A stretch of DNA of 64,000 nt from Dyadobacter sp. Leaf189 (lineage in GTDB: Bacteria; Bacteroidota; Bacteroidia; Cytophagales; Spirosomataceae): positions 1,547,999-1,611,998 of the forward strand of contig NZ_LMPS01000001.1 in assembly GCF_001424405.1 (NCBI RefSeq), written 5' to 3'. Below, in pieces: positions 1 to 64,000 of the stretch (within the stretch, counting starts at the first letter, position 1; every line of letters begins with the position of its first letter). The notes under the pieces are model-generated. The model saw only the letters and a program-made list of their open reading frames with translations, was not told the origin of the DNA and did not search any database. The translations under genes were made by a program, and so were the position numbers.

Positions 1-108
1 AAATTCCTCAAATTCCCATTGCTCACGCACGTCAACAAGCACTGAACCTGGCTTTTTGGTCAAATCCAGTGCCTGTGACAAGCTGATATCAGAGTAACTC
101 TTACGCAT
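1..108 (-). CDS. Rhodanese-like domain protein (N-terminal 36 codons only)
   Basis: Only the first 36 codons are present; the rest lies before the window. The ATG at 108 follows the TAA of the helicase gene directly (TAA then ATG, no gap), so the two are probably co-transcribed and translationally coupled. The visible protein begins MRKSYSDISLSQAL and runs into SVLVDVREQWEFEEF. The pattern 'vlvDVRexxEfe' is the first strand-helix of rhodanese domains of the single-domain GlpE/PspE sort. The active-site cysteine loop would lie outside the window, so it is unknown whether this is an active sulfurtransferase or an inactive binding domain. Confidence 0.7.
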   Translation of the reverse strand, partial: MRKSYSDISLSQALDLTKKPGSVLVDVREQWEFEEF

Positions 109-1251
109 TTACCTCAATACAGCAAAAGGATGGTTGGTCTCAACCGGGATGTTTTTGGCGATCAGCTTGTGAATGTCGCGTAGAAAAAGCTTTTCTTCTT
201 TGTCGCAAAAGGAGATAGCAATCCCTTTTGCTCCCGCGCGGCCGGTCCGCCCAATCCTGTGAACATAAGTTTCCGGAATATTCGGGATTTCATAATTGAT
301 CACGTGGGTAAGATCGTCTACGTCAATTCCGCGGGCAGCGATATCAGTTGCTACCAAAACGCGGGTAGTCTGGCTTTTGAAGTTTTTCAATGCATTTTGA
401 CGTGCATTCTGCGATTTATTACCGTGGATAGCTTCCGATGTAACGCCGGCTTTTCTCAAAACCTTCACCACTTTATCGGCTCCGTGTTTGGTACGTGTAA
501 AAACCAATGCAGTTGAAATAGACTGGTCTTGCAAAATATGCAGCAGCAGCGAATTCTTATCCGATTTGTCCACAAAGAAAACAGACTGTCTGATCGTATC
601 AGCTGTGGATGAAACCGGAGTTACTTCCACTTTTACAGGCTGGTTCAGGATCGTTCCCGCAAGCTGCACAATTGCAGCCGGCATGGTAGCCGAGAAGAAA
701 AGTGACTGCCTTTTAGCCGGCAATAATTTTATAACTTTTTTGACGTCATGCACAAAACCCATATCCAGCATACGGTCTGCCTCGTCTAAAACGAAAAATT
801 CCAGCTGGTTGAGTTTAATGAAACCCTGGGTGATCAGGTCGAGCAAGCGGCCCGGTGTCGCCACCAGGATATCAACTCCTCTTCTTAATGCGTCGGTCTG
901 GGGCTTCTGCCCGACACCACCGAATATCACTGTATGTTTTAACCCGGTATGGCGGCCATAAGCAGCGAAACTTTCGCCGATCTGAATCGCAAGTTCCCTC
1001 GTTGGTGTTAGTATCAATGCGCGGATCCGCTGTCTCTCGGTATTGCCAACAGGCTTGTTGTAAAGCAGTTGCAACATAGGTATTGCAAAAGCGGCCGTTT
1101 TTCCTGTGCCGGTCTGCGCGCAGCCGAGCAGGTCTTTCTGGTCTAAAATAATCGGGATCGCTTTTGCCTGAATAGGGGTGGGGGTAGTGTATCCTTCTTC
1201 TTTCAGAGCCTTCGTAATAGGCTCAATGAGTGTTAATTCCTGAAATGTCAT
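109..1251 (-). CDS. rhlE: DEAD-box ATP-dependent RNA helicase, RhlE type
   Basis: A 380-aa cytoplasmic RNA helicase that unwinds short RNA duplexes with ATP. All core motifs are visible: Q motif (TPTPIQ, about 23-28), Walker A AQTGTGKT (about 45-52), [17 protein letters not shown] near residue 156, SAT, then in the second RecA domain [21 protein letters not shown] and HRIGRTGR. The protein stops soon after the helicase core, without the long basic tail of many RhlE/DeaD proteins. The compact core with this spacing is typical of the RhlE group used in ribosome assembly and RNA decay. The exact subgroup (RhlE versus DbpA or CshA) is inferred. The downstream rhodanese gene abuts its stop codon. 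Confidence 0.93.
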
Positions 1252-1418
1252 TTGTTTTATTTAGCGGCTGTTTCAGATATTGATTCCCAGCCAGATTTTA
1301 TTGTGGCCAGCGGCCGACGGTATAACAGCAGTTACGTTTTTAACGTTCATGAAAAAATATCGCACGATTGTCTGCCCTTTTCATAAATTTAGCTAATTCT
1401 CATCAACCATATGTAGCC

Positions 1419-2243
1419 ATGATCAAAAACAGTACTTTAACATTCCTGCTCTCCCTCATGTTTTTTGCCGTACACGCGCAGGATATCATCGTCAGGAAAA
1501 ATGGAAAAACAGTCGAAGGAAAGGTAACCGAAGTAGGCGTCGACCGCATTACTTACAAGATTAACAAGGAAGAGAGCAGCGCCAATTTCGTGATCCTCAA
1601 AAAGGATGTTCTACGCATTGAATTCGAAAATGGACAAACCGTTTTCATGACCGACCGAATTGATGGTGGCCGGGCCAGGACCGTCGTAGAACGTGAAAAT
1701 GAAGATTTCGGCGCTAACCTGATCAACATCTCTCCATTTAAAGCACTTGACAGCGGCCCCGGTTTCGGCATCAGCTACGAGCGTATAGTGGACAAAAAAG
1801 GCTATTTCGGAATCATTATTCCGCTGACTGTCACCATTCCTGGAACTTCCACCTACATCTTTGACGTGTCAGATAACAATGGATCTTACATGTTCTATTT
1901 TTCTCCCGGTTTAAAAATCTATCCATTCGGACAGCGAAAAGTTACCTATGCCGTCGGTCCGAACTTCTTCTTCGGCAAAGGCGAAAGATGGAATAATTCA
2001 TCGATCTACGATCCCAATACAGGCGGGTATATCTCAAACGAGCAAAACACTGAATGGGTGAGAATGGGCTTGCTGGTTAACAACTACATTAATTTTCAGG
2101 TTACACCCAAATTTCAGATCAGCCTCAACGGTGGCCTGGGTTCCAGGTATGTGGACCGGGAAAAGTACCAGGTATCTACCACCGTTATCCGTGGCCTGCA
2201 GGTAACCGGCGAATTCAGTTTCAGCCTCGGATTCAGGTTCTGA
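1419..2243 (+). CDS. Secreted or outer-membrane beta-barrel-like protein, unknown function
   Basis: About 274 aa from the ATG at 1419. This start is preferred over an upstream non-ATG start at 1368 because it opens a clean signal peptide (MIKNSTLTFLLSLMFFAVHA) with cleavage before QD. The mature N-terminus (DIIVRKNGKTVEGKVTEVG...ILKKDVLRIEFENG) resembles the short domain seen before barrel domains in many Bacteroidota exported proteins. The rest alternates aromatic and polar residues in strand-like segments and ends GEFSFSLGFRF, a typical outer-membrane C-terminal strand with final Phe. It is probably a small barrel in the outer membrane. No function can be assigned. It stands alone, convergent with the downstream peptidase gene (12 bp between stops). 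Confidence 0.75.
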   Translation: MIKNSTLTFLLSLMFFAVHAQDIIVRKNGKTVEGKVTEVGVDRITYKINKEESSANFVILKKDVLRIEFENGQTVFMTDRIDGGRARTVVERENEDFGANLINISPFKALDSGPGFGISYERIVDKKGYFGIIIPLTVTIPGTSTYIFDVSDNNGSYMFYFSPGLKIYPFGQRKVTYAVGPNFFFGKGERWNNSSIYDPNTGGYISNEQNTEWVRMGLLVNNYINFQVTPKFQISLNGGLGSRYVDREKYQVSTTVIRGLQVTGEFSFSLGFRF

Positions 2244-2255
2244 TCATGCAATAAT

Positions 2256-3986
2256 CTATTTAACAACCCTGAAAACCGGATACCGCAAGTATTCCTTCTC
2301 GCGGTAAACCGACTGATCATAAATAAAGTCGAGCTGGGCATTTGCATTCTTTGCAAACTCCGGTTCGGCTTTCTTTTTTGCTTCCAGCTTTTGTTTCAGC
2401 TCAGGTGATTTGGCAAGAAGCGCCGCCGCCAGATCTTCAAAGACATAATTGGAATAATGCTCCTTCGCCTGCAAAATCGTGTCAAAGAAATTCCATTTGA
2501 AAAAGGAGTCCACTGCTTTCGGTTCCAATGTTTCTACAATATAGCGGTTAGTCCATTGGTTGACAGGTATATACCAGTCTCCTTTCTTGAAGGGAAGCCT
2601 TTGTTTTTCAGTTCTGACATTTACGCTGGTATGCCAGTAATGTCCCTCAAATGGCGACTTTGGTGATTCCAGATCTTCTATATAGTAGGTTTCAACATCA
2701 AGTTCCGTATCTTTTTCAAGCTGCTGCATGGATACCTGGTTGAGTTTCAACAATGCAACTACGTTATGCCAGCCTTGCGGAATCACATATGCATCTGGTT
2801 TCGTGACTTCGTCCAGCGGAACGTAAGTATCATAGAAAGGGATTGTTTTGGTAAATGGCTTTGTGCGGTCATAATGAAGCCGCTGGGCTCCGGTTACCTC
2901 GCTTTTGATATACTCTGGTTCGTACCCTTTGAATTCGATCTGCGTATTTTTCTCCTTATCCACCTGCCAGGTTATCGCAAATCGCTCCTGCGTTTTCACC
3001 GATTCTTTCGTTTCCTGGCGTAATTTCAGCAGCTTGTTCCTGTTAGCAGCCAGGAATTTGAGGTTCCCGTGCAGGTAAGCGTACGTGACCTTCACACGCT
3101 GATCGTACGGTTTGAGCATGTGGGTCTCTGTCATCACACCAATCGTGTGAAACAATGCCGCATAACCCGTAGAATACCGCGGCCAGTCAGGAAACTGAAC
3201 AAATCCTTTGTCGGGCGTCTGGCCCCAGGCATTTACATAAGGAGTGGATTCAAACCCTGCCTCTTTCAGGTGTTTGTACATATAAGGCAGGAAAACATCA
3301 TTGTTGAAATCGCCCAGCGGTCCGCCCAGCTTGTCTTTCTGCGCATAGTCGAGGGTCATCACATATTGGTAATCTGCTCCATTGCTTACGTGCGTATCTG
3401 CAAAAAGATCGGGGTCCAGCTCGTGGAAAATAGCCGCGAAACTCCGTGCATTTCGCGTATCACTTTTGATGAAGTCTCTGTTCAGGTCATAATTGCGCGC
3501 ATTTCCCCGAAATCCATATTCCTCAGGACCTTCCTGATTGGTGCGCGTCGTACTGTTCCGGTTCAATGCGCCGCCAATGTTATAGAATGGAATAATTGCA
3601 AGCACCACACTATCCATTTCAGGGTACTTACCTGGATTTGTTACGATATCCCTGAGTAGCATCATGGAAGCATCCACGCCGTCGGATTCTCCCGGGTGAA
3701 TCGCATTGTTGACGAACAAAATTGCCTTGCGCTGCGCTTTCAGCTTTTTAATATCAAAAACCTTGTTTTTCGAATACAGTACCAGGTGCAGCGGCCAGCC
3801 ACTATCTGTCGGGCCTTTTTCGGTGATCTGAATCTGCGGGAAATTCTTTGCGAGCAGTTTATAAAACGCGATACCTTCATCGTAAGTCGGTGTTTGCTTG
3901 CCGCCGCTTGTTTCAAAACGCGTTTTGTACTGGGCATTCGCAAAAAGGTGGGTAAGAAGCAGGAGTGAAATCAGCAGTATTCGCAT
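2256..3986 (-). CDS. M14 family zinc carboxypeptidase, exported
   Basis: A 576-aa protein with a signal peptide (MRILLISLLLLTHLFANAQ). The M14 zinc site is readable: His97 and Glu100 in NAIHPGESDG, the third ligand His199 in FADTHVSNG, and a candidate catalytic Glu287 in VMTETHM. RNYDLNRDF (about 164-172) matches the substrate-binding Asn-Arg region. It should remove C-terminal residues from peptides in the periplasm or outside the cell. The roughly 250-residue C-terminal extension after the catalytic domain is strand-rich and common in Bacteroidota M14 proteins. It is longer than the roughly 300-aa catalytic unit. Its upstream neighbour on the same strand is a lipase, so both may be secreted scavenging enzymes. 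Confidence 0.9.
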   Translation of the reverse strand: MRILLISLLLLTHLFANAQYKTRFETSGGKQTPTYDEGIAFYKLLAKNFPQIQITEKGPTDSGWPLHLVLYSKNKVFDIKKLKAQRKAILFVNNAIHPGESDGVDASMMLLRDIVTNPGKYPEMDSVVLAIIPFYNIGGALNRNSTTRTNQEGPEEYGFRGNARNYDLNRDFIKSDTRNARSFAAIFHELDPDLFADTHVSNGADYQYVMTLDYAQKDKLGGPLGDFNNDVFLPYMYKHLKEAGFESTPYVNAWGQTPDKGFVQFPDWPRYSTGYAALFHTIGVMTETHMLKPYDQRVKVTYAYLHGNLKFLAANRNKLLKLRQETKESVKTQERFAITWQVDKEKNTQIEFKGYEPEYIKSEVTGAQRLHYDRTKPFTKTIPFYDTYVPLDEVTKPDAYVIPQGWHNVVALLKLNQVSMQQLEKDTELDVETYYIEDLESPKSPFEGHYWHTSVNVRTEKQRLPFKKGDWYIPVNQWTNRYIVETLEPKAVDSFFKWNFFDTILQAKEHYSNYVFEDLAAALLAKSPELKQKLEAKKKAEPEFAKNANAQLDFIYDQSVYREKEYLRYPVFRVVK

Positions 3987-4008
3987 TGTATAATCGGGGG
4001 AAACGGAT

Positions 4009-5157
4009 TTAGTATTTATATCTTTCTATCAGGTACAGATAGGGCGCTGTGAGGTGATGGACAAAAATATCCTTTTCAGAATCGGGGAAATTGCGATAAT
4101 ACGCTTCGTCCGGCAATAATGTGATAGTCGGACCAATGCGGACGTAGTTACTCGTATTCGCATAAACCGGCGGTTGAAATTCAGGAAGTACTTTTTTGAC
4201 AGATTTTGAAGCATAATTGCCAAGATACTTCACGTAGTTCCGTTGCGCCTTCATACTGGGGTTACGCATTTTCTTATACGCATGCTTCATCGCAACCCGT
4301 GCGATCAGCTTTTGCTTTTTGATGATACCATCTATGTTTTTAAATGGATTGGTTTTATTGAAATCGTCGAGCGTCTGCACGGAAAATGGAACCTCGGGAA
4401 TCCAGTCAGCCGCATTCACTACATTGTAACCCCAACCTCCGTCGATCAGGTGCTCATATTCATAGCCAAAGTAAGTATTACCCACTTTCGGGGCGGCACT
4501 GCAATACGTTTTGAACCTGATATCCTTCGGCAGCTTCCCCTCTTTCTGGAGTGCATATAAGTGCGCTGTCAGCAAGTAAGCGATTGCGCCGCCCTGGCTG
4601 TGCCCCATGATCAGAAATTCACGTGTTCCGGCCTGGTACATAGAATCTACTTTAGGGACGATATCCCTCGCGAGGAATGCAGTGCCGACCAGCCAGCCGA
4701 TGTGCACAGCTGCTTTTGGGTGATCGGCCAGATGATAACTAAAGGTAAATGTGCTGGAAAGCTGCAGTTCTCCCCTGGCTGGCACCATCGCCGCGTAGAA
4801 GTTTTCAAGCCAGCCCGTCGGGTTCAGCGTAGTGCCCCGCACATTGATAGCCGCCACCCGATCATTTTTCTTCCATAAACCCCATTTGTTATCAAGACCT
4901 ACAATGGGAGATTGGTAGACGGACTGGTAATGCGCAGGCCGTGGAACAACTATTTTGGGACGTGTGGTATCGGTTTTAGTTGAATCGTAAAGGAGCACAT
5001 GCATTTGGAAGAGCTCCGTGTATTCTGCTTTATCAAATCCCGGCCGTAACTGGTCCCGCGCTGCAACGTAGTTTGAAATAAATGCAAGAGCAAATGCGGG
5101 CAAGATCCTGCACAGGTACATTTTCGTGAAAATATGCGGGAAGAAAGGCTTTTCCAT
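4009..5157 (-). CDS. Class 3 (Fungal_lipase type) alpha/beta-hydrolase, exported
   Basis: A 382-aa hydrolase. The nucleophile elbow is GHSQGG with Ser187 in FLIMGHSQGGAIAYLL. A candidate catalytic Asp lies in AADWIPEVP and a candidate His in the C-terminal FVHHL, the order expected for class 3 lipases. Two starts are possible: the ATG at 5157, or an internal ATG at 5121 giving the tidier signal peptide MYLCRILPAFALAFISNYVAA. Neither has a clear ribosome binding site. It probably hydrolyses lipid or other esters in the periplasm or outside the cell; the substrate is unknown. It lies 22 bp upstream of the M14 peptidase on the same strand and is divergent from the antiporter gene. Confidence 0.8.
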   Translation of the reverse strand: MEKPFFPHIFTKMYLCRILPAFALAFISNYVAARDQLRPGFDKAEYTELFQMHVLLYDSTKTDTTRPKIVVPRPAHYQSVYQSPIVGLDNKWGLWKKNDRVAAINVRGTTLNPTGWLENFYAAMVPARGELQLSSTFTFSYHLADHPKAAVHIGWLVGTAFLARDIVPKVDSMYQAGTREFLIMGHSQGGAIAYLLTAHLYALQKEGKLPKDIRFKTYCSAAPKVGNTYFGYEYEHLIDGGWGYNVVNAADWIPEVPFSVQTLDDFNKTNPFKNIDGIIKKQKLIARVAMKHAYKKMRNPSMKAQRNYVKYLGNYASKSVKKVLPEFQPPVYANTSNYVRIGPTITLLPDEAYYRNFPDSEKDIFVHHLTAPYLYLIERYKY

Positions 5158-5325
5158 GAAGAATAGTTACAGGTGAATGCTGCCGGCAAATCACATTCTT
5201 AAATGTAGGAAAGAATCAGTTTAAAATGCTGAAAACAGTCGGCGGCATTCTCTGAAATGGGCAAACCTTGTCAATTACAGAACATTAGAATACCCTTAGA
5301 ATTACCCCTGCTCACCCGGCCTGAA

Positions 5326-5356
5326 TTGAATACTTTATCAGTAATCGTTATTTTTG
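5326..5356 (+). promoter_or_regulatory. Bacteroidota-type promoter for the antiporter gene
   Basis: TTG at 5326-5328 and TATTTTTG at 5349-5356 are separated by 20 nt. They match the Bacteroidota sigma-A pattern (TTTG/TTG at -33, TAnnTTTG at -7) and end 19 nt before the ATG at 5376. The rest of the 218-nt gap between the divergent lipase and antiporter genes shows nothing else I recognise. Confidence 0.5.
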
Positions 5357-5375
5357 ACTAGTCTAAATTTTTTTT

Positions 5376-6644
5376 ATGGAGCTGTATTACTCGTTTTCTG
5401 CCTTAATTGTCCTTTCTGCTGTCTTTTCCTACATCAATGCGAGGTTCTTAAAGTTACCTGCTTCCATTGGTGTTATGGTGATCGCACTGATTGTTTCCAT
5501 GGGCCTGATTGCGACTGACAGCCTCTTTCCAAGAACGTTTTTGCGCATCTCCACATTGATCGCAAGTGTGGACCTTACCGAGATCCTGATGGGCGCCATG
5601 CTGAACTTCCTACTGTTCGCAGGCGCGATCCACCTGCACCTGGAAGATCTCAGGGAGCAGCGGATCCCCGTTATTGTATTTTCGACGATCAGCGTGGTGA
5701 TTTCTACCTTCGTGATCGGCTTTATGATGTTCAACCTGCTGCCGCTCACAGGTATTCACATTCCATTGATCCAGTGCCTTGTTTTCGGCGCATTGATTTC
5801 CCCCACAGATCCTATTGCAGTACTCGGTATTTTGAAGCAGGCTGGCGTGCCCAAATCACTCGAAACAAAGATTGCCGGCGAGTCGCTCTTCAATGACGGC
5901 GTGGCTGTTGTGGTTTTCATTTTAATGCTGGCAATTGCCCGGGGAGAGGAGGTAAATACTTCGTTTAGCGGCATTTCCATGCTTTTGATCAAGGAAGCGC
6001 TGGGCGGCATTGTGCTGGGATTATTACTTGGTTTTGTCGGTTCGCAAATGATCTACCGGGTTGACGGATATAATGTGCACGTTTTGATCACGCTGGCGAT
6101 TGTCATGGGCGGGCACCTTGCGGCTCAGGCGATGCACATGTCGGGACCGCTGGCTATGGTTGCGGCCGGTCTTGTTGTAGGTAATTATGGTAAAAATCTG
6201 GGTGGCGTTTCGGAAACGGAACGTGACTATATCGATAAGTTCTGGGAGCTTGTCGACGAAATATTAAATGCGATTTTGTTCCTGATCATCGGTTTCGAGC
6301 TGTTGCTTATTCCTGATTTGAAGCAATACGGCTGGGCGGGTATCGTGGCAATCGTGGTGGTACTTTTCGCGCGGTTTATCTCCATTTACATTCCGGTGAG
6401 GCTTATCCCATTCCGTAACCGGTTTGGCAAGAAATCTATTACGATCCTGGTATGGGGAGGCTTGCGGGGCGGGGTCTCCATTGCGCTCGCCTTATCGATA
6501 GATAGTGGATTAAGCAAGGATATCCTGCTTGCAATCACCTATTTCGTGGTACTGTTCTCGATAATCGTGCAGGGACTAACAGTAGGCAAGCTGACTGCCA
6601 AAATGAGCAATGCAGAAGATTTTTCTGATTCAGAGAACGCGTGA
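5376..6644 (+). CDS. Cation:proton antiporter, CPA1 (NhaP) family
   Basis: A 422-aa inner-membrane protein with about 12-13 hydrophobic segments. It exchanges Na+ (or K+) for H+ to control cytoplasmic pH and sodium. Characteristic CPA1 sites are present: SPTDPIAVLGILK and AGESLFNDGVAVVVF, which carry the ion-binding acidic residues, and WGGLRGGVSIALAL in the C-terminal half. The length fits the short bacterial NhaP form, without a long C-terminal cytosolic domain. Its last 15 bases overlap the end of the convergent AlgX-like gene, so there is no room for a separate terminator. Confidence 0.92.
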   Translation: MELYYSFSALIVLSAVFSYINARFLKLPASIGVMVIALIVSMGLIATDSLFPRTFLRISTLIASVDLTEILMGAMLNFLLFAGAIHLHLEDLREQRIPVIVFSTISVVISTFVIGFMMFNLLPLTGIHIPLIQCLVFGALISPTDPIAVLGILKQAGVPKSLETKIAGESLFNDGVAVVVFILMLAIARGEEVNTSFSGISMLLIKEALGGIVLGLLLGFVGSQMIYRVDGYNVHVLITLAIVMGGHLAAQAMHMSGPLAMVAAGLVVGNYGKNLGGVSETERDYIDKFWELVDEILNAILFLIIGFELLLIPDLKQYGWAGIVAIVVVLFARFISIYIPVRLIPFRNRFGKKSITILVWGGLRGGVSIALALSIDSGLSKDILLAITYFVVLFSIIVQGLTVGKLTAKMSNAEDFSDSENA

Positions 6645-7664
6645 TTTAGCAGAAACCATGCTGTTGATCTCCGCATTTACCTTGTTGAGCCACAAGTACT
6701 GCCCGGCACAGGTCCAATGCGAGTCGCCTTTAAGATAAGAACTGCGTCCCATTTTGCGGAAATCGGCAAGTACGTCGATTGTCGGCATATTCAGTTTCGG
6801 GTGGGCGTAAATGCGTTCGATCAGATGATTGTAAACACCGTACCCGGGATTTAATACGGAAACTTTATTGGGTATCACAGACAAGAAAACATGCGCAAAT
6901 CCTATGGATTCAGCAAACTTGCGACTTTCATTCAGGTTGAGTACCATCGTATCGATTTCACCATTACTCACTTCCTTGAAAGAAGATGTTACGCCGGCAG
7001 TGTCGGTATCCATATAGAAAACCATATCCTGGTCATTATTCACCATCGTTACGGATTCATTAACACGATCGAAAAGTCGGTGCTGCAGATCTGCTCTCCA
7101 TTCCTTAACACGCAGGAAAAAGTCATTCTGGAATAAAACAGCGTCCAGCCTGTCGCGTGTGTAGGTCGCATTGAAAGCATCGTCAAGCCTGTTCATAAAC
7201 GGAGGCGGTGATACCTCAGTCCTGAAAGTTGCAGTATCGGGGATCAGTACCTGAATCGGGCTAACCATTTTCTGGCGAAAATGTCTTTCTACTGATTCTA
7301 AAAGCAGTATGTTAGTCTCTGTGGTATCAAGCTTGATATGCAGGAAATCAGACCAATGGACGTAGGTATATGCATCAACAGAAAAGTCCTTCAAGCCCAC
7401 GCGCTGCGCTTCCGTAAAGCTGTCTCCAATGATATAAAGGTGAACTTTGCGCATTCCCGGCGCTTTGGCGGGCGGAATGTAATCGGTGCATGTGCGCCTG
7501 GGATCTTTGAAGTCCGATAGGTTCGATAACCTGTAAAGGTCTCCGTATTGGTAACCATCGTTGATAAGCTTCCATTCTCCCACCTTCGTAAGCAGATACT
7601 GACTTTGCCCGATCGCAAAAACGACCGAGCCAAGAATCAGCAACAAGTATTTCAGAATCTTCAT
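6630..7664 (-). CDS. SGNH-type AlgX/DHHW-like protein, candidate glycan O-acetylation factor
   Basis: A 344-aa protein with an N-terminal hydrophobic segment (MKILKYLLLILGSVVFAIG), a signal peptide or anchor. It has IIGDSFTEAQ near residue 77, the SGNH block I serine, and GDSHWTCAGQ near residue 317, which fits the DxHW motif of the AlgX/AlgJ/DHHW group. In those families the serine-histidine-aspartate site moves acetyl groups onto exported polysaccharides in the periplasm. Similarity is limited to these motifs, so the family call is moderate. It is the last gene of the minus-strand glycan locus, 4 bp after the 894-aa gene. No MBOAT partner is seen; a type 3 acyltransferase is nearby. Confidence 0.65.
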   Translation of the reverse strand: MKILKYLLLILGSVVFAIGQSQYLLTKVGEWKLINDGYQYGDLYRLSNLSDFKDPRRTCTDYIPPAKAPGMRKVHLYIIGDSFTEAQRVGLKDFSVDAYTYVHWSDFLHIKLDTTETNILLLESVERHFRQKMVSPIQVLIPDTATFRTEVSPPPFMNRLDDAFNATYTRDRLDAVLFQNDFFLRVKEWRADLQHRLFDRVNESVTMVNNDQDMVFYMDTDTAGVTSSFKEVSNGEIDTMVLNLNESRKFAESIGFAHVFLSVIPNKVSVLNPGYGVYNHLIERIYAHPKLNMPTIDVLADFRKMGRSSYLKGDSHWTCAGQYLWLNKVNAEINSMVSAKSRVL

Positions 7665-7668
7665 TTAA

Positions 7669-10353
7669 CTATCGCAATTTGACAGACCAAACCTGGATCT
7701 TTTTCTCTGATCTGCTGAAAATCAATAATTTGTAGTAGCCTGGCTGATACGTAAGCTGCACCGGCATTTCGGATGGAATAGCCTTGTCGCCCAAACGTTT
7801 GCCACTCATATCAAAAACAGTGGTATAGCCTCCCGACTTAATAGTGATAAAACGGTTATCCACGCCGAAGAAATGATACTGGATAACAGGATTTGGGAGG
7901 ATATCCTTGATCTCAAACAGCTCTTTTCCATCTTTGTTAATGATCGCGGTCTTCGAGTTAACAGATCTCACCAATATCCAGTCAAGGGAATTCCGGTCAA
8001 ACAATGTCCTGAAAGAAGAACCGGGTTCCGGGCGCAGCAATTGTTTTCTGGAAGTGATTTTTCCCTCCATATTGATCCTTACCAGCTCACCGGAAACACT
8101 TACGCCCACCAGCTCCGGCTGACCGGTTCCGGGATCCTGTGTCCAGGTGAATGCACTCGCAGTCCGTGTAAGGATATCAACCGGGAAACCCTGCCGTACG
8201 CTGCCGTTTTCTTTCAGCAGGTAGATCTTGCCGTTTTTCTGTGTGACAATAAACCCTTTGTTGCCGATCTGGTTCAATGCGATAACGGGGCTTTGAATGT
8301 TCTCAAACCGCACAGAGCTGTTCAGTCTTTTCACCGGCTTGGTCACACTTTCCCAAATGAAAAGCTCTTCCGCAGTAGTTTTGATGATAAAGCGGTTACT
8401 GCCTTCGTCGCCTCCGTCAATGGAATACAATGCATTGATATCGGCGGAGGAGGGGAGTATACCGGTGAATGTAGATACTACCGTAGAATCATCTTCATCC
8501 AGCGCATAAATCGTTTTTGCAGTAGCGAAAATGCGTTGCTGCCTGCCGATATTCAGAAAATCGACCTTGTAGGAAGCCGTAACAATCGGGCCGTCCAGCT
8601 TGGCGATCACCTCTGTTTTACCTTCTCTCAGGTTATTGGTCCTCAAAAGATTGCTGCTTTTATCGGTCAGCAGAATTTCTGAACTTCCATCGATCGGGTT
8701 CTGCAATGCGGTTAGTTCCGTGTCAAAGAGATCAGGCCATTCGATATCAATATTGAGGAAAGTGCGGTTAAGTACTTTGCTGGCTGTCTGCCGTTTTTTA
8801 GGTGTAAATGTAATCTCCGGAAAAGCCTCGCCCTTTGCATAACGGCATTGAAAAGAGACCGATTCCATTTTTGAGATCAGGTCGGAATACTTGGTAAATC
8901 CCTCATTTCCTGCCCGCGTTTGTGCTTTTCTCAGGTTTACGATCACCGAAAGCTGGGCTTCTACATTTGTTTTGGTTAAAACACTGTCGTATTCGGGAGA
9001 TTGTTTCCAGGTGATCTGGTTTTCGTAATCGACAATGTAATTCTGTAAAACCTGTGAATTGTTGCTGATCACGAGATAGGGCGCCACATAAGTGAAATAG
9101 CTGCGTGGAAATCCTGAGAACATTGGTCCGTAAAGCCCGGAAGGCAACTCTGGAATCGGCACTGAATAAATATCATAACCCTGGTACTGGTCCACCGACG
9201 CATTTGTTTCGGTGTTCGACAGCCGCGCAAGTTTCTGTAAAACCGGCCGCACTTTGTCATAATTTGAAAACTCTGCAAGCAAGATCTTCCCGTCGCTGAT
9301 ACTGTTATTTTCTTCCAGCTGGCACAAGATCAGCTCGGAACCGAGATTGTTGATGAGCAGGTTACTTTCAGAAGAAATATAGTAATTCAGCTTATCCCAG
9401 GAGGACGATTTATATTTTTTATGCCATTTTGAAAACTCTTTTTGGAAGGCGGCTTTGTCCGCAGCAGCTGAGCGGTATAGAAATGAAGTTTGCTGCGAAA
9501 TGTGCTTGTGACCTGCAAAGGGCATTCCCGGAATATCCTTTAAAATATTCGCCATGTAGTAATCCGGAGCGTCGCTGCCCAGCGATTTCAATGTCAGATT
9601 CCCTTTTTTACCAAGCTTTGATTCAATGTGGAAATCCTGGTAAGTCGGGAAGTTCCTGGCGAATTCGGTGTATATGCCAATCGCATTATCTGGTGAAACC
9701 ACCGATTTCCAGGCATCGTTGCGAAGGTAAATGCTGGTGCCAAATTCGGAATCATCAATATTGGAAAACCTGGAACGCAGCCGGAACGATTGAATGCTGA
9801 GGGAAGAAGCGCGCATTGCATCTTCGATCAGGTCACCGTAATAGCTCACGATCAAAAGATTATCTTCAACCAGGTAAGAGAACAGCGGCCGTGAATTGCG
9901 GTCGATAATGTCGGTAATGCGGTGATTCTGGAAATTATGGTGCAATGCCCGGATGTTTGCATTTTGCGGACTCGAAAGCCACTGTTCTTCCTCGGAAGTA
10001 ACAGGAATATACATCAAAACACCCCATTCAGTTGCAGTACGAGGGTGGTAAGAGTAGGAGACAGCTTTTGATTTCAGGAAGTTATAAAGCCGCTTTTTAT
10101 CCGTGGTAAGCAGGTTGAGGAGGGAAAGGTTGTCGCTCGCAACATCTAGCAGCGGCAGCCTTTTCAAATCAAGACCTGCCTCGGTAGCCACATAGGTGGA
10201 ATCCTGCAAATGTTCGCTGGTTATCACCACCACTGCATTGGAGGGTATAAACTTCCATGCAGCCGTGGAACCACGTGTCCACTTATATAAGAAATATCCT
10301 GCCGACGCTATGATAACAATCAACAGGACAATGAAAATGCTCTTTTTTGACAC
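7669..10353 (-). CDS. Membrane-anchored protein of unknown function with propeller-like C-terminal half
   Basis: An 894-aa protein that I do not recognise with confidence. It starts with GTG at 10353; no ATG lies near the N-terminus. A single transmembrane segment (about 5-24) is followed by a large domain beginning WKFIPSNAVVVITSEHL, reminiscent of DUF3352-type proteins. The C-terminal part (about residue 560 on) has repeating short strand motifs such as GKIYLLKENGSVRQGFPV and GELVRINMEGKI, which look like PQQ/WD-type propeller blades. It is therefore probably anchored in the inner membrane with most of the chain in the periplasm. It lies between a GT2 gene and the AlgX-like gene and is close-packed with both, suggesting a role in assembly or export of the same polymer. 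That role is inference. Confidence 0.7.
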   Translation of the reverse strand: MSKKSIFIVLLIVIIASAGYFLYKWTRGSTAAWKFIPSNAVVVITSEHLQDSTYVATEAGLDLKRLPLLDVASDNLSLLNLLTTDKKRLYNFLKSKAVSYSYHPRTATEWGVLMYIPVTSEEEQWLSSPQNANIRALHHNFQNHRITDIIDRNSRPLFSYLVEDNLLIVSYYGDLIEDAMRASSLSIQSFRLRSRFSNIDDSEFGTSIYLRNDAWKSVVSPDNAIGIYTEFARNFPTYQDFHIESKLGKKGNLTLKSLGSDAPDYYMANILKDIPGMPFAGHKHISQQTSFLYRSAAADKAAFQKEFSKWHKKYKSSSWDKLNYYISSESNLLINNLGSELILCQLEENNSISDGKILLAEFSNYDKVRPVLQKLARLSNTETNASVDQYQGYDIYSVPIPELPSGLYGPMFSGFPRSYFTYVAPYLVISNNSQVLQNYIVDYENQITWKQSPEYDSVLTKTNVEAQLSVIVNLRKAQTRAGNEGFTKYSDLISKMESVSFQCRYAKGEAFPEITFTPKKRQTASKVLNRTFLNIDIEWPDLFDTELTALQNPIDGSSEILLTDKSSNLLRTNNLREGKTEVIAKLDGPIVTASYKVDFLNIGRQQRIFATAKTIYALDEDDSTVVSTFTGILPSSADINALYSIDGGDEGSNRFIIKTTAEELFIWESVTKPVKRLNSSVRFENIQSPVIALNQIGNKGFIVTQKNGKIYLLKENGSVRQGFPVDILTRTASAFTWTQDPGTGQPELVGVSVSGELVRINMEGKITSRKQLLRPEPGSSFRTLFDRNSLDWILVRSVNSKTAIINKDGKELFEIKDILPNPVIQYHFFGVDNRFITIKSGGYTTVFDMSGKRLGDKAIPSEMPVQLTYQPGYYKLLIFSRSEKKIQVWSVKLR

Positions 10354-10363
10354 AGCTTATGTT

Positions 10364-11107
10364 TTAAGCACGTATCGCTCTGACCTTCTTATTGAGTTCA
10401 AGACGAAAACGCAGCAGTTCCTTGAAGCTTCGTATACAAACTTTCCACAGGTTCCATTTCACGATCGATACGGTTCCGGTTTCACGGTCTTTATGCGTGA
10501 TAGGTATGTCAAACAGTTCTTGTCCGGACTTTTTGGCCATAACCGAAAGGAAAATGTTAGGCGCAAAAGGCTCCGGGTTTGGAAGCTGGTTCATTAATTT
10601 TTGAAGAAAACTCCCTTTGATCAAACGGAATGGAATGTTACTGTCCATAATATATGTACCGTAAACAAGGGAGATGGTACTGCGCAGGAACTTGGTAATG
10701 AACAGACGCACACCTGCATCGTGCCTTACTTCGCGATAGCCCAGAATAAACTGTGAACGATCACGCTTTTCCCACAATTTATGAAAGTCACCTGAAACGA
10801 ACTGGTCGTCGCTGTCGGTTTGAAATACGTATTCAGAATTGAGTTCCAGTGCTTTGCGATATCCATTTACAACTGCATTGCCGTGGCCGCCATTCTTTTG
10901 ATTGATCACCGTCAGATTGGAAACTTCTTTTTCCAGTTTATCCAAAAGCACTTTTGTGTTGTCCTTGGAACCGTCGTTGATGACAATGAGCGTTGTATTA
11001 TCGTTGGGAAAAGTTTGTTTCAGGAAGTCTGTCCAATTATAAACTACTTTTTCTATACAATCCTGTTCATTGTACGCGGGCATCACTATACTTAGACGGT
11101 ATGACAT
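10364..11107 (-). CDS. Family 2 glycosyltransferase, soluble
   Basis: A 247-aa GT-A fold enzyme. It opens RLSIVMPAYNEQDCIEKV and has VINDGSKD and QTDSDDQF (the DxD metal and nucleotide-sugar site), as in the DPM1/GtrB-like branch of GT2. Unlike the two other GT2 domains in this window it has no C-terminal transmembrane pair, so it is probably cytosolic or peripheral. It likely transfers a sugar from a nucleotide or polyprenyl donor onto the glycan made by this locus; donor and acceptor are unknown. It is 10 bp upstream of the 894-aa gene and about 70 bp downstream of the acyltransferase. Confidence 0.88.
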   Translation of the reverse strand: MSYRLSIVMPAYNEQDCIEKVVYNWTDFLKQTFPNDNTTLIVINDGSKDNTKVLLDKLEKEVSNLTVINQKNGGHGNAVVNGYRKALELNSEYVFQTDSDDQFVSGDFHKLWEKRDRSQFILGYREVRHDAGVRLFITKFLRSTISLVYGTYIMDSNIPFRLIKGSFLQKLMNQLPNPEPFAPNIFLSVMAKKSGQELFDIPITHKDRETGTVSIVKWNLWKVCIRSFKELLRFRLELNKKVRAIRA

Positions 11108-11180
11108 GCAGAATTTTATTTGGTATGGTTACGCGAAATTAATAAATAAAGGCTGGAACCTTGATATGTCAAATGATTAA

Positions 11181-12302
11181 TTACTTAGCGTACTTATCCT
11201 TTAACGCATTGATAGGCTTTTCAAAGAAATGCCATGAAAAAGATGCCACGGCTATTGTAAGTGCCATTACGACAAACGCTTCAAAGGCCACAGAGCCTTT
11301 AAGATCAGGTACATACTGGTAAATTTTCCTGAAAAGGCGCACGGTAGGGTGCATTGGTCCACTGTGAAAATGATTGTACACAAAATTGTGATAGAGGTAC
11401 AAACCATAACTGATTTTACCCAAGTATATGATCACCGGGTTTTCCAGGAACGCAGCCATGATCCCCCCATATCCCATAATCGCCCGGCCAATCAGGAAAA
11501 AGCCGAACAGAGATGATACCGTTCTGTCAAATACGACAAACGAGATGTTGAACCTGTCTTCAAAGGTTTTCGACCAGGTTTGCAATAATACCCAGCCCAG
11601 AAAAGCGAGCCAGACCGGCCAGGATTTACTGAATAACTTCTCAAAGGAACTAGTTTTATAAACCTGCAGCCAGGCCATTAAGCCACCTAATGCAAATGAA
11701 TCCAAACAAGCCGGTGTACTCACATACGTTACGATCCAGTCGTCAATTCCAAACCCGGGATTTGCATAGTAATAGTATAACCGGAACGCAATGCTGAGTG
11801 CGCCCATGATCCCGAGCACGGGTACCAGCTTGTTTCTGGGTATAAAAAAGATCAGGAATGGAAAAATGAGATATACCTGCTCCTCAACTGCCAGCGACCA
11901 CAAATGATCCATTGAACCCATCCAGCTTTTGTAGGTCGCCATGTAAATATTGGTACCATACAAAGCCAGCCAACCCAGTTTTTCACGTGTTGGAGGTACA
12001 TTGAAAATGTACAGAAGCAAGATGACGAGGTAGTAAACCGGAAAAATCCGGATTGTCCTGCGAACCAAGAATTTGCCCAGGTATTTTTTAAAACCGCCCT
12101 CGGTACCGTAATTTTTATCCTTGCTTTTTAAAAGTATGCGGGAAATCAGGAAACCACTGAGTACAAAGAAGATAGTAACACCTGTTGCGCCTACGGGGAT
12201 TGTATTCACCTCTACAAAAAGGTGCTCTATCAGCACGAGGGCGATCGCTATAAAGCGGATCCCGTCCAGCTGAATAATATGTCCTGATGAATTCGTGCGC
12301 AT
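11181..12302 (-). CDS. Acyltransferase-3 family integral membrane protein (OafA type)
   Basis: A 373-aa protein with about 10 transmembrane segments. The first begins with LDGIRFIAIALVLIEHLF, whose His is the conserved catalytic-region residue, followed by FFVLSGFLISRILL and later LWSLAVEEQVYLIFP. These are hallmarks of acyltransferase 3 (PF01757), which moves acetyl or other acyl groups from the cytoplasm onto surface sugars. It lies between a GT2 and a polytopic membrane protein, with 2 bp to the upstream gene, so it is probably translated as part of the glycan operon. The acyl group and target sugar cannot be told from sequence. Confidence 0.9.
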   Translation of the reverse strand: MRTNSSGHIIQLDGIRFIAIALVLIEHLFVEVNTIPVGATGVTIFFVLSGFLISRILLKSKDKNYGTEGGFKKYLGKFLVRRTIRIFPVYYLVILLLYIFNVPPTREKLGWLALYGTNIYMATYKSWMGSMDHLWSLAVEEQVYLIFPFLIFFIPRNKLVPVLGIMGALSIAFRLYYYYANPGFGIDDWIVTYVSTPACLDSFALGGLMAWLQVYKTSSFEKLFSKSWPVWLAFLGWVLLQTWSKTFEDRFNISFVVFDRTVSSLFGFFLIGRAIMGYGGIMAAFLENPVIIYLGKISYGLYLYHNFVYNHFHSGPMHPTVRLFRKIYQYVPDLKGSVAFEAFVVMALTIAVASFSWHFFEKPINALKDKYAK

Positions 12303-12304
12303 GT

Positions 12305-14002
12305 TTACCAGTTTACCCTGACCTTGTTGGCTTTGATCGGATTGATCGTGATTTTTTCGTCTTTGAAAAGTATACCGGTGTTATCCCCGTCCTGACGGAT
12401 TAATGCCACATTATACACCCCTTTTTCGATCGGTTCTGTGAACGGGATATCCGCATAAAAACCTTTCGAAAAGTAGTATTGCTTCAAGAACAGCTCTTTG
12501 CGGCTCTTATTGCGTGTCCGGTAAGCCGGGAAGATGTAATACCGGTCTTTTGAGCTCAGCAGCACATAAACACCGCTGTCCTGTAAACGCTGACTGCTGA
12601 AAAGGTTGTTTTCGACCAGCAGCGACTTTTCACCTTTCTTGAATGTGGTATTGTCAAACAGCTCCACCATTCCGCGTGATCCGCCGGCATAGTTCTGCCT
12701 GTCTGCAATGCTGATCAGTGAAAGCCATTTATCGTAAATAACAGGTGTTTTCTCAACGATATTGGCTGCAAAGGATGTATCGGCAGGGTAATGCAAAGAC
12801 TTGTCCGTAAACGTCGAGTTGAATTGTGCGGTCACCAGCATTTTACGAAGATTGTAGGCATCTACAAGGTGGTAATGATAGCTGAAAACATTGAAAACCA
12901 CAGCAAGGAAGACGATTGCCGTAATGTACGGTGTCAGGAACGAACCCCTGATCGGTATTACCACGTAGAGGTAGGCGACGAGCAGCAGCAGGACCGAGTA
13001 GATCTTATAACGGCTCGTAACCAATGTTTCGATGCCGAATCCGGCGCGGGAATAAACAACGATCAGCGCAGTTCCAAGAATGAACAATACAGTTCCCAGG
13101 CAGAACAAGTCAGTTGTTTTCTCAAACTTATTCGTGTATTTATTTCTGACAATCCTGAAAAGCGTTGTTGAAACAATTGAGACGGCCACGAAGAACAGGA
13201 CAATACCCAGGAAGAAACAAACCTTGAAGTGGTCGAGTACAGGGAATGATTCTGCAAAAGAGCCGAGGAAAGACATATAACCTTTGATCAGCTGAAAAAC
13301 GCCAGCCCTTGTAACCGGGTTATTATCGAACTTCTCGTAAGTCGAAAAATAGCCGAAAACAGCGGCACCACTCCAAAGGATCCAGATTGCAAAACGTTTC
13401 CGGTCGCCTGATAAAAACAAGAGCAATGCGCCCAGCGGTAGCACCAGGAGCCCATTTCCGCTCGTAAGCATTGTGAGTACCGCCAGGAATAGTGAGATGA
13501 CAAATGGGAGCGTTTTGGGCTTCACACAAAGGAACATTGTCCAGAGCGTCAGTGTAACTACCCCAAAATTCTGCACTGCCGACATTCCCCAATACATATT
13601 TTCCCAGAATGCAAGCGTAAGCCACAAAAAGGGGACAGGCAGTAAGGCGAAAAGTGGCTTTTTGTTCTTTTTCAATAACTCAAACCAAAGCGGGATCACG
13701 CCGATGAGTAACAGGTTCCCGCAGATCATCAGGTGCTTGTAATTCAGCGACCCGAATATCCAGAAATCCAGCCACGCGAAAATGCGGGTAAGTACGATCC
13801 TGTGCTCGTTATGCTGACGCAACAGTGCACGAAGCTCGCCTTTCCAGTCAGCTGCCTGGCTGTATTCAATGATAAATGCCTTGAATGCGTGGTCGTCCCA
13901 CTTGGGGATATTGATAGCGTAGTAGTTCCAGACCGTAAAATAAATCAGGACCGGTAGCAAAAGGATCAGGCTCAGAATGACAGTTAAAGCCTTTTTTGTC
14001 AT
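12305..14002 (-). CDS. Polytopic membrane protein, candidate GT-C-like transferase
   Basis: A 565-aa protein with about 11-12 hydrophobic segments and a soluble C-terminal region of about 180 aa. After the first membrane segment it has NIPKWDDHAF and RQHNEHRIV. An acidic pair in the first external loop is the usual position of the catalytic site in GT-C glycosyltransferases, so a lipid-linked sugar transferase is plausible, but I see no family-specific motif. Its ATG overlaps the TGA of the transketolase C-terminal gene (ATGA, 13999-14002), indicating translational coupling within the glycan operon. Alternatives are a polymerase-like or flippase-associated protein. Confidence 0.72.
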   Translation of the reverse strand: MTKKALTVILSLILLLPVLIYFTVWNYYAINIPKWDDHAFKAFIIEYSQAADWKGELRALLRQHNEHRIVLTRIFAWLDFWIFGSLNYKHLMICGNLLLIGVIPLWFELLKKNKKPLFALLPVPFLWLTLAFWENMYWGMSAVQNFGVVTLTLWTMFLCVKPKTLPFVISLFLAVLTMLTSGNGLLVLPLGALLLFLSGDRKRFAIWILWSGAAVFGYFSTYEKFDNNPVTRAGVFQLIKGYMSFLGSFAESFPVLDHFKVCFFLGIVLFFVAVSIVSTTLFRIVRNKYTNKFEKTTDLFCLGTVLFILGTALIVVYSRAGFGIETLVTSRYKIYSVLLLLVAYLYVVIPIRGSFLTPYITAIVFLAVVFNVFSYHYHLVDAYNLRKMLVTAQFNSTFTDKSLHYPADTSFAANIVEKTPVIYDKWLSLISIADRQNYAGGSRGMVELFDNTTFKKGEKSLLVENNLFSSQRLQDSGVYVLLSSKDRYYIFPAYRTRNKSRKELFLKQYYFSKGFYADIPFTEPIEKGVYNVALIRQDGDNTGILFKDEKITINPIKANKVRVNW

Positions 14003-14919
14003 GCCGGTATAAGTAATTGATTTAAATGCGTGAAAATGGAATCAGGATCTAGGCCGGATTGCTTCTGGTGGTAAGTCTGACTTCCGTAGCGACTGTTAGG
14101 GTAACCTTCGGCTTTCAAACTCTTAAAACCGCGCGGAGCAATGCCATTTTCCAGCAATTGAACTGAAAGCTGCTGTGCGAGCCCGCCTGTGCTGATATGT
14201 TCCTCGGCAACCAGGATAGCCGGTGCGTTTTTGATCAGCTCAACAAGATCGTTTTCGATTGTCAATGGAAAATGCAGGGCAGTAACCACGTTCACTTTTG
14301 CCGAAAGTTCGGGGGATAAAGAAAGAGCTGCCAGCACATTGTTGGCAATCGGGCCCAATGCAAAAACTGTGATATCGGCATTGTCAGGCTTGTGAATGAT
14401 CTTGAAAGAGCCTGTTGCGATGCTGTTTGCCGGTGTTGTTTTTCCGGCACCGAGACGCAGGTAAGCCGGCCGGCTGTCAGCAGCAATTTGTCTTACAACT
14501 GCTTCCACTTCATCAGAGAATGCAGGTACCCACACATTGGCATTTTGCTGTCCGCTGAGACAAGCCAGATCTTCAATGGTATGGTGGCTGCTTCCCATTA
14601 TTCCATAACCATAACCTCCTCCGTTGCCTACAAGGAAAACAGGTAAATTGTTGAAACACACATCGTTCCTGAACTGTTCGAGACAGCGGTAAACGATGAA
14701 TGGAGCAATACTGTAACAAAAAACCTTATAGCCTTTGTGTGCAAAACCGGCTGCTACTCCGACCATATTCTGTTCGGCCACGCCAGCGTTAATAAACCGC
14801 TTGCCCAATTTCGCCTGCAAGTTTTCCAATGCATTATAGCCCAGGTCACCTGTAATGAAAACGATTGAATCGTCTTCCATTGCAAGTTGTTCCATGGCAT
14901 TTGAAAATTCTTTTCTCAT
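13999..14919 (-). CDS. Transketolase, C-terminal half (split enzyme)
   Basis: A 306-aa protein with the pyrimidine-binding and C-terminal domains of transketolase/DXS-type enzymes. FINAGVAEQNMVGVAAGFA contains the Glu that activates thiamine diphosphate. GSSHHTIEDLACL and the C-terminal ILVAEEHISTGGLAQQL segment follow the family order. It needs the N-terminal half, encoded at 17499-18326 on the same strand and separated from it by the epimerase-GT2 fusion and a toxin-antitoxin pair. Split transketolases of this kind are common in surface-sugar clusters, where they move two-carbon units. Its role here in nucleotide-sugar modification is inference. Confidence 0.88.
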   Translation of the reverse strand: MRKEFSNAMEQLAMEDDSIVFITGDLGYNALENLQAKLGKRFINAGVAEQNMVGVAAGFAHKGYKVFCYSIAPFIVYRCLEQFRNDVCFNNLPVFLVGNGGGYGYGIMGSSHHTIEDLACLSGQQNANVWVPAFSDEVEAVVRQIAADSRPAYLRLGAGKTTPANSIATGSFKIIHKPDNADITVFALGPIANNVLAALSLSPELSAKVNVVTALHFPLTIENDLVELIKNAPAILVAEEHISTGGLAQQLSVQLLENGIAPRGFKSLKAEGYPNSRYGSQTYHQKQSGLDPDSIFTHLNQLLIPA

Positions 14920-14940
14920 TGTTGATGATGAATCAAACTG

Positions 14941-15129
14941 TTATTTATGAGTAGCTCTCTCCGTCTCGAAAGAGTGTAATGGATAATGTTTTTTTTCATA
15001 CTCCTGAATAGCTTTCGCGAGTTCAAGAAATTCGTGCTGCTGACTTTCCGATCGCTCGAAACTAGCCGCAACCAGGCTGTCAATTTTTTTGAAAGCCTTC
15101 TGATAATCAGTTTCGTTCCGGATTTCCAT
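14941..15129 (-). CDS. Short HigA-like antitoxin, no DNA-binding domain
   Basis: 62 aa from the ATG at 15129 (a longer frame to 15186 would overlap the toxin gene). The sequence MEIRNETDYQKAFKKI...LAKAIQEYEKKHYPL matches the N-terminal helical part of HigA antitoxins that partner HigB of the PF09907 type. Usual HigA proteins continue after the EyExxHyPi segment with a helix-turn-helix domain of 60-70 residues. Here the chain ends about 12 residues later, and the next gene starts 21 bp beyond. It lies 10 bp downstream of the toxin gene. It should bind and block the toxin. Without the helix-turn-helix, autoregulation of the operon must differ or be lost. Confidence 0.65.
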   Translation of the reverse strand: MEIRNETDYQKAFKKIDSLVAASFERSESQQHEFLELAKAIQEYEKKHYPLHSFETERATHK

Positions 15130-15139
15130 AGTACAATCC

Positions 15140-15433
15140 TTAAACTTTTTGAACATCAATTTTATCATATTCTGCGTGTGTTCCAAACCAGCGAATGTAA
15201 ACCGTCCGGACTGAGAAAAACATCATTACGATCAATCGGTACTGATTTCCCTTGATGTTAAAAATGTACCGGTTGTCGCTTGCAAAATCAACACTATTAA
15301 AAACAGCTTTAACTTCACTAAAATTTGCCCAATCTGCGATTTCCGTTTTCAGTGCCCACTCACTGATCGCGCTTCCAGCCGCAGGGTACTTCAATTGGTA
15401 GGTATGCAGCGTTTTTTGTTTGATAATTACCAT
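15140..15433 (-). CDS. higB: HigB-type mRNA interferase toxin
   Basis: 97 aa from the ATG at 15433, chosen because HigB proteins start directly with the first strand (MVIIKQKTLHTYQLKYP); an upstream in-frame start at 15463 would add ten residues. Family features (PF09907, RelE superfamily) are the AISEWALKTEIADWANFSEVKAVF region, VDFASDNRYIFNIKGNQYRLIV, and a C-terminal VYIRWFGTHAEYDKID. HigB cleaves mRNA on the ribosome. Toxin-first order with a downstream antitoxin is the normal hig arrangement. The pair interrupts a polysaccharide operon, probably a late insertion. Confidence 0.82.
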   Translation of the reverse strand: MVIIKQKTLHTYQLKYPAAGSAISEWALKTEIADWANFSEVKAVFNSVDFASDNRYIFNIKGNQYRLIVMMFFSVRTVYIRWFGTHAEYDKIDVQKV

Positions 15434-15511
15434 GAAGGCCCTCAGGATTTGGAAAATATTCAATACTTATCGAAAATTTCAAAATGTTGAGTTGTTATGG
15501 TTTACTACTAT

Positions 15512-17506
15512 TTACTTCCTTAACTGCTTTACCAATGCGCGAATCTCTTCTGCTGTTTTGTAGGATTTAGGGCCTCGCCTGATCCTGGTGCGAATGTATT
15601 TGGGACGTTTTTTGGTCTCTTCAAAGATCTTGGTGATGTATTCTCCCAGGAACGAAATTCCCAGTATTGTTAATCCGCCGAAAAACACGATCAATACAAT
15701 TACCGTACTGATACCCTGTGGAGTATTCGGGAAAAAGAACAGTTTTGCCAGTATTTGCCAGATAATTCCCAGAATCGAAAGTCCGGTCAATGCAAAACCT
15801 GCGTAACTCATTAATTCAAGCGGCGCGAAACTGAACGAGAAAATAGCCTTTTTCGCCCACCAGATGTTCTTTGTCCAGTTGTTAGTTGATACTCCGAACA
15901 TCCGCTCAGGTCTCACATAAGGTACGCCGGTTTGCTTGAAACCGACCCACGCCCGAAGTCCTCTCAAAAATTGCTCCGTCTCGGGAAGGTCTACCAGTTC
16001 TTTAACCACTTTGCGGTCGATCATCGAGAAATCGCCTGCGTCCCTTGGAATGGGAATGTAGCTGAGGCCCTGGAAAACCTTATAAAATGTCTTATAGAAA
16101 AAATGAATGTGCGGCTTCATCTCGCGTTGCACGCGCACACCGTAAACCACATCATTGCCTTCCATCCACTTCTCGTAAAATGCCGGGATAATTTCAGGCG
16201 GATCCTGTAAATCGCCGTCCATTAAAACCACGCAATCGCCGGTCGCGATTTCCATTCCGCTCAGAAAAGCTGATTGGGACCCGAAATTGCGGGAGTGACT
16301 GATACCCACTACATTCGGGTCTTTGTCACAGATTTTATTAATAACTTCTTCCTGATTATCAGGGGAGCTGTCATTTACAAATATGATCTCGTAGCGTACT
16401 TTAAGTTCATTAAAGGTCTTTACCAGCCGGTCGTACATAAAAGGAATCGCCTGCGCATCCTTGTAGCACGCGATAATCGCCGTAATTACCGGGTTCAGTT
16501 TCGGGTTTTCAAATGCGGGGATTACCTTACTCTCGTAGCTGATACTTTCCTGCCACGCACTGTATTTTGATAGCCCTGTTTGCAGTGAAGTCCGCGCCTT
16601 CCAGCCAAAATCCTGCTCGAAAGCAGAGGGATCGCCATACCATTCGGCCAGGTCCCATTTACGGTTTGAAAAGCTGCCCCACTGCGGTTCCTGCGTAATA
16701 GAAAATGTGGCCCGGGTAACATCCACGAGGTCGCCCATTGTGGTCTTTTTGCCCGTTGCAATATTATATGACCTGCCGGACGTTGCTGGGCTGATCTTCA
16801 ATGCGGCATCCAGAAATGCTTCGACACAGTCTTCTATAAAAACAAAATCCCGGCTGATATCCGGTGATACCAGCGAAGGCAGCTCCTTTCTTCTGGCATT
16901 TTCAATGAGCTTCGGGATCAGCCGGTCTGGCTCTTCCCAGTACCCGTAAATGGAATAAAGCCGAAGATTCAGTGTTTTCAGACTGGCAACTTTGGCATAA
17001 TATTCAAGCAGATAGGCTGCCGAGACCTTAGAAACTGCATAGTGGCTGTTTGGCTCCACACGGTCGGTTTCCTTCGGAGAAGTACAGTTAAAACCATATT
17101 CCGAGCTGCTGCCCGCATGAATGTAAACCATTTCGGGTGTACAGTTTTGCAGGATATTGGCAGTTCCGATTACATTGGTTTCGTAGGTCAGATTGACATT
17201 GCTTTGCTTACTGTAAGCGCCATAAGCAGCCAGGTTAAATATGGTCTGGGGCTTGTATCTTTCAAAAATCTCCTGAACAGAGTTATTGGAAAGGATATCG
17301 CAGTGCACAATATTTTCGAAGGGCACATTCAACAGCTTCAACCGCCAGGCTTTGGTCGCATCGTGTGTCAATGCGTAGCAATCTTTACGGATCTTGAATA
17401 TATCGTTGAAAAGATTGGCGCCGATAAAGCCGCTGGCTCCGAAAACGAAAATTGGCCCTTTTAAACTTTCAATTTTTTCGCGGTAAACCGGTAAATGGTC
17501 AAGCAT
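15512..17506 (-). CDS. Fusion: NAD-dependent sugar epimerase/dehydratase + GT2 polyprenyl-type glycosyltransferase
   Basis: 664 aa with two enzymes in one chain. Residues about 17-320 form a short-chain epimerase/dehydratase: GASGFIG at 23-29 (NAD binding), a SSSEYG serine region, and Tyr156-xxx-Lys160 in HYAVSK. Residues about 338-664 are a GT2 domain of the GtrB/ArnC type: VNDSSPDN, MDGDLQDPP (about 429-437), then two C-terminal transmembrane helices and a basic tail. Such GTs charge undecaprenyl phosphate with a sugar. The fusion suggests that the sugar made by the epimerase half is passed directly to a lipid carrier; this is inference. Its start overlaps the end of the transketolase N-half gene by 8 bp. 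Confidence 0.88.
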   Translation of the reverse strand: MLDHLPVYREKIESLKGPIFVFGASGFIGANLFNDIFKIRKDCYALTHDATKAWRLKLLNVPFENIVHCDILSNNSVQEIFERYKPQTIFNLAAYGAYSKQSNVNLTYETNVIGTANILQNCTPEMVYIHAGSSSEYGFNCTSPKETDRVEPNSHYAVSKVSAAYLLEYYAKVASLKTLNLRLYSIYGYWEEPDRLIPKLIENARRKELPSLVSPDISRDFVFIEDCVEAFLDAALKISPATSGRSYNIATGKKTTMGDLVDVTRATFSITQEPQWGSFSNRKWDLAEWYGDPSAFEQDFGWKARTSLQTGLSKYSAWQESISYESKVIPAFENPKLNPVITAIIACYKDAQAIPFMYDRLVKTFNELKVRYEIIFVNDSSPDNQEEVINKICDKDPNVVGISHSRNFGSQSAFLSGMEIATGDCVVLMDGDLQDPPEIIPAFYEKWMEGNDVVYGVRVQREMKPHIHFFYKTFYKVFQGLSYIPIPRDAGDFSMIDRKVVKELVDLPETEQFLRGLRAWVGFKQTGVPYVRPERMFGVSTNNWTKNIWWAKKAIFSFSFAPLELMSYAGFALTGLSILGIIWQILAKLFFFPNTPQGISTVIVLIVFFGGLTILGISFLGEYITKIFEETKKRPKYIRTRIRRGPKSYKTAEEIRALVKQLRK

Positions 17507-18326
17507 TCGTCAATTCATTAAAATAGCGCTCCTTTACTTCAAGGGTTGCTTGCTCATATTGGTCTTTGTTCATCGGCAGGTAATGCCATTCCAGCTTGTT
17601 TTCCATGTAGGAAACACCCTTGCCTTTTACCGTATTCGCGATAATTGCTTTTGGTAATCCGTTTTTGTGGCTTTTCAGCTCATTCACCGCCATACTGATG
17701 GATACAACATCGTGACCGTCCACTTCAATGGTTTCAAAACCAATTGCTTTCCATTTTTCAACAGAAGCTGTTTCACCTAAAACCTGATCCGTAAAGCCAA
17801 AACCCTGCAAACCGTTTTTGTCGACGATCATCATCAGGTTATCAAGCTGATTTTGAATGGCATAATGGGCTGCTTCCCAGGTAGTACCCTCGTTTGTTTC
17901 GCCATCAGAAAGCAATGCATAGGAATAGCTTTCCTCTCCTGCTACCTTGGCGGCGTGCGCAATTCCGGTCGCGATAGGCAAACCATGGCCCAGTGAACCT
18001 GTTGCAAAAGGAATTCCCTTGTACTGGCGTGGAGCCGGGTGGGCTGGTAATGTAGTGCCGTCAAGATAAAAGGTATCCAGCTCTTCGTCAGTGATTTCGC
18101 CCAATGCATTCAGGCAGGCATAAAGTGCAGCTGCTGCGTGGCCTTTGGACAGGATAAAAGTATCGTCAACCGATTTTTGAAGAAAAAGCACTGCGATCAT
18201 CAGATCAATGCAGCTCAGGGAGCAGCCGATGTGGCCTGCATTGGCTTTATGGTATAAACCCAGGATTTTAACGCGGAGCTCACCGCTTATTTGCCGTGGA
18301 TCATTCAATATCTCTTCTGCGGTCAT
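17499..18326 (-). CDS. Transketolase, N-terminal half (split enzyme)
   Basis: 275 aa from the ATG at 18326; a longer frame from 18362 is less likely because the family begins near MTAEEIL. It carries the thiamine-pyrophosphate domain: LSKGHAAAALYACL, GSLGHGLPIATGIA, and SDGETNEGTTWEAA followed by VDKNGLQGFG, the diphosphate- and Mg-binding motif (SDGE in place of the common GDGE, as in many split forms). It pairs with the C-terminal half at 13999-14919. Its stop overlaps the start of the epimerase-GT2 fusion, so these two are translationally coupled. It probably transfers a two-carbon ketol unit in synthesis of the surface sugar. Confidence 0.88.
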   Translation of the reverse strand: MTAEEILNDPRQISGELRVKILGLYHKANAGHIGCSLSCIDLMIAVLFLQKSVDDTFILSKGHAAAALYACLNALGEITDEELDTFYLDGTTLPAHPAPRQYKGIPFATGSLGHGLPIATGIAHAAKVAGEESYSYALLSDGETNEGTTWEAAHYAIQNQLDNLMMIVDKNGLQGFGFTDQVLGETASVEKWKAIGFETIEVDGHDVVSISMAVNELKSHKNGLPKAIIANTVKGKGVSYMENKLEWHYLPMNKDQYEQATLEVKERYFNELTNA

Positions 18327-18452
18327 GCGTGATGTGTATATCAATTGTAGGGAACTGCTCACAAAATAACGGTCAAATCGTGTGTTTTAAGTGCGCAATA
18401 TACGAAATCTTATTGGACGGCTTTGAAAAGGGCAGGTTATGCTGGCGGGTTT

Positions 18453-20312
18453 TCAGTAACGGACACCTTTCAGGTTGACAATTACCATCGGTACCGGCTG
18501 TCCAGCTTTTTTGAGCCTGATCAGGTCGGTTTCAGTCGTGTCCATTACCTGGATGTACTGTGCGTCTTTGGGTAGGTAAAGGTTGGTCAATTGAGCGTCC
18601 TGAACGGAGTAGGGAAGGAAAGTTTTATCCATTTCACGCCTCGCTATCAGTTTGATCGCGGGATAAAGGATGGTATCTCCCTTCTGATAGGTGCTTTTGA
18701 TCTTCTGCGCTGCTGCGTAATAAGGATTCGATATGCGAGGCTCCGCGAAATAGCCGTATTTGGTAGAACGGTCCTGGTAAAATTCCCGCAGACGCAAGCC
18801 TACAAAGCACAGCTGAATTGCCAGGAACACGTAAAGTAATACCCTGTATCCAAGTTGCAGCTTGCGGTAGTATTGCAGCAGCAGACTTAACAAAACAATT
18901 ACATAAGGAAATGAAAATCCCGGGTAGCGCTGGTTCAAACCATACGTGTGCCCCGCGCGGAATGCCATGAAGATCAGGAAAAAAGTAGGGATCAGTCCCA
19001 TTAAATAGAGCATCCACAATCTCTTACGCTCCTCAGTACTGGCAGCCCGGTGTATATCGGGAATAAACGACAATGCAAAAATGCTGACAGAGAAGATGCT
19101 GAACTGCAGCTTATGATGACTGTAAAACAGCCCGGCAAGAATGATGAACAGGAAAGGTACTTTGTCTTTAATATGTTCCGGCGCCTTGATGTGATTTCTG
19201 AAACGAAACCAGAGGATGAGCAGCAAGCCCGTAGCAATTGCGACTACAATATTCCTTTTCCCGCCCAATGCATCTGTAAGCCCATTTGTAAAGATGACGA
19301 GATCGGTGAAAATCGGTAATGCACGTTGAAATACATTGCCGAGGGTAGCTGGCAGGATTGTTCCGTAAGGATTGTTTAGAGGCATCGTCTCCGCCATTCT
19401 TTTATAAAGGTCCGCCTGATCCTTTAACGTATATAACGTGTATTTACCGCCTCCCAAAGTAAGCCACCAGGTAAGTCCCGACAATGCAGCCACTGCGGCC
19501 AGCGCCATTCTGATCCAGCCTTTTATACTCCTCAAAAAGAAAAGTGCATACGCACCGTGTGCAAGCAAAACGGAAATGGTAAGAAAGTGCGACAACAAAC
19601 CTAGCCCTGCAGAAAGAATGTAGCCCAGGTACAACAATGCCGTTTTTTGCTTGCTCGCTTTGTTTTCGATGATCTGAAGAAAGAAATACGTCGCCAGAAG
19701 CGTCAGGAAAAAAGTAAGCGAGTAGTTGCGCGCCTGGTGACTGTATGCAATGAAAAATGGCTCGACAGCAACAATGGCAGCTGCGATCAGCCCGGTATTC
19801 GCACTGAAAAAGCGTCGGCCAAACAGGTAAGTCAAACCGATGATCATCACACTCAGAAGCACCGAGAAAGATCGGGCGGAGTAGTCGGACAAGCCAAAAA
19901 TGTCCATCCAGATGTGCAGGAGCAGGTAATAGAACGGGCTGTTACCAATATCGCTGCGCGTCAGGGCGTCGTAATAATCGTTAATTGTTTTGGGTGCCCA
20001 GAATTCAGCAGGGGTAAACGCGCGGGCAGTCGGAATTTCTTCGTAGGTAAAAGAGCGTATTACCTGCAGTGGTCTGTAATCCAGTGGAGGCGTTTTCCAA
20101 AACTCCTTGATCGCAAGTCTTTGCGTTGAATAAACCGGCTTTTGATTCGCGCCTTCCAGGACAATTCCCTGGCTGACAACCATCGTACTTTTCTCATCAA
20201 AAAAAATGCTGAACCGGTCCAGACGATATAATCTTAATGCGGTTCCGGCAATCAGAATGACAATTAAAATGAGCCAGGAACGCAGATTTTCGCTTGTGAA
20301 ATTTTGGGACAT
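18453..20312 (-). CDS. Family 39-like (ArnT/PMT type) membrane glycosyltransferase
   Basis: About 619 aa from the ATG at 20312; an in-frame start at 20351 adds 13 residues that do not fit the family. It has about 12 transmembrane segments. The first is followed by RLYRLDRFSIFFDEKS, the external acidic loop (Asp-Glu) of GT-C enzymes. Further in are GNSPFYYLLLHIWMDIFG and RSFSVLLSVMIIGLTYLFGRRFF, both typical of PMT_2 proteins. It uses polyprenyl-phosphate sugars on the periplasmic side to modify lipid or protein. It is the first gene of the glycan locus, about 125 bp upstream of the transketolase N-half. The donor could be the lipid-linked sugar made by the fusion protein (inference). Confidence 0.87.
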   Translation of the reverse strand: MSQNFTSENLRSWLILIVILIAGTALRLYRLDRFSIFFDEKSTMVVSQGIVLEGANQKPVYSTQRLAIKEFWKTPPLDYRPLQVIRSFTYEEIPTARAFTPAEFWAPKTINDYYDALTRSDIGNSPFYYLLLHIWMDIFGLSDYSARSFSVLLSVMIIGLTYLFGRRFFSANTGLIAAAIVAVEPFFIAYSHQARNYSLTFFLTLLATYFFLQIIENKASKQKTALLYLGYILSAGLGLLSHFLTISVLLAHGAYALFFLRSIKGWIRMALAAVAALSGLTWWLTLGGGKYTLYTLKDQADLYKRMAETMPLNNPYGTILPATLGNVFQRALPIFTDLVIFTNGLTDALGGKRNIVVAIATGLLLILWFRFRNHIKAPEHIKDKVPFLFIILAGLFYSHHKLQFSIFSVSIFALSFIPDIHRAASTEERKRLWMLYLMGLIPTFFLIFMAFRAGHTYGLNQRYPGFSFPYVIVLLSLLLQYYRKLQLGYRVLLYVFLAIQLCFVGLRLREFYQDRSTKYGYFAEPRISNPYYAAAQKIKSTYQKGDTILYPAIKLIARREMDKTFLPYSVQDAQLTNLYLPKDAQYIQVMDTTETDLIRLKKAGQPVPMVIVNLKGVRY

Positions 20313-20408
20313 CAGATGTTTGCTGGTGGGTTCCGTTTTGAGAAAATGCACGGAATTAACATATCAAGTAGCCGCGAAAATAAACAAATTTCCTTAACAG
20401 GGCATTTT

Positions 20409-22436
20409 TCAGATTTTAAGAATCGTAAATTCTACCCTGCGGTTCCGCTGGCGCGTTTGTTCGGTCTGGTTGCTTGCAATCGGCCTGGCCGGTCCCCAGG
20501 CTTTGGTTTGAATGCGTTTTTCTTCAATGCCTTTTGCGAGCAGGTACTTCTTCACTTCGGCCACCCGGTCAGCCGACAGCTTCACATTTTTTTGTACTTC
20601 ACCCTGGTTATCCGTGTGTCCTTCCAGCAGTATTTCCATGGTCGGGTAAGTCTTCATCGCATTCACAATGCGGTCGAGCTCCGGAAAGGAAGTTTCTATC
20701 ACAGTGGCACTGCTTTGTGCGAACATGGTGTTGCTCAGCCGAATCTGCGCTCCCTTTTTTACTGGTTGTAAATAAAGGTTTTTACGTATGGTTTTAAAAC
20801 CGGTGTCACCCATCAGGTCTATTTCTTCTGAGATCGGGAAGTAACCTTCCCCGGAAGCGGCTACTTTGTAAACTTCTTTCAATGGCAAAATGAGCCGGTA
20901 CTCGCCGGTTTCAGGATCAAAGGTCGCTTTGCTGAAAACCGAGTTATCTTTCTTGATCTCGGCAACAATCTCGGATTTGACCGGCTTGGTCGTTTCTGCC
21001 TCATACACATTGCCTGCTACGATCACCACAGGCTCCGGCTTGATCTCCGGCGACATTCTTATCCTGAAAATGTCCTCCGTACCCGGTGTTTTTTCGCTTG
21101 CGGCAAAGTATGCATAATCGCCGGTTGCAGGTACGTTCAGGTATGCATCCCACAAAGGCGAGTTAATAGAAGGTCCCAGGTTCTCCGGTTTCGACCATTT
21201 CAGCCAGGTATCGTCCAGCCTCCTTGTCAGGAAAATATCTCCGCGTCCGTAGCCGCTGTGCCCGAAGGAGGAAAAGTACAGCGTTTTATTGTCCAGCGCC
21301 AGAAAAGGAGTACCCTCGTCATCGGCCGAATTGATCAGAGAACCCAGGTTGCGCGGTTCTGTCCAGGTTTCATCTTTTTGTAAAAACGAAATATAAAGGT
21401 CTTTGCCGCCCTCAGTGTCCGGTCTTTGAATCGAAATGATCAGTACATTCTCAAATGGGGAAACGGTGATTTCAACACTCTCCGTTTTTTCAAGCATATT
21501 CAGGATCTTGGATTCTTTAGGAAAAGACCAGCCTGTCTTGGTTTTAAATGATTTGGAAAACCCGAAGTACATACTCCCGTCAGGACGGTACACATTGATC
21601 AGGTAAAGCGTTTTGCCGTCGGCTGAGATACTGGTCGCAGCATTGGGTCCCGCGTTATTGATCGGCGAACCCATATTCACTGCATTTGCCCACTGACCTT
21701 TCTCATTAGCTGTCGAAAACCAAACGTCCTGCATGGCCGGGTTACCTACATTGCCGGCGAAATTGCTGCGGGTGAAGAAAAGGGTTTTTCCATCTGGCGA
21801 AATGACCGGCGCCACGTCCTGACCGCTACTGTTAATCGCGCTACCCAGATTTTCCTTCTTTGACTTAAAGTCAATGCCTGTCGCTACATTGATGCGGGCT
21901 TCAATCGGTTCGAGACTTTCCGAAATCCCTACCGCGTCAATTTCATTAAAGCCTGACACTTTGCCGGTTTGCATCACCAGCTTCACTGCATTGACCATCA
22001 GGTTTTGTTGCTTTGGAAAAATCCGCAGCATCCGTCCTTTCACAGTTTGCTGACTGGCGGGCGCCTCCATTACGAGGTACTCTTTGCCCGAAGGATCGTA
22101 AGCATATACCCGCACAATCGCTCCCGGGTTAAAATTCTCAGCTATTGCAATCTGTTTTGCAGGAATGGCTTTTTCAAATCCGACTTTGATCCAGTCTTCA
22201 CTTCTGTTGTCCGCCTCGGCGGGCGACCATGCACAGGGACTTGTCCCGAAATCGGGCAGCTTATTTGGTTCACCCAGGATTTGTTTGGCGCGGGAAGCGT
22301 GGCCGAATGCAGAAGGCCGTAATTCAGAAGAGTAGCCAAGTACTTTGCTGGCCCATATTACCTCCTGAGCTTCACTGTAATGGGGAAAAACGGAGGTAAG
22401 CAGGCAAAATGTAATAAATCGTGTCAGTAAATTCAT
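20409..22436 (-). CDS. OmpA family protein with PD40/WD40-like propeller
   Basis: About 675 aa from the ATG at 22436, which starts the signal peptide MNLLTRFITFCLLTSVFPHYSEAQ. The N-terminal 150 residues form a jelly-roll-like region (WSPAEADNRSEDWIKVGF). A propeller of PD40 blades follows, with repeats such as SPDGKTLFFTRS, SADGKTLYLINV and DNKTLYFSS. A carboxypeptidase-regulatory-like domain (about 470-560) comes next, then an OmpA-like peptidoglycan-binding domain: LEGHTDNQGEVQKN, SADRVAEVKKYL and RQRNRRVEFTI. This architecture is common in Bacteroidota envelope proteins and tethers the outer membrane to peptidoglycan. Its specific task is unknown. It is a single gene between the glycan locus and a DUF4038 gene. 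Confidence 0.9.
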   Translation of the reverse strand: MNLLTRFITFCLLTSVFPHYSEAQEVIWASKVLGYSSELRPSAFGHASRAKQILGEPNKLPDFGTSPCAWSPAEADNRSEDWIKVGFEKAIPAKQIAIAENFNPGAIVRVYAYDPSGKEYLVMEAPASQQTVKGRMLRIFPKQQNLMVNAVKLVMQTGKVSGFNEIDAVGISESLEPIEARINVATGIDFKSKKENLGSAINSSGQDVAPVISPDGKTLFFTRSNFAGNVGNPAMQDVWFSTANEKGQWANAVNMGSPINNAGPNAATSISADGKTLYLINVYRPDGSMYFGFSKSFKTKTGWSFPKESKILNMLEKTESVEITVSPFENVLIISIQRPDTEGGKDLYISFLQKDETWTEPRNLGSLINSADDEGTPFLALDNKTLYFSSFGHSGYGRGDIFLTRRLDDTWLKWSKPENLGPSINSPLWDAYLNVPATGDYAYFAASEKTPGTEDIFRIRMSPEIKPEPVVIVAGNVYEAETTKPVKSEIVAEIKKDNSVFSKATFDPETGEYRLILPLKEVYKVAASGEGYFPISEEIDLMGDTGFKTIRKNLYLQPVKKGAQIRLSNTMFAQSSATVIETSFPELDRIVNAMKTYPTMEILLEGHTDNQGEVQKNVKLSADRVAEVKKYLLAKGIEEKRIQTKAWGPARPIASNQTEQTRQRNRRVEFTILKI

Positions 22437-22508
22437 GGGGGCGCTCCTTTCCGGCAGAGGCAAGTCAGTATCTAGTAATATTATTAAGAATACAGATGAA
22501 TGCCAAAC

Positions 22509-23828
22509 TTACTGTTTGGAGCCGATCAGCAATATCCAGTCCCAGCCGGGCTGTGAGTCGGGTGGTTGTACCACAACCTGTTCTGCCGTGCTGAACTTTC
22601 CGCCGTCCCACCTGCGGCCTGTCCGCGGACTGTACCAGACAGCGCCAAACTCACTTCCGTGCAAGTATTTCAGATCAACTTTGACGGGCCTGGACTCGGG
22701 CAGGTACATCATGCACATTCGTTTATTGGACAGGGAAACAATGCCGATATCGGCTTTGTCAATGGAGTCGGGCAGCAGGTCGGGCTTGTCGGGTTGCATG
22801 TATTCCCACGGGATACCTTTGAGGATTTTCACCAGCTCGTGAATGTACTCTGCGCCGTCTTTGGTGATATTGACTTTCCAGGTTGGATTGAAATTCTTGA
22901 TCGTGCTCATGTGGCAAAATCCCGCTGCCGAGCTCATAATAGATTGGTAAGCCTGTGTCCGGATCAATGAAGACTGATCGGTTATCTCTCTTGGAAACTC
23001 AGAGTTTGCAATTAAAAATGGCCTTAATGTAGCTTCTGCCGAGTTTTTCTGCCAGTTGGCCAATGCAGCGTACTCGGAAGGAGTTACTGTTGAATCGGGG
23101 ATAATGAATTTCAGACTCGAAAAATTCGAAGGGTTCTCATTCAGATTAGTAGGTGAGCAGGTATTCAGCGAAGCCAGTATCTGTCCCTCCGAAACCGACC
23201 TGATCCCTTCCGCAATCGCGCCAAATTGCGCCGCACTCTGGTATTCTTCTTCACTTACGATCCAGATAACGTTGGAATAACCGGCAAAAGCCTTGCCGAC
23301 GTAGGTGCCGTACTCTTTCCACGCTGTTTCACTATGGGTGTCGAAAATAACGTTCCAGCTTTTTCTGGATACGACAATGCCCACGACCAGATTTCGCTCC
23401 CTGGCGGCTGCTATGATCTTGCCAAAATAGTCGAAGTATGCCTTATTGGGCTTGGTAATGTCATTGTTGATAAAAGGTGAGACCTTGTTGAAGTTTCGCT
23501 GGTTTGGCAGCATGGGCAGCAGCTGCACCAGGAAGGTGTTAAAGGATTGCGACTTCCTGATATCCATATATTGAACCGCCTCATTGTAGCTGAGCCGCCG
23601 CAGCATTTGCCAGGCCACGTCGGCTACCATCAGAAACGGAACCCCGTTATTGTCGGTAATATGCCTCCCGTTGGGGCTGATTTTCAATGGAAATTTGGGC
23701 GCAGCCTCCTGGGTTGACTTAAATGGATGCACAAAGCCCAGACAAAAGGCAATCAGTATTCCCAGGCATGCGGGTAAAAGCAACTGCGCGCGGCAGCTCC
23801 TGATTTTCTGTACCAAGTTCAAATTCAA
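22509..23828 (-). CDS. DUF4038 protein, GH140-like glycoside hydrolase, exported
   Basis: 439 aa. The start codon is TTG (23828); no ATG lies between the preceding in-frame stop and the signal region LLLPACLGILIAFCLGF. The N-terminus SPNGRHITDNNGVPFLMVADVAWQ and the barrel segments YMDIRKSQSFNTFLVQLL and NVIWIVSEEEYQ match DUF4038, the (beta/alpha)8 domain of GH140 apiosidases and relatives. A C-terminal strand-rich domain ending GWDWILLIGSKQ resembles the collagen-binding-like domain usually attached. It probably cleaves a plant or exopolysaccharide side chain outside the cell; substrate specificity cannot be read from sequence. It lies 23 bp downstream of rpe, so co-transcription is possible. 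Confidence 0.8.
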   Translation of the reverse strand: MNLNLVQKIRSCRAQLLLPACLGILIAFCLGFVHPFKSTQEAAPKFPLKISPNGRHITDNNGVPFLMVADVAWQMLRRLSYNEAVQYMDIRKSQSFNTFLVQLLPMLPNQRNFNKVSPFINNDITKPNKAYFDYFGKIIAAARERNLVVGIVVSRKSWNVIFDTHSETAWKEYGTYVGKAFAGYSNVIWIVSEEEYQSAAQFGAIAEGIRSVSEGQILASLNTCSPTNLNENPSNFSSLKFIIPDSTVTPSEYAALANWQKNSAEATLRPFLIANSEFPREITDQSSLIRTQAYQSIMSSAAGFCHMSTIKNFNPTWKVNITKDGAEYIHELVKILKGIPWEYMQPDKPDLLPDSIDKADIGIVSLSNKRMCMMYLPESRPVKVDLKYLHGSEFGAVWYSPRTGRRWDGGKFSTAEQVVVQPPDSQPGWDWILLIGSKQ

Positions 23829-23851
23829 TTTGTGCGGAAGCTGAGATCTTA

Positions 23852-24499
23852 CTAGCTGTTTCTTAACTTTTCGATTGTGGCCGCAGGATCATTTGAGTTA
23901 AAAACAAAGCTGCCAGCCACCAAAATGTCCACGCCTTCTTTAACAAGTTGTGGTGCATTGTCCAGATTAACGCCGCCATCTACCTCAATCTTGAATGAAT
24001 ACCCAAATTTTTCACGAAGTGCGCTCAGCTTTGCGATTTTTTTATAGGTATTTTCAATGAATTTCTGTCCGCCGAATCCCGGGTTGACAGACATAATCAG
24101 CACCAGGTCAACATCTTCCAGTATATCTGTAAGTAGCTCAACAGGCGTATGCGGGTTTAAGGCTATACCGGCTGACAAGCCAAGCTCTTTCAGATGCTGA
24201 ATGTTCCGGTGCAGGTGCGTACAAGCTTCGTAATGAATGGTCAATCCCCAGGCACCGGCTTTCTTAAATGCTTCAAAGTAACGTTCCGGTTTTTCGATCA
24301 TCAAATGGACATCGAGCGGCTTGCCGGCGTGCTTATGAACTGCTTCGCAAACGGGTATTCCAAAAGAGATATTGGGAACAAAGGCACCGTCCATCACATC
24401 TACGTGAATATATGCGGCCGAACTTGCATTCAGCATTTCAACATCGCGTTGCAGATTGCCGAAGTCGGCAGCTAGTATGGAAGGGGCAATTTCAGCCAT
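23852..24499 (-). CDS. rpe: Ribulose-phosphate 3-epimerase
   Basis: 215 aa, the normal family length. It interconverts ribulose 5-phosphate and xylulose 5-phosphate in the pentose phosphate pathway. All signature stretches are present: IAPSILAADFGNL with the first catalytic Ser, HVDVMDGAFVPNISFG with a metal His/Asp, DVHLMIEKPE, the phosphate loop MSVNPGFGGQKFI, and KIEVDGGVN with the second catalytic Asp. The neighbouring split transketolase uses pentose phosphates, but that is some 5 kb away, and Rpe is also a housekeeping enzyme. Confidence 0.96.
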   Translation of the reverse strand: MAEIAPSILAADFGNLQRDVEMLNASSAAYIHVDVMDGAFVPNISFGIPVCEAVHKHAGKPLDVHLMIEKPERYFEAFKKAGAWGLTIHYEACTHLHRNIQHLKELGLSAGIALNPHTPVELLTDILEDVDLVLIMSVNPGFGGQKFIENTYKKIAKLSALREKFGYSFKIEVDGGVNLDNAPQLVKEGVDILVAGSFVFNSNDPAATIEKLRNS

Positions 24500-24553
24500 T
24501 GGAAATCTTCTTTTTGTAAAAACGATATCCGGCGAAATTAGCGAATTACTTAT

Positions 24554-25081
24554 TTAAATGTTGAAAATGGCTTTTGGCTGAGAATCAAAGTCTGGAAATA
24601 CAGGGGTTTGAATCAGCTGCTCGCCACTAAAACTGCCATGCAAAAGATACTTTCCCAAATGCAATGTATAAACTTCAATCAATGCTTTTTCAGGAAACAC
24701 AATCCAGTACTCTTTCACGCCATATCGCTCATAAATTTCCTTTTTTATAACGGTATCTATTCGGTACGAGCCTTTTGAAACTATTTCGAGCGCCATTGCT
24801 GGTGCGCCCCTGACCCAATCCTGCATGATATCAGCCTGCTCTTTTGCAACAAACAATATATCCGGTTGTAGCACATTGAATTTCTCTTCCAGGATCGTGT
24901 CCAAAGGCGCAGTGAAAACCTCTCCCAAATCATTGTCTTCAACATAAGTCGTTAGCGCGTGCAGCAATTTCCTGGAAACCCGATGATGAGAAAGCTTCGG
25001 ACTAGGCGACATAACTTCCTCTCCGTTGATGATCTGCGTAAGATCTGGATTGTAAAATACGGTTGCTTCCATTGTTTTCAT
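24554..25081 (-). CDS. Uma2 family (DUF820) endonuclease-like protein
   Basis: 175 aa. The PD-(D/E)xK-like core is visible as LQPDILFVAKEQ and ALEIVSKGSYRID with a downstream Lys (VIKKEIYERYGVKEYWIV), the typical order for Uma2 proteins. These are widespread in Cyanobacteria and Bacteroidota. They are predicted nucleases of unknown biological role, often present in many copies. The gene stands alone between rpe and the divergent ligA. An alternative ATG three codons in is possible. Confidence 0.85.
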   Translation of the reverse strand: MKTMEATVFYNPDLTQIINGEEVMSPSPKLSHHRVSRKLLHALTTYVEDNDLGEVFTAPLDTILEEKFNVLQPDILFVAKEQADIMQDWVRGAPAMALEIVSKGSYRIDTVIKKEIYERYGVKEYWIVFPEKALIEVYTLHLGKYLLHGSFSGEQLIQTPVFPDFDSQPKAIFNI

Positions 25082-25208
25082 TTTCAGTGCCTTTTACGAA
25101 AATACATAAAATTGGAGCAGAATACATTTTGGCTTGCTAAGGTGTTTCTGTTTAGACGCTCGGATTGCAGGCAGGTCACATGGAATTACTAAAATTTCGA
25201 ATAAATCT

Positions 25209-25216
25209 TAAATTTG
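25209..25216 (+). promoter_or_regulatory. Candidate -7 box (TAAATTTG) upstream of ligA
   Basis: TAAATTTG matches the Bacteroidota TAnnTTTG element and lies 25 nt before the ligA ATG. No good TTG is found at the expected upstream distance, so only the -7 half is supported. The remaining 25082-25208 shows no other recognisable element. Confidence 0.35.
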
Positions 25217-25241
25217 GGCCGAATCCATAACGCCATTCCGC

Positions 25242-27332
25242 ATGAGTCCCGAACAGCAGATCCAGGAGCTTACCGATAAGCTGAACCATTACAACTACCG
25301 CTATTACCAGGATAGCGTATCCGAAATCTCTGATTATGAGTTCGACCAGCTCTTAAAGCAGTTGAAGGCACTGGAAGACGCCAATCCGGAATTCAGGCAA
25401 CCCGATTCACCGACGCAACGCGTGGGAGGGACGATCACAAAGTCGTTTAATACCGTGTACCACAGGTATCCCATGCTTTCGCTCGACAATACATATAATG
25501 AACAGGAATTACGCAACTTCGATGACCGCGTAAAGCGCGGACTCGATGGAGAGGCTTACGAATACATTTGCGAGCTCAAATTCGACGGTATATCCCTGAG
25601 TTTTACATACGAAAACGGCGTTCTGGTAAGAGGCGTAACGCGCGGCGATGGTACCAGAGGGGATGAGATTACAACCAATGTAAAGACCATCAGAACCTTG
25701 CCATTGCGCGTTAAATCGGACAAGCTGCCGCCATTGTTTGAAATCCGGGGAGAGGGTTTTATGCCGCTGAGCTCATTCCAGAAGCTGAATGAAGAAATGG
25801 ACACGCTGGGTGAAAATCAGTATGCAAACCCGCGCAATGCGGCATCCGGCTCATTTAAATTGCAGGATTCTGCTGAGACTGCGCGCCGGCAGCTCGATTG
25901 TTACATTTATTCTTTTCTGTCTGATACTGCATTTTTCAAAAGTCACGAGGAAAGTCTGCTTGCGCTGAAATCCTGGGGCTTCAATGTTTCTCCCGGCTGG
26001 AAAAAGGTGAGCAATATCGATGAGGTAATCGCTTATATCCACGAATGGGAAGAGAAAAGAATGACGCTTCCGCTCGCGACCGACGGCATTGTAATCAAAG
26101 TCAATTCGTTTGAGCAGCAGCAGGAGCTGGGCTTTACAGCCAAGAGTCCGCGCTGGGCTATTTCATTTAAATATAAAGCAGAAAACAAGCCGGCTATCCT
26201 CCGAATGGTCACTTACCAGGTGGGAAGAACGGGCGCGATTACGCCGGTTGCGAACCTTTGTGATCTGACAGAACGTGCGCTCCCGTACAAAGATGTGAAA
26301 GGTGTGCATTTGTCGGGTACCCGCGTGAAAAGGGCGACGCTGCACAATGCAAACGAGCTGGAAAGATTGGGCGTAGAAATCGGGGACACCGTTTTTGTGG
26401 AAAAAAGCGGAGAGATCATTCCCAAAATCACGGGCGTGGACGTGACCCAGCGCGAACTGTTCCCCACTGAACCTATCGTATTTCCGACAAAATGCCCCGA
26501 ATGTGGCTCCGAGCTGCAGCGGAATGAGGGAGAGGTTGCATTCTTTTGTCCGAACGACAGCCACTGCCCGCCTCAGCTGAAAGGCAGGATCGAGCATTTC
26601 ATTCACCGGAAAGCAATGAACATCGAAAGTTTGGGCGAGGGTAAGATCGAGACGCTTTTTGACCTGGGGTTGGTAAATACGCCGGCAGATTTGTACGATC
26701 TTAATGAAGGGAATTTGCTGGGTATTGAGAAAAGTATTTTTAATGAAGAAACCGGGAAAACGAAGAAGATCAGTTTTCGTGAAAAAACGGTTGAAAATAT
26801 TCTTAATGGAATTAAGTTATCGAAAACAGTACCTTTCAAAAATGTCCTTTTTGCGTTGGGTATCCGCTTTGTAGGCGCTACTGTAGCGGAAAAGCTGGCT
26901 ACTTACTTCAAATCCATTGAAGCGCTCCGCAACGCAACCTACGATCAGCTGGTAGCGGTTCCGGAGATCGGCGGGCGCATTGCGATGAGCATTGAGTCTT
27001 ATTTCAGCGTGCCCGAAAACCAGCAGCTCGTGGCCCGCCTGCAAGCCGCCGGGTTACAAATGGAGAGCAACGAAAAACCTGTAGAAAAGGAAAGTGATGT
27101 GCTGGAAGGTAAAACTTTCGTGATTTCAGGCGTATTTGAAAATTTTGAACGCGACGATCTGAAAGAGAAGATTGAAGCGAATGGAGGAAGGGTTTTGAGC
27201 GGCGTTTCGGGTAAACTCAACTACCTGCTGGCCGGAGCGAATATGGGTCCTTCCAAACTGGAAAAGGCACGCAAGCTCGGTGTGACAATTCTTTCGGAGG
27301 AAGAATTTTTGGCAATGATCGATAATAAGTAA
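25242..27332 (+). CDS. ligA: NAD-dependent DNA ligase
   Basis: 696 aa, close to the usual length of about 670. It seals nicks during replication and repair using NAD+. Domain order is complete: Ia (YYQDSVSEISDYEFD), the adenylation domain with Lys113 in CELKFDGISLSF, the OB fold (YKAENKPAILRMVTYQVGRTGAITPVA), the Cys4 zinc finger (KCPECGSEL...FFCPNDSHCP, about 418-442), helix-hairpin-helix repeats (GIRFVGATVAEKLA and AVPEIGGRIAMSIE), and a C-terminal BRCT domain from about 620. All catalytic features look intact. The following dapA gene starts 63 bp downstream. Confidence 0.98.
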   Translation: MSPEQQIQELTDKLNHYNYRYYQDSVSEISDYEFDQLLKQLKALEDANPEFRQPDSPTQRVGGTITKSFNTVYHRYPMLSLDNTYNEQELRNFDDRVKRGLDGEAYEYICELKFDGISLSFTYENGVLVRGVTRGDGTRGDEITTNVKTIRTLPLRVKSDKLPPLFEIRGEGFMPLSSFQKLNEEMDTLGENQYANPRNAASGSFKLQDSAETARRQLDCYIYSFLSDTAFFKSHEESLLALKSWGFNVSPGWKKVSNIDEVIAYIHEWEEKRMTLPLATDGIVIKVNSFEQQQELGFTAKSPRWAISFKYKAENKPAILRMVTYQVGRTGAITPVANLCDLTERALPYKDVKGVHLSGTRVKRATLHNANELERLGVEIGDTVFVEKSGEIIPKITGVDVTQRELFPTEPIVFPTKCPECGSELQRNEGEVAFFCPNDSHCPPQLKGRIEHFIHRKAMNIESLGEGKIETLFDLGLVNTPADLYDLNEGNLLGIEKSIFNEETGKTKKISFREKTVENILNGIKLSKTVPFKNVLFALGIRFVGATVAEKLATYFKSIEALRNATYDQLVAVPEIGGRIAMSIESYFSVPENQQLVARLQAAGLQMESNEKPVEKESDVLEGKTFVISGVFENFERDDLKEKIEANGGRVLSGVSGKLNYLLAGANMGPSKLEKARKLGVTILSEEEFLAMIDNK

Positions 27333-27352
27333 GGTAAAACGACTTAGAAAGC

Positions 27353-27360
27353 TAACTTTG
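27353..27360 (+). promoter_or_regulatory. Candidate -7 box (TAACTTTG) upstream of dapA
   Basis: TAACTTTG fits TAnnTTTG and ends 35 nt before the dapA ATG. No convincing -33 TTG is present, so dapA may also be read through from ligA. Confidence 0.3.
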
Positions 27361-27395
27361 CGTTTTCGAAAATCAACCAATTATATAGTTTAATA

Positions 27396-28286
27396 ATGCC
27401 ATTGGACCAACGTTTCAAAGGGGTAGGTGCCGCATTGATCACTCCTTTCGATCAAGAGAATGAAGTAGATTATACAGGTTTGAAAAAGCTGATCGACCTG
27501 GTAAGTGAAGGCGGTAGCGACTACCTGGTCGTACAGGGAACAACCGGCGAATCGCCGACAGTATCTTCCCGCGAAAAACGTGAAATCCTGGCATTTACGA
27601 TCAAGAACAACTACAAGTCGCTCCCGATCGTGTACGGTGTTGGCGGAAATGATACCCGCGCAGTACTGGAATGCATTAAAGAAACCGATTTCACCGGCGT
27701 CGACGCAATTCTTTCTGTTTGCCCGTATTATAATAAACCTACTCAGGACGGTATTATTGCGCATTTTACAGCAATTGCCGACGCTTCTCCTGTTCCTGTG
27801 CTGCTTTATAATGTTCCCGGCCGCACGGTTATCAATATGAAAGCGGATACGATTGTGAAGCTTTCTGCTCACCCCAATATCATCGGGATCAAGGATGCGG
27901 GCGGAAGTATAGAGCAAAGTATGGAGCTTGCCTCGCGTGTTCCCGACGATTTCCTGCTGCTTTCGGGGGACGATAACCTTGTTACTACCATGATCAGCGT
28001 GGGCTGGCACGGAGTTATTTCAGTTATCGCCAATGCATTTCCGAAAGAGTTTGGTGAACTAACCTGGCACGCGCTGGAAGGACGGTTCAGGGAAGCCGCC
28101 AGATTACAGCTCTCATTCCTGGAATTCGATACATTGCTTTACATCGAATCCAACCCGGTTGGGATCAAGAAATGCCTGGAAATTAAAGGAATATGTAGCT
28201 CAAACGTACGCTTGCCACTGTTGAAAGCTTCTCAGGAGCTTGGTGAAAAGCTTGAAAAAGCGATGATACGCGAAGGATTTATATAA
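27396..28286 (+). CDS. dapA: 4-hydroxy-tetrahydrodipicolinate synthase
   Basis: 296 aa, the family norm. It condenses pyruvate with aspartate semialdehyde, the first step of the lysine and diaminopimelate branch. Key residues are in place: GTTGE at 48-52, Tyr138 in LLYNVPGRT, and the Schiff-base Lys166 in IGIKDAGGS. Its TAA shares one base with the ATG of the next gene (TAATG, 28284-28288), so it is translationally coupled to the aminotransferase. Confidence 0.97.
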   Translation: MPLDQRFKGVGAALITPFDQENEVDYTGLKKLIDLVSEGGSDYLVVQGTTGESPTVSSREKREILAFTIKNNYKSLPIVYGVGGNDTRAVLECIKETDFTGVDAILSVCPYYNKPTQDGIIAHFTAIADASPVPVLLYNVPGRTVINMKADTIVKLSAHPNIIGIKDAGGSIEQSMELASRVPDDFLLLSGDDNLVTTMISVGWHGVISVIANAFPKEFGELTWHALEGRFREAARLQLSFLEFDTLLYIESNPVGIKKCLEIKGICSSNVRLPLLKASQELGEKLEKAMIREGFI

Positions 28287-29347
28287 TGATTACATTTTAT
28301 CCCGGGCCCTCCAAAGTTTACGATGAGGTTGGTCAATATTTGCAGGAAGCGGTTGAAAGTGGAGTGATCAGTGCGAACCACCGTAGTGGTTCCTTTATGC
28401 AAATGATGGAAGAAACCATCAGCAACCTGAAATCAAAACTGGACGTTCCTGCGGATTATGAAGTTTATTTTGTTTCCTCAGCCACTGAATGCTGGGAGAT
28501 TATTGCGCAATCGCTGATCTCGGTGCCGAGCCTGCATATCTATAATGGTGCATTCGGCGAGAAGTGGATGGAATACACCCAGAAACTTACCTCCGGCGCA
28601 AGCGGGCTTTCATTCGATATGAATGAGCTTCCGGATCTTCCATTTGCCAGCAAACTGTCTGGCAGCGAGGTGATTTGTCTTACCCACAATGAAACATCCA
28701 ACGGAACTGCGCTTCCTGCAGGTTTCCTGGAGTCTTTGAGATCAGAGGGCGATAACCTCATTGCGGTGGATGCGACTTCCTCTATGGCGGGCGTGGTACT
28801 TCCCTGGCAGTCAGCGGATATCTGGTATGCATCGGTGCAAAAATGCTTTGGACTTCCTGCGGGAATGGGCGTGATGATTGTTTCACCAAAAGCAATTGAA
28901 CGCGCCGAGGAGATCGGAGAAAAGAAGCATTATAACAGTCTGCTTTTTATACGCGAGAACTTCCTCAAAAATCAGACTCCATTTACACCTAACACATTGT
29001 GTATCTACCTGCTCAACAAGATCATGCAGCAGGTAAAGCCCATCAGCGAGGTAGCTGAGCAAACCAAATTACGCAGTGCTGGCTGGTACCGGTTCCTGTC
29101 TTCCAACAAGTATAACCCGCTGGTAAAGAACGAAGCCGCCCGGTCTGAAACGGTGATCGCGGTGACCAACACGCCGCAGAAGATCACGGAGATCAAAGAA
29201 GCGGCCAGGAAGAACGGGATCACACTCGGGAACGGATATGGAAAACATAAGGATACCAGCTTCCGGATCGCGAATTTCCCTGCTATATCCGACCAGGAAA
29301 TAGCGGCTTTGCAGTATTTTCTCGCTGAAATGGCGCGAAAGCAGTAA
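28286..29347 (+). CDS. Class V aminotransferase, phosphoserine aminotransferase-like
   Basis: 353 aa PLP enzyme. It starts TFYPGPSKVYDEV, the N-terminal loop of SerC/alanine-glyoxylate aminotransferases, and has SSATECWEIIAQ and the PLP Lys186 in WYASVQKCFGLPAGMGVMIV. ANHRSGSFMQMMEET resembles SerC 'shRs..f', but the overall sequence is a divergent branch, so the substrate is not certain. Coupling to dapA hints at amino-acid synthesis, possibly a diaminopimelate or serine step; this is inference. No serA or serB lies nearby. Confidence 0.85.
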   Translation: MITFYPGPSKVYDEVGQYLQEAVESGVISANHRSGSFMQMMEETISNLKSKLDVPADYEVYFVSSATECWEIIAQSLISVPSLHIYNGAFGEKWMEYTQKLTSGASGLSFDMNELPDLPFASKLSGSEVICLTHNETSNGTALPAGFLESLRSEGDNLIAVDATSSMAGVVLPWQSADIWYASVQKCFGLPAGMGVMIVSPKAIERAEEIGEKKHYNSLLFIRENFLKNQTPFTPNTLCIYLLNKIMQQVKPISEVAEQTKLRSAGWYRFLSSNKYNPLVKNEAARSETVIAVTNTPQKITEIKEAARKNGITLGNGYGKHKDTSFRIANFPAISDQEIAALQYFLAEMARKQ

Positions 29348-29370
29348 TGAGTAGTAAACGGAAAGGTTTG

Positions 29371-29383
29371 TATTTAGTAAATA
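29371..29383. promoter_or_regulatory. Palindrome TATTTAGTAAATA upstream of NrtR-like gene
   Basis: A perfect 13-bp palindrome (6-bp arms around a central G) lies 32 nt before the GTG start of the NUDIX-type regulator. NrtR-family proteins often bind palindromes near their own genes, so this is a candidate operator. AT-rich palindromes of this size also occur by chance. Confidence 0.3.
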
Positions 29384-29414
29384 AAATCAACACCATTTCC
29401 CGCAATTTTAAGTT

Positions 29415-30128
29415 GTGCGTTTAGACCTATTAAAGCAATACCAGGCGCAAACAAAATGCCTCGTGGCCCTGGACTCCATCATTTTCGGCTTTGATGGGGA
29501 AGAATTAAAGTTACTGCTCGTTAAAAGGGGGATCGAAGATGAAGACCGGACCTGGTCTTTAATGGGCGGCTGGGTGCAGCCCGACGAAAGTCTGGAAGGC
29601 GCATCTTCCCGCATTCTGTTCGAACTTACCAATCTCAAAGACATTTACCTGGAACAGCTGCATACCTTCGGCAGCCCCGATCGCGATCCCGTAGAGCGCA
29701 CAGTTTCAGTGGCTTATTTCGCATTGATTAATGTGGAGGATTACGCGCACAAGATTTCCAGGAATTTTGAGGCGCAATGGTTTTCGGTACAAGAGCTTCC
29801 AAAGCTGCTGTTTGACCACGGTTCCATGGTGGATATGGCGATCCAGCACCTGCGATACAAAGCCTCCCAGCACCCGATCGGATTTGAGCTGCTCCCCGAG
29901 AAATTCACTATTCCGCAATTACAGAAGCTTTACGAGGCAATTTTTGGAACTGAACTCGACAAGCGCAATTTCAGCCGCAAACTGCTGTCCACCAACTTAC
30001 TGATCAAGCTCGACGAAAAGCAAAAGGGATACTCCAAAAAGGGCGCATTCTTTTACAAAATCGACGAAGAGAAGTACAAAAAGCAGTTTAACACCTTCCT
30101 GAACTTCCTTCCCGGAAGCGGCTCTTAA
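29415..30128 (+). CDS. NUDIX-domain transcriptional regulator, NrtR-like
   Basis: 237 aa starting with GTG. The N-terminal NUDIX fold begins CLVALDSIIFGFDGEELKLLLVKRG, as in NrtR and AraR/XylR-type proteins. The Nudix box is degenerate: GGWVQPDESLEGASSRILFELTNL lacks the REuxEE acids, as expected for members that sense a ligand rather than hydrolyse it. The C-terminal 80 residues (FTIPQLQKLYEAIF...RNFSRKLLSTNLL) form a winged helix for DNA binding. It probably controls an NAD, ADP-ribose or pentose pathway; the target is unknown and its neighbours give no clear clue. Its original function as a hydrolase appears lost. Confidence 0.85.
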   Translation: MRLDLLKQYQAQTKCLVALDSIIFGFDGEELKLLLVKRGIEDEDRTWSLMGGWVQPDESLEGASSRILFELTNLKDIYLEQLHTFGSPDRDPVERTVSVAYFALINVEDYAHKISRNFEAQWFSVQELPKLLFDHGSMVDMAIQHLRYKASQHPIGFELLPEKFTIPQLQKLYEAIFGTELDKRNFSRKLLSTNLLIKLDEKQKGYSKKGAFFYKIDEEKYKKQFNTFLNFLPGSGS

Positions 30129-30155
30129 TCAGTTACCGTGACGGTAATGACCTAT

Positions 30156-30180
30156 TTTCGTCTTAATATATTAGACGAAA
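30156..30180. repeat. Inverted repeat between the NrtR-like gene and marC
   Basis: Perfect 8-bp arms TTTCGTCT and AGACGAAA flank 9 nt that are themselves palindromic (TAATATATT). A smaller hairpin (TTACCG-TGA-CGGTAA, 30133-30147) precedes it. Neither is followed by a clear T-run, so it could be a factor-binding site or a weak terminator. Confidence 0.4.
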
Positions 30181-30227
30181 TACAACGATTTTGAGCAACT
30201 TTGCGGTTCTACCTCAATGGTCGCCGC

Positions 30228-30797
30228 ATGTTCAATTTCAAAGAAATCGTTTCCGTCACCCTCATTCTTTTCTCCGTGATTGACGTACTTGGCTCGCTGC
30301 CGGTAATTGTTGATTTCAGGAAAAGACTTGGCAAGATAGAATCTGAAAAAGCGACGATCACGGCCGGAATCATCATGGTCGTGTTTCTTTTTTTGGGCGA
30401 AAGGCTGCTGAGTCTTTTTGGGGTAGATGTGGCTTCTTTCGCCATTGCGGGTGCGATTATCCTCTTTTTGTTGGGATTGGAAATGATCCTGGGTAGGAAC
30501 ATTTTCAAGCACGATAACATTGATGTGGGCGTTGCCTCCATTGTTCCGATCGCCTTTCCCATTATTGCCGGGGCTGCTACCATGACCACCTTACTCGCAT
30601 TGCGTTCCGCTTACCAGATCCAGAACATTCTCGTCGGCATCCTGCTCAACCTGTTCTTCGTGTACCTGGTTTTGAAATCATCGACCTGGATTGAAAAAAA
30701 GCTCGGTCAGGGTGGTACGGATGTACTCCGGAAAATTTTCGGGATCATCCTGCTGGCGATCGCAATCAAATTGTTCAAGACCAATCTGGTTTTGTAA
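30228..30797 (+). CDS. MarC family integral membrane protein
   Basis: 189 aa from the ATG at 30228; the upstream in-frame TTG at 30201 adds nine unlikely residues. It has six predicted transmembrane segments. MarC hallmarks are LFSVIDVLGSLPVIVDF near the N-terminus and IVPIAFPIIAGAATMTTLLAL in the middle (family 'P.a.PliaGPGai' position). Members are inner-membrane proteins of unknown transport role; the old multiple-antibiotic-resistance link is not supported. It lies between the NrtR-like gene and the MazG-like gene. Confidence 0.9.
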   Translation: MFNFKEIVSVTLILFSVIDVLGSLPVIVDFRKRLGKIESEKATITAGIIMVVFLFLGERLLSLFGVDVASFAIAGAIILFLLGLEMILGRNIFKHDNIDVGVASIVPIAFPIIAGAATMTTLLALRSAYQIQNILVGILLNLFFVYLVLKSSTWIEKKLGQGGTDVLRKIFGIILLAIAIKLFKTNLVL

Positions 30798-30870
30798 AAG
30801 AAAATCCCGCGGTGTAGTCACATTTGACACTCAATAATCAAATATTTAAACTAACAGAAAGTATATAGCA

Positions 30871-31335
30871 ATGCAACAACTGGATAGCCTTAACCAAGTC
30901 GCCGAATTTCACAAAACATTCAAACACCCGATCGTAGCCGCACCTGCTATCCCGTCAGAAGAGCGCAGCCGGTTGCGTGTGGCGCTGTTGGCGGAGGAAT
31001 TGAAAGAGCTCGAAGTAGCTATTCTTGAAAAGGACATTGTTGAAGTAGCAGACGCACTTTGCGATTTACAATATGTATTATCAGGCGCTGTGCTGGAATT
31101 TGGATTAGGCGAAAAATTCAGGGAGCTGTTTGACGAGGTACAGCGCTCGAATATGTCAAAAGCCTGTCTGACAGTGGAGGAAGCAGAAGCGACCGTAGCA
31201 CATTATCAGGCAAAAGGTACAGAGTGTTATTTTAAAGAAGATAATGGTAAGTATCTGGTATACAGAACTTCCGACGATAAGACTTTGAAAAATATCAACT
31301 ACTCGCCGGCTGATCTGGCTTCCATTATCGGTTAA
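30871..31335 (+). CDS. MazG-like nucleoside triphosphate pyrophosphohydrolase
   Basis: 154 aa all-alpha NTP pyrophosphatase (PRA-PH/MazG superfamily). The metal-binding acids are visible as LAEELKELEVAI (EExxE) and EVADALCDLQYVL (ExxD), the canonical helix pair. It probably hydrolyses non-canonical or excess nucleoside triphosphates to monophosphates and PPi as a housecleaning enzyme. The C-terminal 50 residues (YQAKGTECYFKEDNGKYLVYRTSDDK) form a small strand-rich tail found in the Bacteroidota versions. It precedes pepT by 24 bp. Confidence 0.85.
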   Translation: MQQLDSLNQVAEFHKTFKHPIVAAPAIPSEERSRLRVALLAEELKELEVAILEKDIVEVADALCDLQYVLSGAVLEFGLGEKFRELFDEVQRSNMSKACLTVEEAEATVAHYQAKGTECYFKEDNGKYLVYRTSDDKTLKNINYSPADLASIIG

Positions 31336-31359
31336 TCTCGTTCTCAAACAGATTTCAAT

Positions 31360-32598
31360 ATGAAAACATCAGTTCTCGAACGGTTTCTCAGGTATGTGCA
31401 GATCGATACGCAATCAGACCCCGAATCTGAAAGCTTCCCGAGTACAGCCAAACAGCGCGACCTGAGCAACTTACTCGCGGTGGAATTGCTTCAGATGGGT
31501 GTTTCTGACGCGCATGTAGACGAGCACGGTTACGTGTATGCGACCATTCCATCGAATTCCGGCAAAACCAATGTGCCCGTGATTTGCTTTTGCTCGCACG
31601 TGGATACATCCCCGGATGTCACCGGCGCGAATGTGAAGCCGATTGTGCACGAGAACTGGGATGGGACCGACATTGTGCTTCCTGACGATCATACACAGGT
31701 TTTAAGACCAGGGGAATTACACGACCTGGATCAGCAGATCGGAAACGACATTGTTACAGCCAGCGGAAAAACCCTGCTCGGCGCCGACAACAAAGCAGGT
31801 GTGGCCGAAATAATGGCCGCTGCCGAGTACCTGATCAACCACCCTGAGATCAGGCACGGGGAAATCAAGATACTTTTTACGCCCGATGAGGAAGTTGGTC
31901 GTGGTACAGAGCGGGTTGACCTGGCTAAACTGGGAGCTCACTATGGATACACGGTTGACGGTGAAGCTGCCGGAACACTTGAAAACGAGACTTTCTCTGC
32001 TGACGGCGTGAAAATCACGATCAGCGGCGTGAGTACCCACCCCGGGTACGCGCTCGGAAAGTTGGAGAACGCAGTGAAGATAGCCGCAGATATCATCGCG
32101 CGTTTGCCGAAAGATACATTGTCACCGGAAACGACCGAAAACAAGGAGGGCTTCATTCACCCGACACATATAGAAGGTATCCAGGAGAAAGTGACACTCG
32201 GCTTTATTATACGGGATTTCACAACAGCCGGTCTGCACGAAAAAGAGGAATACCTCAAAAGCATAGTGGACGAAGTGCTGAAAGCTTATCCCAACTCCAC
32301 AGCTGACTTTAAGGTGCAGGAGCAATACCGCAATATGAAGGAGGTTCTGGACAAATACCCAGAGATTATCGCTCATGCAGAGGAAGCAATGCGACGCGCG
32401 GGACTCAATCCCGTTTGCAGAAGCATCCGAGGCGGTACCGACGGTTCCCGCCTGTCATTCATGGGCTTACCCTGCCCCAACATTTTCGCCGGCGAACACG
32501 CATTCCATTCGAAATTAGAATGGGTATCAGTGCAGGATATGGAAAAAGCCGTGGAAACGATAGTCAATATTTGTTGCGTTTGGGAAGAGAAGCGTTAG
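31360..32598 (+). CDS. pepT: Peptidase T (tripeptidase), M20B
   Basis: 412 aa, the normal length. It removes the N-terminal residue of tripeptides in the cytoplasm using two zinc ions. Visible metal and catalytic motifs are CSHVDTSPD (His, catalytic Asp), LGADNKAGVAEIMAAAEYL (bridging Asp), FTPDEEVGRGTE (catalytic Glu and ligand), YTVDGEAAG, and a C-terminal FAGEHAFHSKLEWV with the last His. The dimerisation lid around 210-320 is intact. A long purine-rich inverted repeat starts directly after its stop codon. Confidence 0.97.
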   Translation: MKTSVLERFLRYVQIDTQSDPESESFPSTAKQRDLSNLLAVELLQMGVSDAHVDEHGYVYATIPSNSGKTNVPVICFCSHVDTSPDVTGANVKPIVHENWDGTDIVLPDDHTQVLRPGELHDLDQQIGNDIVTASGKTLLGADNKAGVAEIMAAAEYLINHPEIRHGEIKILFTPDEEVGRGTERVDLAKLGAHYGYTVDGEAAGTLENETFSADGVKITISGVSTHPGYALGKLENAVKIAADIIARLPKDTLSPETTENKEGFIHPTHIEGIQEKVTLGFIIRDFTTAGLHEKEEYLKSIVDEVLKAYPNSTADFKVQEQYRNMKEVLDKYPEIIAHAEEAMRRAGLNPVCRSIRGGTDGSRLSFMGLPCPNIFAGEHAFHSKLEWVSVQDMEKAVETIVNICCVWEEKR

Positions 32599-32695
32599 AG
32601 GGAGGATGGAGGACGGAGGAAAGGGAGGATAGAAGTTGAGGTTATGAGTTTATATTCCTTTCCTCCATTCTCCCCTTCCTCCTTCCTCCCTTCCC
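32599..32695. repeat. GGAGG-rich / CCTCC-rich imperfect inverted repeat
   Basis: Directly after the pepT stop, about 33 nt of nearly pure purine (repeated GGAGG) is followed, after a 24-nt loop, by about 40 nt of nearly pure pyrimidine (repeated CCTCC/CTTCC). The arms are complementary over about 33 positions, with roughly four in five paired, so RNA could form a long hairpin between pepT and the RNase H gene. No U-run follows, so it is not a standard terminator. The GGAGG units also resemble Shine-Dalgarno sequences. Confidence 0.6.
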
Positions 32696-32724
32696 AAATC
32701 AATCATTCATTCATAATTAAAAAG

Positions 32725-33360
32725 ATGTCTCAAAAGAAGACCAAATTTTACGTAGTGTGGCAGGGCAGGAAGACCGGGGTTTTCACGGACTGGAAAGAAT
32801 GTGAAGCCCAGATCAAAGGCTTTGAAGATGCGCGCTACAAGTCTTTTGAATCCATTGAAGAGGCAGAGAAGGCGATACAGCGGGATTACTGGGAGTTTGT
32901 GACAAAAAAAGAGAGTAAACCTGTGTTGAAAGAGGCGCCTGCTTCGGTAGGTAAGCCCATCAAGAACAGTATCATTGTGGACGCAGCCTGGAACACTGCG
33001 ACCGGCGATATGGAGTACCAGGGGATTTACTATGCAACCGGGAAACGGATTTTTTTGCAGGGACCTTTTAAAGACGGTACCAACAACATTGGCGAGTTTC
33101 TGGCGATCGTACATGCGCTGGCTTACTTGCAGAAAAACGAAAGTGACCTTCCCATTTACAGCGATTCACGCACTGCGATCGGCTGGATCAAGAAAAAGCA
33201 TGCGAATACCAAGCTGGCATTGACACCCAGAAACAAGCCCGTCTTTGAAATGCTCCAACGCGCTGAAAGGTGGCTTGCCAGTAATACTTATCCTAACAAA
33301 ATCCTGAAATGGGAAACGGAGTACTGGGGCGAGAACCCTGCGGACTTTGGAAGAAAATGA
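32725..33360 (+). CDS. Ribonuclease H with viroplasmin (caulimovirus-type) N-terminal domain
   Basis: 211 aa from the ATG at 32725; the longer frame from 32644 would translate the CCTCC-rich repeat and is rejected. Residues 1-50 (KKTKFYVVWQGRKTGVFTDWKECEAQIKGF) form the RNA-binding viroplasmin domain. The RNase H fold follows, with catalytic acids in IIVDAAWNTATGDMEYQG (Asp), IGEFLAIVHAL (Glu) and PIYSDSRTAI (Asp), and a final Asp in WGENPADFGR. It degrades RNA in RNA-DNA hybrids. Its end overlaps a possible early start of the methyltransferase gene. Confidence 0.92.
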   Translation: MSQKKTKFYVVWQGRKTGVFTDWKECEAQIKGFEDARYKSFESIEEAEKAIQRDYWEFVTKKESKPVLKEAPASVGKPIKNSIIVDAAWNTATGDMEYQGIYYATGKRIFLQGPFKDGTNNIGEFLAIVHALAYLQKNESDLPIYSDSRTAIGWIKKKHANTKLALTPRNKPVFEMLQRAERWLASNTYPNKILKWETEYWGENPADFGRK

Positions 33361-33364
33361 AATA

Positions 33365-34087
33365 ATGGCCAGAAACACACATTTCCAGTTCAAGCAATTT
33401 ACTGTGCAGCAGGACCAATGCGCCATGAAAGTGTGCACGGACGCTTGCGTGCTCGGCGCCTGGGTGGACGTTGAGAATGCAGACAGGATACTTGACATTG
33501 GAAGCGGAACAGGATTACTGTCGTTAATGGTTGCGCAAAGAAATACATACGCAGCTATCGACGCCGTTGAAATTGAGGCCGAGGCTTTTTATCAGGCCGG
33601 TGAAAATGTGGAAAACAGTCCGTTCAATGGGCGAATTACATTGTTTCATGCTGCCATTCAGGATTTTACTTCGGAGCATTTATATGATCTGATTATCACA
33701 AATCCGCCATTCTTCCAGTCCGATCTGCGTTCTCCTGCCGGGAAGGTGAACCTGGCGCATCATGCAGAAGCACTTGATTTTGTATCCCTGTTGGCATCAA
33801 TCAAAAGGCTTCTTGCGCCCGAAGGCAGGTTTGTGATTTTGTTGCCGGTAGATGAAGGAAATCAGTTCAGGAAAATGGCAGCTGAACAAAATTGGCGACT
33901 GGACCAGGAACTAACCCTTTTTCACCAAACTGACAAAAAGGCTTTCCGTGTTTTAATGGAGTTTAGAAATGCAGCCAGCCCCACGCGTGATACAGTAACC
34001 GAAACCCTGAACATCTACCAGGAAGACGGAATTACGCACGATCCGAAATTCAGGGAGCTGCTGAAAGACTTTTATTTAAAATTTTGA
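33365..34087 (+). CDS. tRNA1(Val) adenine-N6 methyltransferase-like protein (TrmN6/YfiC)
   Basis: 240 aa from the ATG at 33365; an ATG at 33347 overlaps the RNase H gene and adds six residues not seen in the family. It is a class I SAM-dependent methyltransferase: ILDIGSGTGLLSLMVAQR (SAM motif I) and IITNPPFF (NPPF, typical of N6-adenine methyltransferases). The opening FQFKQFTVQQDQCAMKVCTDACVLGAW is the TrmN6 signature. It methylates A37 of tRNA-Val in E. coli; the same target here is inferred. Confidence 0.9.
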   Translation: MARNTHFQFKQFTVQQDQCAMKVCTDACVLGAWVDVENADRILDIGSGTGLLSLMVAQRNTYAAIDAVEIEAEAFYQAGENVENSPFNGRITLFHAAIQDFTSEHLYDLIITNPPFFQSDLRSPAGKVNLAHHAEALDFVSLLASIKRLLAPEGRFVILLPVDEGNQFRKMAAEQNWRLDQELTLFHQTDKKAFRVLMEFRNAASPTRDTVTETLNIYQEDGITHDPKFRELLKDFYLKF

Positions 34088-34147
34088 TCGGGAAAAAAGC
34101 GAACTTTGCGGCATTATAAATCCAGTCCGCGCCATTGCAGATTATTC

Positions 34148-35119
34148 ATGACCCATTCAGCTATCCAGATATCCGTTATTGTTCCGCTTTATAATGAAGA
34201 CGAATCACTCCCAGAGCTTAGTGAATGGATTGGCCGGGTGATGAACGAAAATGGGTTTTCCTACGAAATACTGTTCATAGATGACGGTAGTAAAGACCAA
34301 TCCTGGGAGGTTATCTCCCGGCTTTCATTAGAAAATGCCAGCATTCGCGGCTTCCGGTTTGTTCGTAATTATGGGAAAACAGCCGCATTACAAACAGGTT
34401 TCCAGGCTGCAAGAGGCGATGTAATTATCACAATGGATGCCGATTTGCAGGATAGTCCTGATGAAATCCCCGAGCTGTACCGGATGATCACGCAGGAGCG
34501 GTACGATCTCGTTTCGGGCTGGAAAAAGAAACGCTTCGATCCCGTTACCAAAACAATCCCTACCAAAATCTTCAATGCAGCAACCAGGAGTATTTCGGGT
34601 GTGTATCTGCATGATTTTAACTGCGGGCTGAAAGCGTACCGTAAAGAGGTGGTCAAGAACATCACGATCTACGGCGAAATGCACCGTTACATTCCGGTAA
34701 TCGCCAAATGGAATGGCTTTGCCAAAATAGGGGAGAAGGTTGTGCAGCATCGTCCACGTAAATACGGGCACACCAAATTTGGTCTGGAACGCTTTATTTT
34801 TGGCTTTCTTGACTTGCTTTCAATTGCCTTTGTGAATAAGTTTGGGCGTCGGCCGATGCATTTATTCGGTAGTCTGGGAACCCTTATGTTTTTTCTGGGA
34901 ACCATTATAGCATTCTGGCTTCTTGGTAAGAAAATATACAATATTTACCATTTGCTGCCTTACCGTAATGTAACCGACAACCCATTATTTTTCCTCGCGC
35001 TTGTTGCGATCATGGTCGGTTCCCAGTTATTTCTTGCAGGTTTTCTGGGTGAGCTCTTTGTTAAACAATCTGTTTCCAAAACAGGTGACTACAACATTTC
35101 TGAGCGGGTGGGGAATTGA
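34148..35119 (+). CDS. GT2 polyprenyl-phosphate glycosyltransferase, GtrB-like
   Basis: 323 aa from the ATG at 34148, which places ISVIVPLYNEDESLPEL at the N-terminus; the longer frame begins with TTG at 34106. It has the GT-A motifs FIDDGSKDQSW and MDADLQDSPDEIP, HDFNCGLKAYRKEV, and two C-terminal transmembrane helices (about 230-295). This is the GtrB/DPM1-like architecture, which attaches a sugar to undecaprenyl phosphate in the inner membrane. It lies outside the main glycan locus, between TrmN6 and ppa, and may serve lipid-A or surface-sugar modification. Confidence 0.9.
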   Translation: MTHSAIQISVIVPLYNEDESLPELSEWIGRVMNENGFSYEILFIDDGSKDQSWEVISRLSLENASIRGFRFVRNYGKTAALQTGFQAARGDVIITMDADLQDSPDEIPELYRMITQERYDLVSGWKKKRFDPVTKTIPTKIFNAATRSISGVYLHDFNCGLKAYRKEVVKNITIYGEMHRYIPVIAKWNGFAKIGEKVVQHRPRKYGHTKFGLERFIFGFLDLLSIAFVNKFGRRPMHLFGSLGTLMFFLGTIIAFWLLGKKIYNIYHLLPYRNVTDNPLFFLALVAIMVGSQLFLAGFLGELFVKQSVSKTGDYNISERVGN

Positions 35120-35172
35120 AACTGAATTTATTTAATCAAAAAAGATAAAAAATATTACCTATTACACAGATA

Positions 35173-35784
35173 ATGATCGCTAACGTACACAAAGCACATC
35201 CCTGGCATGGAATTCCAATGGGAGACAACGCACCCGAGCTTGTAACTGCATTTATTGAAATTGTTCCTACTGATACAGTAAAATACGAAATAGATAAAGC
35301 GACAGGTTACCTGATGATCGACCGGCCGCAAAAGTACTCCAACATCGTTCCCGCGCTTTACGGCTTTATTCCAAAAACTTACTGTGCCGACAAAATCGCT
35401 GCATTGGCGCGCGAGCGTTCAGGTCGCGATGTGACCGAGGGCGATGGTGACCCGCTGGATATCCTGGTATTATGCGAAAAGATCATTTCACACGGGGATA
35501 TCCTTTGTACAGCCAAGCCAATCGGCGGAATTCGCCTGATCGACGGCGGCGAAGCAGATGACAAGATCATTGCTGTGTTAAAAGGAGATGAAGTTTACGG
35601 TGGATTTTCTGATATCGCTGAATTGCCTGAGGGTATCGTAGAGCGTTTGAAACACTACTTCCTTACTTACAAAAACCTTCCGGGAGAAGCTGCTCACATT
35701 GAAATCACCAATGTTTATGGTCGCGATGAGGCATTGGAAGTAATCATGACCTCTGTGGAAGATTACAAACATTCATTCTACTGA
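35173..35784 (+). CDS. ppa: Inorganic pyrophosphatase, class A
   Basis: 203 aa soluble pyrophosphatase that hydrolyses PPi to two phosphates and drives biosynthesis. The signature EGDGDPLDILVL, with its metal-binding Asp cluster, is intact. KYEIDKATGYLMIDRP and the YGFIPKTYC region give the substrate-binding Lys and Tyr residues of family I. The protein is slightly longer than E. coli Ppa (175 aa). A hairpin terminator follows. Confidence 0.95.
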   Translation: MIANVHKAHPWHGIPMGDNAPELVTAFIEIVPTDTVKYEIDKATGYLMIDRPQKYSNIVPALYGFIPKTYCADKIAALARERSGRDVTEGDGDPLDILVLCEKIISHGDILCTAKPIGGIRLIDGGEADDKIIAVLKGDEVYGGFSDIAELPEGIVERLKHYFLTYKNLPGEAAHIEITNVYGRDEALEVIMTSVEDYKHSFY

Positions 35785-35829
35785 GCGTCTGATTTACAGC
35801 CAGAATAGCAGTATAACAATGGAATATTC

Positions 35830-35862
35830 GAGCCGTTTCCGATAGGGACGGCTCTTCTTTTA
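35830..35862 (+). terminator. Rho-independent terminator after ppa
   Basis: GAGCCGT pairs with ACGGCTC, extended by CC/GG across a two-base bulge, with loop GATA. It is followed by a TTCTTTT tract. It lies 46 bp after the ppa stop and before the prfC promoter. Confidence 0.7.
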
Positions 35863-35866
35863 TTCG

Positions 35867-35874
35867 TATCTTTG
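35867..35874 (+). promoter_or_regulatory. Candidate -7 box (TATCTTTG) upstream of prfC
   Basis: TATCTTTG matches TAnnTTTG and sits 50 nt before the prfC ATG, just past the ppa terminator. A convincing -33 TTG is not visible, so confidence is limited. Confidence 0.4.
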
Positions 35875-35923
35875 CGGAAATTTTGAATTATCAGAATCTC
35901 TGAAATCAGTATCTCCATACTTC

Positions 35924-37519
35924 ATGAGTAATATACAGGAAATAAAAAAGCGCCGCACATTTGCGATCATCAGCCACCCCGATGCTGGGAAGACAACCCT
36001 CACGGAAAAGCTGCTGCTATTCGGTGGCGCGATCCAGACGGCCGGGGCGGTTAAGTCAAATAAAATCAAGAAAACAGCGACCTCCGACTTTATGGAGATC
36101 GAAAAACAAAGGGGTATCTCGGTGGCTACTTCCGTGATGACCTTTGAATACAAAGACCTGCTGATCAATATCCTTGATACACCAGGTCATAAGGATTTTG
36201 CAGAAGATACTTACCGGACATTAACGGCTGTCGATAGTGTAATCCTCGTTGTGGATTGCGTGAAAGGCGTTGAGGAACAAACGGAAAGATTAATGGAAGT
36301 GTGCCGGATGCGCAATACGCCCGTTATCATTTTCATCAACAAGCTCGACCGCGAAGGTCAGAACCCGTTTGAACTGCTGGATGAACTTGAAAGCAAGCTG
36401 AGCATCCGCGTTCGTCCGCTCACGTGGCCGATCAATATGGGAGCCAATTTTAAGGGAGTTTACAGCTTGTACGAACAAATGCTGTATTTCTTTAAGATTA
36501 ATAAGACCAAAATCGAAAGCAATGTTGCCAAGGTAAGTCTGGACGATGAAAGCCTGGTGGACCTGGTAGGAGAAAAAGATGCAGAGCAGCTGACTGAGGA
36601 TGTGGAGTTGGTAGAAGGTGTGTACGATGCATTTTCGGAGGAAGCATACCAGAAAGGCGAGCTGGCACCCGTATTTTTCGGCAGTGCGATCAATAACTTT
36701 GGTATCAAAGAATTGCTCGATACGTTTTGCGAAATATCGCCCATTCCACAGCCGCGTCCCACAGATGTGCGCGAAGTAGAACCTACTGAACCAAAATTTA
36801 CAGGTTTTGTATTCAAAATCCACGCGAACCTTGATCCGCGGCACCGCGACCGCATTGCATTCCTGCGCATTTGTTCAGGTAAGTTTGAGCGCGGTAAGTT
36901 TTACAAGCATGTGCGATTGGGTAAAGAAGTACGGTTTTCAAGTCCGTTTACATTTATGGCTTCTGATAAAAGCGTGATGGACGAAGGTTTCCCGGGAGAC
37001 GTGGTGGGACTTTACGATACGGGTAACTTCAAGATAGGCGATACCCTGACAGAAGGGGAAAGCCTGCAATTCTCGGGGATCCCAAGTTTTTCTCCTGAGA
37101 TATTTAAAGAGCTCATTAACATGGACCCGATGAAGTCCAAGCAATTGGAAAAAGGGATTCAGCAGCTTACAGACGAAGGTGTCGCCCAGCTTTTTACATT
37201 GGATCTGGGTAACAGGAAGATTGTGGGTACGGTGGGAGAACTACAATTTGACGTAATCCAATACCGGCTCGAACACGAATACGGCGCCAAATGCCGCTGG
37301 GTACCCATGAACATTTCCCGCGCCTGCTGGCTTACCGCCGACGAAAAGCCGGCAATGGATCAGTTTATCAGACTCAAAGGAAACCAGATCGCCTACGACA
37401 AAGACCGCAACCCAGTTTTCCTAGCCGAATCAGAATGGATGATCCGCATGAACCGCGAGAATAATCCAGCCATTCATTTCCATTTTACTTCGGAGTTTAA
37501 GACAGAAATGGCGATTTAG
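35924..37519 (+). CDS. prfC: Peptide chain release factor 3
   Basis: 531 aa, the normal RF3 length. This GTPase recycles RF1/RF2 from the ribosome after termination. G motifs are G1 [16 protein letters not shown]2 within [15 protein letters not shown]3 [17 protein letters not shown] and G4 [19 protein letters not shown], which is RF3-specific compared with EF-G. Domains II and III follow, with GVAQLFTLD and [21 protein letters not shown]. It has its own probable promoter and no obvious operon partners. Confidence 0.97.
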
Positions 37520-37538
37520 GCGATGAATGAATGAATTT

Positions 37539-37629
37539 GTCATGCTGAGCTACTTTGTCATGCTGAGCGCAGTCGAAGCACAATGCACTATGCTTCGACC
37601 GCCCGGCGGCCCGGTGCGCTCAGCATGAC
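37539..37629. repeat. REP-like inverted repeat (GTCATGCTGAGC...GCTCAGCATGAC)
   Basis: GTCATGCTGAGCGCAGTCGAAGCA (37557-37580) is mirrored by TGCTTCGACC...GCGCTCAGCATGAC (37591-37629), giving two paired blocks. A shorter partial copy, GTCATGCTGAGC, lies at 37539-37550. The GTCAT-CTGAGCG-AGTCGAAG core is a repeat I recognise from intergenic regions of many bacterial genomes; it behaves like a REP/BIME element. It fills the space between the convergent prfC and Spy-like genes and may also act as a terminator for both. Confidence 0.7.
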
Positions 37630-37639
37630 AAAAGCTAAC

Positions 37640-37999
37640 TTACCTCTTCGGCCGGTCGCCCCGCATTCCTCTTCTGTCTTCCAGCATGGTTTTGTATTTT
37701 TCCTGCTGCTCCACTGTCAGTATTTTCGACAGCTCGTTGTTGAAGGTTTCCATTGAAGCGCGCATTTCTGTGCGGTCTGCATTTTGTGCGTTTCTTAACT
37801 CCTGCATTTTCTGGGCACGGGCAAGGCTCAGGTTGTAAACCTGCTTCTTCTGGTCTTCTGATAAGTTCAGATTCTCGGTGAGCGTTTTGGTCTGGTTTTC
37901 GGCACGCTGCTCCGCTGTCATATTGCCTCCTCCCTGACGCTGTGCAAATCCAGCGAGAGTCGTGAAGGTCAATAGAAATACAAACACGATTTTCTTCAT
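37640..37999 (-). CDS. Small exported Spy/DUF4890-like protein
   Basis: 119 aa with a signal peptide (MKKIVFVFLLTFTTLAGFAQ). The mature protein is highly helical and charged, with two LTxxQ-like units: LNLSEDQKKQVYNL and ILTVEQQEKYKTML. This pattern is shared with Spy/CpxP-type periplasmic chaperones and the Bacteroidota DUF4890 group. It may bind unfolded proteins or metals in the periplasm. The function is inferred from the pattern alone. Confidence 0.75.
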   Translation of the reverse strand: MKKIVFVFLLTFTTLAGFAQRQGGGNMTAEQRAENQTKTLTENLNLSEDQKKQVYNLSLARAQKMQELRNAQNADRTEMRASMETFNNELSKILTVEQQEKYKTMLEDRRGMRGDRPKR

Positions 38000-38089
38000 G
38001 GTTTTTTCATTTAGATACCAGGGTTAGAGTCAAAAACCGTGCTTGGGTTTAAGCGGGTATATTATTAATTATCAGGAACAAAGAAGTAG

Positions 38090-38386
38090 TCAGGCAGTTT
38101 CCAGCAATGTGCGCGTCAGGCTTTCCCATTCTTCTTTCAATGAGCCTTTGAAAACATCAGCTCCTGCGCGCCGGTACCAGTAACCTGCATTGAATGTATC
38201 GCCTTCGACCCTGTGCAGGTAGGCGTGCAGGCGATCGTACTCCCGCGTTCCTTCTGCGCTCTGTGCAATGTTATGTGCCGCTTCCCAGTCGCCTTTGGCA
38301 TCATACCAAAGTGCTTTCAGTAGTTCCGGAATGCCTGCCGGTGGTATTTTGAGTGCGAGTGATTCTTTGAATTGCTCGTAGGTCAT
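38090..38386 (-). CDS. Small conserved hypothetical protein
   Basis: 98 aa from the ATG at 38386 (MTYEQFKESLALK); the frame extends to 38461 but that part looks like untranslated sequence. The segment WYDAKGDWEAAHNIAQ...YDRLHAYLHRVEGDTFNAGYWYRRAG is a pattern I have seen in small soluble proteins of many bacteria, with no known function. It is probably cytosolic. It is divergent from the amidohydrolase gene. Confidence 0.7.
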   Translation of the reverse strand: MTYEQFKESLALKIPPAGIPELLKALWYDAKGDWEAAHNIAQSAEGTREYDRLHAYLHRVEGDTFNAGYWYRRAGADVFKGSLKEEWESLTRTLLETA

Positions 38387-38501
38387 AGCGGGATTAGTTC
38401 TGTTTTTGAATAAAAGAGTGTTTGCAAAAAACTGAAAAAATAAGTCAACATGAAAATTCACGGTGGTATATTGTAAAGTTGTACAGACTCCATCTCTCTT
38501 T

Positions 38502-41500
38502 ATGTTTAAACCATTATCAACCTTACTGGCAGGGCTGATTGTCAGCTTTTATTGTCAAGCACAAGAAACATTCCCGCAGAACGGCGCCTACGATGAGCGA
38601 CCCGGCCGCTTTGCATTTACCAATGCGACTATTGTAGTTGATCCTAAAACCACCATTGAAAATGGTACACTGCTGATCGAAAACGGCACGGTAATCCAGG
38701 CGGGCAAGCAGGTGAAATTACCCGCAGGGGCTGTTACCATTGATTTGAAAGGTAAATACATCTATCCTTCATTGATCGATCTCGACTCGGACTACGGAAT
38801 GCCGGAAGTAAGACGGGAGCGGCCAGCAGGCGGAAGACAAACGCCGCAACTGGAATCCAATAAAAAAGGTGCTTTTGGCTGGAATCAGGCAATCCAGTCT
38901 GAAAATGACGCGAGCCTTATCTTTACACCCGATGCTAAGAAAGCGGCTGATCTGCGCAAAATCGGCTTTGGTACCGTACTGGTTCACCCGCATGATGGTA
39001 TTGTCCGGGGTAATGGAGCAGTAGTTACATTGACTGACGAGCCTGCCAACAAAGCGCTCCTGAACCGGAAAGCATCGGCCCATTTTTCATTCAGTAAAGG
39101 TACTTCTTCGCAGACCTACCCTTCATCCACAATGGGCGTGGTGGCGCTTTTGAGACAAAATTACTACGATGCAGAATGGTACGCACGTACTCCGAAAGCA
39201 AAAGAAGCGAACCTGTCGCTTGAAGCTTTTAACGAGATCAAGAACCTGCCTTCGTTTTTTGAAACAGGAGATAAATACAGTGTGCTCCGTGCAGACAAGG
39301 TAGGGGACGAATTCGGGGTTCAATATATTATCAAAGGCGGCGGCGATGAATACCAGCGCATTAGCGAGATTAAAGCCACGAAGGCGACGCTCATTTTGCC
39401 GGTTCAGTTTCCCGAAGCCTACGACGTAGCTGATCCCTGGGATGCAGATGTGATCAGCATGTCACAACTGAAACATTGGGAAATGGCGCCAAAGAACCCT
39501 GCGGAGGTGGCGAAAGCCGGAATACCGTTTGCATTTACTTCGGCAGGGTTGAAGAATAAAGCCGATTTTCTTAAAAACATTAAAACTGCCATTGAATACG
39601 GGTTGACCAAAGAGAAGGCGCTGGAAGCATTGACTACTTTGCCTGCTGCCCTTATCAAAGCTGAAAACCAGATAGGGAGCCTCAAACCCGGTATGCTTGC
39701 CAATTTCATCATCACCTCGGGGGACTTGTTTAACAAGGATAATGTGATTTATGAAAACTGGGTACAAGGGAAGAAATTCATCATTTCGCCCATCAATGCG
39801 CCTGATATCCGCGGTACCTATTCCTTATCGATCAATAATCAGCCTGGTGGAAAATTGCAGATCAGCGGCTCGGCCGATAAGCCGGAGTATAAAGTAGTCG
39901 TTCAGGATTCCGTGAAAATCACGCCTAAAGCTGTATTATCCAATGAATTGCTGACGCTGACTTACCAGGCCGATAAGAAGGTTCCTGGTACAACCCGGCT
40001 CACTGGCTGGCGCAACGGTACCGGTTTATCAGGAGAAGGTGTACTGCCTTCCGGCTCCGTTGTACCCTGGTCTGCGACACTTACCGAGAAATTCCAGCAG
40101 GTTGCAGCTGCTGACACAGCTGTAGCGAAAATAAAGGAGACCGGCCCAGTCGTATATCCGTTTGTAGGTTTTGGCAATGAAGAATTGCCGAAATCGGAGA
40201 CGGTACTGATCAGGAATGCGACGGTATGGACCAATGAGAAAGAAGGTATCCTGCAAAATTCGGATGTAGTTGTGCAGAATGGAAAAATTACAAAGGTTGG
40301 GAAATCGCTGAATGCGCCTTCTGGAGCAAAGACCATTGATGGTACGGGCAAGCATTTGACGAGCGGCATTATCGATGAGCACTCCCATATCGCATTGTTC
40401 ACGATCAATGAGGGCGGACAAACCAGCTCGGCAGAGGTAAGAATGAGCGATGTGATCAATCCGGATGATATCAATATTTATCGCCAGCTGGCAGGTGGCG
40501 TAACCGCCTCTCATCTACTTCACGGTTCTGCGAATTCCATTGGCGGACAGAGTGCGATGATCAAGTTAAAATGGGGAGCAACCCAGTCGGAAATGTTGGT
40601 GCCGGATGTGAAAACGATCAAGTTTGCATTGGGTGAGAACGTGAAACAGTCTAACTGGGGCGACGTGGCGCGCGTTCGTTTTCCTCAAACCAGAATGGGC
40701 GTAGAACAGGTGTATTTTGATCACTTTTTACGCGCTAAGGAATATGCGAAGAGCTGGAAATCTTTCAACGGTACCTCCAAGAAAGTAGCTGCCAATGCGC
40801 CCAGAAGGGATATTGAGCTGGATGCTTTGGCCGAAATTCTGGACAACCAGCGCTTTATCACCTGTCACTCTTATGTGCAATCGGAGATCAATATGCTTAT
40901 GCATGTAGCGGATTCCCTGAAATTCCGGATCAATACATTCACCCACATCCTGGAAGGTTACAAGCTGGCCGACGGAATGGCGAAGCGTGGAATCGGTGGT
41001 TCAACTTTTGCCGACTGGTGGGCGTACAAAATGGAGGTGAAAGAGGCAATTCCCTACAATGCGGCTTTAATGTACCACGAGGGTGTTACCGTAGCTATTA
41101 ATTCCGATGATGCGGAAATGGCGCGCCGCCTCAATCAGGAAGCAGCCAAGACGGTAGAATATGGTGGAGTTCCGGAAGAAGAAGCATGGAAAATGGTAAC
41201 ACTTAATCCTGCCAAATTGCTGCACGTTGACAATCGAATGGGCAGTATCAAAGCTGGTAAGGATGCTGACCTGGTGCTCTGGAATGCACACCCGCTGTCA
41301 GTTTACGCGCGTCCTGAGTTTACCATGGTCGAGGGAACGGTGTATTTTGACCGTAAAAAGGATGAAGAAAAGCAAAAATCCATGCAGCTCGAAAGAGAAA
41401 AGCTGATTCAAAAGATGCTGAGTGATAAATCGGAAGGAAAACCTACGCAGAAGCCTCAGGCCACGCAGCCTAAAATGTGGCATTGTGAAGACATAGTAGG

Positions 41501-41531
41501 TGTGCACACAGAGCACGAAGGAACCAGGTAA
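38502..41531 (+). CDS. Exported amidohydrolase with duplicated domain; N-terminal copy degenerate
   Basis: 1009 aa from the ATG at 38502, giving the signal peptide MFKPLSTLLAGLIVSFYCQA; the longer frame from 38463 lacks one. There are two amidohydrolase units. The first (about 30-430) has the entry motif as YPSLIDLDSDYG, where the HxH metal pair is lost, and its late region ends in TSAG instead of a metal Asp. The second (about 560-1009) is intact: GIIDEHSHIALF (HxH), CHSYVQSEI, FTHILEGYK, and NSDDAEMARR (metal Asp). A strand-rich linker (about 440-540) separates them. It is probably a periplasmic dipeptidase or imidazolonepropionase-like enzyme; the substrate is unknown. A second amidohydrolase-like gene follows 23 bp downstream. 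Confidence 0.85.
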   Translation: MFKPLSTLLAGLIVSFYCQAQETFPQNGAYDERPGRFAFTNATIVVDPKTTIENGTLLIENGTVIQAGKQVKLPAGAVTIDLKGKYIYPSLIDLDSDYGMPEVRRERPAGGRQTPQLESNKKGAFGWNQAIQSENDASLIFTPDAKKAADLRKIGFGTVLVHPHDGIVRGNGAVVTLTDEPANKALLNRKASAHFSFSKGTSSQTYPSSTMGVVALLRQNYYDAEWYARTPKAKEANLSLEAFNEIKNLPSFFETGDKYSVLRADKVGDEFGVQYIIKGGGDEYQRISEIKATKATLILPVQFPEAYDVADPWDADVISMSQLKHWEMAPKNPAEVAKAGIPFAFTSAGLKNKADFLKNIKTAIEYGLTKEKALEALTTLPAALIKAENQIGSLKPGMLANFIITSGDLFNKDNVIYENWVQGKKFIISPINAPDIRGTYSLSINNQPGGKLQISGSADKPEYKVVVQDSVKITPKAVLSNELLTLTYQADKKVPGTTRLTGWRNGTGLSGEGVLPSGSVVPWSATLTEKFQQVAAADTAVAKIKETGPVVYPFVGFGNEELPKSETVLIRNATVWTNEKEGILQNSDVVVQNGKITKVGKSLNAPSGAKTIDGTGKHLTSGIIDEHSHIALFTINEGGQTSSAEVRMSDVINPDDINIYRQLAGGVTASHLLHGSANSIGGQSAMIKLKWGATQSEMLVPDVKTIKFALGENVKQSNWGDVARVRFPQTRMGVEQVYFDHFLRAKEYAKSWKSFNGTSKKVAANAPRRDIELDALAEILDNQRFITCHSYVQSEINMLMHVADSLKFRINTFTHILEGYKLADGMAKRGIGGSTFADWWAYKMEVKEAIPYNAALMYHEGVTVAINSDDAEMARRLNQEAAKTVEYGGVPEEEAWKMVTLNPAKLLHVDNRMGSIKAGKDADLVLWNAHPLSVYARPEFTMVEGTVYFDRKKDEEKQKSMQLEREKLIQKMLSDKSEGKPTQKPQATQPKMWHCEDIVGVHTEHEGTR

Positions 41532-41554
41532 TTACTCCGTAAATCATCGAAATC

Positions 41555-42871
41555 ATGATACAAAAAATAATAGCAGGAACAATCAATACACTGATCACGC
41601 TGGCAGCAATTTCACCCGCATTTTCCCAAAACCCTGCGCCCGCATTGCCCCAATCGAAACCAATGGTACTCACCGGTGCAACGATCCATGTGGGAAATGG
41701 ACAGGTGATCCAAAACGGAGTGATCGCATTCGATAAGGGTATTATCACTTACGTAGGTGCCGCAGGTTCCAATCCGGCAGCAGCAGGTGCTGAAACGGTC
41801 GAGGTAAAAGGCAAACACATTTTCCCGGGCGTTATTTCGCTGAACACTACGGTCGGTTTGCAGGAAATTGCAACTGTGCGCGCTACCCTGGATTTCGCCG
41901 AAGTTGGAGAGATTAACCCGCATGTGCGTGCGCTGGTCGCTTATAATACGGACTCAGAGGTAATCCCTACGCTGCGTGGGAATGGAATCCTCGTTTCGCA
42001 GGCGGTACCGCAGGGCGGCGTTATATCCGGATCTTCCTCAGTTTTTTATAGCGATGGATGGAACTGGGAAGATGCTGTTTTGAAGAAAGACGATGGTATC
42101 TGGGTAAGCTGGCCGCCTTTCCTGGCAAGCAGCTTCAACTATGACGATTTTTCCGTTTCTACTAAAAGAAATGACAAACGCCAGGAGGTAATTGACCTAA
42201 TCCGAGCTACTTTTTCGGAGGCGAAAGGATACAATGCGGTGGCCGAACCTGCTTCTGTAAATCTGAGAATGGCTGCATTGAAGCCTGTTCTGGCTGGTAC
42301 CGCCAATTTGTACATTCGGGCGGAGTATGCAAAAGATATCATCGAAGCAGTGAAGCTGGCAAAGGAATTTGATATAAAAAGAGTGGTGATAGTGGGTGGA
42401 GATGAAGCCTATAAAGTGGCTGCTTTCCTGAAAGAGAACCAGGTGTCTGTGGTGTTAAATCCAACTCACAGACTTCCCGGCCGCGTTGATGAGAATGTAT
42501 ATATGCCTTACGAGCTGCCCGGTTTGCTCCATAAAGCCGGCGTGAAAGTGGCGATCACGTATGCGGATGAATGGTGGAGAACCAGGAATCTGGCTTTTCT
42601 GGCAGGTACTTCTTCCGGCTTTGGTAATGTAACACCAGAGGAAGCACTTCAATTTGTCACCAAGAACGCAGCCGAGATTATCGGTGCAGAACGGGAAGTA
42701 GGTACGCTTGAAAAAGGCAAACACGCATCCCTGATCGTTTCCGAGGGCGATATCCTGGATATGCGCGGTAATGTTGTGGGAATGGTGTTTGTAAAAGGCG
42801 GGAAAGTAAACCTGGATGACAAACAAAAGCGGCTTTACGAGAAGTATAAAACGAAGTACGGAAAGAAGTAG
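41555..42871 (+). CDS. Exported amidohydrolase-like protein lacking metal ligands
   Basis: 438 aa with a signal peptide (IIAGTINTLITLAAISPAFSQ). The fold is recognisable from MVLTGATIHVGNGQVIQNGVIAF at the start and GTLEKGKHASLIVSEGDILD near the end. However, the metal entry motif reads FPGVISLNTTVGLQE without HxH, and the late position reads SSGFGNVTPEE without the metal Asp. It therefore resembles the N-terminal half of the upstream protein and is probably not a hydrolase by itself. It may be a partner subunit of the 1009-aa enzyme, as they are adjacent and same-strand; this is inference. Confidence 0.82.
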   Translation: MIQKIIAGTINTLITLAAISPAFSQNPAPALPQSKPMVLTGATIHVGNGQVIQNGVIAFDKGIITYVGAAGSNPAAAGAETVEVKGKHIFPGVISLNTTVGLQEIATVRATLDFAEVGEINPHVRALVAYNTDSEVIPTLRGNGILVSQAVPQGGVISGSSSVFYSDGWNWEDAVLKKDDGIWVSWPPFLASSFNYDDFSVSTKRNDKRQEVIDLIRATFSEAKGYNAVAEPASVNLRMAALKPVLAGTANLYIRAEYAKDIIEAVKLAKEFDIKRVVIVGGDEAYKVAAFLKENQVSVVLNPTHRLPGRVDENVYMPYELPGLLHKAGVKVAITYADEWWRTRNLAFLAGTSSGFGNVTPEEALQFVTKNAAEIIGAEREVGTLEKGKHASLIVSEGDILDMRGNVVGMVFVKGGKVNLDDKQKRLYEKYKTKYGKK

Positions 42872-42885
42872 GTCCTTCCGTACTT
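42854..42885 (-). terminator. Hairpin terminator for the S1-domain gene, overlapping the convergent gene's end
   Basis: AAGTACGGAA (42854-42863) and TTCCGTACTT (42876-42885) form a perfect 10-bp stem with a 12-nt loop. Read on the minus strand it is followed by CGTTTTATA, giving a U-rich tail after the S1 gene. The left arm lies inside the last codons of the amidohydrolase-like gene. It could also slow polymerases from the plus strand. Confidence 0.5.
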
Positions 42886-42892
42886 TACTGGA

Positions 42893-43732
42893 TCAATCAA
42901 CACTAATCATATAAATACCATCATCGGCGATCTTGATCAGGCCTTGTCTGTAGAGACCGCCGATTGCTTTTTTAAAGACCTTTTTGCTGATCTGCAAGCG
43001 TTTATAGATTTCCTCGGGCGAGCTGTTGTCAGATAAATTGAGGAAGCCGCCTTCTTTCTTAACGATGTCAAAAATCAGTTTGCCGGTAGGCTCAATGATC
43101 TCGGTAACGCTCTTTTGCAGACTGATATCCAACTTGTTCTCTTCACGGATCTTCTTAACATAGCCTTTCAGACTGTCTCCAACCTGCAAGTCGCGGAAAA
43201 CTTCATTGGCGTAGATCAAACCTTTGTGATATTGATTGACAATCGCATTGTAGCCCAGGTCTGTTTTTTGGAAAATCAACAAATCCACTTCGTCGCCTTC
43301 TTTAATTGTCAGGCGCTCGTTATCAAGGAATTTATCGACTTTCGTAGAAGCCAGTAATCTCGCACTTTTCTGATCCAGGTATAAAAACACCACGTGCGAC
43401 TCGCCGATTTCCATTGGTTTGGTTTGCTCCCGAAAAGGAACAAACAGGTCTTTGATCAAACCCCAATCCAGAAAAGCGCCGTACTCGGAAACATCCTTTA
43501 CTTCCAGGTACGCAAACTCGTTGCGGATGATCTTTGGAGTTTGGGTGGTAGCAACCGGCCTGTCTTCTGAGTCAAGGTAGACAAACACGCGGATCGTATC
43601 GCCAACCTGCATTTCATCTGTAATGTACTGGTTGGGCAAAAGCACTTCCTCCCCTTCCACGTCACTCAGGAACATGCCTACACTTGTTACTCTTTCAATG
43701 GTCAGGTGATTGTATTTTCCTATAAAAAGCAT
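42893..43732 (-). CDS. S1 RNA-binding protein, CvfB family
   Basis: 279 aa. The arrangement is that of CvfB: an N-terminal S1-like domain (LTIERVTSVGMFLSDVEGEEVLLPNQYI), a second S1 unit (AYLEVKDVSEYGAFLDWGLIKDLFVPFREQ), a third (YNAIVNQYHKGLIYANEVF), and a C-terminal winged helix (SSPEEIYKRLQISKKVFKKAIGGLYRQGLIKI). CvfB binds RNA and affects virulence gene expression in Staphylococcus; its role in Bacteroidota is unknown. It is followed by a hairpin terminator. A CAAAGGTA sequence at 43756 (the minus-strand -7 pattern) may be its promoter. Confidence 0.92.
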   Translation of the reverse strand: MLFIGKYNHLTIERVTSVGMFLSDVEGEEVLLPNQYITDEMQVGDTIRVFVYLDSEDRPVATTQTPKIIRNEFAYLEVKDVSEYGAFLDWGLIKDLFVPFREQTKPMEIGESHVVFLYLDQKSARLLASTKVDKFLDNERLTIKEGDEVDLLIFQKTDLGYNAIVNQYHKGLIYANEVFRDLQVGDSLKGYVKKIREENKLDISLQKSVTEIIEPTGKLIFDIVKKEGGFLNLSDNSSPEEIYKRLQISKKVFKKAIGGLYRQGLIKIADDGIYMISVD

Positions 43733-43780
43733 TATTGATCGTCAATTGTGAGGTACAAAGGTAATGTTTTCGGCACACTA

Positions 43781-46186
43781 TCAGTCTTCATCCCCGCCGC
43801 CTTCTCCTTTACCTTCCATACTCTGCCTTTCTTTGGAGCGGTTGAGCCTGTACGACAGTGTCACCAAAAACTGGCGCGGCCTCCATTGGAATTCATTTCG
43901 TGAATAGTAACCGGCATTTTCTACAATGCTTCTACGCTTGTTGGTATTGAATAAATCGCGCACACTCGCAGTAATGGTACCGCGACCTTTAAGGATATCT
44001 TTGGACAATCCGAGATCAATGAAATAAACCGAAAGATCTTTTCCCTGCGTGGTCTTTCTAGGCGCGCGATAATTGGCGGAAGCCTGAAAATCAACCGACT
44101 TAAAGAGCGTCACGCGCGAAGAAACGCGGCTGGTCCATGAGTATGTATCACTTTCATAAAGTTTGTCATTGTAATAACCCTGGTTCATGGCGCGGAAAAT
44201 ATTGGCATTGGCAGTCAGCTTCCACCACGGAGCAGGATCGTAGGTAAGGTTAAATTCAAAACCGTAGGAGTCGCCCGTGGAAAGGTTGATCGGGGTGATG
44301 GTTGTAAAACCTGTCGAGTCTACCGAGGTAATGTTCTCAACAACACCCAGCCTGTGGCGGTAGTAAACGCTCGATAGCAACGAGCCTTTTTCCATATTCA
44401 ACAAATGACCAGCTTCAAATGAATGCGTAAATTCAGGATTCAGCAAAGGATTTCCAGCCCTGAATACGCGCGAGTCGCTGAAATTGGAGAATGGGAGCAA
44501 ATCCCGGAAACCCGGCCGGCTTAGCCGGTAACTATAGCTGAGCTGCAAGGTTTGTGCTTCCTGCAGCTTGTACGACAGGTGCAAACTTGGGAAAAGATTA
44601 AAATACCTCCTCTGGTTGGTCAGTGCAGTTTTTTTGAGCTCAGTCAGGATGTCGGTGTACTCTCCCCGCAATCCTGCTTGTACGAACACCCTCCCGAACT
44701 GGTTGCTCGCCATTACATAACCCGCATGGATCTTCTCATCGTAAGCTAAACGGTTGTCGAAGTCAGGCAAAATGATCCAGTTCATCGCCTCATTCTGTTG
44801 ATGTACCGAGAAGTCATTATCCAGCTGCCTGACCGAGGTTTTCAATCCGGCTTCAATTTTGCCGTCTTTGGCAAATGGGTGAATGTAGTCGAGTTGTGCC
44901 AGGAAATTCTTCTCGTCTTCGGTATTGAATGCACGCTGTACGATCCGTGATGCATTATTACTGGCAAACTCATTGTATTTCGCCGCTTCGGTCTCATCAC
45001 TCAGGATATACTTGGCGTCAAATGAAAGGCTTTGTCCTTTTCTGTCGAAAGTCTTTTTATAGCTCAATGCGGCTTCCAAATTTTGCCTGGGTTCCGTTTC
45101 GTGTTCATCCCTGATTACAGTTCGCGTCAGCACATTATTAAAATCAAAATCGCGGTATTGAAGCCTGGATTTATTATCATTTTGGGAATTACGATAGGAA
45201 ACGGTACCAGTCAGCGTATTGGAATTGTTGATGAAGTAATCAAGACCTACCATTACATTATTGGAATAACCAGAGCGGGTGCGGGTTGTATTCGACTCAT
45301 ATACAAAGCTGGTATCCGCGCCGGTGTAGGTCTGCCGGGAGTTTCCGCGTCCCGGACCTTCGCGGTACATTAATCCGTAATTGGCAATAAAATTGACCTT
45401 TTTGCGACGGTAGTTCAGGTTGAAAGATCCGCCAAAATTGGAGGGGTATCCCGCCGTTCCGGTAAATGATCCATTGAGACCATACCGGATATTTTTCTTC
45501 ATCACAATATTCAGGATACCTACTTCCCCTTCCGCATCGTACCGGGAAGAAGGGTTGGTGATGATTTCAATGCTCTCGATCAGGTCTCCCGGTATTTGCC
45601 GCAATGCTTCCGCAGGATTAAGTCCCACCATTCCCGATTGCTTGCCATCGATGAGTATCCTCACATTCTGGCTGCCGCGAAGTGCGACATTGCCTTCCAC
45701 GTCCACCGTCACCGAGGGCATATTGTTCAGAATGTCGGATGCATTGCTGCCGATATTGCTGAGGTCTTTACCTACATTAAAAACCCTTTTATCGAGTTGC
45801 AGGTCCATTTGACTTTTCTCTCCCCGCACCACGAGCTCTTCCAGCTCCTTCGCATCCGATACCATCGCGATCGAGCCGACATTTACATTGGAAGAAACGA
45901 CATTAATATTTGGAACGACCTTCTCACGTAATGCAAGGAAAGTGATTTTGATGAAATAATTCCCCGGATCAGCTGAGACCGAGAAGGTACCGTTCTCATC
46001 CGAAGTACTGCCGCCGATCAGCGTAGAATCCTTCGTCCCGTAAAGCGCCACGTTAGCAAAAGGTACCGGCTTTTTGTCGGCATCGAGCAGCATGCCCGTA
46101 ATTGCGAAGGCGGCTGGCTCTTCCTGCGCGAGCAGCGGGGTTGAGAGCGTAGTCAGCAACAAAAACAAGCGCAATGATTTTTGCAT
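43781..46186 (-). CDS. TonB-dependent receptor-type outer-membrane protein
   Basis: 801 aa from the ATG at 46186, which opens a signal peptide (MQKSLRLFLLLTTLSTPLLAQ); the frame extends 24 codons upstream without meaning. Residues about 25-110 are a CarboxypepD_reg-like domain (GMLLDADKKPVPFANVALYGT). A plug domain follows (DILNNMPSVTVDVEGNVALRG, VRILIDGK), then a long barrel of the outer-membrane barrel family. The C-terminus RQFLVTLSYRLNRSKE is followed by a Gly/Glu-rich tail. It probably transports a bulky ligand across the outer membrane; no SusD partner or iron-uptake gene is adjacent. It lies downstream of the efflux operon, separated by 207 nt in which I see nothing else. Confidence 0.88.
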   Translation of the reverse strand: MQKSLRLFLLLTTLSTPLLAQEEPAAFAITGMLLDADKKPVPFANVALYGTKDSTLIGGSTSDENGTFSVSADPGNYFIKITFLALREKVVPNINVVSSNVNVGSIAMVSDAKELEELVVRGEKSQMDLQLDKRVFNVGKDLSNIGSNASDILNNMPSVTVDVEGNVALRGSQNVRILIDGKQSGMVGLNPAEALRQIPGDLIESIEIITNPSSRYDAEGEVGILNIVMKKNIRYGLNGSFTGTAGYPSNFGGSFNLNYRRKKVNFIANYGLMYREGPGRGNSRQTYTGADTSFVYESNTTRTRSGYSNNVMVGLDYFINNSNTLTGTVSYRNSQNDNKSRLQYRDFDFNNVLTRTVIRDEHETEPRQNLEAALSYKKTFDRKGQSLSFDAKYILSDETEAAKYNEFASNNASRIVQRAFNTEDEKNFLAQLDYIHPFAKDGKIEAGLKTSVRQLDNDFSVHQQNEAMNWIILPDFDNRLAYDEKIHAGYVMASNQFGRVFVQAGLRGEYTDILTELKKTALTNQRRYFNLFPSLHLSYKLQEAQTLQLSYSYRLSRPGFRDLLPFSNFSDSRVFRAGNPLLNPEFTHSFEAGHLLNMEKGSLLSSVYYRHRLGVVENITSVDSTGFTTITPINLSTGDSYGFEFNLTYDPAPWWKLTANANIFRAMNQGYYNDKLYESDTYSWTSRVSSRVTLFKSVDFQASANYRAPRKTTQGKDLSVYFIDLGLSKDILKGRGTITASVRDLFNTNKRRSIVENAGYYSRNEFQWRPRQFLVTLSYRLNRSKERQSMEGKGEGGGDED

Positions 46187-46393
46187 AACGGGATTTTTAA
46201 TGCAGCAGCGGGATAGCCGAAGCAATACGTTGAAAGAGATGAATGTTTTAGATGGCAAAAGCCGGTGGAGGTTTAACCGAATTTTAATCTCGGCTAAAAG
46301 TATTTGATAAAAAGCTGTTCCAGAGGATATTACTATCCTGTCACCAGCCGGGGAGGCTGGCGTAAATTAGTTCTGAAATCGTATTCGGGGAAG

Positions 46394-47725
46394 TTACTGC
46401 AGCGTGTTGCTCAATCTTTTGAGCTCAATCTCAGCTGCTTTTGCAGCGTAGTTGAGATTGATAAGTCGATAACCTGCATCTTCAAAGCTTCTTTGCGCCT
46501 CGCGTACATCGATGATCGTAGCCTGTATCAGCTCAAAACGCTGTAATGTAAGATCGAGCAACTGTCGGCTCAAATCGTAATTCTGCTTTTGTGTTTGCAG
46601 CTGTTGAAGTGAACTTACGTAAGTCTGGTACATTTTCACAGCGCCTGCATTATAGTCGCGCACGATCGAATTCCGCTGAATTTTCGCACTTGATGTATTG
46701 ATTTCTGCTGCCTGTTGCTGCCTTTTAAATGCAGATCCATTGTAAATCGGTATGCTCAGCGTTAGACCGGCTTGCGGTCCGAGGCTACGGTTAAGCAATG
46801 TAAACCCGGCCGCGGTCTGGTTACGGGAATAGTTGTAAGCTGTGTTTAAACGTACGGTAGGGTAGCGCAAAGCCGCTGTTTCCCTCACAATGAGTTCATT
46901 GATCCTGATCTGGTGATCGGCCGCTTTCACATCTGCATTGGCTGTAATCCGGCCGGCTATGTCATCCAGTTTGAGGTTGGTATCAACAGTGATCGTATCC
47001 CTGAGTGTAAGCGATGATTTTGGGTCCAGAGTCAATATGCGGAGCAGCTCGGCCTTTGCTACCTGGGCTACCATCAGCTGGTCCAGGAAAGTCTGGTTCA
47101 AGGTATTAAGATCGATTTGCGCCTGGAACAGGTCTGCATTGTTCGCCATTCCCGCTTCTTTCCGCACCTTCAAAATTTCAAGCCTTTTTTCCGAAGCCTG
47201 GATCGAAGTGCGCACTGTATTAAGGTAACTCAGCTGGCGGACCACATCATAATAGCTCGTCATAACCAGCGCGATCGTATTCTGGATCTGCGAATTAAGC
47301 AGCTCGCTGCTCTGATATTGCAGTTCAGCGAGTCGCTTTTTCGTGGAAACAATCCTTTTTCCATTATACAGGATAATACTAGCTGAAACGTTGGCCTGGG
47401 TATTGTTTCCCGCTGCCGCACTTCTGTTGATCTCGGTACCGTTGTTAAGCTTTTGATTTACCTCTGTGATTTGCTCAGTGTTAGACGCATTGGCGGCCAC
47501 AAGCGGCAAGCCGCCAGCCACTCCGTAGTGGTTAAGTACCGTGTTTACTTCCACATTGTTCTTTGCGATTTCTATCTCGTAACTGTTCTTTAAAGCTGTG
47601 GCAATCGCTTCATCCAGAGTCAGGGACAAACTGTCGGTTGCCTGAAAACAGAATGCATTGCTTCCGCAAAACAATAGAGAAACGAACAGGTAGTTTTTAA
47701 GATTAAAGATCGCGAGCGGGTTCAT
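46394..47725 (-). CDS. TolC family outer-membrane efflux channel
   Basis: 443 aa from the ATG at 47725; the TTG at 47764 overlaps the RND stop but gives an unusual leader. A signal peptide (MNPLAIFNLKNYLFVSLLFC) is followed by TDSLSLTLDEAIATALKNSYEIEIAKNNVE, the first OEP repeat. Long helices (QASEKRLEILKVRKEAGMANNADLFQAQIDL) and the second repeat (ADHQIRINELIVRETAALRYPTVRL) complete the trimeric channel unit. It forms the outer-membrane exit of the RND pump encoded just upstream. Order in the operon is adaptor, pump, channel, all on the minus strand. Confidence 0.93.
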   Translation of the reverse strand: MNPLAIFNLKNYLFVSLLFCGSNAFCFQATDSLSLTLDEAIATALKNSYEIEIAKNNVEVNTVLNHYGVAGGLPLVAANASNTEQITEVNQKLNNGTEINRSAAAGNNTQANVSASIILYNGKRIVSTKKRLAELQYQSSELLNSQIQNTIALVMTSYYDVVRQLSYLNTVRTSIQASEKRLEILKVRKEAGMANNADLFQAQIDLNTLNQTFLDQLMVAQVAKAELLRILTLDPKSSLTLRDTITVDTNLKLDDIAGRITANADVKAADHQIRINELIVRETAALRYPTVRLNTAYNYSRNQTAAGFTLLNRSLGPQAGLTLSIPIYNGSAFKRQQQAAEINTSSAKIQRNSIVRDYNAGAVKMYQTYVSSLQQLQTQKQNYDLSRQLLDLTLQRFELIQATIIDVREAQRSFEDAGYRLINLNYAAKAAEIELKRLSNTLQ

Positions 47726-47760
47726 GCAAAAACAATATTGGATTAAAACAAACAGGAAAA

Positions 47761-50700
47761 TCAATGGGTGCTTACGGACAGCTCTTCTGCCATTTTCTCT
47801 TCTTCTGTCTTTTTATGTTTTTTAGGTGATATAAACGTGTAAATCGCCGGAATAACGAACAATGTAAGGATCAGGGAGAACATCAATCCACCCACAATCA
47901 CGACTCCAAGCGGGACCCGGCTTGTTGCCGCGGCGCCCAGACTTAATGCAATCGGCAATGCACCAAAGGCAGTTGCAAGGCTGGTCATCAGGATGGGCCG
48001 CAAACGCTGTGTGGCAGACTCAATCGCCGCTGACATTCTGTCCATTCCCTGTTCCCGTTTCTGGTTTGCAAACTCAACGATCAGGATACCATTTTTGGTT
48101 ACCAGACCGATCAGCATGATCATTCCGATTTGGGAGAAAATGTTGATTGTTAACCCAAACAGGTAGAGACTCAGCAATGCACCTGCCAATGCAAGCGGCA
48201 CGGTGATCATGATAATAAACGGATCTGTGAAGCTTTCAAACTGCCCGGCCAAAACCAGGTACACCAGCAGCAGCGCCAGCCCGAATGCAAAGCTGGTATT
48301 GGAAGAACTTTCTTCAAAGTCGCGCGAAGGTCCGGTGAGTGACGTCTGGAAAGATTCGTCCAGCAGCTTATTGCCAATCCGGCGCATTGCTTCCACGCCG
48401 TCACCAATCGTTTTCCCTTCCACCAGAGAAGCAGAAATCGTGGCGCTTTTGTACCGGTTATAGTGGTAGATCGTCGGCGGGCCGCTTTCCTCCTGCATTT
48501 TGACTACCGCAGTCAATGGAATATTCTCACCCCTGTTGTTTCTTACATACAGTTTTTCAATGTCAGCCGGTCTGTTCCTTTCCGACTTTTCAACCTGGCC
48601 AATTACCTGGTATTGCTGCCCGTTCATGATAAAGTAGGCGAGCCGGCGACCGCTGAATGCAGATTGAATGGTAGCCGCAACGTCAGTAGTGGAAAGTCCG
48701 AGATCGCGTGCTTTGAGTCGGTCAATCGTTAGCCTTACTTCGGGTTTATTGAATTTCAGGTTAACGTCCACATTCTGGAATGTCGGGTCCTGCCGCGCTT
48801 CGTCGAGGAACTTGGGCAGAATATCATATAGCTTTTCAAAATCCAGATTCTGAAGTACAAACTGGACAGGCAGCGATCCTCTTGATCCGATACCAACAGA
48901 AATCGTTTGTTCCTGCGTGGCGAAAATGCGCGCGTCATTGAATCGGGAGAGCTTTTTGTTGATTTCCTGCGCAATGTCATTCTGGCTCTTTTTACGCTCT
49001 CCTGCCGGTACCAGACCGATACGGCCTGTAGCGCTGTTAACACCACCGCCACCAAAACCTGGTGTAGCAGAGAATGTAAATGCCTTTTCAGGGATCGAAT
49101 CGTTCAGGAAGTTTCCGAGATCGTCAGAAATCTGCTGCATTTGATCAAAGCTGGTACCTTCCGGCGCGGAGAGATTGAAACGGATACTATTCCTGTCTTC
49201 CATGGGCGCAAGTTCACTTTGCAGATTGGAGTAGCTAAACCAGATCAGTACGCCGCAGACTGCCACGAGTACCCAGGATAGCCAGCGTGCTTTCATGAAA
49301 CCGGTAAGGCTGCGGTTATAGCCATTTTCCATTCCTTCAAAAAACGGCTCGGTTTTGTTGTAAAACCAACCGTGGCCCGAGTTCTTTCTGTTAAGGAATA
49401 CGTTAAGTACCGGTGTAATTGTCAGTGAAACAAATGCAGAAATCAATACTGCGGATGCTACTACAATACCAAACTCGCGGAAGAGGCTACCCACGAAGCC
49501 TTCAAGGAAGATTACCGGGAGGAACACCACTGCGAGCGTCAGCGAAGTTGAAATAACGGCAAAGAAAATTTCCCGGCTTCCTTCCAATGCCGCCTGCCGG
49601 ATCGGGAGTCCGCTTTCAAGCTTTCGGAAAATGTTTTCAGTGACTACGATACCATCGTCAACCACAAGACCCGTTGCCAATACGATCCCGAGCAATGTCA
49701 GGATGTTGATTGAAAATCCGAACAGGTACATAACGAAAAAGGTCGCTACGAGCGAAATGGGAATATCGATCAACGGGCGTACAGCGACCAGGAAGTTCCG
49801 GAAGAAGAACAGGATCACGATCACAACCAGCGCAAATGCGATGAAGAGTGTTTCCTCTACCTCTTCAATAGACTGCCGAACGAGCCGCGTATTGTCGATC
49901 AGAACGCTGAAAGTAATGTCAGATTTGTTTGACTTCTGTATTTCTTCCAGCCTCTTATTGAATTCATCCGATATCTGAACATAGTTGGCGCCAGGCTGAG
50001 GTATAACCGCCAGACCAACCGCATAAACGCCATTGTATTTCCAGCTTTGCTCTTCATTTTCAGGTCCGAGCTCGGCTTTCGCTACATTGCCCAGCCGCAC
50101 GATTCCCGCGCTGTCATTTTTAATTACAAGGTCATTGAAATCTTTCTCGCTGGTAAGCCGGCCCATTGTACGAATGGTCAATTCCGTTTTGCTACCGTAA
50201 ATCTTACCTGCGGGAAGCTCTACGTTTTCGGCGGCGAGAGTATTGGAAATGTCATTGAATGAAACATTGTAGGCGCTCATTTTATCCGGATCAAGCCAGA
50301 TGCGCATTGCGTAGCGTTTTTGACCGAAAATATTGATCGCACTTACTCCGTCAATCGTCTGCAAACTTTGCTGCAATACGTTTTCCGCATATTCACTCAG
50401 TTCCAGGAGTCCCTTTGACGGGCTTTGTACAGCAAGCAGCAGGATAAAGTCGCTGTTTGCATCTGCTTTGCTCACAACCGGCGGGGCATCAATATCCTGC
50501 GGCAAATTGCGTTGTGCCTGACTTACCTTGTCACGCACGTCATTGGCCGCCCCTTCCAGGTCGGATTCGAGGTTAAACTCGACCGTGATATTACTGGACC
50601 CGATCTGGCTGGAAGAGCTGATACTTTTGATCCCAGGAATACCATTAATGCTTTTTTCGAGGGGCTCAGTGATCTGGCTTTCGATGATGTCCGCATTCGC

Positions 50701-50859
50701 GCCGGTGTAGCTTGTCCGCACGTTCACGATCGGGGGATCGATGGCGGGATAGTCGCGGAGCGAGAGGAAGTTGTAACCTACCACACCAAAAAGAATGATG
50801 AGCAGGTTCATAACGACCGCAAGTACCGGCCGCTTTAATGATAGTTCCGAAATATTCAT
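47761..50859 (-). CDS. RND multidrug efflux pump, HAE1 (AcrB) family
   Basis: 1032 aa inner-membrane proton-drug antiporter. The N-terminal transmembrane segment begins with SLKRPVLAVVMNLLIILFG. The periplasmic docking and porter domains follow, and the central helices carry the proton-relay Asp pair in ATGLVVDDGIVVTENIFRKLE. The second half repeats the arrangement (SQIGMIMLIGLVTKNGILIVEFANQKRE, APMEDRNSIRFNLSAPEGTS). It exports hydrophobic compounds from the periplasm through the adaptor and TolC channel encoded beside it. Substrates cannot be predicted. Confidence 0.95.
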   Translation of the reverse strand: MNISELSLKRPVLAVVMNLLIILFGVVGYNFLSLRDYPAIDPPIVNVRTSYTGANADIIESQITEPLEKSINGIPGIKSISSSSQIGSSNITVEFNLESDLEGAANDVRDKVSQAQRNLPQDIDAPPVVSKADANSDFILLLAVQSPSKGLLELSEYAENVLQQSLQTIDGVSAINIFGQKRYAMRIWLDPDKMSAYNVSFNDISNTLAAENVELPAGKIYGSKTELTIRTMGRLTSEKDFNDLVIKNDSAGIVRLGNVAKAELGPENEEQSWKYNGVYAVGLAVIPQPGANYVQISDEFNKRLEEIQKSNKSDITFSVLIDNTRLVRQSIEEVEETLFIAFALVVIVILFFFRNFLVAVRPLIDIPISLVATFFVMYLFGFSINILTLLGIVLATGLVVDDGIVVTENIFRKLESGLPIRQAALEGSREIFFAVISTSLTLAVVFLPVIFLEGFVGSLFREFGIVVASAVLISAFVSLTITPVLNVFLNRKNSGHGWFYNKTEPFFEGMENGYNRSLTGFMKARWLSWVLVAVCGVLIWFSYSNLQSELAPMEDRNSIRFNLSAPEGTSFDQMQQISDDLGNFLNDSIPEKAFTFSATPGFGGGGVNSATGRIGLVPAGERKKSQNDIAQEINKKLSRFNDARIFATQEQTISVGIGSRGSLPVQFVLQNLDFEKLYDILPKFLDEARQDPTFQNVDVNLKFNKPEVRLTIDRLKARDLGLSTTDVAATIQSAFSGRRLAYFIMNGQQYQVIGQVEKSERNRPADIEKLYVRNNRGENIPLTAVVKMQEESGPPTIYHYNRYKSATISASLVEGKTIGDGVEAMRRIGNKLLDESFQTSLTGPSRDFEESSSNTSFAFGLALLLVYLVLAGQFESFTDPFIIMITVPLALAGALLSLYLFGLTINIFSQIGMIMLIGLVTKNGILIVEFANQKREQGMDRMSAAIESATQRLRPILMTSLATAFGALPIALSLGAAATSRVPLGVVIVGGLMFSLILTLFVIPAIYTFISPKKHKKTEEEKMAEELSVSTH

Positions 50860-50894
50860 ACGGTGGGTTTCAAGGGGATAGTCAATGTAAAGCG

Positions 50895-51992
50895 TTACAT
50901 CGTCGCAACTTTCAGGTTTCTTACACTTCTCACTTTCACAGGAGCATCGGGACGGGCGAACAATACACCCGAAACTACCACCGAGTCGCCAACACTTAAT
51001 CCGCTGGTGACTTCCACTACATCCGCCAGGCGGTCGCCGGTTTCTACCGTCACAAATACGGCTTTACCACCCTTCACGGTAATTGCCTTTTTTCCCTGGG
51101 CCTCAGGTATGATACTGTTCGTAGGAATCAGTATGCTGCTTTTGTTTGAATTTGTTTTCAGATAAACCTTTGCGAATGAGCCTGGACTTGTTGATCCTGC
51201 GTTCAATACAGCGCGTACCGTGATATTCCGTGTTGACTGGTTTACCTGCGGTTCCGTGGCAATCACCCTGGCCGTTTCCTTTTTCTTGGAAGACTGATCG
51301 AGCAATACCTCTACATTCTGGCCTTTGGTGACGTATTTCTGGTAAGTTTCCGGTACTGTAAAATCAATGCGGAGATTGGAAAGCTGCTGCATTGTTGCTA
51401 TTACGCTGGTAGGAGACACATAGGAACCGGCGCTGACCTTCCTCAAACCGATCACTCCCGTGAATGGCGCTCTTACGATCGTTTTGTCAATGAGCGCCTG
51501 GGTGTAAACCATATCTGCCTTGAAGCTGTTGACCTGGTTCAATGCAAGATCATAATCAGCCTGGTTGATACCATTGATCGCAACCAGTTGTTTTAATCTT
51601 TTTTCGGTAGTCTCGGCGAGGTTAAGCTGGATCTTGATCTTGTCAAGCTGCGCCATCAGGTCTGCATTGTTTATTCTTGCGATTACGGTCCCTTTCTGAA
51701 CCGTTTTTCCTTCCGGTACATCCAGGAAAGTAAGTAGTCCGCTCACTTCCGGGCGGAGTTCAGCAAATTCGTTTGCGACAATGGTGCCATTTACTTCAAC
51801 CTGGTCACTTACCTTTTCCGATTTCGCGATGATCACGTCGACCGTAGTAGGACCTCCGCCACCTTTCTGCTGAAAAGTGTCTTTCTTTTCGCCACAGGAA
51901 AGTGCCATGAAGAGCGTACCCGAAATTGTTAGAATAGAGAGGGGAGTAATTCGAAAGCCGCCTGAAAAAACAGACTTTTTGTTATACTTCAT
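50895..51992 (-). CDS. RND efflux adaptor (membrane fusion protein), lipoprotein
   Basis: 365 aa from the ATG at 51992; the frame runs back to 52064 but MKYNKKSVFSGGF is the sensible start. A lipobox (FMALSCGEKK) indicates an inner-membrane-anchored lipoprotein. The lipoyl-like half motif (VSGLLTFLDVPEGKTVQKGTVIARI), a coiled-coil hairpin (QLDKIKIQLNLAETTEKRLKQLV), the second lipoyl half (RAPFTGVIGLRKVSAGSYVSP) and a barrel/MP domain (AVLNAGSTSPGSFAKVYL) follow the AcrA order. It joins the RND pump to the TolC channel. It is the first gene of the three-gene operon. Confidence 0.93.
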   Translation of the reverse strand: MKYNKKSVFSGGFRITPLSILTISGTLFMALSCGEKKDTFQQKGGGGPTTVDVIIAKSEKVSDQVEVNGTIVANEFAELRPEVSGLLTFLDVPEGKTVQKGTVIARINNADLMAQLDKIKIQLNLAETTEKRLKQLVAINGINQADYDLALNQVNSFKADMVYTQALIDKTIVRAPFTGVIGLRKVSAGSYVSPTSVIATMQQLSNLRIDFTVPETYQKYVTKGQNVEVLLDQSSKKKETARVIATEPQVNQSTRNITVRAVLNAGSTSPGSFAKVYLKTNSNKSSILIPTNSIIPEAQGKKAITVKGGKAVFVTVETGDRLADVVEVTSGLSVGDSVVVSGVLFARPDAPVKVRSVRNLKVATM

Positions 51993-52134
51993 AAGTTGGT
52001 AGAATCCGCAATTAAGGTTTAGGGGTTTTTCGGATCTGAAATATGCTTTTGGCAACAGTTTCAAAATTATATATTAAATCTGAAACCGATTAGACTTTTC
52101 TGTATTATAAAAGTTTAATTTGGAAAAATAAATT

Positions 52135-53385
52135 CTATAAAGTTTTTGCGATTACCCGCAGCAATGTATCGCATTTCAGCTCTGTTTCTTCCCATTCATG
52201 TTCTGGAATGGAATCCTCAGTGATACCTGCGCCCGCAAAAAATGTCGCTTTCCCATTTTTAAATCTCACTGTCCTGAGATTCACAAAGAGGCTTGTGTTT
52301 TCTCCCACCTGCGTTGGTCCAAGAAACCCACTGTAAAAAGACCTGTCATACCCTTCGATACTCAGAAGGAATTCCAAACTTGGTTCTTTGGGGACACCGC
52401 ACACGGCCGAGGTCGGGTGAAGGAGCTTCAACATAACCGGGCCAAGCTCAGGGAAATTGACAGCCGCAGTATCTACTTCAAAATCCGTGCGAAGGTGATA
52501 AAGGTTTCCTGCCAGAACAGTTTTTGGTCCCGTTTCAAGATATTCTCTCAGTCTGATTTTCTTAAAGCATTCGACAATGTACCTGCTCACAAGGGCGTGT
52601 TCCTCAATTTCCTTTTCGCCCCAGCGGATATCATATTTTGGGAGCAGCTCACCCGACTGTGTTCTCGCTTTTTGCGTCCCGGCCAGCGACATGGTCTTGA
52701 AAAAACCGTTTGAATGCTGTTGGACAAGCAATTCGGGACTCGCGCCGAGCCACAGCTCGTTTTGTTCTGGAAGGTTTACAAGTGAGACAAATGCGTGCGG
52801 GTATACTTTGGAAAGTTCGCAGAATGCTTTGGCAGGCTGAAAATGTTCGGAGTAGTTAAGGTCTTTCGTTCTTGACAAAACCACTTTTTTAAACTGATTT
52901 TGCCTGATTGCCGCCACTGCAAGCTCAACAGTACGCTGAAAACGCGTTTTTGCGTCCTCGTTTTGCTCCGGTTCCAGTACCGGAAGCTGACTGCCGGCGA
53001 CATATCCAGCTTCATTTTGAGTTGTAGCAGACGCGAGCTCAACCAGCTTCTGAACTTCTACGTGCTCTTCTCCAAGCTTGTTTTCAACTGCATTCACCTG
53101 GTACGCGTCTGAAAAGGTGACAACTATATCACCTTCCATAAACTGTACATCCTGTCCGGCCTTCCAGTCGAAGCCTGCGATCATAAATCCTGCTGAAAGC
53201 TTGTCAAATTCTGGCTGTACCTTCTTTATTCCATTGCGGATAGCAATAAGCAACTTGATTTCACTGGTGTGAGGAAGCCGCCAAAGTGCAGCCGGGAATC
53301 CCATTTGTGTAGCAGCCGCCCATATCTGCTGGATTTGTAAACCTTCAAATATTGAAAGTGAGGTGCGGTTTTCTACTGAAAGCAT
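52135..53385 (-). CDS. menF: Isochorismate synthase
   Basis: 416 aa chorismate-utilising enzyme. It has KVVLSRTKDL (the Lys that activates water), LAGTQKARTQ and KEIEEHALVSRYI (WGEKEIEEH, metal/Glu region), HPTSAVCGVPKEPSLEF, and a C-terminal FFAGAGITEDSIPEHEWEETELK. It converts chorismate to isochorismate, the entry step of menaquinone synthesis (or siderophore synthesis in other organisms). The hotdog thioesterase upstream fits menaquinone. The N-terminal 130 residues are variable, as in other MenF proteins. Confidence 0.9.
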   Translation of the reverse strand: MLSVENRTSLSIFEGLQIQQIWAAATQMGFPAALWRLPHTSEIKLLIAIRNGIKKVQPEFDKLSAGFMIAGFDWKAGQDVQFMEGDIVVTFSDAYQVNAVENKLGEEHVEVQKLVELASATTQNEAGYVAGSQLPVLEPEQNEDAKTRFQRTVELAVAAIRQNQFKKVVLSRTKDLNYSEHFQPAKAFCELSKVYPHAFVSLVNLPEQNELWLGASPELLVQQHSNGFFKTMSLAGTQKARTQSGELLPKYDIRWGEKEIEEHALVSRYIVECFKKIRLREYLETGPKTVLAGNLYHLRTDFEVDTAAVNFPELGPVMLKLLHPTSAVCGVPKEPSLEFLLSIEGYDRSFYSGFLGPTQVGENTSLFVNLRTVRFKNGKATFFAGAGITEDSIPEHEWEETELKCDTLLRVIAKTL

Positions 53386-53438
53386 TTATAATGAAAAATG
53401 TGTAAGTCGAATTTGTTTGATTTTAATGCAAAATAAAG

Positions 53439-53864
53439 TCAGCGGTTTGCATTCACAATAGCGACCGTCAACCTGCTGATGCATACCAGCTTGTTCTGGT
53501 CGTTTGTAATCCTGATATCCCAGATGTGCGTGGTCCTGCCCAAATGGATCGAGGTTACTTTGCCCGTCACAAAACCTTCCTTAACAGGTCGTAAATGGTT
53601 CGCATTGATCTCCAATCCGACAGCGTGCCTGTCGTCTGACTCCGGTATTACTAAAAACGAAGCAATGCTGCCCAATGTTTCAGCAAGTACTACCGAGGCT
53701 CCGCCGTGCAAGATGCCAAATGGCTGGTGCGTGCGGCTGTCAACAGGCATTCGGGCTGTTATAAATTCGGCGCCGATCTCGGTGAACTCGATTCCGAGGT
53801 GGTCGGCGATCGTATTAGTGCTGAATGATTTAAGTTGTTCTAATGAAACGGTTTTAACAAACAT
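53439..53864 (-). CDS. Hotdog-fold thioesterase, likely DHNA-CoA thioesterase
   Basis: 141 aa, the PaaI/MenI size. The catalytic region PFGILHGGASVVLAETLGSIAS (HGG followed by an Asp/Glu helix) is intact. VGLEINANHLRPVKEGFVTGKVTSIHLGRTTHIWDI is the usual second half. It hydrolyses acyl-CoA thioesters. Its position 53 bp upstream of isochorismate synthase supports 1,4-dihydroxy-2-naphthoyl-CoA as substrate in menaquinone synthesis, a step run by proteins of this family in E. coli (MenI). The substrate assignment is inference. Confidence 0.85.
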   Translation of the reverse strand: MFVKTVSLEQLKSFSTNTIADHLGIEFTEIGAEFITARMPVDSRTHQPFGILHGGASVVLAETLGSIASFLVIPESDDRHAVGLEINANHLRPVKEGFVTGKVTSIHLGRTTHIWDIRITNDQNKLVCISRLTVAIVNANR

Positions 53865-53949
53865 ATCTAAAAAATGTATAAATTTGTTAGTGCTTTATGA
53901 AGTAAAAACAAGGTATTTGCAAAAATAATATTTAAATAATCCTATTACT

Positions 53950-54594
53950 TTGAAAAGAAAATCTATATACCTCATTCGTCACGGTGAAACAGATTTCAAT
54001 CGCAGAGGAGTGGTACAAGGTAGCGGAGTTGACTCCTTGCTTAACGAATGGGGAGAAGCCCAGGCAGCGGCTTTCTTCAATGCTTATCAACATGTTCCTT
54101 TTGACAAAATATATACCTCTGATTTAAAGCGAACACACCAAACTGTCCGTGGGTTCATCAAGCTGGGCATACCCCACGAAAGTTACTCGGGCCTCAATGA
54201 AATCTCCTGGGGAGCCAGAGAGGGACGTGAGCCGAACACGGGCGATAACAACTATTACAGAGAGCTGGTAACTGCCTGGCGCAATGGTCACATTGAGCTT
54301 GCAGCCGAGGAAGGCGAAAGCCCGATTCAGGTAAGAGAGCGGCAAATTCCGGTGATCGAAACGATCTTATCCCGGCCCCACGAGCGCAACATCCTTATAG
54401 CTATGCACGGACGTGCCATGCGGGTTCTGCTGACGACGCTTTTTAATCAGCCGCTTGTGCGAATGGATGATTACGAACATAGCAACCTTTGTCTTTACAA
54501 AGTCAATTATTCCTACGATACCCAAAAGTTCGAACTGGAAGTCCGTAACGATATCACCCACCTTCTTTCCCTCGAAATTCCACAAACGCTGTAA
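53950..54594 (+). CDS. Histidine phosphatase superfamily protein
   Basis: 214 aa. No ATG is available between the upstream in-frame stop and the catalytic motif, so the start is TTG at 53950 (MKRKSIYLIRHGETDFNRRG). The RHGETDFN catalytic loop, SDLKRTHQT, an acidic E in LNEISWGAREG, and the second His in AMHGRAMRVLL are all present. It is a phosphoglycerate-mutase-like phosphatase such as CobC or a broad-specificity phosphatase; the substrate is unknown. It is divergent from the thioesterase gene. Confidence 0.92.
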   Translation: MKRKSIYLIRHGETDFNRRGVVQGSGVDSLLNEWGEAQAAAFFNAYQHVPFDKIYTSDLKRTHQTVRGFIKLGIPHESYSGLNEISWGAREGREPNTGDNNYYRELVTAWRNGHIELAAEEGESPIQVRERQIPVIETILSRPHERNILIAMHGRAMRVLLTTLFNQPLVRMDDYEHSNLCLYKVNYSYDTQKFELEVRNDITHLLSLEIPQTL

Positions 54595-54624
54595 AAGCCG
54601 CTTGTGTAGGTTCGTTTCCTTTGA

Positions 54625-54661
54625 TGTATTTATACGGCATCCCACATTCCGTGTAAATACA
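54625..54661. promoter_or_regulatory. 13-bp inverted repeat upstream of the LytS/LytTR operon
   Basis: TGTATTTATACGG (54625-54637) and CCGTGTAAATACA (54649-54661) are inverted repeats with one mismatch (G-U in RNA) and an 11-nt spacer. They end 37 nt before the sensor kinase ATG. It is either an operator for the downstream pair or a hairpin ending the histidine phosphatase transcript (no U-run on the plus strand). Its position favours regulation. Confidence 0.4.
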
Positions 54662-54698
54662 TTTGTTATTTTCGGGGTAATCAACGCGCTACTATTAC

Positions 54699-55766
54699 AT
54701 GTCCAAAAAACGTACTTACTGGATTCTTCAGATCCTTGGATGGACATTGCTGATCATGTTCGAATACGTTCCTTACGTGCTCGAATATGGTTTTGAAATC
54801 GGTGAATTTTATACTGCCCTGGCCAATATTCTGCTGGGGATCGTGCTTACCCACGTTTACCGGCTGGTGATCCGTAAATGGAACTGGTCGTCGCTTCCAT
54901 TGCCGCGTTTGGCTTTGCGGGTGGTAGGGTCGGTGTTGTGGCTGGGCCTTATTATGGCGATGATCAACCAGCCGATGGACCGGGAAATGCTGGAACATAA
55001 CCTGCTCAATCAGCCGCTGGTTTTTTGGAGTTATTATGCAAACTGGTGTAAGAACCTGCTTGCCTGGATCTTATCCTATACGGTTTACCATTATGTGGAA
55101 CAGAACCGGCTTGCGAGCTATGAAAAGATCATGCTGAAAATGTCTGCGCGGGAGGCTGAGGCGAAAGTGTTGCGGTCGCAGCTTAATCCGCATTTTACAT
55201 TCAATGCACTGAACAGCATCCGCGCGCTGGTATATGAAGATCCGTCCAAAGCACAGCTGAGTATAACGCAGCTTTCCAATATTCTAAGGAACTCGCTGCT
55301 TGCTGACAGAAGAAAAACGGTTGACTTGCAGGAAGAGCTGCGCACAGTAGAGGATTATCTTGAACTTGAAAAAGTGCGCTACGAGGACAGGCTTCGGTAC
55401 ACGATCAATGCCAATGCGCAGGCTGTTTACTGGCAGGTACCTCCTATGATGCTGCAGACATTGGTGGAAAACGGCATTAAGCATGGCGTTTCAAAGGAAG
55501 TTGGGGGCGGCTTTATCGATGTTAAAGCAGAGATCGCGAACGATGTGCTCGCAATCAATATATTTAATTCAGGTAACCTGGGAACCACTGAATCCGGTGG
55601 GGTTGGTTTGAAAAATACAGCTGAGCGGCTCTCCATTCTGTATGGAAAGGCTGCTACTTTCAGGATTTATCAATGTGAAGACAATGTAGTTTGTTCGGAA
55701 GTTAAAATTCCAATGCTGTCGGAGAATGTGATGATGGTGGGGCAGGAGTCGGGCGCGGGCCACTGA
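54699..55766 (+). CDS. LytS-type sensor histidine kinase
   Basis: 355 aa. Four transmembrane segments occupy the N-terminal 150 residues (for example WILQILGWTLLIMFEY and LLAWILSYTVYHYV), with short loops and no separate sensor domain. The kinase motif LRSQLNPHFTFNALNSIRALV is that of the HisKA_6 (LytS/YpdA) family, where the His of NPHF is phosphorylated. MMLQTLVENGIKHGV and GVGLKNTAERL form the ATP-binding N and G boxes. It pairs with the response regulator 54 bp downstream. The signal it detects is unknown. Confidence 0.93.
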   Translation: MSKKRTYWILQILGWTLLIMFEYVPYVLEYGFEIGEFYTALANILLGIVLTHVYRLVIRKWNWSSLPLPRLALRVVGSVLWLGLIMAMINQPMDREMLEHNLLNQPLVFWSYYANWCKNLLAWILSYTVYHYVEQNRLASYEKIMLKMSAREAEAKVLRSQLNPHFTFNALNSIRALVYEDPSKAQLSITQLSNILRNSLLADRRKTVDLQEELRTVEDYLELEKVRYEDRLRYTINANAQAVYWQVPPMMLQTLVENGIKHGVSKEVGGGFIDVKAEIANDVLAINIFNSGNLGTTESGGVGLKNTAERLSILYGKAATFRIYQCEDNVVCSEVKIPMLSENVMMVGQESGAGH

Positions 55767-55820
55767 GAAGCAATGTTCTAAATTCTATATTATACTAACT
55801 AATTCCCCAACTTATCTGCC

Positions 55821-56555
55821 ATGAGAACCTTGATTGTTGACGATGAACGCCTTGCGAGAAATGAACTGAAACGTTTGCTTGAACCATATACCAAAATTGA
55901 GATCGTAGGTGAAGCTGCGAATGCGGACGAAGCGCTGGTAATGATCGATGAATTACAGCCTGAGCTGCTGTTTCTCGACATTCAGATGCCAGGCAGGAAC
56001 GGATTCGAGTTACTCTCCTCCATCGAAGGGAAAACGCCGGAAGTGATTTTTACAACCGCTTACGACGAATATGCGATCAAAGCTTTTGAATACAATGCGC
56101 TTGACTATCTGCTTAAACCGATCGATAACGAGCGCCTAAAAGATACCATTCACAGGATTGAGGAAAACCAGGCACTGCCCGAGGCACCTGCTCCGACCCA
56201 CGAGCGTGCTGAGAAAGTACTGGGTGGAAATGACCAGGTATTTGTGAAAGACGGAGAAAAATGCTGGTTTGTCAAGCTGGGCAAAATTCGTTTGTTTGAA
56301 TCAATGGGCAATTACGTCAGGCTACACTTCGACGACCAGAAGCCGCTGGTACTTAAATCTCTCAATAACCTGGAAGAAAGACTGGACCCGAATACGTACT
56401 TCAGGGCCAACCGTAAACACATTATCAACCTGGGCTGGATTGAGAAAATCGAACCCTGGTTTAGTGGCGGTTTGCTGGTAACCCTGCAAGGCGGAGATAA
56501 AATTGAGATTTCGCGCCGGCAGGCAATTCGTTTTAAAGAATTAATGAGTCTATAA
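55821..56555 (+). CDS. LytTR family response regulator
   Basis: 244 aa. The receiver domain (MRTLIVDDERLARNELKRLL) has phosphoacceptor Asp53 in LFLDIQMPGRNG, a switch Thr in FTTAYDEYAIKAF, and Lys in LLKPIDNERL. A linker of about 25 residues leads to a LytTR DNA-binding domain (FVKLGKIRLFESMGNYVRLHF, LNNLEERLDPNTYFRANRKHIINL). It is the partner of the LytS-type kinase just upstream. LytTR proteins bind direct repeats near target promoters. Confidence 0.95.
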   Translation: MRTLIVDDERLARNELKRLLEPYTKIEIVGEAANADEALVMIDELQPELLFLDIQMPGRNGFELLSSIEGKTPEVIFTTAYDEYAIKAFEYNALDYLLKPIDNERLKDTIHRIEENQALPEAPAPTHERAEKVLGGNDQVFVKDGEKCWFVKLGKIRLFESMGNYVRLHFDDQKPLVLKSLNNLEERLDPNTYFRANRKHIINLGWIEKIEPWFSGGLLVTLQGGDKIEISRRQAIRFKELMSL

Positions 56556-56581
56556 AATCTTAACCCCGACGTGGACTGCGC

Positions 56582-57397
56582 ATGAAAAAACAGGCTCTGG
56601 TACTTCTCTTTGCAGCTGCTTTGCTTTACAGCTGTAACCCTTCTGCCAAAAATGAAAATTCGGGCGATCGCAACGGACTTTCGCAAGGCCAGATAAGAAT
56701 GGCGACTTTCGGAAAATGTGATACCGCTTCGAACGGACAGGGTGTGAGCGTGAAAGTCGAGGTGTGGGAGCCGGCAGATTCCAGTGAAGTTGCTTCTGAG
56801 ATCCGCAACACGATCGCAGCCAAACTGATCGATAGGGTTAACCAACATGGCGATTCGGCCAGTATCGCCGCTAATCGCGCCGCAGGAACAACGCTCGAAG
56901 GTGCATTCAATGTGTTTCAGCGAAACTACAACGACTTCAAGAAGGATTTTCCAGATGCGCCCGGCTGCTGGGAAGTGAGCCTGAAAGGTGATACGGTAAT
57001 GGTAACTTCCAAAGTTCTTTTTTATCAACTTGACCATTACGCTTTTACCGGCGGTGCACATCCCAATACCTTCCGCTCGTTCCACGCATTTGACGCGACG
57101 AATGGTGCAGAAGTGGAGATGAAAAAGTTTGTTGCTGACTCTGCTGCATTGTTACAGCTGGTGGAGCGGCATTTCAGAAAAACCGAGAAGCTTACTTCTG
57201 ATATCGACCTGGAAGAAGCTGGTTATTTTCTCCTGAATCATCAGTTTGTATTACCCGTTAACTATGTTTTCACGCAAAAAGGTGTTTTGTTTTACTACAA
57301 TCCTTACGAGATAGCTGCTTATGCGCGTGGTGCAATCCAGTTTACGATCAGCTACGAAGAACTCGGCGATATGATCAGGAAAAAGGGCATAATGTAA
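56582..57397 (+). CDS. Lipoprotein with DUF4163/DUF3298-like domains
   Basis: 271 aa. The signal ends in a lipobox (FAAALLYSCNPS), so the mature protein is lipid-anchored. The body is like the DUF4163 plus DUF3298 pair found in RsiV: QLDHYAFTGGAHPNTFRSFHAFDATNGAEV and NYVFTQKGVLFYYNPYEIAAYARG are characteristic. In RsiV this region binds lysozyme, but no sigma factor is nearby, so that role is not implied. It starts 26 bp after the LytTR regulator and may be co-expressed with it. Confidence 0.85.
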   Translation: MKKQALVLLFAAALLYSCNPSAKNENSGDRNGLSQGQIRMATFGKCDTASNGQGVSVKVEVWEPADSSEVASEIRNTIAAKLIDRVNQHGDSASIAANRAAGTTLEGAFNVFQRNYNDFKKDFPDAPGCWEVSLKGDTVMVTSKVLFYQLDHYAFTGGAHPNTFRSFHAFDATNGAEVEMKKFVADSAALLQLVERHFRKTEKLTSDIDLEEAGYFLLNHQFVLPVNYVFTQKGVLFYYNPYEIAAYARGAIQFTISYEELGDMIRKKGIM

Positions 57398-57402
57398 CTT
57401 CC

Positions 57403-58110
57403 TCACATTTCGCCGGAATCCAGGAAGCTGTAAAATCCACTATCGGTGAAAATCATGTGATCCAGGATGGGAATGTCCAGCAGGAGCCCGGCTTCCTTAA
57501 TCTGAGTCGTGAGCATTTTGTCCAGCATGCTTGGTATCAGCTGTCCGGAGGGATGGTTGTGGACGAGAATCACGGCGCTTGCCAGGTAGTCAATGGCAAG
57601 TTTGAAAATCAGCTTGATGTCCACAGCTACTCCCGAAACCCCACCTACACTCACTGGCAAAGCCCGCATTACCTCGTTTCCGCGGTTAAGAAGCAAGATC
57701 CAGAATTCTTCGTTTGGCTTGTCAAGCAGGTATTGCCGCATTTCCTTGTAAACCGACTCCGAGCCCATGATTTTTCGTTTTCGTGTTGGCATGATATCAC
57801 TTCTGCGACGGCCAAGTTCGAGTGCTGCCACAATGGAAATCGCCTTCGCTTTCCCCATTCCTCTGTATTTCATGAAAGTCTTGTAATCCAGCTTGGCAAG
57901 CTCATGTATGCTGTTGCCTACGCTGGCCATAATGATCTTTGCCAGGTCGACAGCCGAAGTTTCCGGTGTGCCGGAACAAATGAGAATGGCGATTAATTCG
58001 GCGTCTGTTAAGGCTGCGCGGCCTTTCAGCATTAGTTTTTCACGCGGCTTATCTTCTTCGGACCAGCTGTGAATGCATCTTGGATTGTCTGACTTTGGTT
58101 TTCTGGACAT
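57403..58110 (-). CDS. radC: RadC family JAB-domain DNA repair-type protein
   Basis: 235 aa from the ATG at 58110 (an in-frame TTG at 58119 is less likely). A helix-hairpin-helix-like N-terminal region (LAKLDYKTFMKYRGMGKAKAISIVAALELGRR) is followed by the JAB1/MPN metalloprotease-like core with the JAMM motif VHNHPSGQLIPSMLD. RadC was named for radiation sensitivity, but its true role is unresolved. It is chromosomal here with no phage or plasmid genes nearby. Confidence 0.93.
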   Translation of the reverse strand: MSRKPKSDNPRCIHSWSEEDKPREKLMLKGRAALTDAELIAILICSGTPETSAVDLAKIIMASVGNSIHELAKLDYKTFMKYRGMGKAKAISIVAALELGRRRSDIMPTRKRKIMGSESVYKEMRQYLLDKPNEEFWILLLNRGNEVMRALPVSVGGVSGVAVDIKLIFKLAIDYLASAVILVHNHPSGQLIPSMLDKMLTTQIKEAGLLLDIPILDHMIFTDSGFYSFLDSGEM

Positions 58111-58170
58111 TTGGATCAAATTCGGAACCTACTTATCTGTTAGACGTTCGGTCTCTCATTTGGTCACATT

Positions 58171-59688
58171 TTATTGTCCCAATTCTGTCAATGCAGCCCT
58201 GGCTTTATTATCGATGCTGTTCTTGTATTCGTGTTTTTTGAAAGACATTGCTTTCTTAAAATAGTCTGCCGCCTTCTGTTTCTCTTTTTTCTCAAGATAA
58301 ATATAGCCCAGCTGTAATGCGGCGGAGGCACCGAGGCCAGGGCTCCCGGACTGACTTAGAAGCAGGCAGCGCTCGTAATAGGGCACTGCGCTCGCATTTT
58401 GCTCCATTTTGTGCAGTATTCGCGCTTTTCTGTAATTGAACTCGGCCTTTTCGGAGATAGCTGTAAAGTTGTTTTCCGAAAAGTTTTGCATAATAGTCAA
58501 AGCTTTTGGCAGAAAGCCGCCGTCGGTCGCGTAGCGCGCCCGGTAAAGCGTTTTTTGTTGCGCACTAATTTTGCCTGCCAAAAATTCTTTGGCAGTTCGT
58601 TCCGCAAGCTGATCAGCTTCTACGATCATTTCTCCTGACGAGCCGATTTTTCTTATAAATACATTTGCCTCGGCATCTTTCCCCGCCAGCCAGCGACACA
58701 TGAAAAGTTTGAAGTAAGTGTCCTTGATATAGTTGAAGCCGCGGTACTGTTTTTGGAATAAAAGATATTGGTCAACCGCCGCATCATAATTACCTCGCTG
58801 CAGCTCAATTTCTCCTTTAAGATATTTGAGAAATGGAAAGCTGACATAAGCTTCTCCGCCAGGCGCATCATTCAGAAAAGCGATCGCTTCATCGCTTCGG
58901 TTTTCTTTCATTAAAACGGTTGTAGCAAAGAAATGGAGCAGGAGATTGTCAGGCTGCTCAATGGGCCATTTACGGATTCGTTTTTGTTGTTCCGGAGAAA
59001 GTTTCAGCGTGTAGGCATGTAACAACAAATCCACCAGCTCGGCTTCCTGACGGAAAAAGGGCTCTTCCTGCTGTACAATCCTCAATTCCCGGATGCCAGC
59101 CTGTATGTTGCCTTTTAGGCCGAGTATCCGTTTTACCCACGCATAATTATCAGGGATCGATCCGATCAGTACGTGCAACAAGCCCAGCGACTTCAATGTC
59201 GGGATGAAGTCGGGAAATTTCTTGCGGTTCTCTTCAAGCAACTTGTATGCTTTGATTATCTCCCACGCGCCGCTCGCCTGATCACCAAATTTTAATTTTG
59301 CAAATGCCCAATGCAGCCGTATTTCTGCGAGCAGGAAGCGTTTGTATGGAGATTGATCCGGCAGCTGCGACACCAGTTCCAGGCGCCCGCTCTCTAATGC
59401 AAGCAGCTTTTTGTAAGATACCCGATCCTCCGATATCAGCAGGTAATGCAGATCGGCATAGTTATCGAGATAGGGGATAAATGCATTATTTATCTGCTCT
59501 GCCCGCTCTGCATCTATCAGTTTTCGTGCATTGGGCAGCCGAAGCTTCTGAATCTCAAAATATGCTTTCTGCAGCTTCGGGGTAAAATCAACACCGGCCG
59601 CCGCGATCTCTGCCTGCACATAATTGGCAGAAAGCACGAAAAGTAACAAGAGAATGCTTGAAAAGCATTGCTTACTTACGACCAGCAT
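58171..59688 (-). CDS. Exported TPR-repeat protein of unknown function
   Basis: About 505 aa from the ATG at 59688, which gives the signal peptide MLVVSKQCFSSILLLLFVLSANYVQA; the frame extends to 59715, adjacent to a terminator. The protein is helical throughout. Weak helical repeats in the middle (LKGEIELQRGNYDAAVDQYLLFQKQY) are followed by clearer tetratricopeptide units at the C-terminus (YRKARILHKMEQNASAVPYYERCL and LQLGYIYLEKKEKQKAADYFKKAM). It is probably a periplasmic scaffold. I recognise no catalytic motif. Confidence 0.8.
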   Translation of the reverse strand: MLVVSKQCFSSILLLLFVLSANYVQAEIAAAGVDFTPKLQKAYFEIQKLRLPNARKLIDAERAEQINNAFIPYLDNYADLHYLLISEDRVSYKKLLALESGRLELVSQLPDQSPYKRFLLAEIRLHWAFAKLKFGDQASGAWEIIKAYKLLEENRKKFPDFIPTLKSLGLLHVLIGSIPDNYAWVKRILGLKGNIQAGIRELRIVQQEEPFFRQEAELVDLLLHAYTLKLSPEQQKRIRKWPIEQPDNLLLHFFATTVLMKENRSDEAIAFLNDAPGGEAYVSFPFLKYLKGEIELQRGNYDAAVDQYLLFQKQYRGFNYIKDTYFKLFMCRWLAGKDAEANVFIRKIGSSGEMIVEADQLAERTAKEFLAGKISAQQKTLYRARYATDGGFLPKALTIMQNFSENNFTAISEKAEFNYRKARILHKMEQNASAVPYYERCLLLSQSGSPGLGASAALQLGYIYLEKKEKQKAADYFKKAMSFKKHEYKNSIDNKARAALTELGQ

Positions 59689-59715
59689 TTTGATGAAAAA
59701 GTACATAGAAGACAT

Positions 59716-59746
59716 AAAAAAAGGTTGTCTCTTCAGACAACCTTTT
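59716..59746 (-). terminator. Rho-independent terminator after the zinc-ribbon gene
   Basis: AAAAGGTTGTCT (59719-59730) pairs with AGACAACCTTTT (59735-59746) around a CTTC loop, a perfect 12-bp stem. On the minus strand it is followed by a run of Ts (the complement of the A-run 59716-59722). It ends the Nif3/zinc-ribbon transcript just before the TPR gene. Confidence 0.85.
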
Positions 59747-59764
59747 CATTCAATTTAATGATTA

Positions 59765-60511
59765 TTACCGACGCTGGTGAACTGGCTCAACGCTTTCCAC
59801 ATCAGCCAATATGCGGCCGCAGTGTTCGCAGACAATCAGTTTTTTACGCTCACGGATATCAGCCTGACGTTGTGGTGGGACAATGCTGAAACAGCCTCCG
59901 CAGGCGCCACGTGATACGTGAACTACTGCAAGTCCGTTCATAGAGTTGTCACGGATTTTCTGATAAGATTTAAGCAAACGATCTTCAATCTTCTTCACGT
60001 GCTTTTCTCTCTCCGAGATCAACCCTTTTTCCTCTGCTTCACTTTCGCTTGTGATTACTGAAAGCTCACCTTTTTTCGCTTTCAGATCTTCATTTCTTTC
60101 ATTCAAAACCGATTCGGCACGATTTGCATCCTCTTCAATCAGGCGGATACGGGCACGAGCTTCATTGATTTTCTTATCAGCCAGCTGCATATCCAGCTCC
60201 TGCAGTTCTACTTCTTTGGTGATTGCATCGTACTCGCGGTTGTTGCGGACGTTCATCTGCTGATCTTTGTATTTCTTGATCAGCTTTTCACCTTCTTTTT
60301 GTGCATTCTTGAAATTGTCGATCTCGTTATTAAGATTGGCAATTTCACTTTTAAATTTTGCTAAGCGGGTCTCAAAACCGATAATCTCGTCTTCCAGATC
60401 TCTTACCTCTTCGGGAAGATCACCGCGTGTTTTTCGTATTTCGTCAAGGCTTGAATCAATTTCCTGCAATTTCAGGAGAGCATCTAATTTCTGTGCGATT
60501 GTGTTTTCCAT
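59765..60511 (-). CDS. Coiled-coil zinc-ribbon protein (zf-RING_7, C4 type)
   Basis: 248 aa. Residues about 10-180 form a long coiled coil (LKFKSEIANLNNEIDNFKNAQKEG, ELQELDMQLADKKINEARARIRLIEED). The C-terminal CGGCFSIVPPQRQADIRE...IVCEHCGRILADVE is a Cys4 zinc ribbon of the PF02591 family. The same gene order with Nif3 is found in many bacteria. It may bind nucleic acid, but its function is not known. It is followed by a strong terminator. Confidence 0.9.
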   Translation of the reverse strand: MENTIAQKLDALLKLQEIDSSLDEIRKTRGDLPEEVRDLEDEIIGFETRLAKFKSEIANLNNEIDNFKNAQKEGEKLIKKYKDQQMNVRNNREYDAITKEVELQELDMQLADKKINEARARIRLIEEDANRAESVLNERNEDLKAKKGELSVITSESEAEEKGLISEREKHVKKIEDRLLKSYQKIRDNSMNGLAVVHVSRGACGGCFSIVPPQRQADIRERKKLIVCEHCGRILADVESVEPVHQRR

Positions 60512-60611
60512 GTATGTCTTTTATGGACTTGTTTCAATGCGTAATAAGTGAAGGCAGTCAGCCGAAGATTCTCAATAAATAATCAGAAAATATTCTTGAT
60601 GAAATTACTTT

Positions 60612-61712
60612 CTATACAAAATATCGAACTGGATTGGTATTGACCTCTGACAAACAGAGTGCAAAATTAGGAAATTTTCCGGACAAATAGTTATATAGTA
60701 AATTTTTAGTATATACTTCGCTTTCGTAGTGTCCGATGTCACAGATCATTATCCTCCGCTCTGCGTCGAAAAATTCGTGATATTTATAGTCGGCAGTTAC
60801 AAATACATCTGCCTTCGCCCGGATTGCATCCTTTAAAAGGAAACTTCCCGCCCCGCCGCAAACCGCAACTTTCTGAACAGTGTGAGAGCTGGTCGGAGTG
60901 AATTTGATCATCGGGAGCTGCATCCGATCTTTCAGGAAACTCAGGAATACATGCAATGGCATCGGCTCAGGCAGGGAGCCGATAGCGCCTGCACCTACTT
61001 CCTGGTTGAGATTTTCAAGTGAGGTGAGGTAATACGCTACTTCCTCATAAGGATGTACATCGCGAAGTACCCGAAGCATTTTGCTTTGTAAGTAAGTCGG
61101 GAACATGACTTCCACCCTGTGCTCTTTTACTTCTTCCAACTGGCCGTTTGTCCCAATGACAGGGTTTGCCTGCTCACCCGGCAGGAATGTGCCTGTGCCT
61201 TCTACTCTGAAACTGCAATTTTTATAATCGCCAATTTCGCCGGCCCCGGCAGCAAACAGTGCATCAAGAATCGACTGGGTATTTGCTACGGGTGTAAAGA
61301 ATGCGAGTTTGGTAAGTATCTGCGCCTTCGGAGCGAGCACTTTCAGGTCGGTTAACCCTAATCTTTCAGCGATTTGCCAGTTTACTCCGCCTGGTACATG
61401 GTCCAGATTGGTGTGCGTGGCGTAGATGGCAATGTCGTTTTTGATCGCTTTAATAACAGTGCGCTCCACATAGTCAGACCCATTTAATTTCTTTAATCCC
61501 TTAAAAACGATAGGGTGGTGGGCCACAATGAGGTTGCATTGTTTCAGTATCGCTTCTTCAACTACTTCCTCAGTGACGTCAAGTGTAAGCATTACGCCCC
61601 GCGCAGTTACTTCCGGCGATCCTACGATCAGGCCGGCGTTGTCATACCCTTCCTGGTACGAGACAGGAGCCAGGTTTTCCAGCTCCCGGATAACATCCTT
61701 TATATAGGTCAT
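60612..61712 (-). CDS. Nif3-like dinuclear metal-centre protein
   Basis: 366 aa, the long form with an inserted PII/CutA-like domain (about 130-245; FTPVANTQSILDALFAAGAGEIGDYKNC). The Nif3 core has QEGYDNAGLIVGS, VAHHPIVFKG (metal HxxH region) and ATHTNLDHVPGGVN at the N-terminus, and CGGAGSFLLKDAIRAKADVFVTADYKYHEFFD with CDIGHYESE at the C-terminus. It is probably a hexameric metal-binding protein; annotations as GTP cyclohydrolase 1 type 2 are weakly supported. Upstream of the zinc-ribbon gene, as usual; the intervening 100 nt holds no clear element. Confidence 0.93.
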   Translation of the reverse strand: MTYIKDVIRELENLAPVSYQEGYDNAGLIVGSPEVTARGVMLTLDVTEEVVEEAILKQCNLIVAHHPIVFKGLKKLNGSDYVERTVIKAIKNDIAIYATHTNLDHVPGGVNWQIAERLGLTDLKVLAPKAQILTKLAFFTPVANTQSILDALFAAGAGEIGDYKNCSFRVEGTGTFLPGEQANPVIGTNGQLEEVKEHRVEVMFPTYLQSKMLRVLRDVHPYEEVAYYLTSLENLNQEVGAGAIGSLPEPMPLHVFLSFLKDRMQLPMIKFTPTSSHTVQKVAVCGGAGSFLLKDAIRAKADVFVTADYKYHEFFDAERRIMICDIGHYESEVYTKNLLYNYLSGKFPNFALCLSEVNTNPVRYFV

Positions 61713-61806
61713 TTTAGCTCTGAATACAACTATTTCATTCTCAGAATCTTCCTTTGTTGCGGATTATTCTTTTACAAATAAAATAACTAAATTGATGTCT
61801 CAGCTA

Positions 61807-61836
61807 TTGTAATCAATAATAATAATACTAGTTTTG
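61807..61836 (+). promoter_or_regulatory. Bacteroidota-type promoter for the tRNA array
   Basis: TTG at 61807-61809 and TAGTTTTG at 61829-61836 are 19 nt apart, a strong match to the TTG / TAnnTTTG pattern. They lie 36 nt before the first tRNA-like unit, at a suitable distance for a leader. Confidence 0.6.
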
Positions 61837-61872
61837 CACCACGTTTTTCAGGAAAGAGCTGGAAAATAACAT

Positions 61873-61974
61873 GGTTTGGTAGTTCAGTTGGTTAGAATAC
61901 ATGCCCGGGCCGCGTAGGCTGGAATGCATGGGGTCGCGGACTTCCGCAGCCCGGTTCGAGTCCCGTCCAGTCCG
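61873..61974 (+). pseudogene. tRNA-Asp-derived expanded unit 1, GGA anticodon
   Basis: 102 nt instead of 74. It starts with the same 32 nt as the normal tRNA-Asp genes (acceptor GGTTTGG, D arm, anticodon stem CATGC). A 14-nt insert (CCGGGCCGCGTAGG) then enters the anticodon loop, and a second (ACTTCCGCAGCCCG) the T-arm. The loop reads CTGGAAT, so the anticodon would be GGA (serine) instead of GTC. The acceptor 3' side is CCAGTCC, one mismatch against GGTTTGG, and the T stem no longer pairs. It is probably not a working aspartate tRNA, although the two inserts are complementary to each other. Confidence 0.6.
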
Positions 61975-61999
61975 GCAATTTTGAAAGTTTGTAATATCT

Positions 62000-62073
62000 G
62001 GTTTGGTAGTTCAGTTGGTTAGAATACATGCCTGTCACGCATGGGGTCGCGGGTTCGAGTCCCGTCCAGACCG
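62000..62073 (+). tRNA. tRNA-Asp (anticodon GTC), intact
   Basis: 74 nt cloverleaf. Acceptor GGTTTGG/CCAGACC (one G-U), D arm GTTC/GAAT, anticodon stem CATGC/GCATG with loop CTGTCAC (anticodon GTC at 62034-62036), T arm GCGGG-TTCGAGT-CCCGT, discriminator G73. CCA follows directly at 62074-62076. All stems pair, so it should be functional. Confidence 0.95.
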
Positions 62074-62105
62074 CCAGAAATTTTAAGTTTAGTTCTTTAA
62101 GTATT

Positions 62106-62222
62106 GGTTTGGTAGTTCAGTTGGTTAGAATACATGCCCGGGCCGCGTAGGCTGTCACGCATGGGGTCACGGACTTCCGCAGCCCGGTTCAAGCCCCGCC
62201 GGGTGGCCGTATCCCCAGACCG
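62106..62222 (+). pseudogene. tRNA-Asp-derived expanded unit 2, GTC anticodon
   Basis: 117 nt. It carries the same two roughly 14-nt inserts as unit 1 at the same sites but keeps the aspartate loop CTGTCAC (anticodon GTC, 62154-62156). A third insert of about 15 nt (containing CCGGGTGGCC) lies between the T arm and the acceptor 3' strand, and the T loop has changed to TTCAAGC. The acceptor strand CCAGACC and a following CCA are intact. The broken T arm makes normal function doubtful; processing of the inserts would be needed. Confidence 0.6.
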
Positions 62223-62254
62223 CCAGAGATTTTAAGTTAAGTTCTTTAAGTATT

Positions 62255-62328
62255 GGTTTGGTAGTTCAGTTGGTTAGAATACATGCCTGTCACGCATGGG
62301 GTCGCGGGTTCGAGTCCCGTCCAGACCG
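62255..62328 (+). tRNA. tRNA-Asp (anticodon GTC), intact
   Basis: 74 nt, identical to the copy at 62000-62073 through the whole cloverleaf (anticodon GTC at 62289-62291). It is followed by CAGA, so CCA is not encoded here. It is the last unit of the array, directly before a terminator. Confidence 0.95.
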
Positions 62329-62331
62329 CAG

Positions 62332-62358
62332 AAAAGCTCAGAGAGATCTGAGCTTTTT
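62332..62358 (+). terminator. Rho-independent terminator of the tRNA array
   Basis: AAAAGCTCAGA and TCTGAGCTTTT form an 11-bp stem with loop GAGA, ending in a T-run. It starts 3 nt after the last tRNA. Confidence 0.85.
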
Positions 62359-62427
62359 GTATTTTAGCGGTATGAGAAAGCCGGCTTTTATTTGAAGCCG
62401 GCTTTTGATCACAAATTTCCAAATTGA

Positions 62428-64000
62428 CTAGTACCCTGGATTCTGCTCCATACTTGGGTTGCCTTCCATTTCTCTTGCGGGAATGGGCCAGAGGTAATCT
62501 TTGGCCTTGAAGGTGCGGGTTTCTACACTAACCGGCTTCTTGGTTCTCGGGTCAATGGCGCCTTCAACAACACCATTCATTACCTTTTCTCCAATCTTCC
62601 ACCTGCGGATATCGAATAACCTGCTTCCCTCAAATGCCAGTTCAACACGTCGCTCGCGCTGGTATAACTCCCTGATTTTAGCTTCACTGTTGTATACTTT
62701 CGTGTCTATATTCGGCATTTTTGCCCTGTTCCGAATCGCATTCAGATACTTGACTACATCCGGGTGGTTCCATTGACCGCTTTCCACGAGTGCCTCGACG
62801 TACATTAAAAGCAAGTCTCCGTAGCGATAAACCATATAGTCCAGCGAGCCGCGTCCCCTGCCTTTATCAGCCATATCAACATACTTCCGGAGCCAGTAGC
62901 CCGTTTTTGACGAATAGTTGGCCGCCAATCTGTTCGGGTTGTTAGGTGAGTCGTCCCACGGATTTAAGTCACCATAAAAGGTGGAGCCTGGGTAGGCGAT
63001 AGTCAGTTCGAGTCTGGGGTCACGATTTGAATGGAAGTTGGGATTAAGCTTATAAATCGCCGCACTGTCGGGAGATAACTCAGCAAGCGTTTTTCCCTGC
63101 TTTGTTTCGTATGTGTTAACCAGCGAACCTGTGGGATTCAGACACGCATTTCCGCCTATGTAGCCAGGTGCGCTTCTATAAAAGGTATCATCATTTCCCG
63201 ATTGCCGGATGAAAATACGCTCTTCGTTTACCTGGCCTTCATAATTAAAAAGCGAGGCGTAGCTGGGGTGCAGCTTGTACAGATTCAGGTCGATCACCTG
63301 CTTCGCGGCACTAACTGCCTCGGCATACTGGTGATTGTTGAGGAATGCCACTGTTTGCATGGTGTAACAAGCTCCCTTACTCACCCGCCTGATATCATTT
63401 ACAGCGTAAACTGCCGGTAAGTCGGCTGCCGCTGCATTCAGCTCAGCGACCACAAAATCAACGACTTCCTGGCGGGTGTTTTTCTTCAGATCGGTTTCAG
63501 TCGGTAACACAACGGTGGTGACGATGGGGATATCACCGTAGTACAGCATCAGATCCAGGTGAAACCAGGCACGTAAGGCGCGGGCTTCTGCGAAATAGCG
63601 CCTTTTCAGATTTGGCTCAATCAGCGCTTTTCCCGCATGCTCAAGAAAACGGTTGGCTCTTCGGATAGCGGTGTAATTTTCCTGCCAAACCGGCTGAATA
63701 GCCGCCCATTCAGTAGCGCGCATTTGCGAGTTGGCATTGCCGAGTGCGACAATGTTGACCTCACCAAAAAAGTTTGCGTACCAAACAGCATTGTCCGTCA
63801 TGCCCTCGAAGGTAATGCGGGTGTTGTTCTGATACCTGAATCCGCCGGTGGGTACCTGATCGTACAAAATGTTGAGCGCAGTATTGATCTCGCCCTCGGT
63901 GTTCCAGAAGTTCTCGTCTGTTGTTGCGGTAGGATGGTCTCTTGTTAAAAATTCCTCAGCACAGGACGATAGCAACAATGCTGACAATGTAAGAGTTAGT
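62428..64000 (-). CDS. SusD/RagB family outer-membrane lipoprotein (start beyond window)
   Basis: At least 523 aa. The frame is open to the window edge: the residues before the first internal start read LTLTLSALLLSSCAEEF, so the true ATG lies outside and the TTG at 63987 is not the start. The lipobox LLSSC marks a surface lipoprotein. SusD features are NFWNTEGEINTALNILYDQ, RANRFLEHAGKALIEP, ARALRAWFHLDLMLYYGDIPIVTT, LYQRERRVELAFEGSRLFDIRRWK, and the C-terminal YLWPIPAREMEGNPSMEQNPGY. It binds glycans at the cell surface for a SusC-type transporter, probably encoded just beyond the window. The substrate is unknown. Confidence 0.93.
   Translation of the reverse strand, partial: LTLTLSALLLSSCAEEFLTRDHPTATTDENFWNTEGEINTALNILYDQVPTGGFRYQNNTRITFEGMTDNAVWYANFFGEVNIVALGNANSQMRATEWAAIQPVWQENYTAIRRANRFLEHAGKALIEPNLKRRYFAEARALRAWFHLDLMLYYGDIPIVTTVVLPTETDLKKNTRQEVVDFVVAELNAAAADLPAVYAVNDIRRVSKGACYTMQTVAFLNNHQYAEAVSAAKQVIDLNLYKLHPSYASLFNYEGQVNEERIFIRQSGNDDTFYRSAPGYIGGNACLNPTGSLVNTYETKQGKTLAELSPDSAAIYKLNPNFHSNRDPRLELTIAYPGSTFYGDLNPWDDSPNNPNRLAANYSSKTGYWLRKYVDMADKGRGRGSLDYMVYRYGDLLLMYVEALVESGQWNHPDVVKYLNAIRNRAKMPNIDTKVYNSEAKIRELYQRERRVELAFEGSRLFDIRRWKIGEKVMNGVVEGAIDPRTKKPVSVETRTFKAKDYLWPIPAREMEGNPSMEQNPGY

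Follow-up and report, generated by a model that had tools for sequence, protein, structure and literature searches.

Bacterial tRNA arrays may hold pseudo-tRNA genes, which are extra degenerate copies standing beside normal genes in one operon. Elhai et al. reportedly described, in 2008, the SDR5 elements of cyanobacteria, which are said to be very small, mobile, repeated and hairpin-forming, and are not known to have an enzyme of their own. According to papers that cite them (PMC4390886, PMC3733652), SDR5 elements insert precisely inside HIP1. The GC clusters of yeast mitochondria (GC42) are characterised as GC-rich hairpins whose units merge and are shuffled, and whose mechanism of spread is unsettled (PMC4478555). 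The REP/RAYT system (GTAG and CGTC superfamilies) consists of 20-40 bp palindromes with an end tag, and CGTC types have been reported from Bacteroidetes (PMC3733652). Palindromes of Fusarium mitochondria offer a further comparison (PMC7218506).

The locus described here, nt 61873-62328 of the window (i.e. the whole 64-kb stretch of Dyadobacter sp. Leaf189 DNA that was analysed), is an array of four tRNA-Asp units with one likely promoter before it and one terminator-like hairpin after it. The preferred reading, to which we assign a probability of roughly 0.6, is that units 1 and 3 are non-decoding tRNA-Asp pseudogenes that arose through tandem duplication and into which a 14-nt hairpin repeat characteristic of Dyadobacter has spread. 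The features of the array and its flanks are as follows.

61829..61836, + strand: putative promoter element TAGTTTTG, fitting TAnnTTTG; read directly, this promoter type being scored by no tool
61873..61974, + strand: unit 1, 102 nt, expanded pseudo-tRNA-Asp with two 14-nt inserts, a changed anticodon and one acceptor mismatch
61906..61919, + strand: insert in unit 1 between tRNA positions 32 and 33, 14-nt hairpin CGG-GCC-GCGTA-GGC
61939..61952, - strand: T-stem insert of unit 1, 14 nt, an imperfect form of the repeat, CGG-GCT-GCGGA-AGT, on the - strand (match by eye)
62000..62073, + strand: unit 2, 74 nt, normal tRNA-Asp(GTC), called by ARAGORN and Rfam
62106..62222, + strand: unit 3, 117 nt, expanded pseudo-tRNA-Asp with inserts of 14, 14 and 15 nt and a complete acceptor stem
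62139..62152, + strand: anticodon-loop insert of unit 3, 14-nt hairpin CGG-GCC-GCGTA-GGC
62172..62185, - strand: T-stem insert of unit 3, 14 nt, identical in its letters to that of unit 1
62199..62213, + strand: third insert of unit 3, 15 nt, at the junction of T-arm and acceptor stem
62255..62328, + strand: unit 4, 74 nt, normal tRNA-Asp(GTC), called by ARAGORN and Rfam
62331..62358, + strand: terminator-like hairpin of the array (scan: one found, 1.0 expected in shuffles)

The four-unit structure proposed in the initial annotation stands, with a common start of 33 nt where that annotation gave 32. Units 2 and 4, which it had described as identical and normal 74-nt tRNA-Asp(GTC) genes, do agree in every letter, and ARAGORN and Rfam call both (66.4 bits each). 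ARAGORN makes no call on unit 1 or unit 3, and the Rfam tRNA scores of these units (24.8 and 19.5 bits, respectively) lie below the cut-off of 29. The inserts of about 14 nt that it had placed in the anticodon loop and T-arm of units 1 and 3, with a third in unit 3, were all recovered, the third measuring 15 nt; the insert between positions 32 and 33 has the same letters in both units. As also stated there, the spacers 3' of units 2 and 3 both measure 32 nt and hardly differ from each other (that 3' of unit 1 is 25 nt and different), and its proposal that the array grew by tandem duplication is supported. Neither unit 1 nor unit 3 presents GUC in a seven-nt anticodon loop, as both have 14 nt between positions 32 and 33. 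Unit 1 is altered in the anticodon region itself, where it reads TGGAAT and the other units TGTCAC (D. crusticola unit 1 has TGGAAC at this place), and is mismatched at acceptor pair 3-70. Clear homology to tRNA-Asp combined with the loss of features needed for function, which is what identifies a tRNA pseudogene, is thus found in both units. An alternative is that the inserts are introns, whose removal from the precursor would give a normal tRNA-Asp; one of them does fall in the anticodon loop, close to where tRNA introns usually stand, and a unit of normal length would remain. The usual intron site is 37/38, however, and not between 32 and 33; in addition, unit 1 would retain its changed anticodon and acceptor mismatch after removal, tandem runs of the repeat reach 44 units, and normal genes adjoin the expanded ones. 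Introns are therefore a very improbable explanation.

The element TAGTTTTG was assigned on TAnnTTTG, the consensus of the Bacteroidota promoter element; given its position (nt 61829..61836), unit 1 would head the operon. A sigma-70 scan returned three promoter-like sites against 1.1 expected in shuffles. Terminators similar to that of the array have been duplicated along with spare units in some other species. Past the array terminator there is a second GC-rich hairpin (nt 62377-62405, - strand), which gives a weak match to a threonine leader (21.4 bits, cut-off 55) and probably terminates the convergent gene, which is SusD-like (name by eye). A YrlA-like RNA was considered and rejected, as the Rfam match (nt 62041-62135, 28.8 bits against a cut-off of 69) runs from the last part of unit 2 into the first part of unit 3 and is explained by their tRNA modules. 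Rfam scoring of 150 of the 300 first-look candidates in the Leaf189 genome gave 36 tRNA genes above the cut-off and four weak matches, namely units 1 and 3, one tRNA-like gene without a D-arm, and one match within tmRNA. The short tRNA-like gene lacking the D-arm (L157, C1:256358-256412) has a Phe-type anticodon loop (GAA, by eye), is followed by a terminator-like hairpin, and scores 28.8 bits, slightly below the tRNA cut-off.

The initial annotation had named the absence of the inserts from all other strains as an observation that would speak against it. This is not the case, as expanded tRNA-Asp copies are present in 20 of 48 Dyadobacter genomes; the strict pattern used matched 22, and two of these (G064 and G012) were discounted as chance because they lack the GC hairpin. 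The pattern misses some expanded copies, such as one in G017 (L015). A survey of 390 genomes of the order (22 Dyadobacter and 368 others) with the same strict pattern gave 17 matches, of which four outside the genus and two inside (G064, G012) have no GC hairpin by eye, and no expanded tRNA-Asp was recognised by it in the 368 genomes of other genera. The divergent neighbour of the array, presumably encoding a Nif3/DUF34-like protein, is 93% identical to that of D. crusticola, and the next relatives also belong to Dyadobacter. Among the loci of named Dyadobacter species, a tRNA-Asp gene or array occupies the same place beside this gene. What differs between species is the number of expanded copies per locus, which ranges from zero to four: some have one or two normal copies only (e.g. 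L039, L040, L044, L046), while D. bucti (L049) has four expanded ones. Several expanded copies are truncated (L047, L050, L055, L061), and in several species some stand behind a terminator, repeated along with a copy of it (L042, L048, L054, L061). The inserts in tRNA-Asp copies number 68, with 40 of 14 nt, 13 of 15 nt, 7 of 16 nt, 5 of 28 nt and 3 of other lengths; 45 are thus 14 or 28 nt long, and 60 lie between 14 and 16 nt. Insert sites recur between species, as they would after repeated insertion, but equally if old expanded copies had been inherited.

The repeat starts with CGG and a free NNN, continues with a loop that reads GCGYA or ACGYT, and ends in three letters that are the reverse complement of NNN, so that the loop is constant and the 3-bp stem variable; imperfect relatives occur too. 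Stems seen at the 32/33 site are CTC/GAG, CCT/AGG, CCC/GGG, GCC/GGC, TCC/GGA and CCG/CGG. Across 17 distinct inserts at this site, 94.1% of cells pair and all three pairs change on both sides, with a covariation score of 0.672 against 0.182 in shuffles (none of 500 reach the observed value) and at most 0.184 when slid. A set of 170 loci, picked either as homologues or with a pattern that specified no stem letters, contained 109 contexts of the form CGG-NNN-GCGYA-NNN, 41 of them with full complementarity, and 35 of the form CGG-NNN-ACGYT-NNN, 16 of them likewise, where about 1 in 64 would be expected, though units and contexts share ancestry and these counts are therefore not independent events. 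Chance seems to account for at least 4 of the 16 complementary ACGYT contexts, which are rich in AT and come from other genera or from outside the array. The GCCYA loop, which is outside the repeat definition, was complementary in none of its 26 contexts in the 170 loci, and in a wider set complementarity stays low for control loops and for the control prefix GGC. A covarying helix is a mark of non-coding RNA families and is displayed by the insert stem, but upkeep of a hairpin at the DNA level would give the same sign.

The same hairpin is found in other RNA genes. When the Leaf189 genome was searched with it, spare copies of 5S rRNA came to light next to the normal gene (C1:4851-4962), and they contain the hairpin in one orientation or the other. 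(Part of an rRNA operon of this genome, L153:1-2500, comprising 16S and part of 23S, reads N.) An expanded-5S query had matches in 28 of 48 genomes of the genus (inspection covered the fetched loci, not every match) and in 6 of 150 genomes of the family, all of them Dyadobacter; it reaches only near relatives of the inserts in the query itself, and 11 of the 17 Dyadobacter in the family set gave no match. After alignment to one normal 5S, inserts were found in 29 of 52 5S-like copies. They total 109 with overlapping duplicates removed, and 62 are exact multiples of 14 (45 of 14 nt, 11 of 28, 5 of 42 and 1 of 56), the remainder including alignment errors and imperfect units. Of 25 distinct 5S insert sites, 6 are within helices, compared to 42 of 111 for all gaps, in a site map that leaves out 11 of 114 inserts at eight near-end sites as likely misalignments; this is suggestive of a weak leaning to loops. 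Fragments resembling the 5' half of 5S, with extra letters, were noted by eye upstream of the normal 5S at L163, L166, L168, L172, L175, L177, L183 and L184, so that spare 5S pieces occur on both sides.

The most extensive run of units is in G013, where a spare tRNA-His copy, situated directly after the normal tRNA-His and a terminator-like hairpin, carries 44 exact head-to-tail 14-bp hairpin units in its anticodon loop (L190:1966-2581, G013:C2). In G063 the hairpin is found in two tRNA-Arg-like copies (isotype by eye), right before the T of the anticodon loop, and short intergenic runs of the repeat are present in G013 and G034. Two small contigs of the Leaf189 genome start in or near expanded 5S copies, making copy numbers there uncertain and giving some ground for suspecting artefacts of assembly. 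Expanded copies nevertheless turn up in named species that were sequenced independently and in assemblies of one or two contigs (G063, G036, G020, G017), and for this reason the chance that assembly error produced them is negligible.

The state of the host copies was assessed for 36 expanded tRNA-Asp copies, labelled as before or behind a terminator by a pattern match on the preceding 60 nt. Before the terminator (24 copies), 18 acceptor pairs are broken and 4 missing out of 168, and 137 are unchanged; behind it (12 copies), the 84 acceptor pairs include 10 broken and 25 missing ones. In the T-stem, 29 of 120 pairs before the terminator and 13 of 60 behind it are broken or absent, and the D and anticodon stems are for the most part intact. 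Behind the terminator, copies often start within a few letters of its T-run, which leaves little room for a promoter. The window copies are among the better preserved, the acceptor stem being kept in unit 3 and mismatched once in unit 1. In the case of 5S, the normal 5' segment is present in 18 of 18 normal copies and in none of 32 abnormal ones (28 with the upstream sequence in view; the 32 include one plain fragment behind an N, L153:5013). Because abnormal 5S copies are without this segment and acceptor pairs are often broken, the expanded copies are most likely non-decoding pseudogenes, and those standing before the terminator probably share a transcript with the normal tRNAs yet do not serve as tRNAs. 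The initial annotation had offered either a preserved function or a duplicated pseudogene. The second of these is favored by the broken acceptor pairs, the truncated copies, those stranded behind terminators, and the variation between species in copies per locus.

The first, a preserved function as processed tRNA or as regulatory or decoy RNA, is not supported, and was rejected as the main reading on account of such broken, truncated and post-terminator copies and of the folding of units 1 and 3, which is no better than that of shuffles (z -0.11 and -0.17). More broadly, the expanded units may be working RNAs (regulatory, structural, or decoys for an anticodon nuclease) with helices kept by selection at the RNA level. 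The compensatory stem changes would agree with this, as would the copies that stand before the terminator with a whole acceptor stem, and the slight preference of 5S inserts for loops. The largely unchanged pre-terminator copies could be explained by function, but also by recent duplication or conversion. Set against a working RNA are the 28 of 48 genus genomes in which expanded tRNA-Asp was not found (by a pattern that misses some), the copies that are truncated, broken at the 5' end or begin almost at the terminator T-run, the unremarkable folding of units 1 and 3, and the occurrence of the repeat outside RNA genes as well. Nor is there the conservation across relatives, with intact ends, that would characterise a non-coding RNA family, in view of the 20 of 48 genomes with expanded tRNA-Asp and the 32 abnormal 5S copies without a normal 5' segment. 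Selection on a working RNA is thus less likely, and a functional role for the expanded units is on balance improbable.

An alignment of G018 with G003 that covers 190 kb (main blocks 86-88% identical) shows no peak of 14-nt indels, with 8 indels of 13 nt, 7 of 14 nt and 5 of 15 nt. No such peak was seen round nif3 outside the array, the contexts there numbering 71 at 14 nt (of which about 28 are array inserts, by eye), 52 at 13 nt and 52 at 15 nt. General mobility in ordinary DNA is therefore not supported, and a genome-wide mobile element was rejected on the same two surveys. The alignment of G063 with G005 extends to 6.9 kb only, these being too distant, and two of its three indels longer than 6 nt are 14 nt, both at the locus used for choosing the stretches. 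The exact motif has 4 matches in 800 kb, two of them at one locus used to choose half of the stretches, and within the 64-kb window is restricted to the two array sites. Dispersal over the genome, as in very small mobile repeated elements, was not observed, the few intergenic runs being those of G013 and G034. Upstream of a radC-like gene, in a probable conjugative element (L196, L199; gene names by eye), the exact motif is common to G063 and G005, and the two genomes differ there by three insertions, each of exactly 14 nt, which do not have the letters of the exact motif. Insertion of 14 nt outside RNA genes is therefore rare but seen. Filled and empty sites between relatives are represented by these three differences and by expanded as against normal copies. 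No target-site duplication was recognised at the inserts, and no enzyme could be linked to the repeat. REP/RAYT copies lie next to a resident Y1 transposase gene. Matches to Y1 transposases were obtained in 13 of 14 genomes, the exception being G020, which has both expanded tRNA-Asp and expanded 5S copies, and the exact hairpin was near a Y1 gene at none of the 12 loci examined (of 43 matches). A link to the REP/RAYT system was rejected on these grounds.

The absence of a 14-nt peak in the 190 kb and round nif3 also agrees with an explanation that involves no element. The expanded copies would then be plain pseudogenes in which template switching at quasi-palindromes made and corrected the hairpins, with tandem duplication and gene conversion spreading the copies. 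The T-stem insert of unit 1 is close to the inverse complement of the native sequence right before it and is predicted to fold with that sequence. Correction of quasi-palindromes would maintain complementary stems in the absence of selection. Prefix, loop and the length of 14 nt are, however, common to four unrelated RNA genes and the intergenic runs, which local template switching from differing neighbours would not bring about, and this origin is considered rather unlikely.

Another possibility is that the 14-nt hairpin is a distinct and still active mobile element, among the smallest known, which inserts into the loops of structural RNAs and grows in 14-nt steps. In tRNA-Asp as in tRNA-Arg its site would be 32/33, and in 5S it would mostly enter loops or junctions. 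Given a constant CGG and loop, any complementary 3-bp stem would suffice, the agent reading shape and not sequence. Taken together, these propositions are tentative, and we regard them as possible but doubtful.

Under the preferred reading, that of duplicated pseudogenes colonised by the repeat, the following course of events may be suggested. Stable-RNA genes would duplicate, often with their terminators included, and the copies would then lose function. The 14-nt hairpin would colonise such dead copies, multiply in tandem and be exchanged between copies, spreading at the DNA level by insertion followed by tandem slippage and by conversion between copies. The stem may be kept because the hairpin, as a single strand or a cruciform, is what is copied or recognised, and candidates for its upkeep are copying in the hairpin form, recognition by an enzyme, and quasi-palindrome correction. 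Working copies would be purged of the hairpin, and dead ones would tolerate it. Survivorship may also contribute, in that insert-free duplicates would recombine away with the normal gene, and those broken by inserts would persist.

If this interpretation is right, bacteria carry, in spare tRNA and rRNA gene copies, a 14-nt repeat whose loop is constant and whose stem may have any letters that pair. It would offer a tractable system for studying the spread of very small repeats without known enzymes, the persistence of complementarity in inverted repeats of dead DNA, and the gain of helices by structural RNAs. Accretion models of the ribosome propose the addition of helices to structural RNAs, and were the hairpin an active element, it would illustrate, in organisms living today, how RNA genes grow one helix at a time. 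There is also a warning for annotation, as ARAGORN and the Rfam cut-offs passed over the expanded copies, whose number varies between species.

Literature searches on Dyadobacter or Bacteroidetes, and others on hairpins, repeats or pseudo-tRNA, gave no description of this repeat among the titles and abstracts examined. Of the systems introduced above, SDR5 resembles it in consisting of very short modules inside other sequences, but the Dyadobacter unit is 14 nt, is concentrated in spare structural-RNA genes, has freely changing stems and forms tandem runs. The GC42 clusters share the GC-rich hairpins and the merging and shuffling of units; they vary mostly in their loops and less in their stems, whereas in the Dyadobacter repeat the loops are constant and the stems change in complementary fashion, and GC42 differs further in being mitochondrial and longer, with an AG target (PMC4478555). 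Hairpin elements of sponge mitochondria are similarly found between genes and, in one species, inside rRNA genes, but they are mitochondrial, lie in the genes themselves and not in spare copies, and have, for example, a 10-bp helix and a 7-nt loop (PMC2800124). REP elements are likewise short palindromes in bacterial genomes, but the unit described here, a 14-nt CGG-NNN-loop-NNN, is not a palindrome of 20-40 bp with a GTAG or CGTC end tag, as REP elements are defined (PMC3733652). Unlike ordinary pseudo-tRNA genes, the Dyadobacter copies carry one shared hairpin and a 14-nt quantum, both in common with the 5S copies. None of these systems is known to join a 14-nt quantum to a constant loop with a free stem and to residence in spare structural-RNA genes, as the Dyadobacter repeat does.
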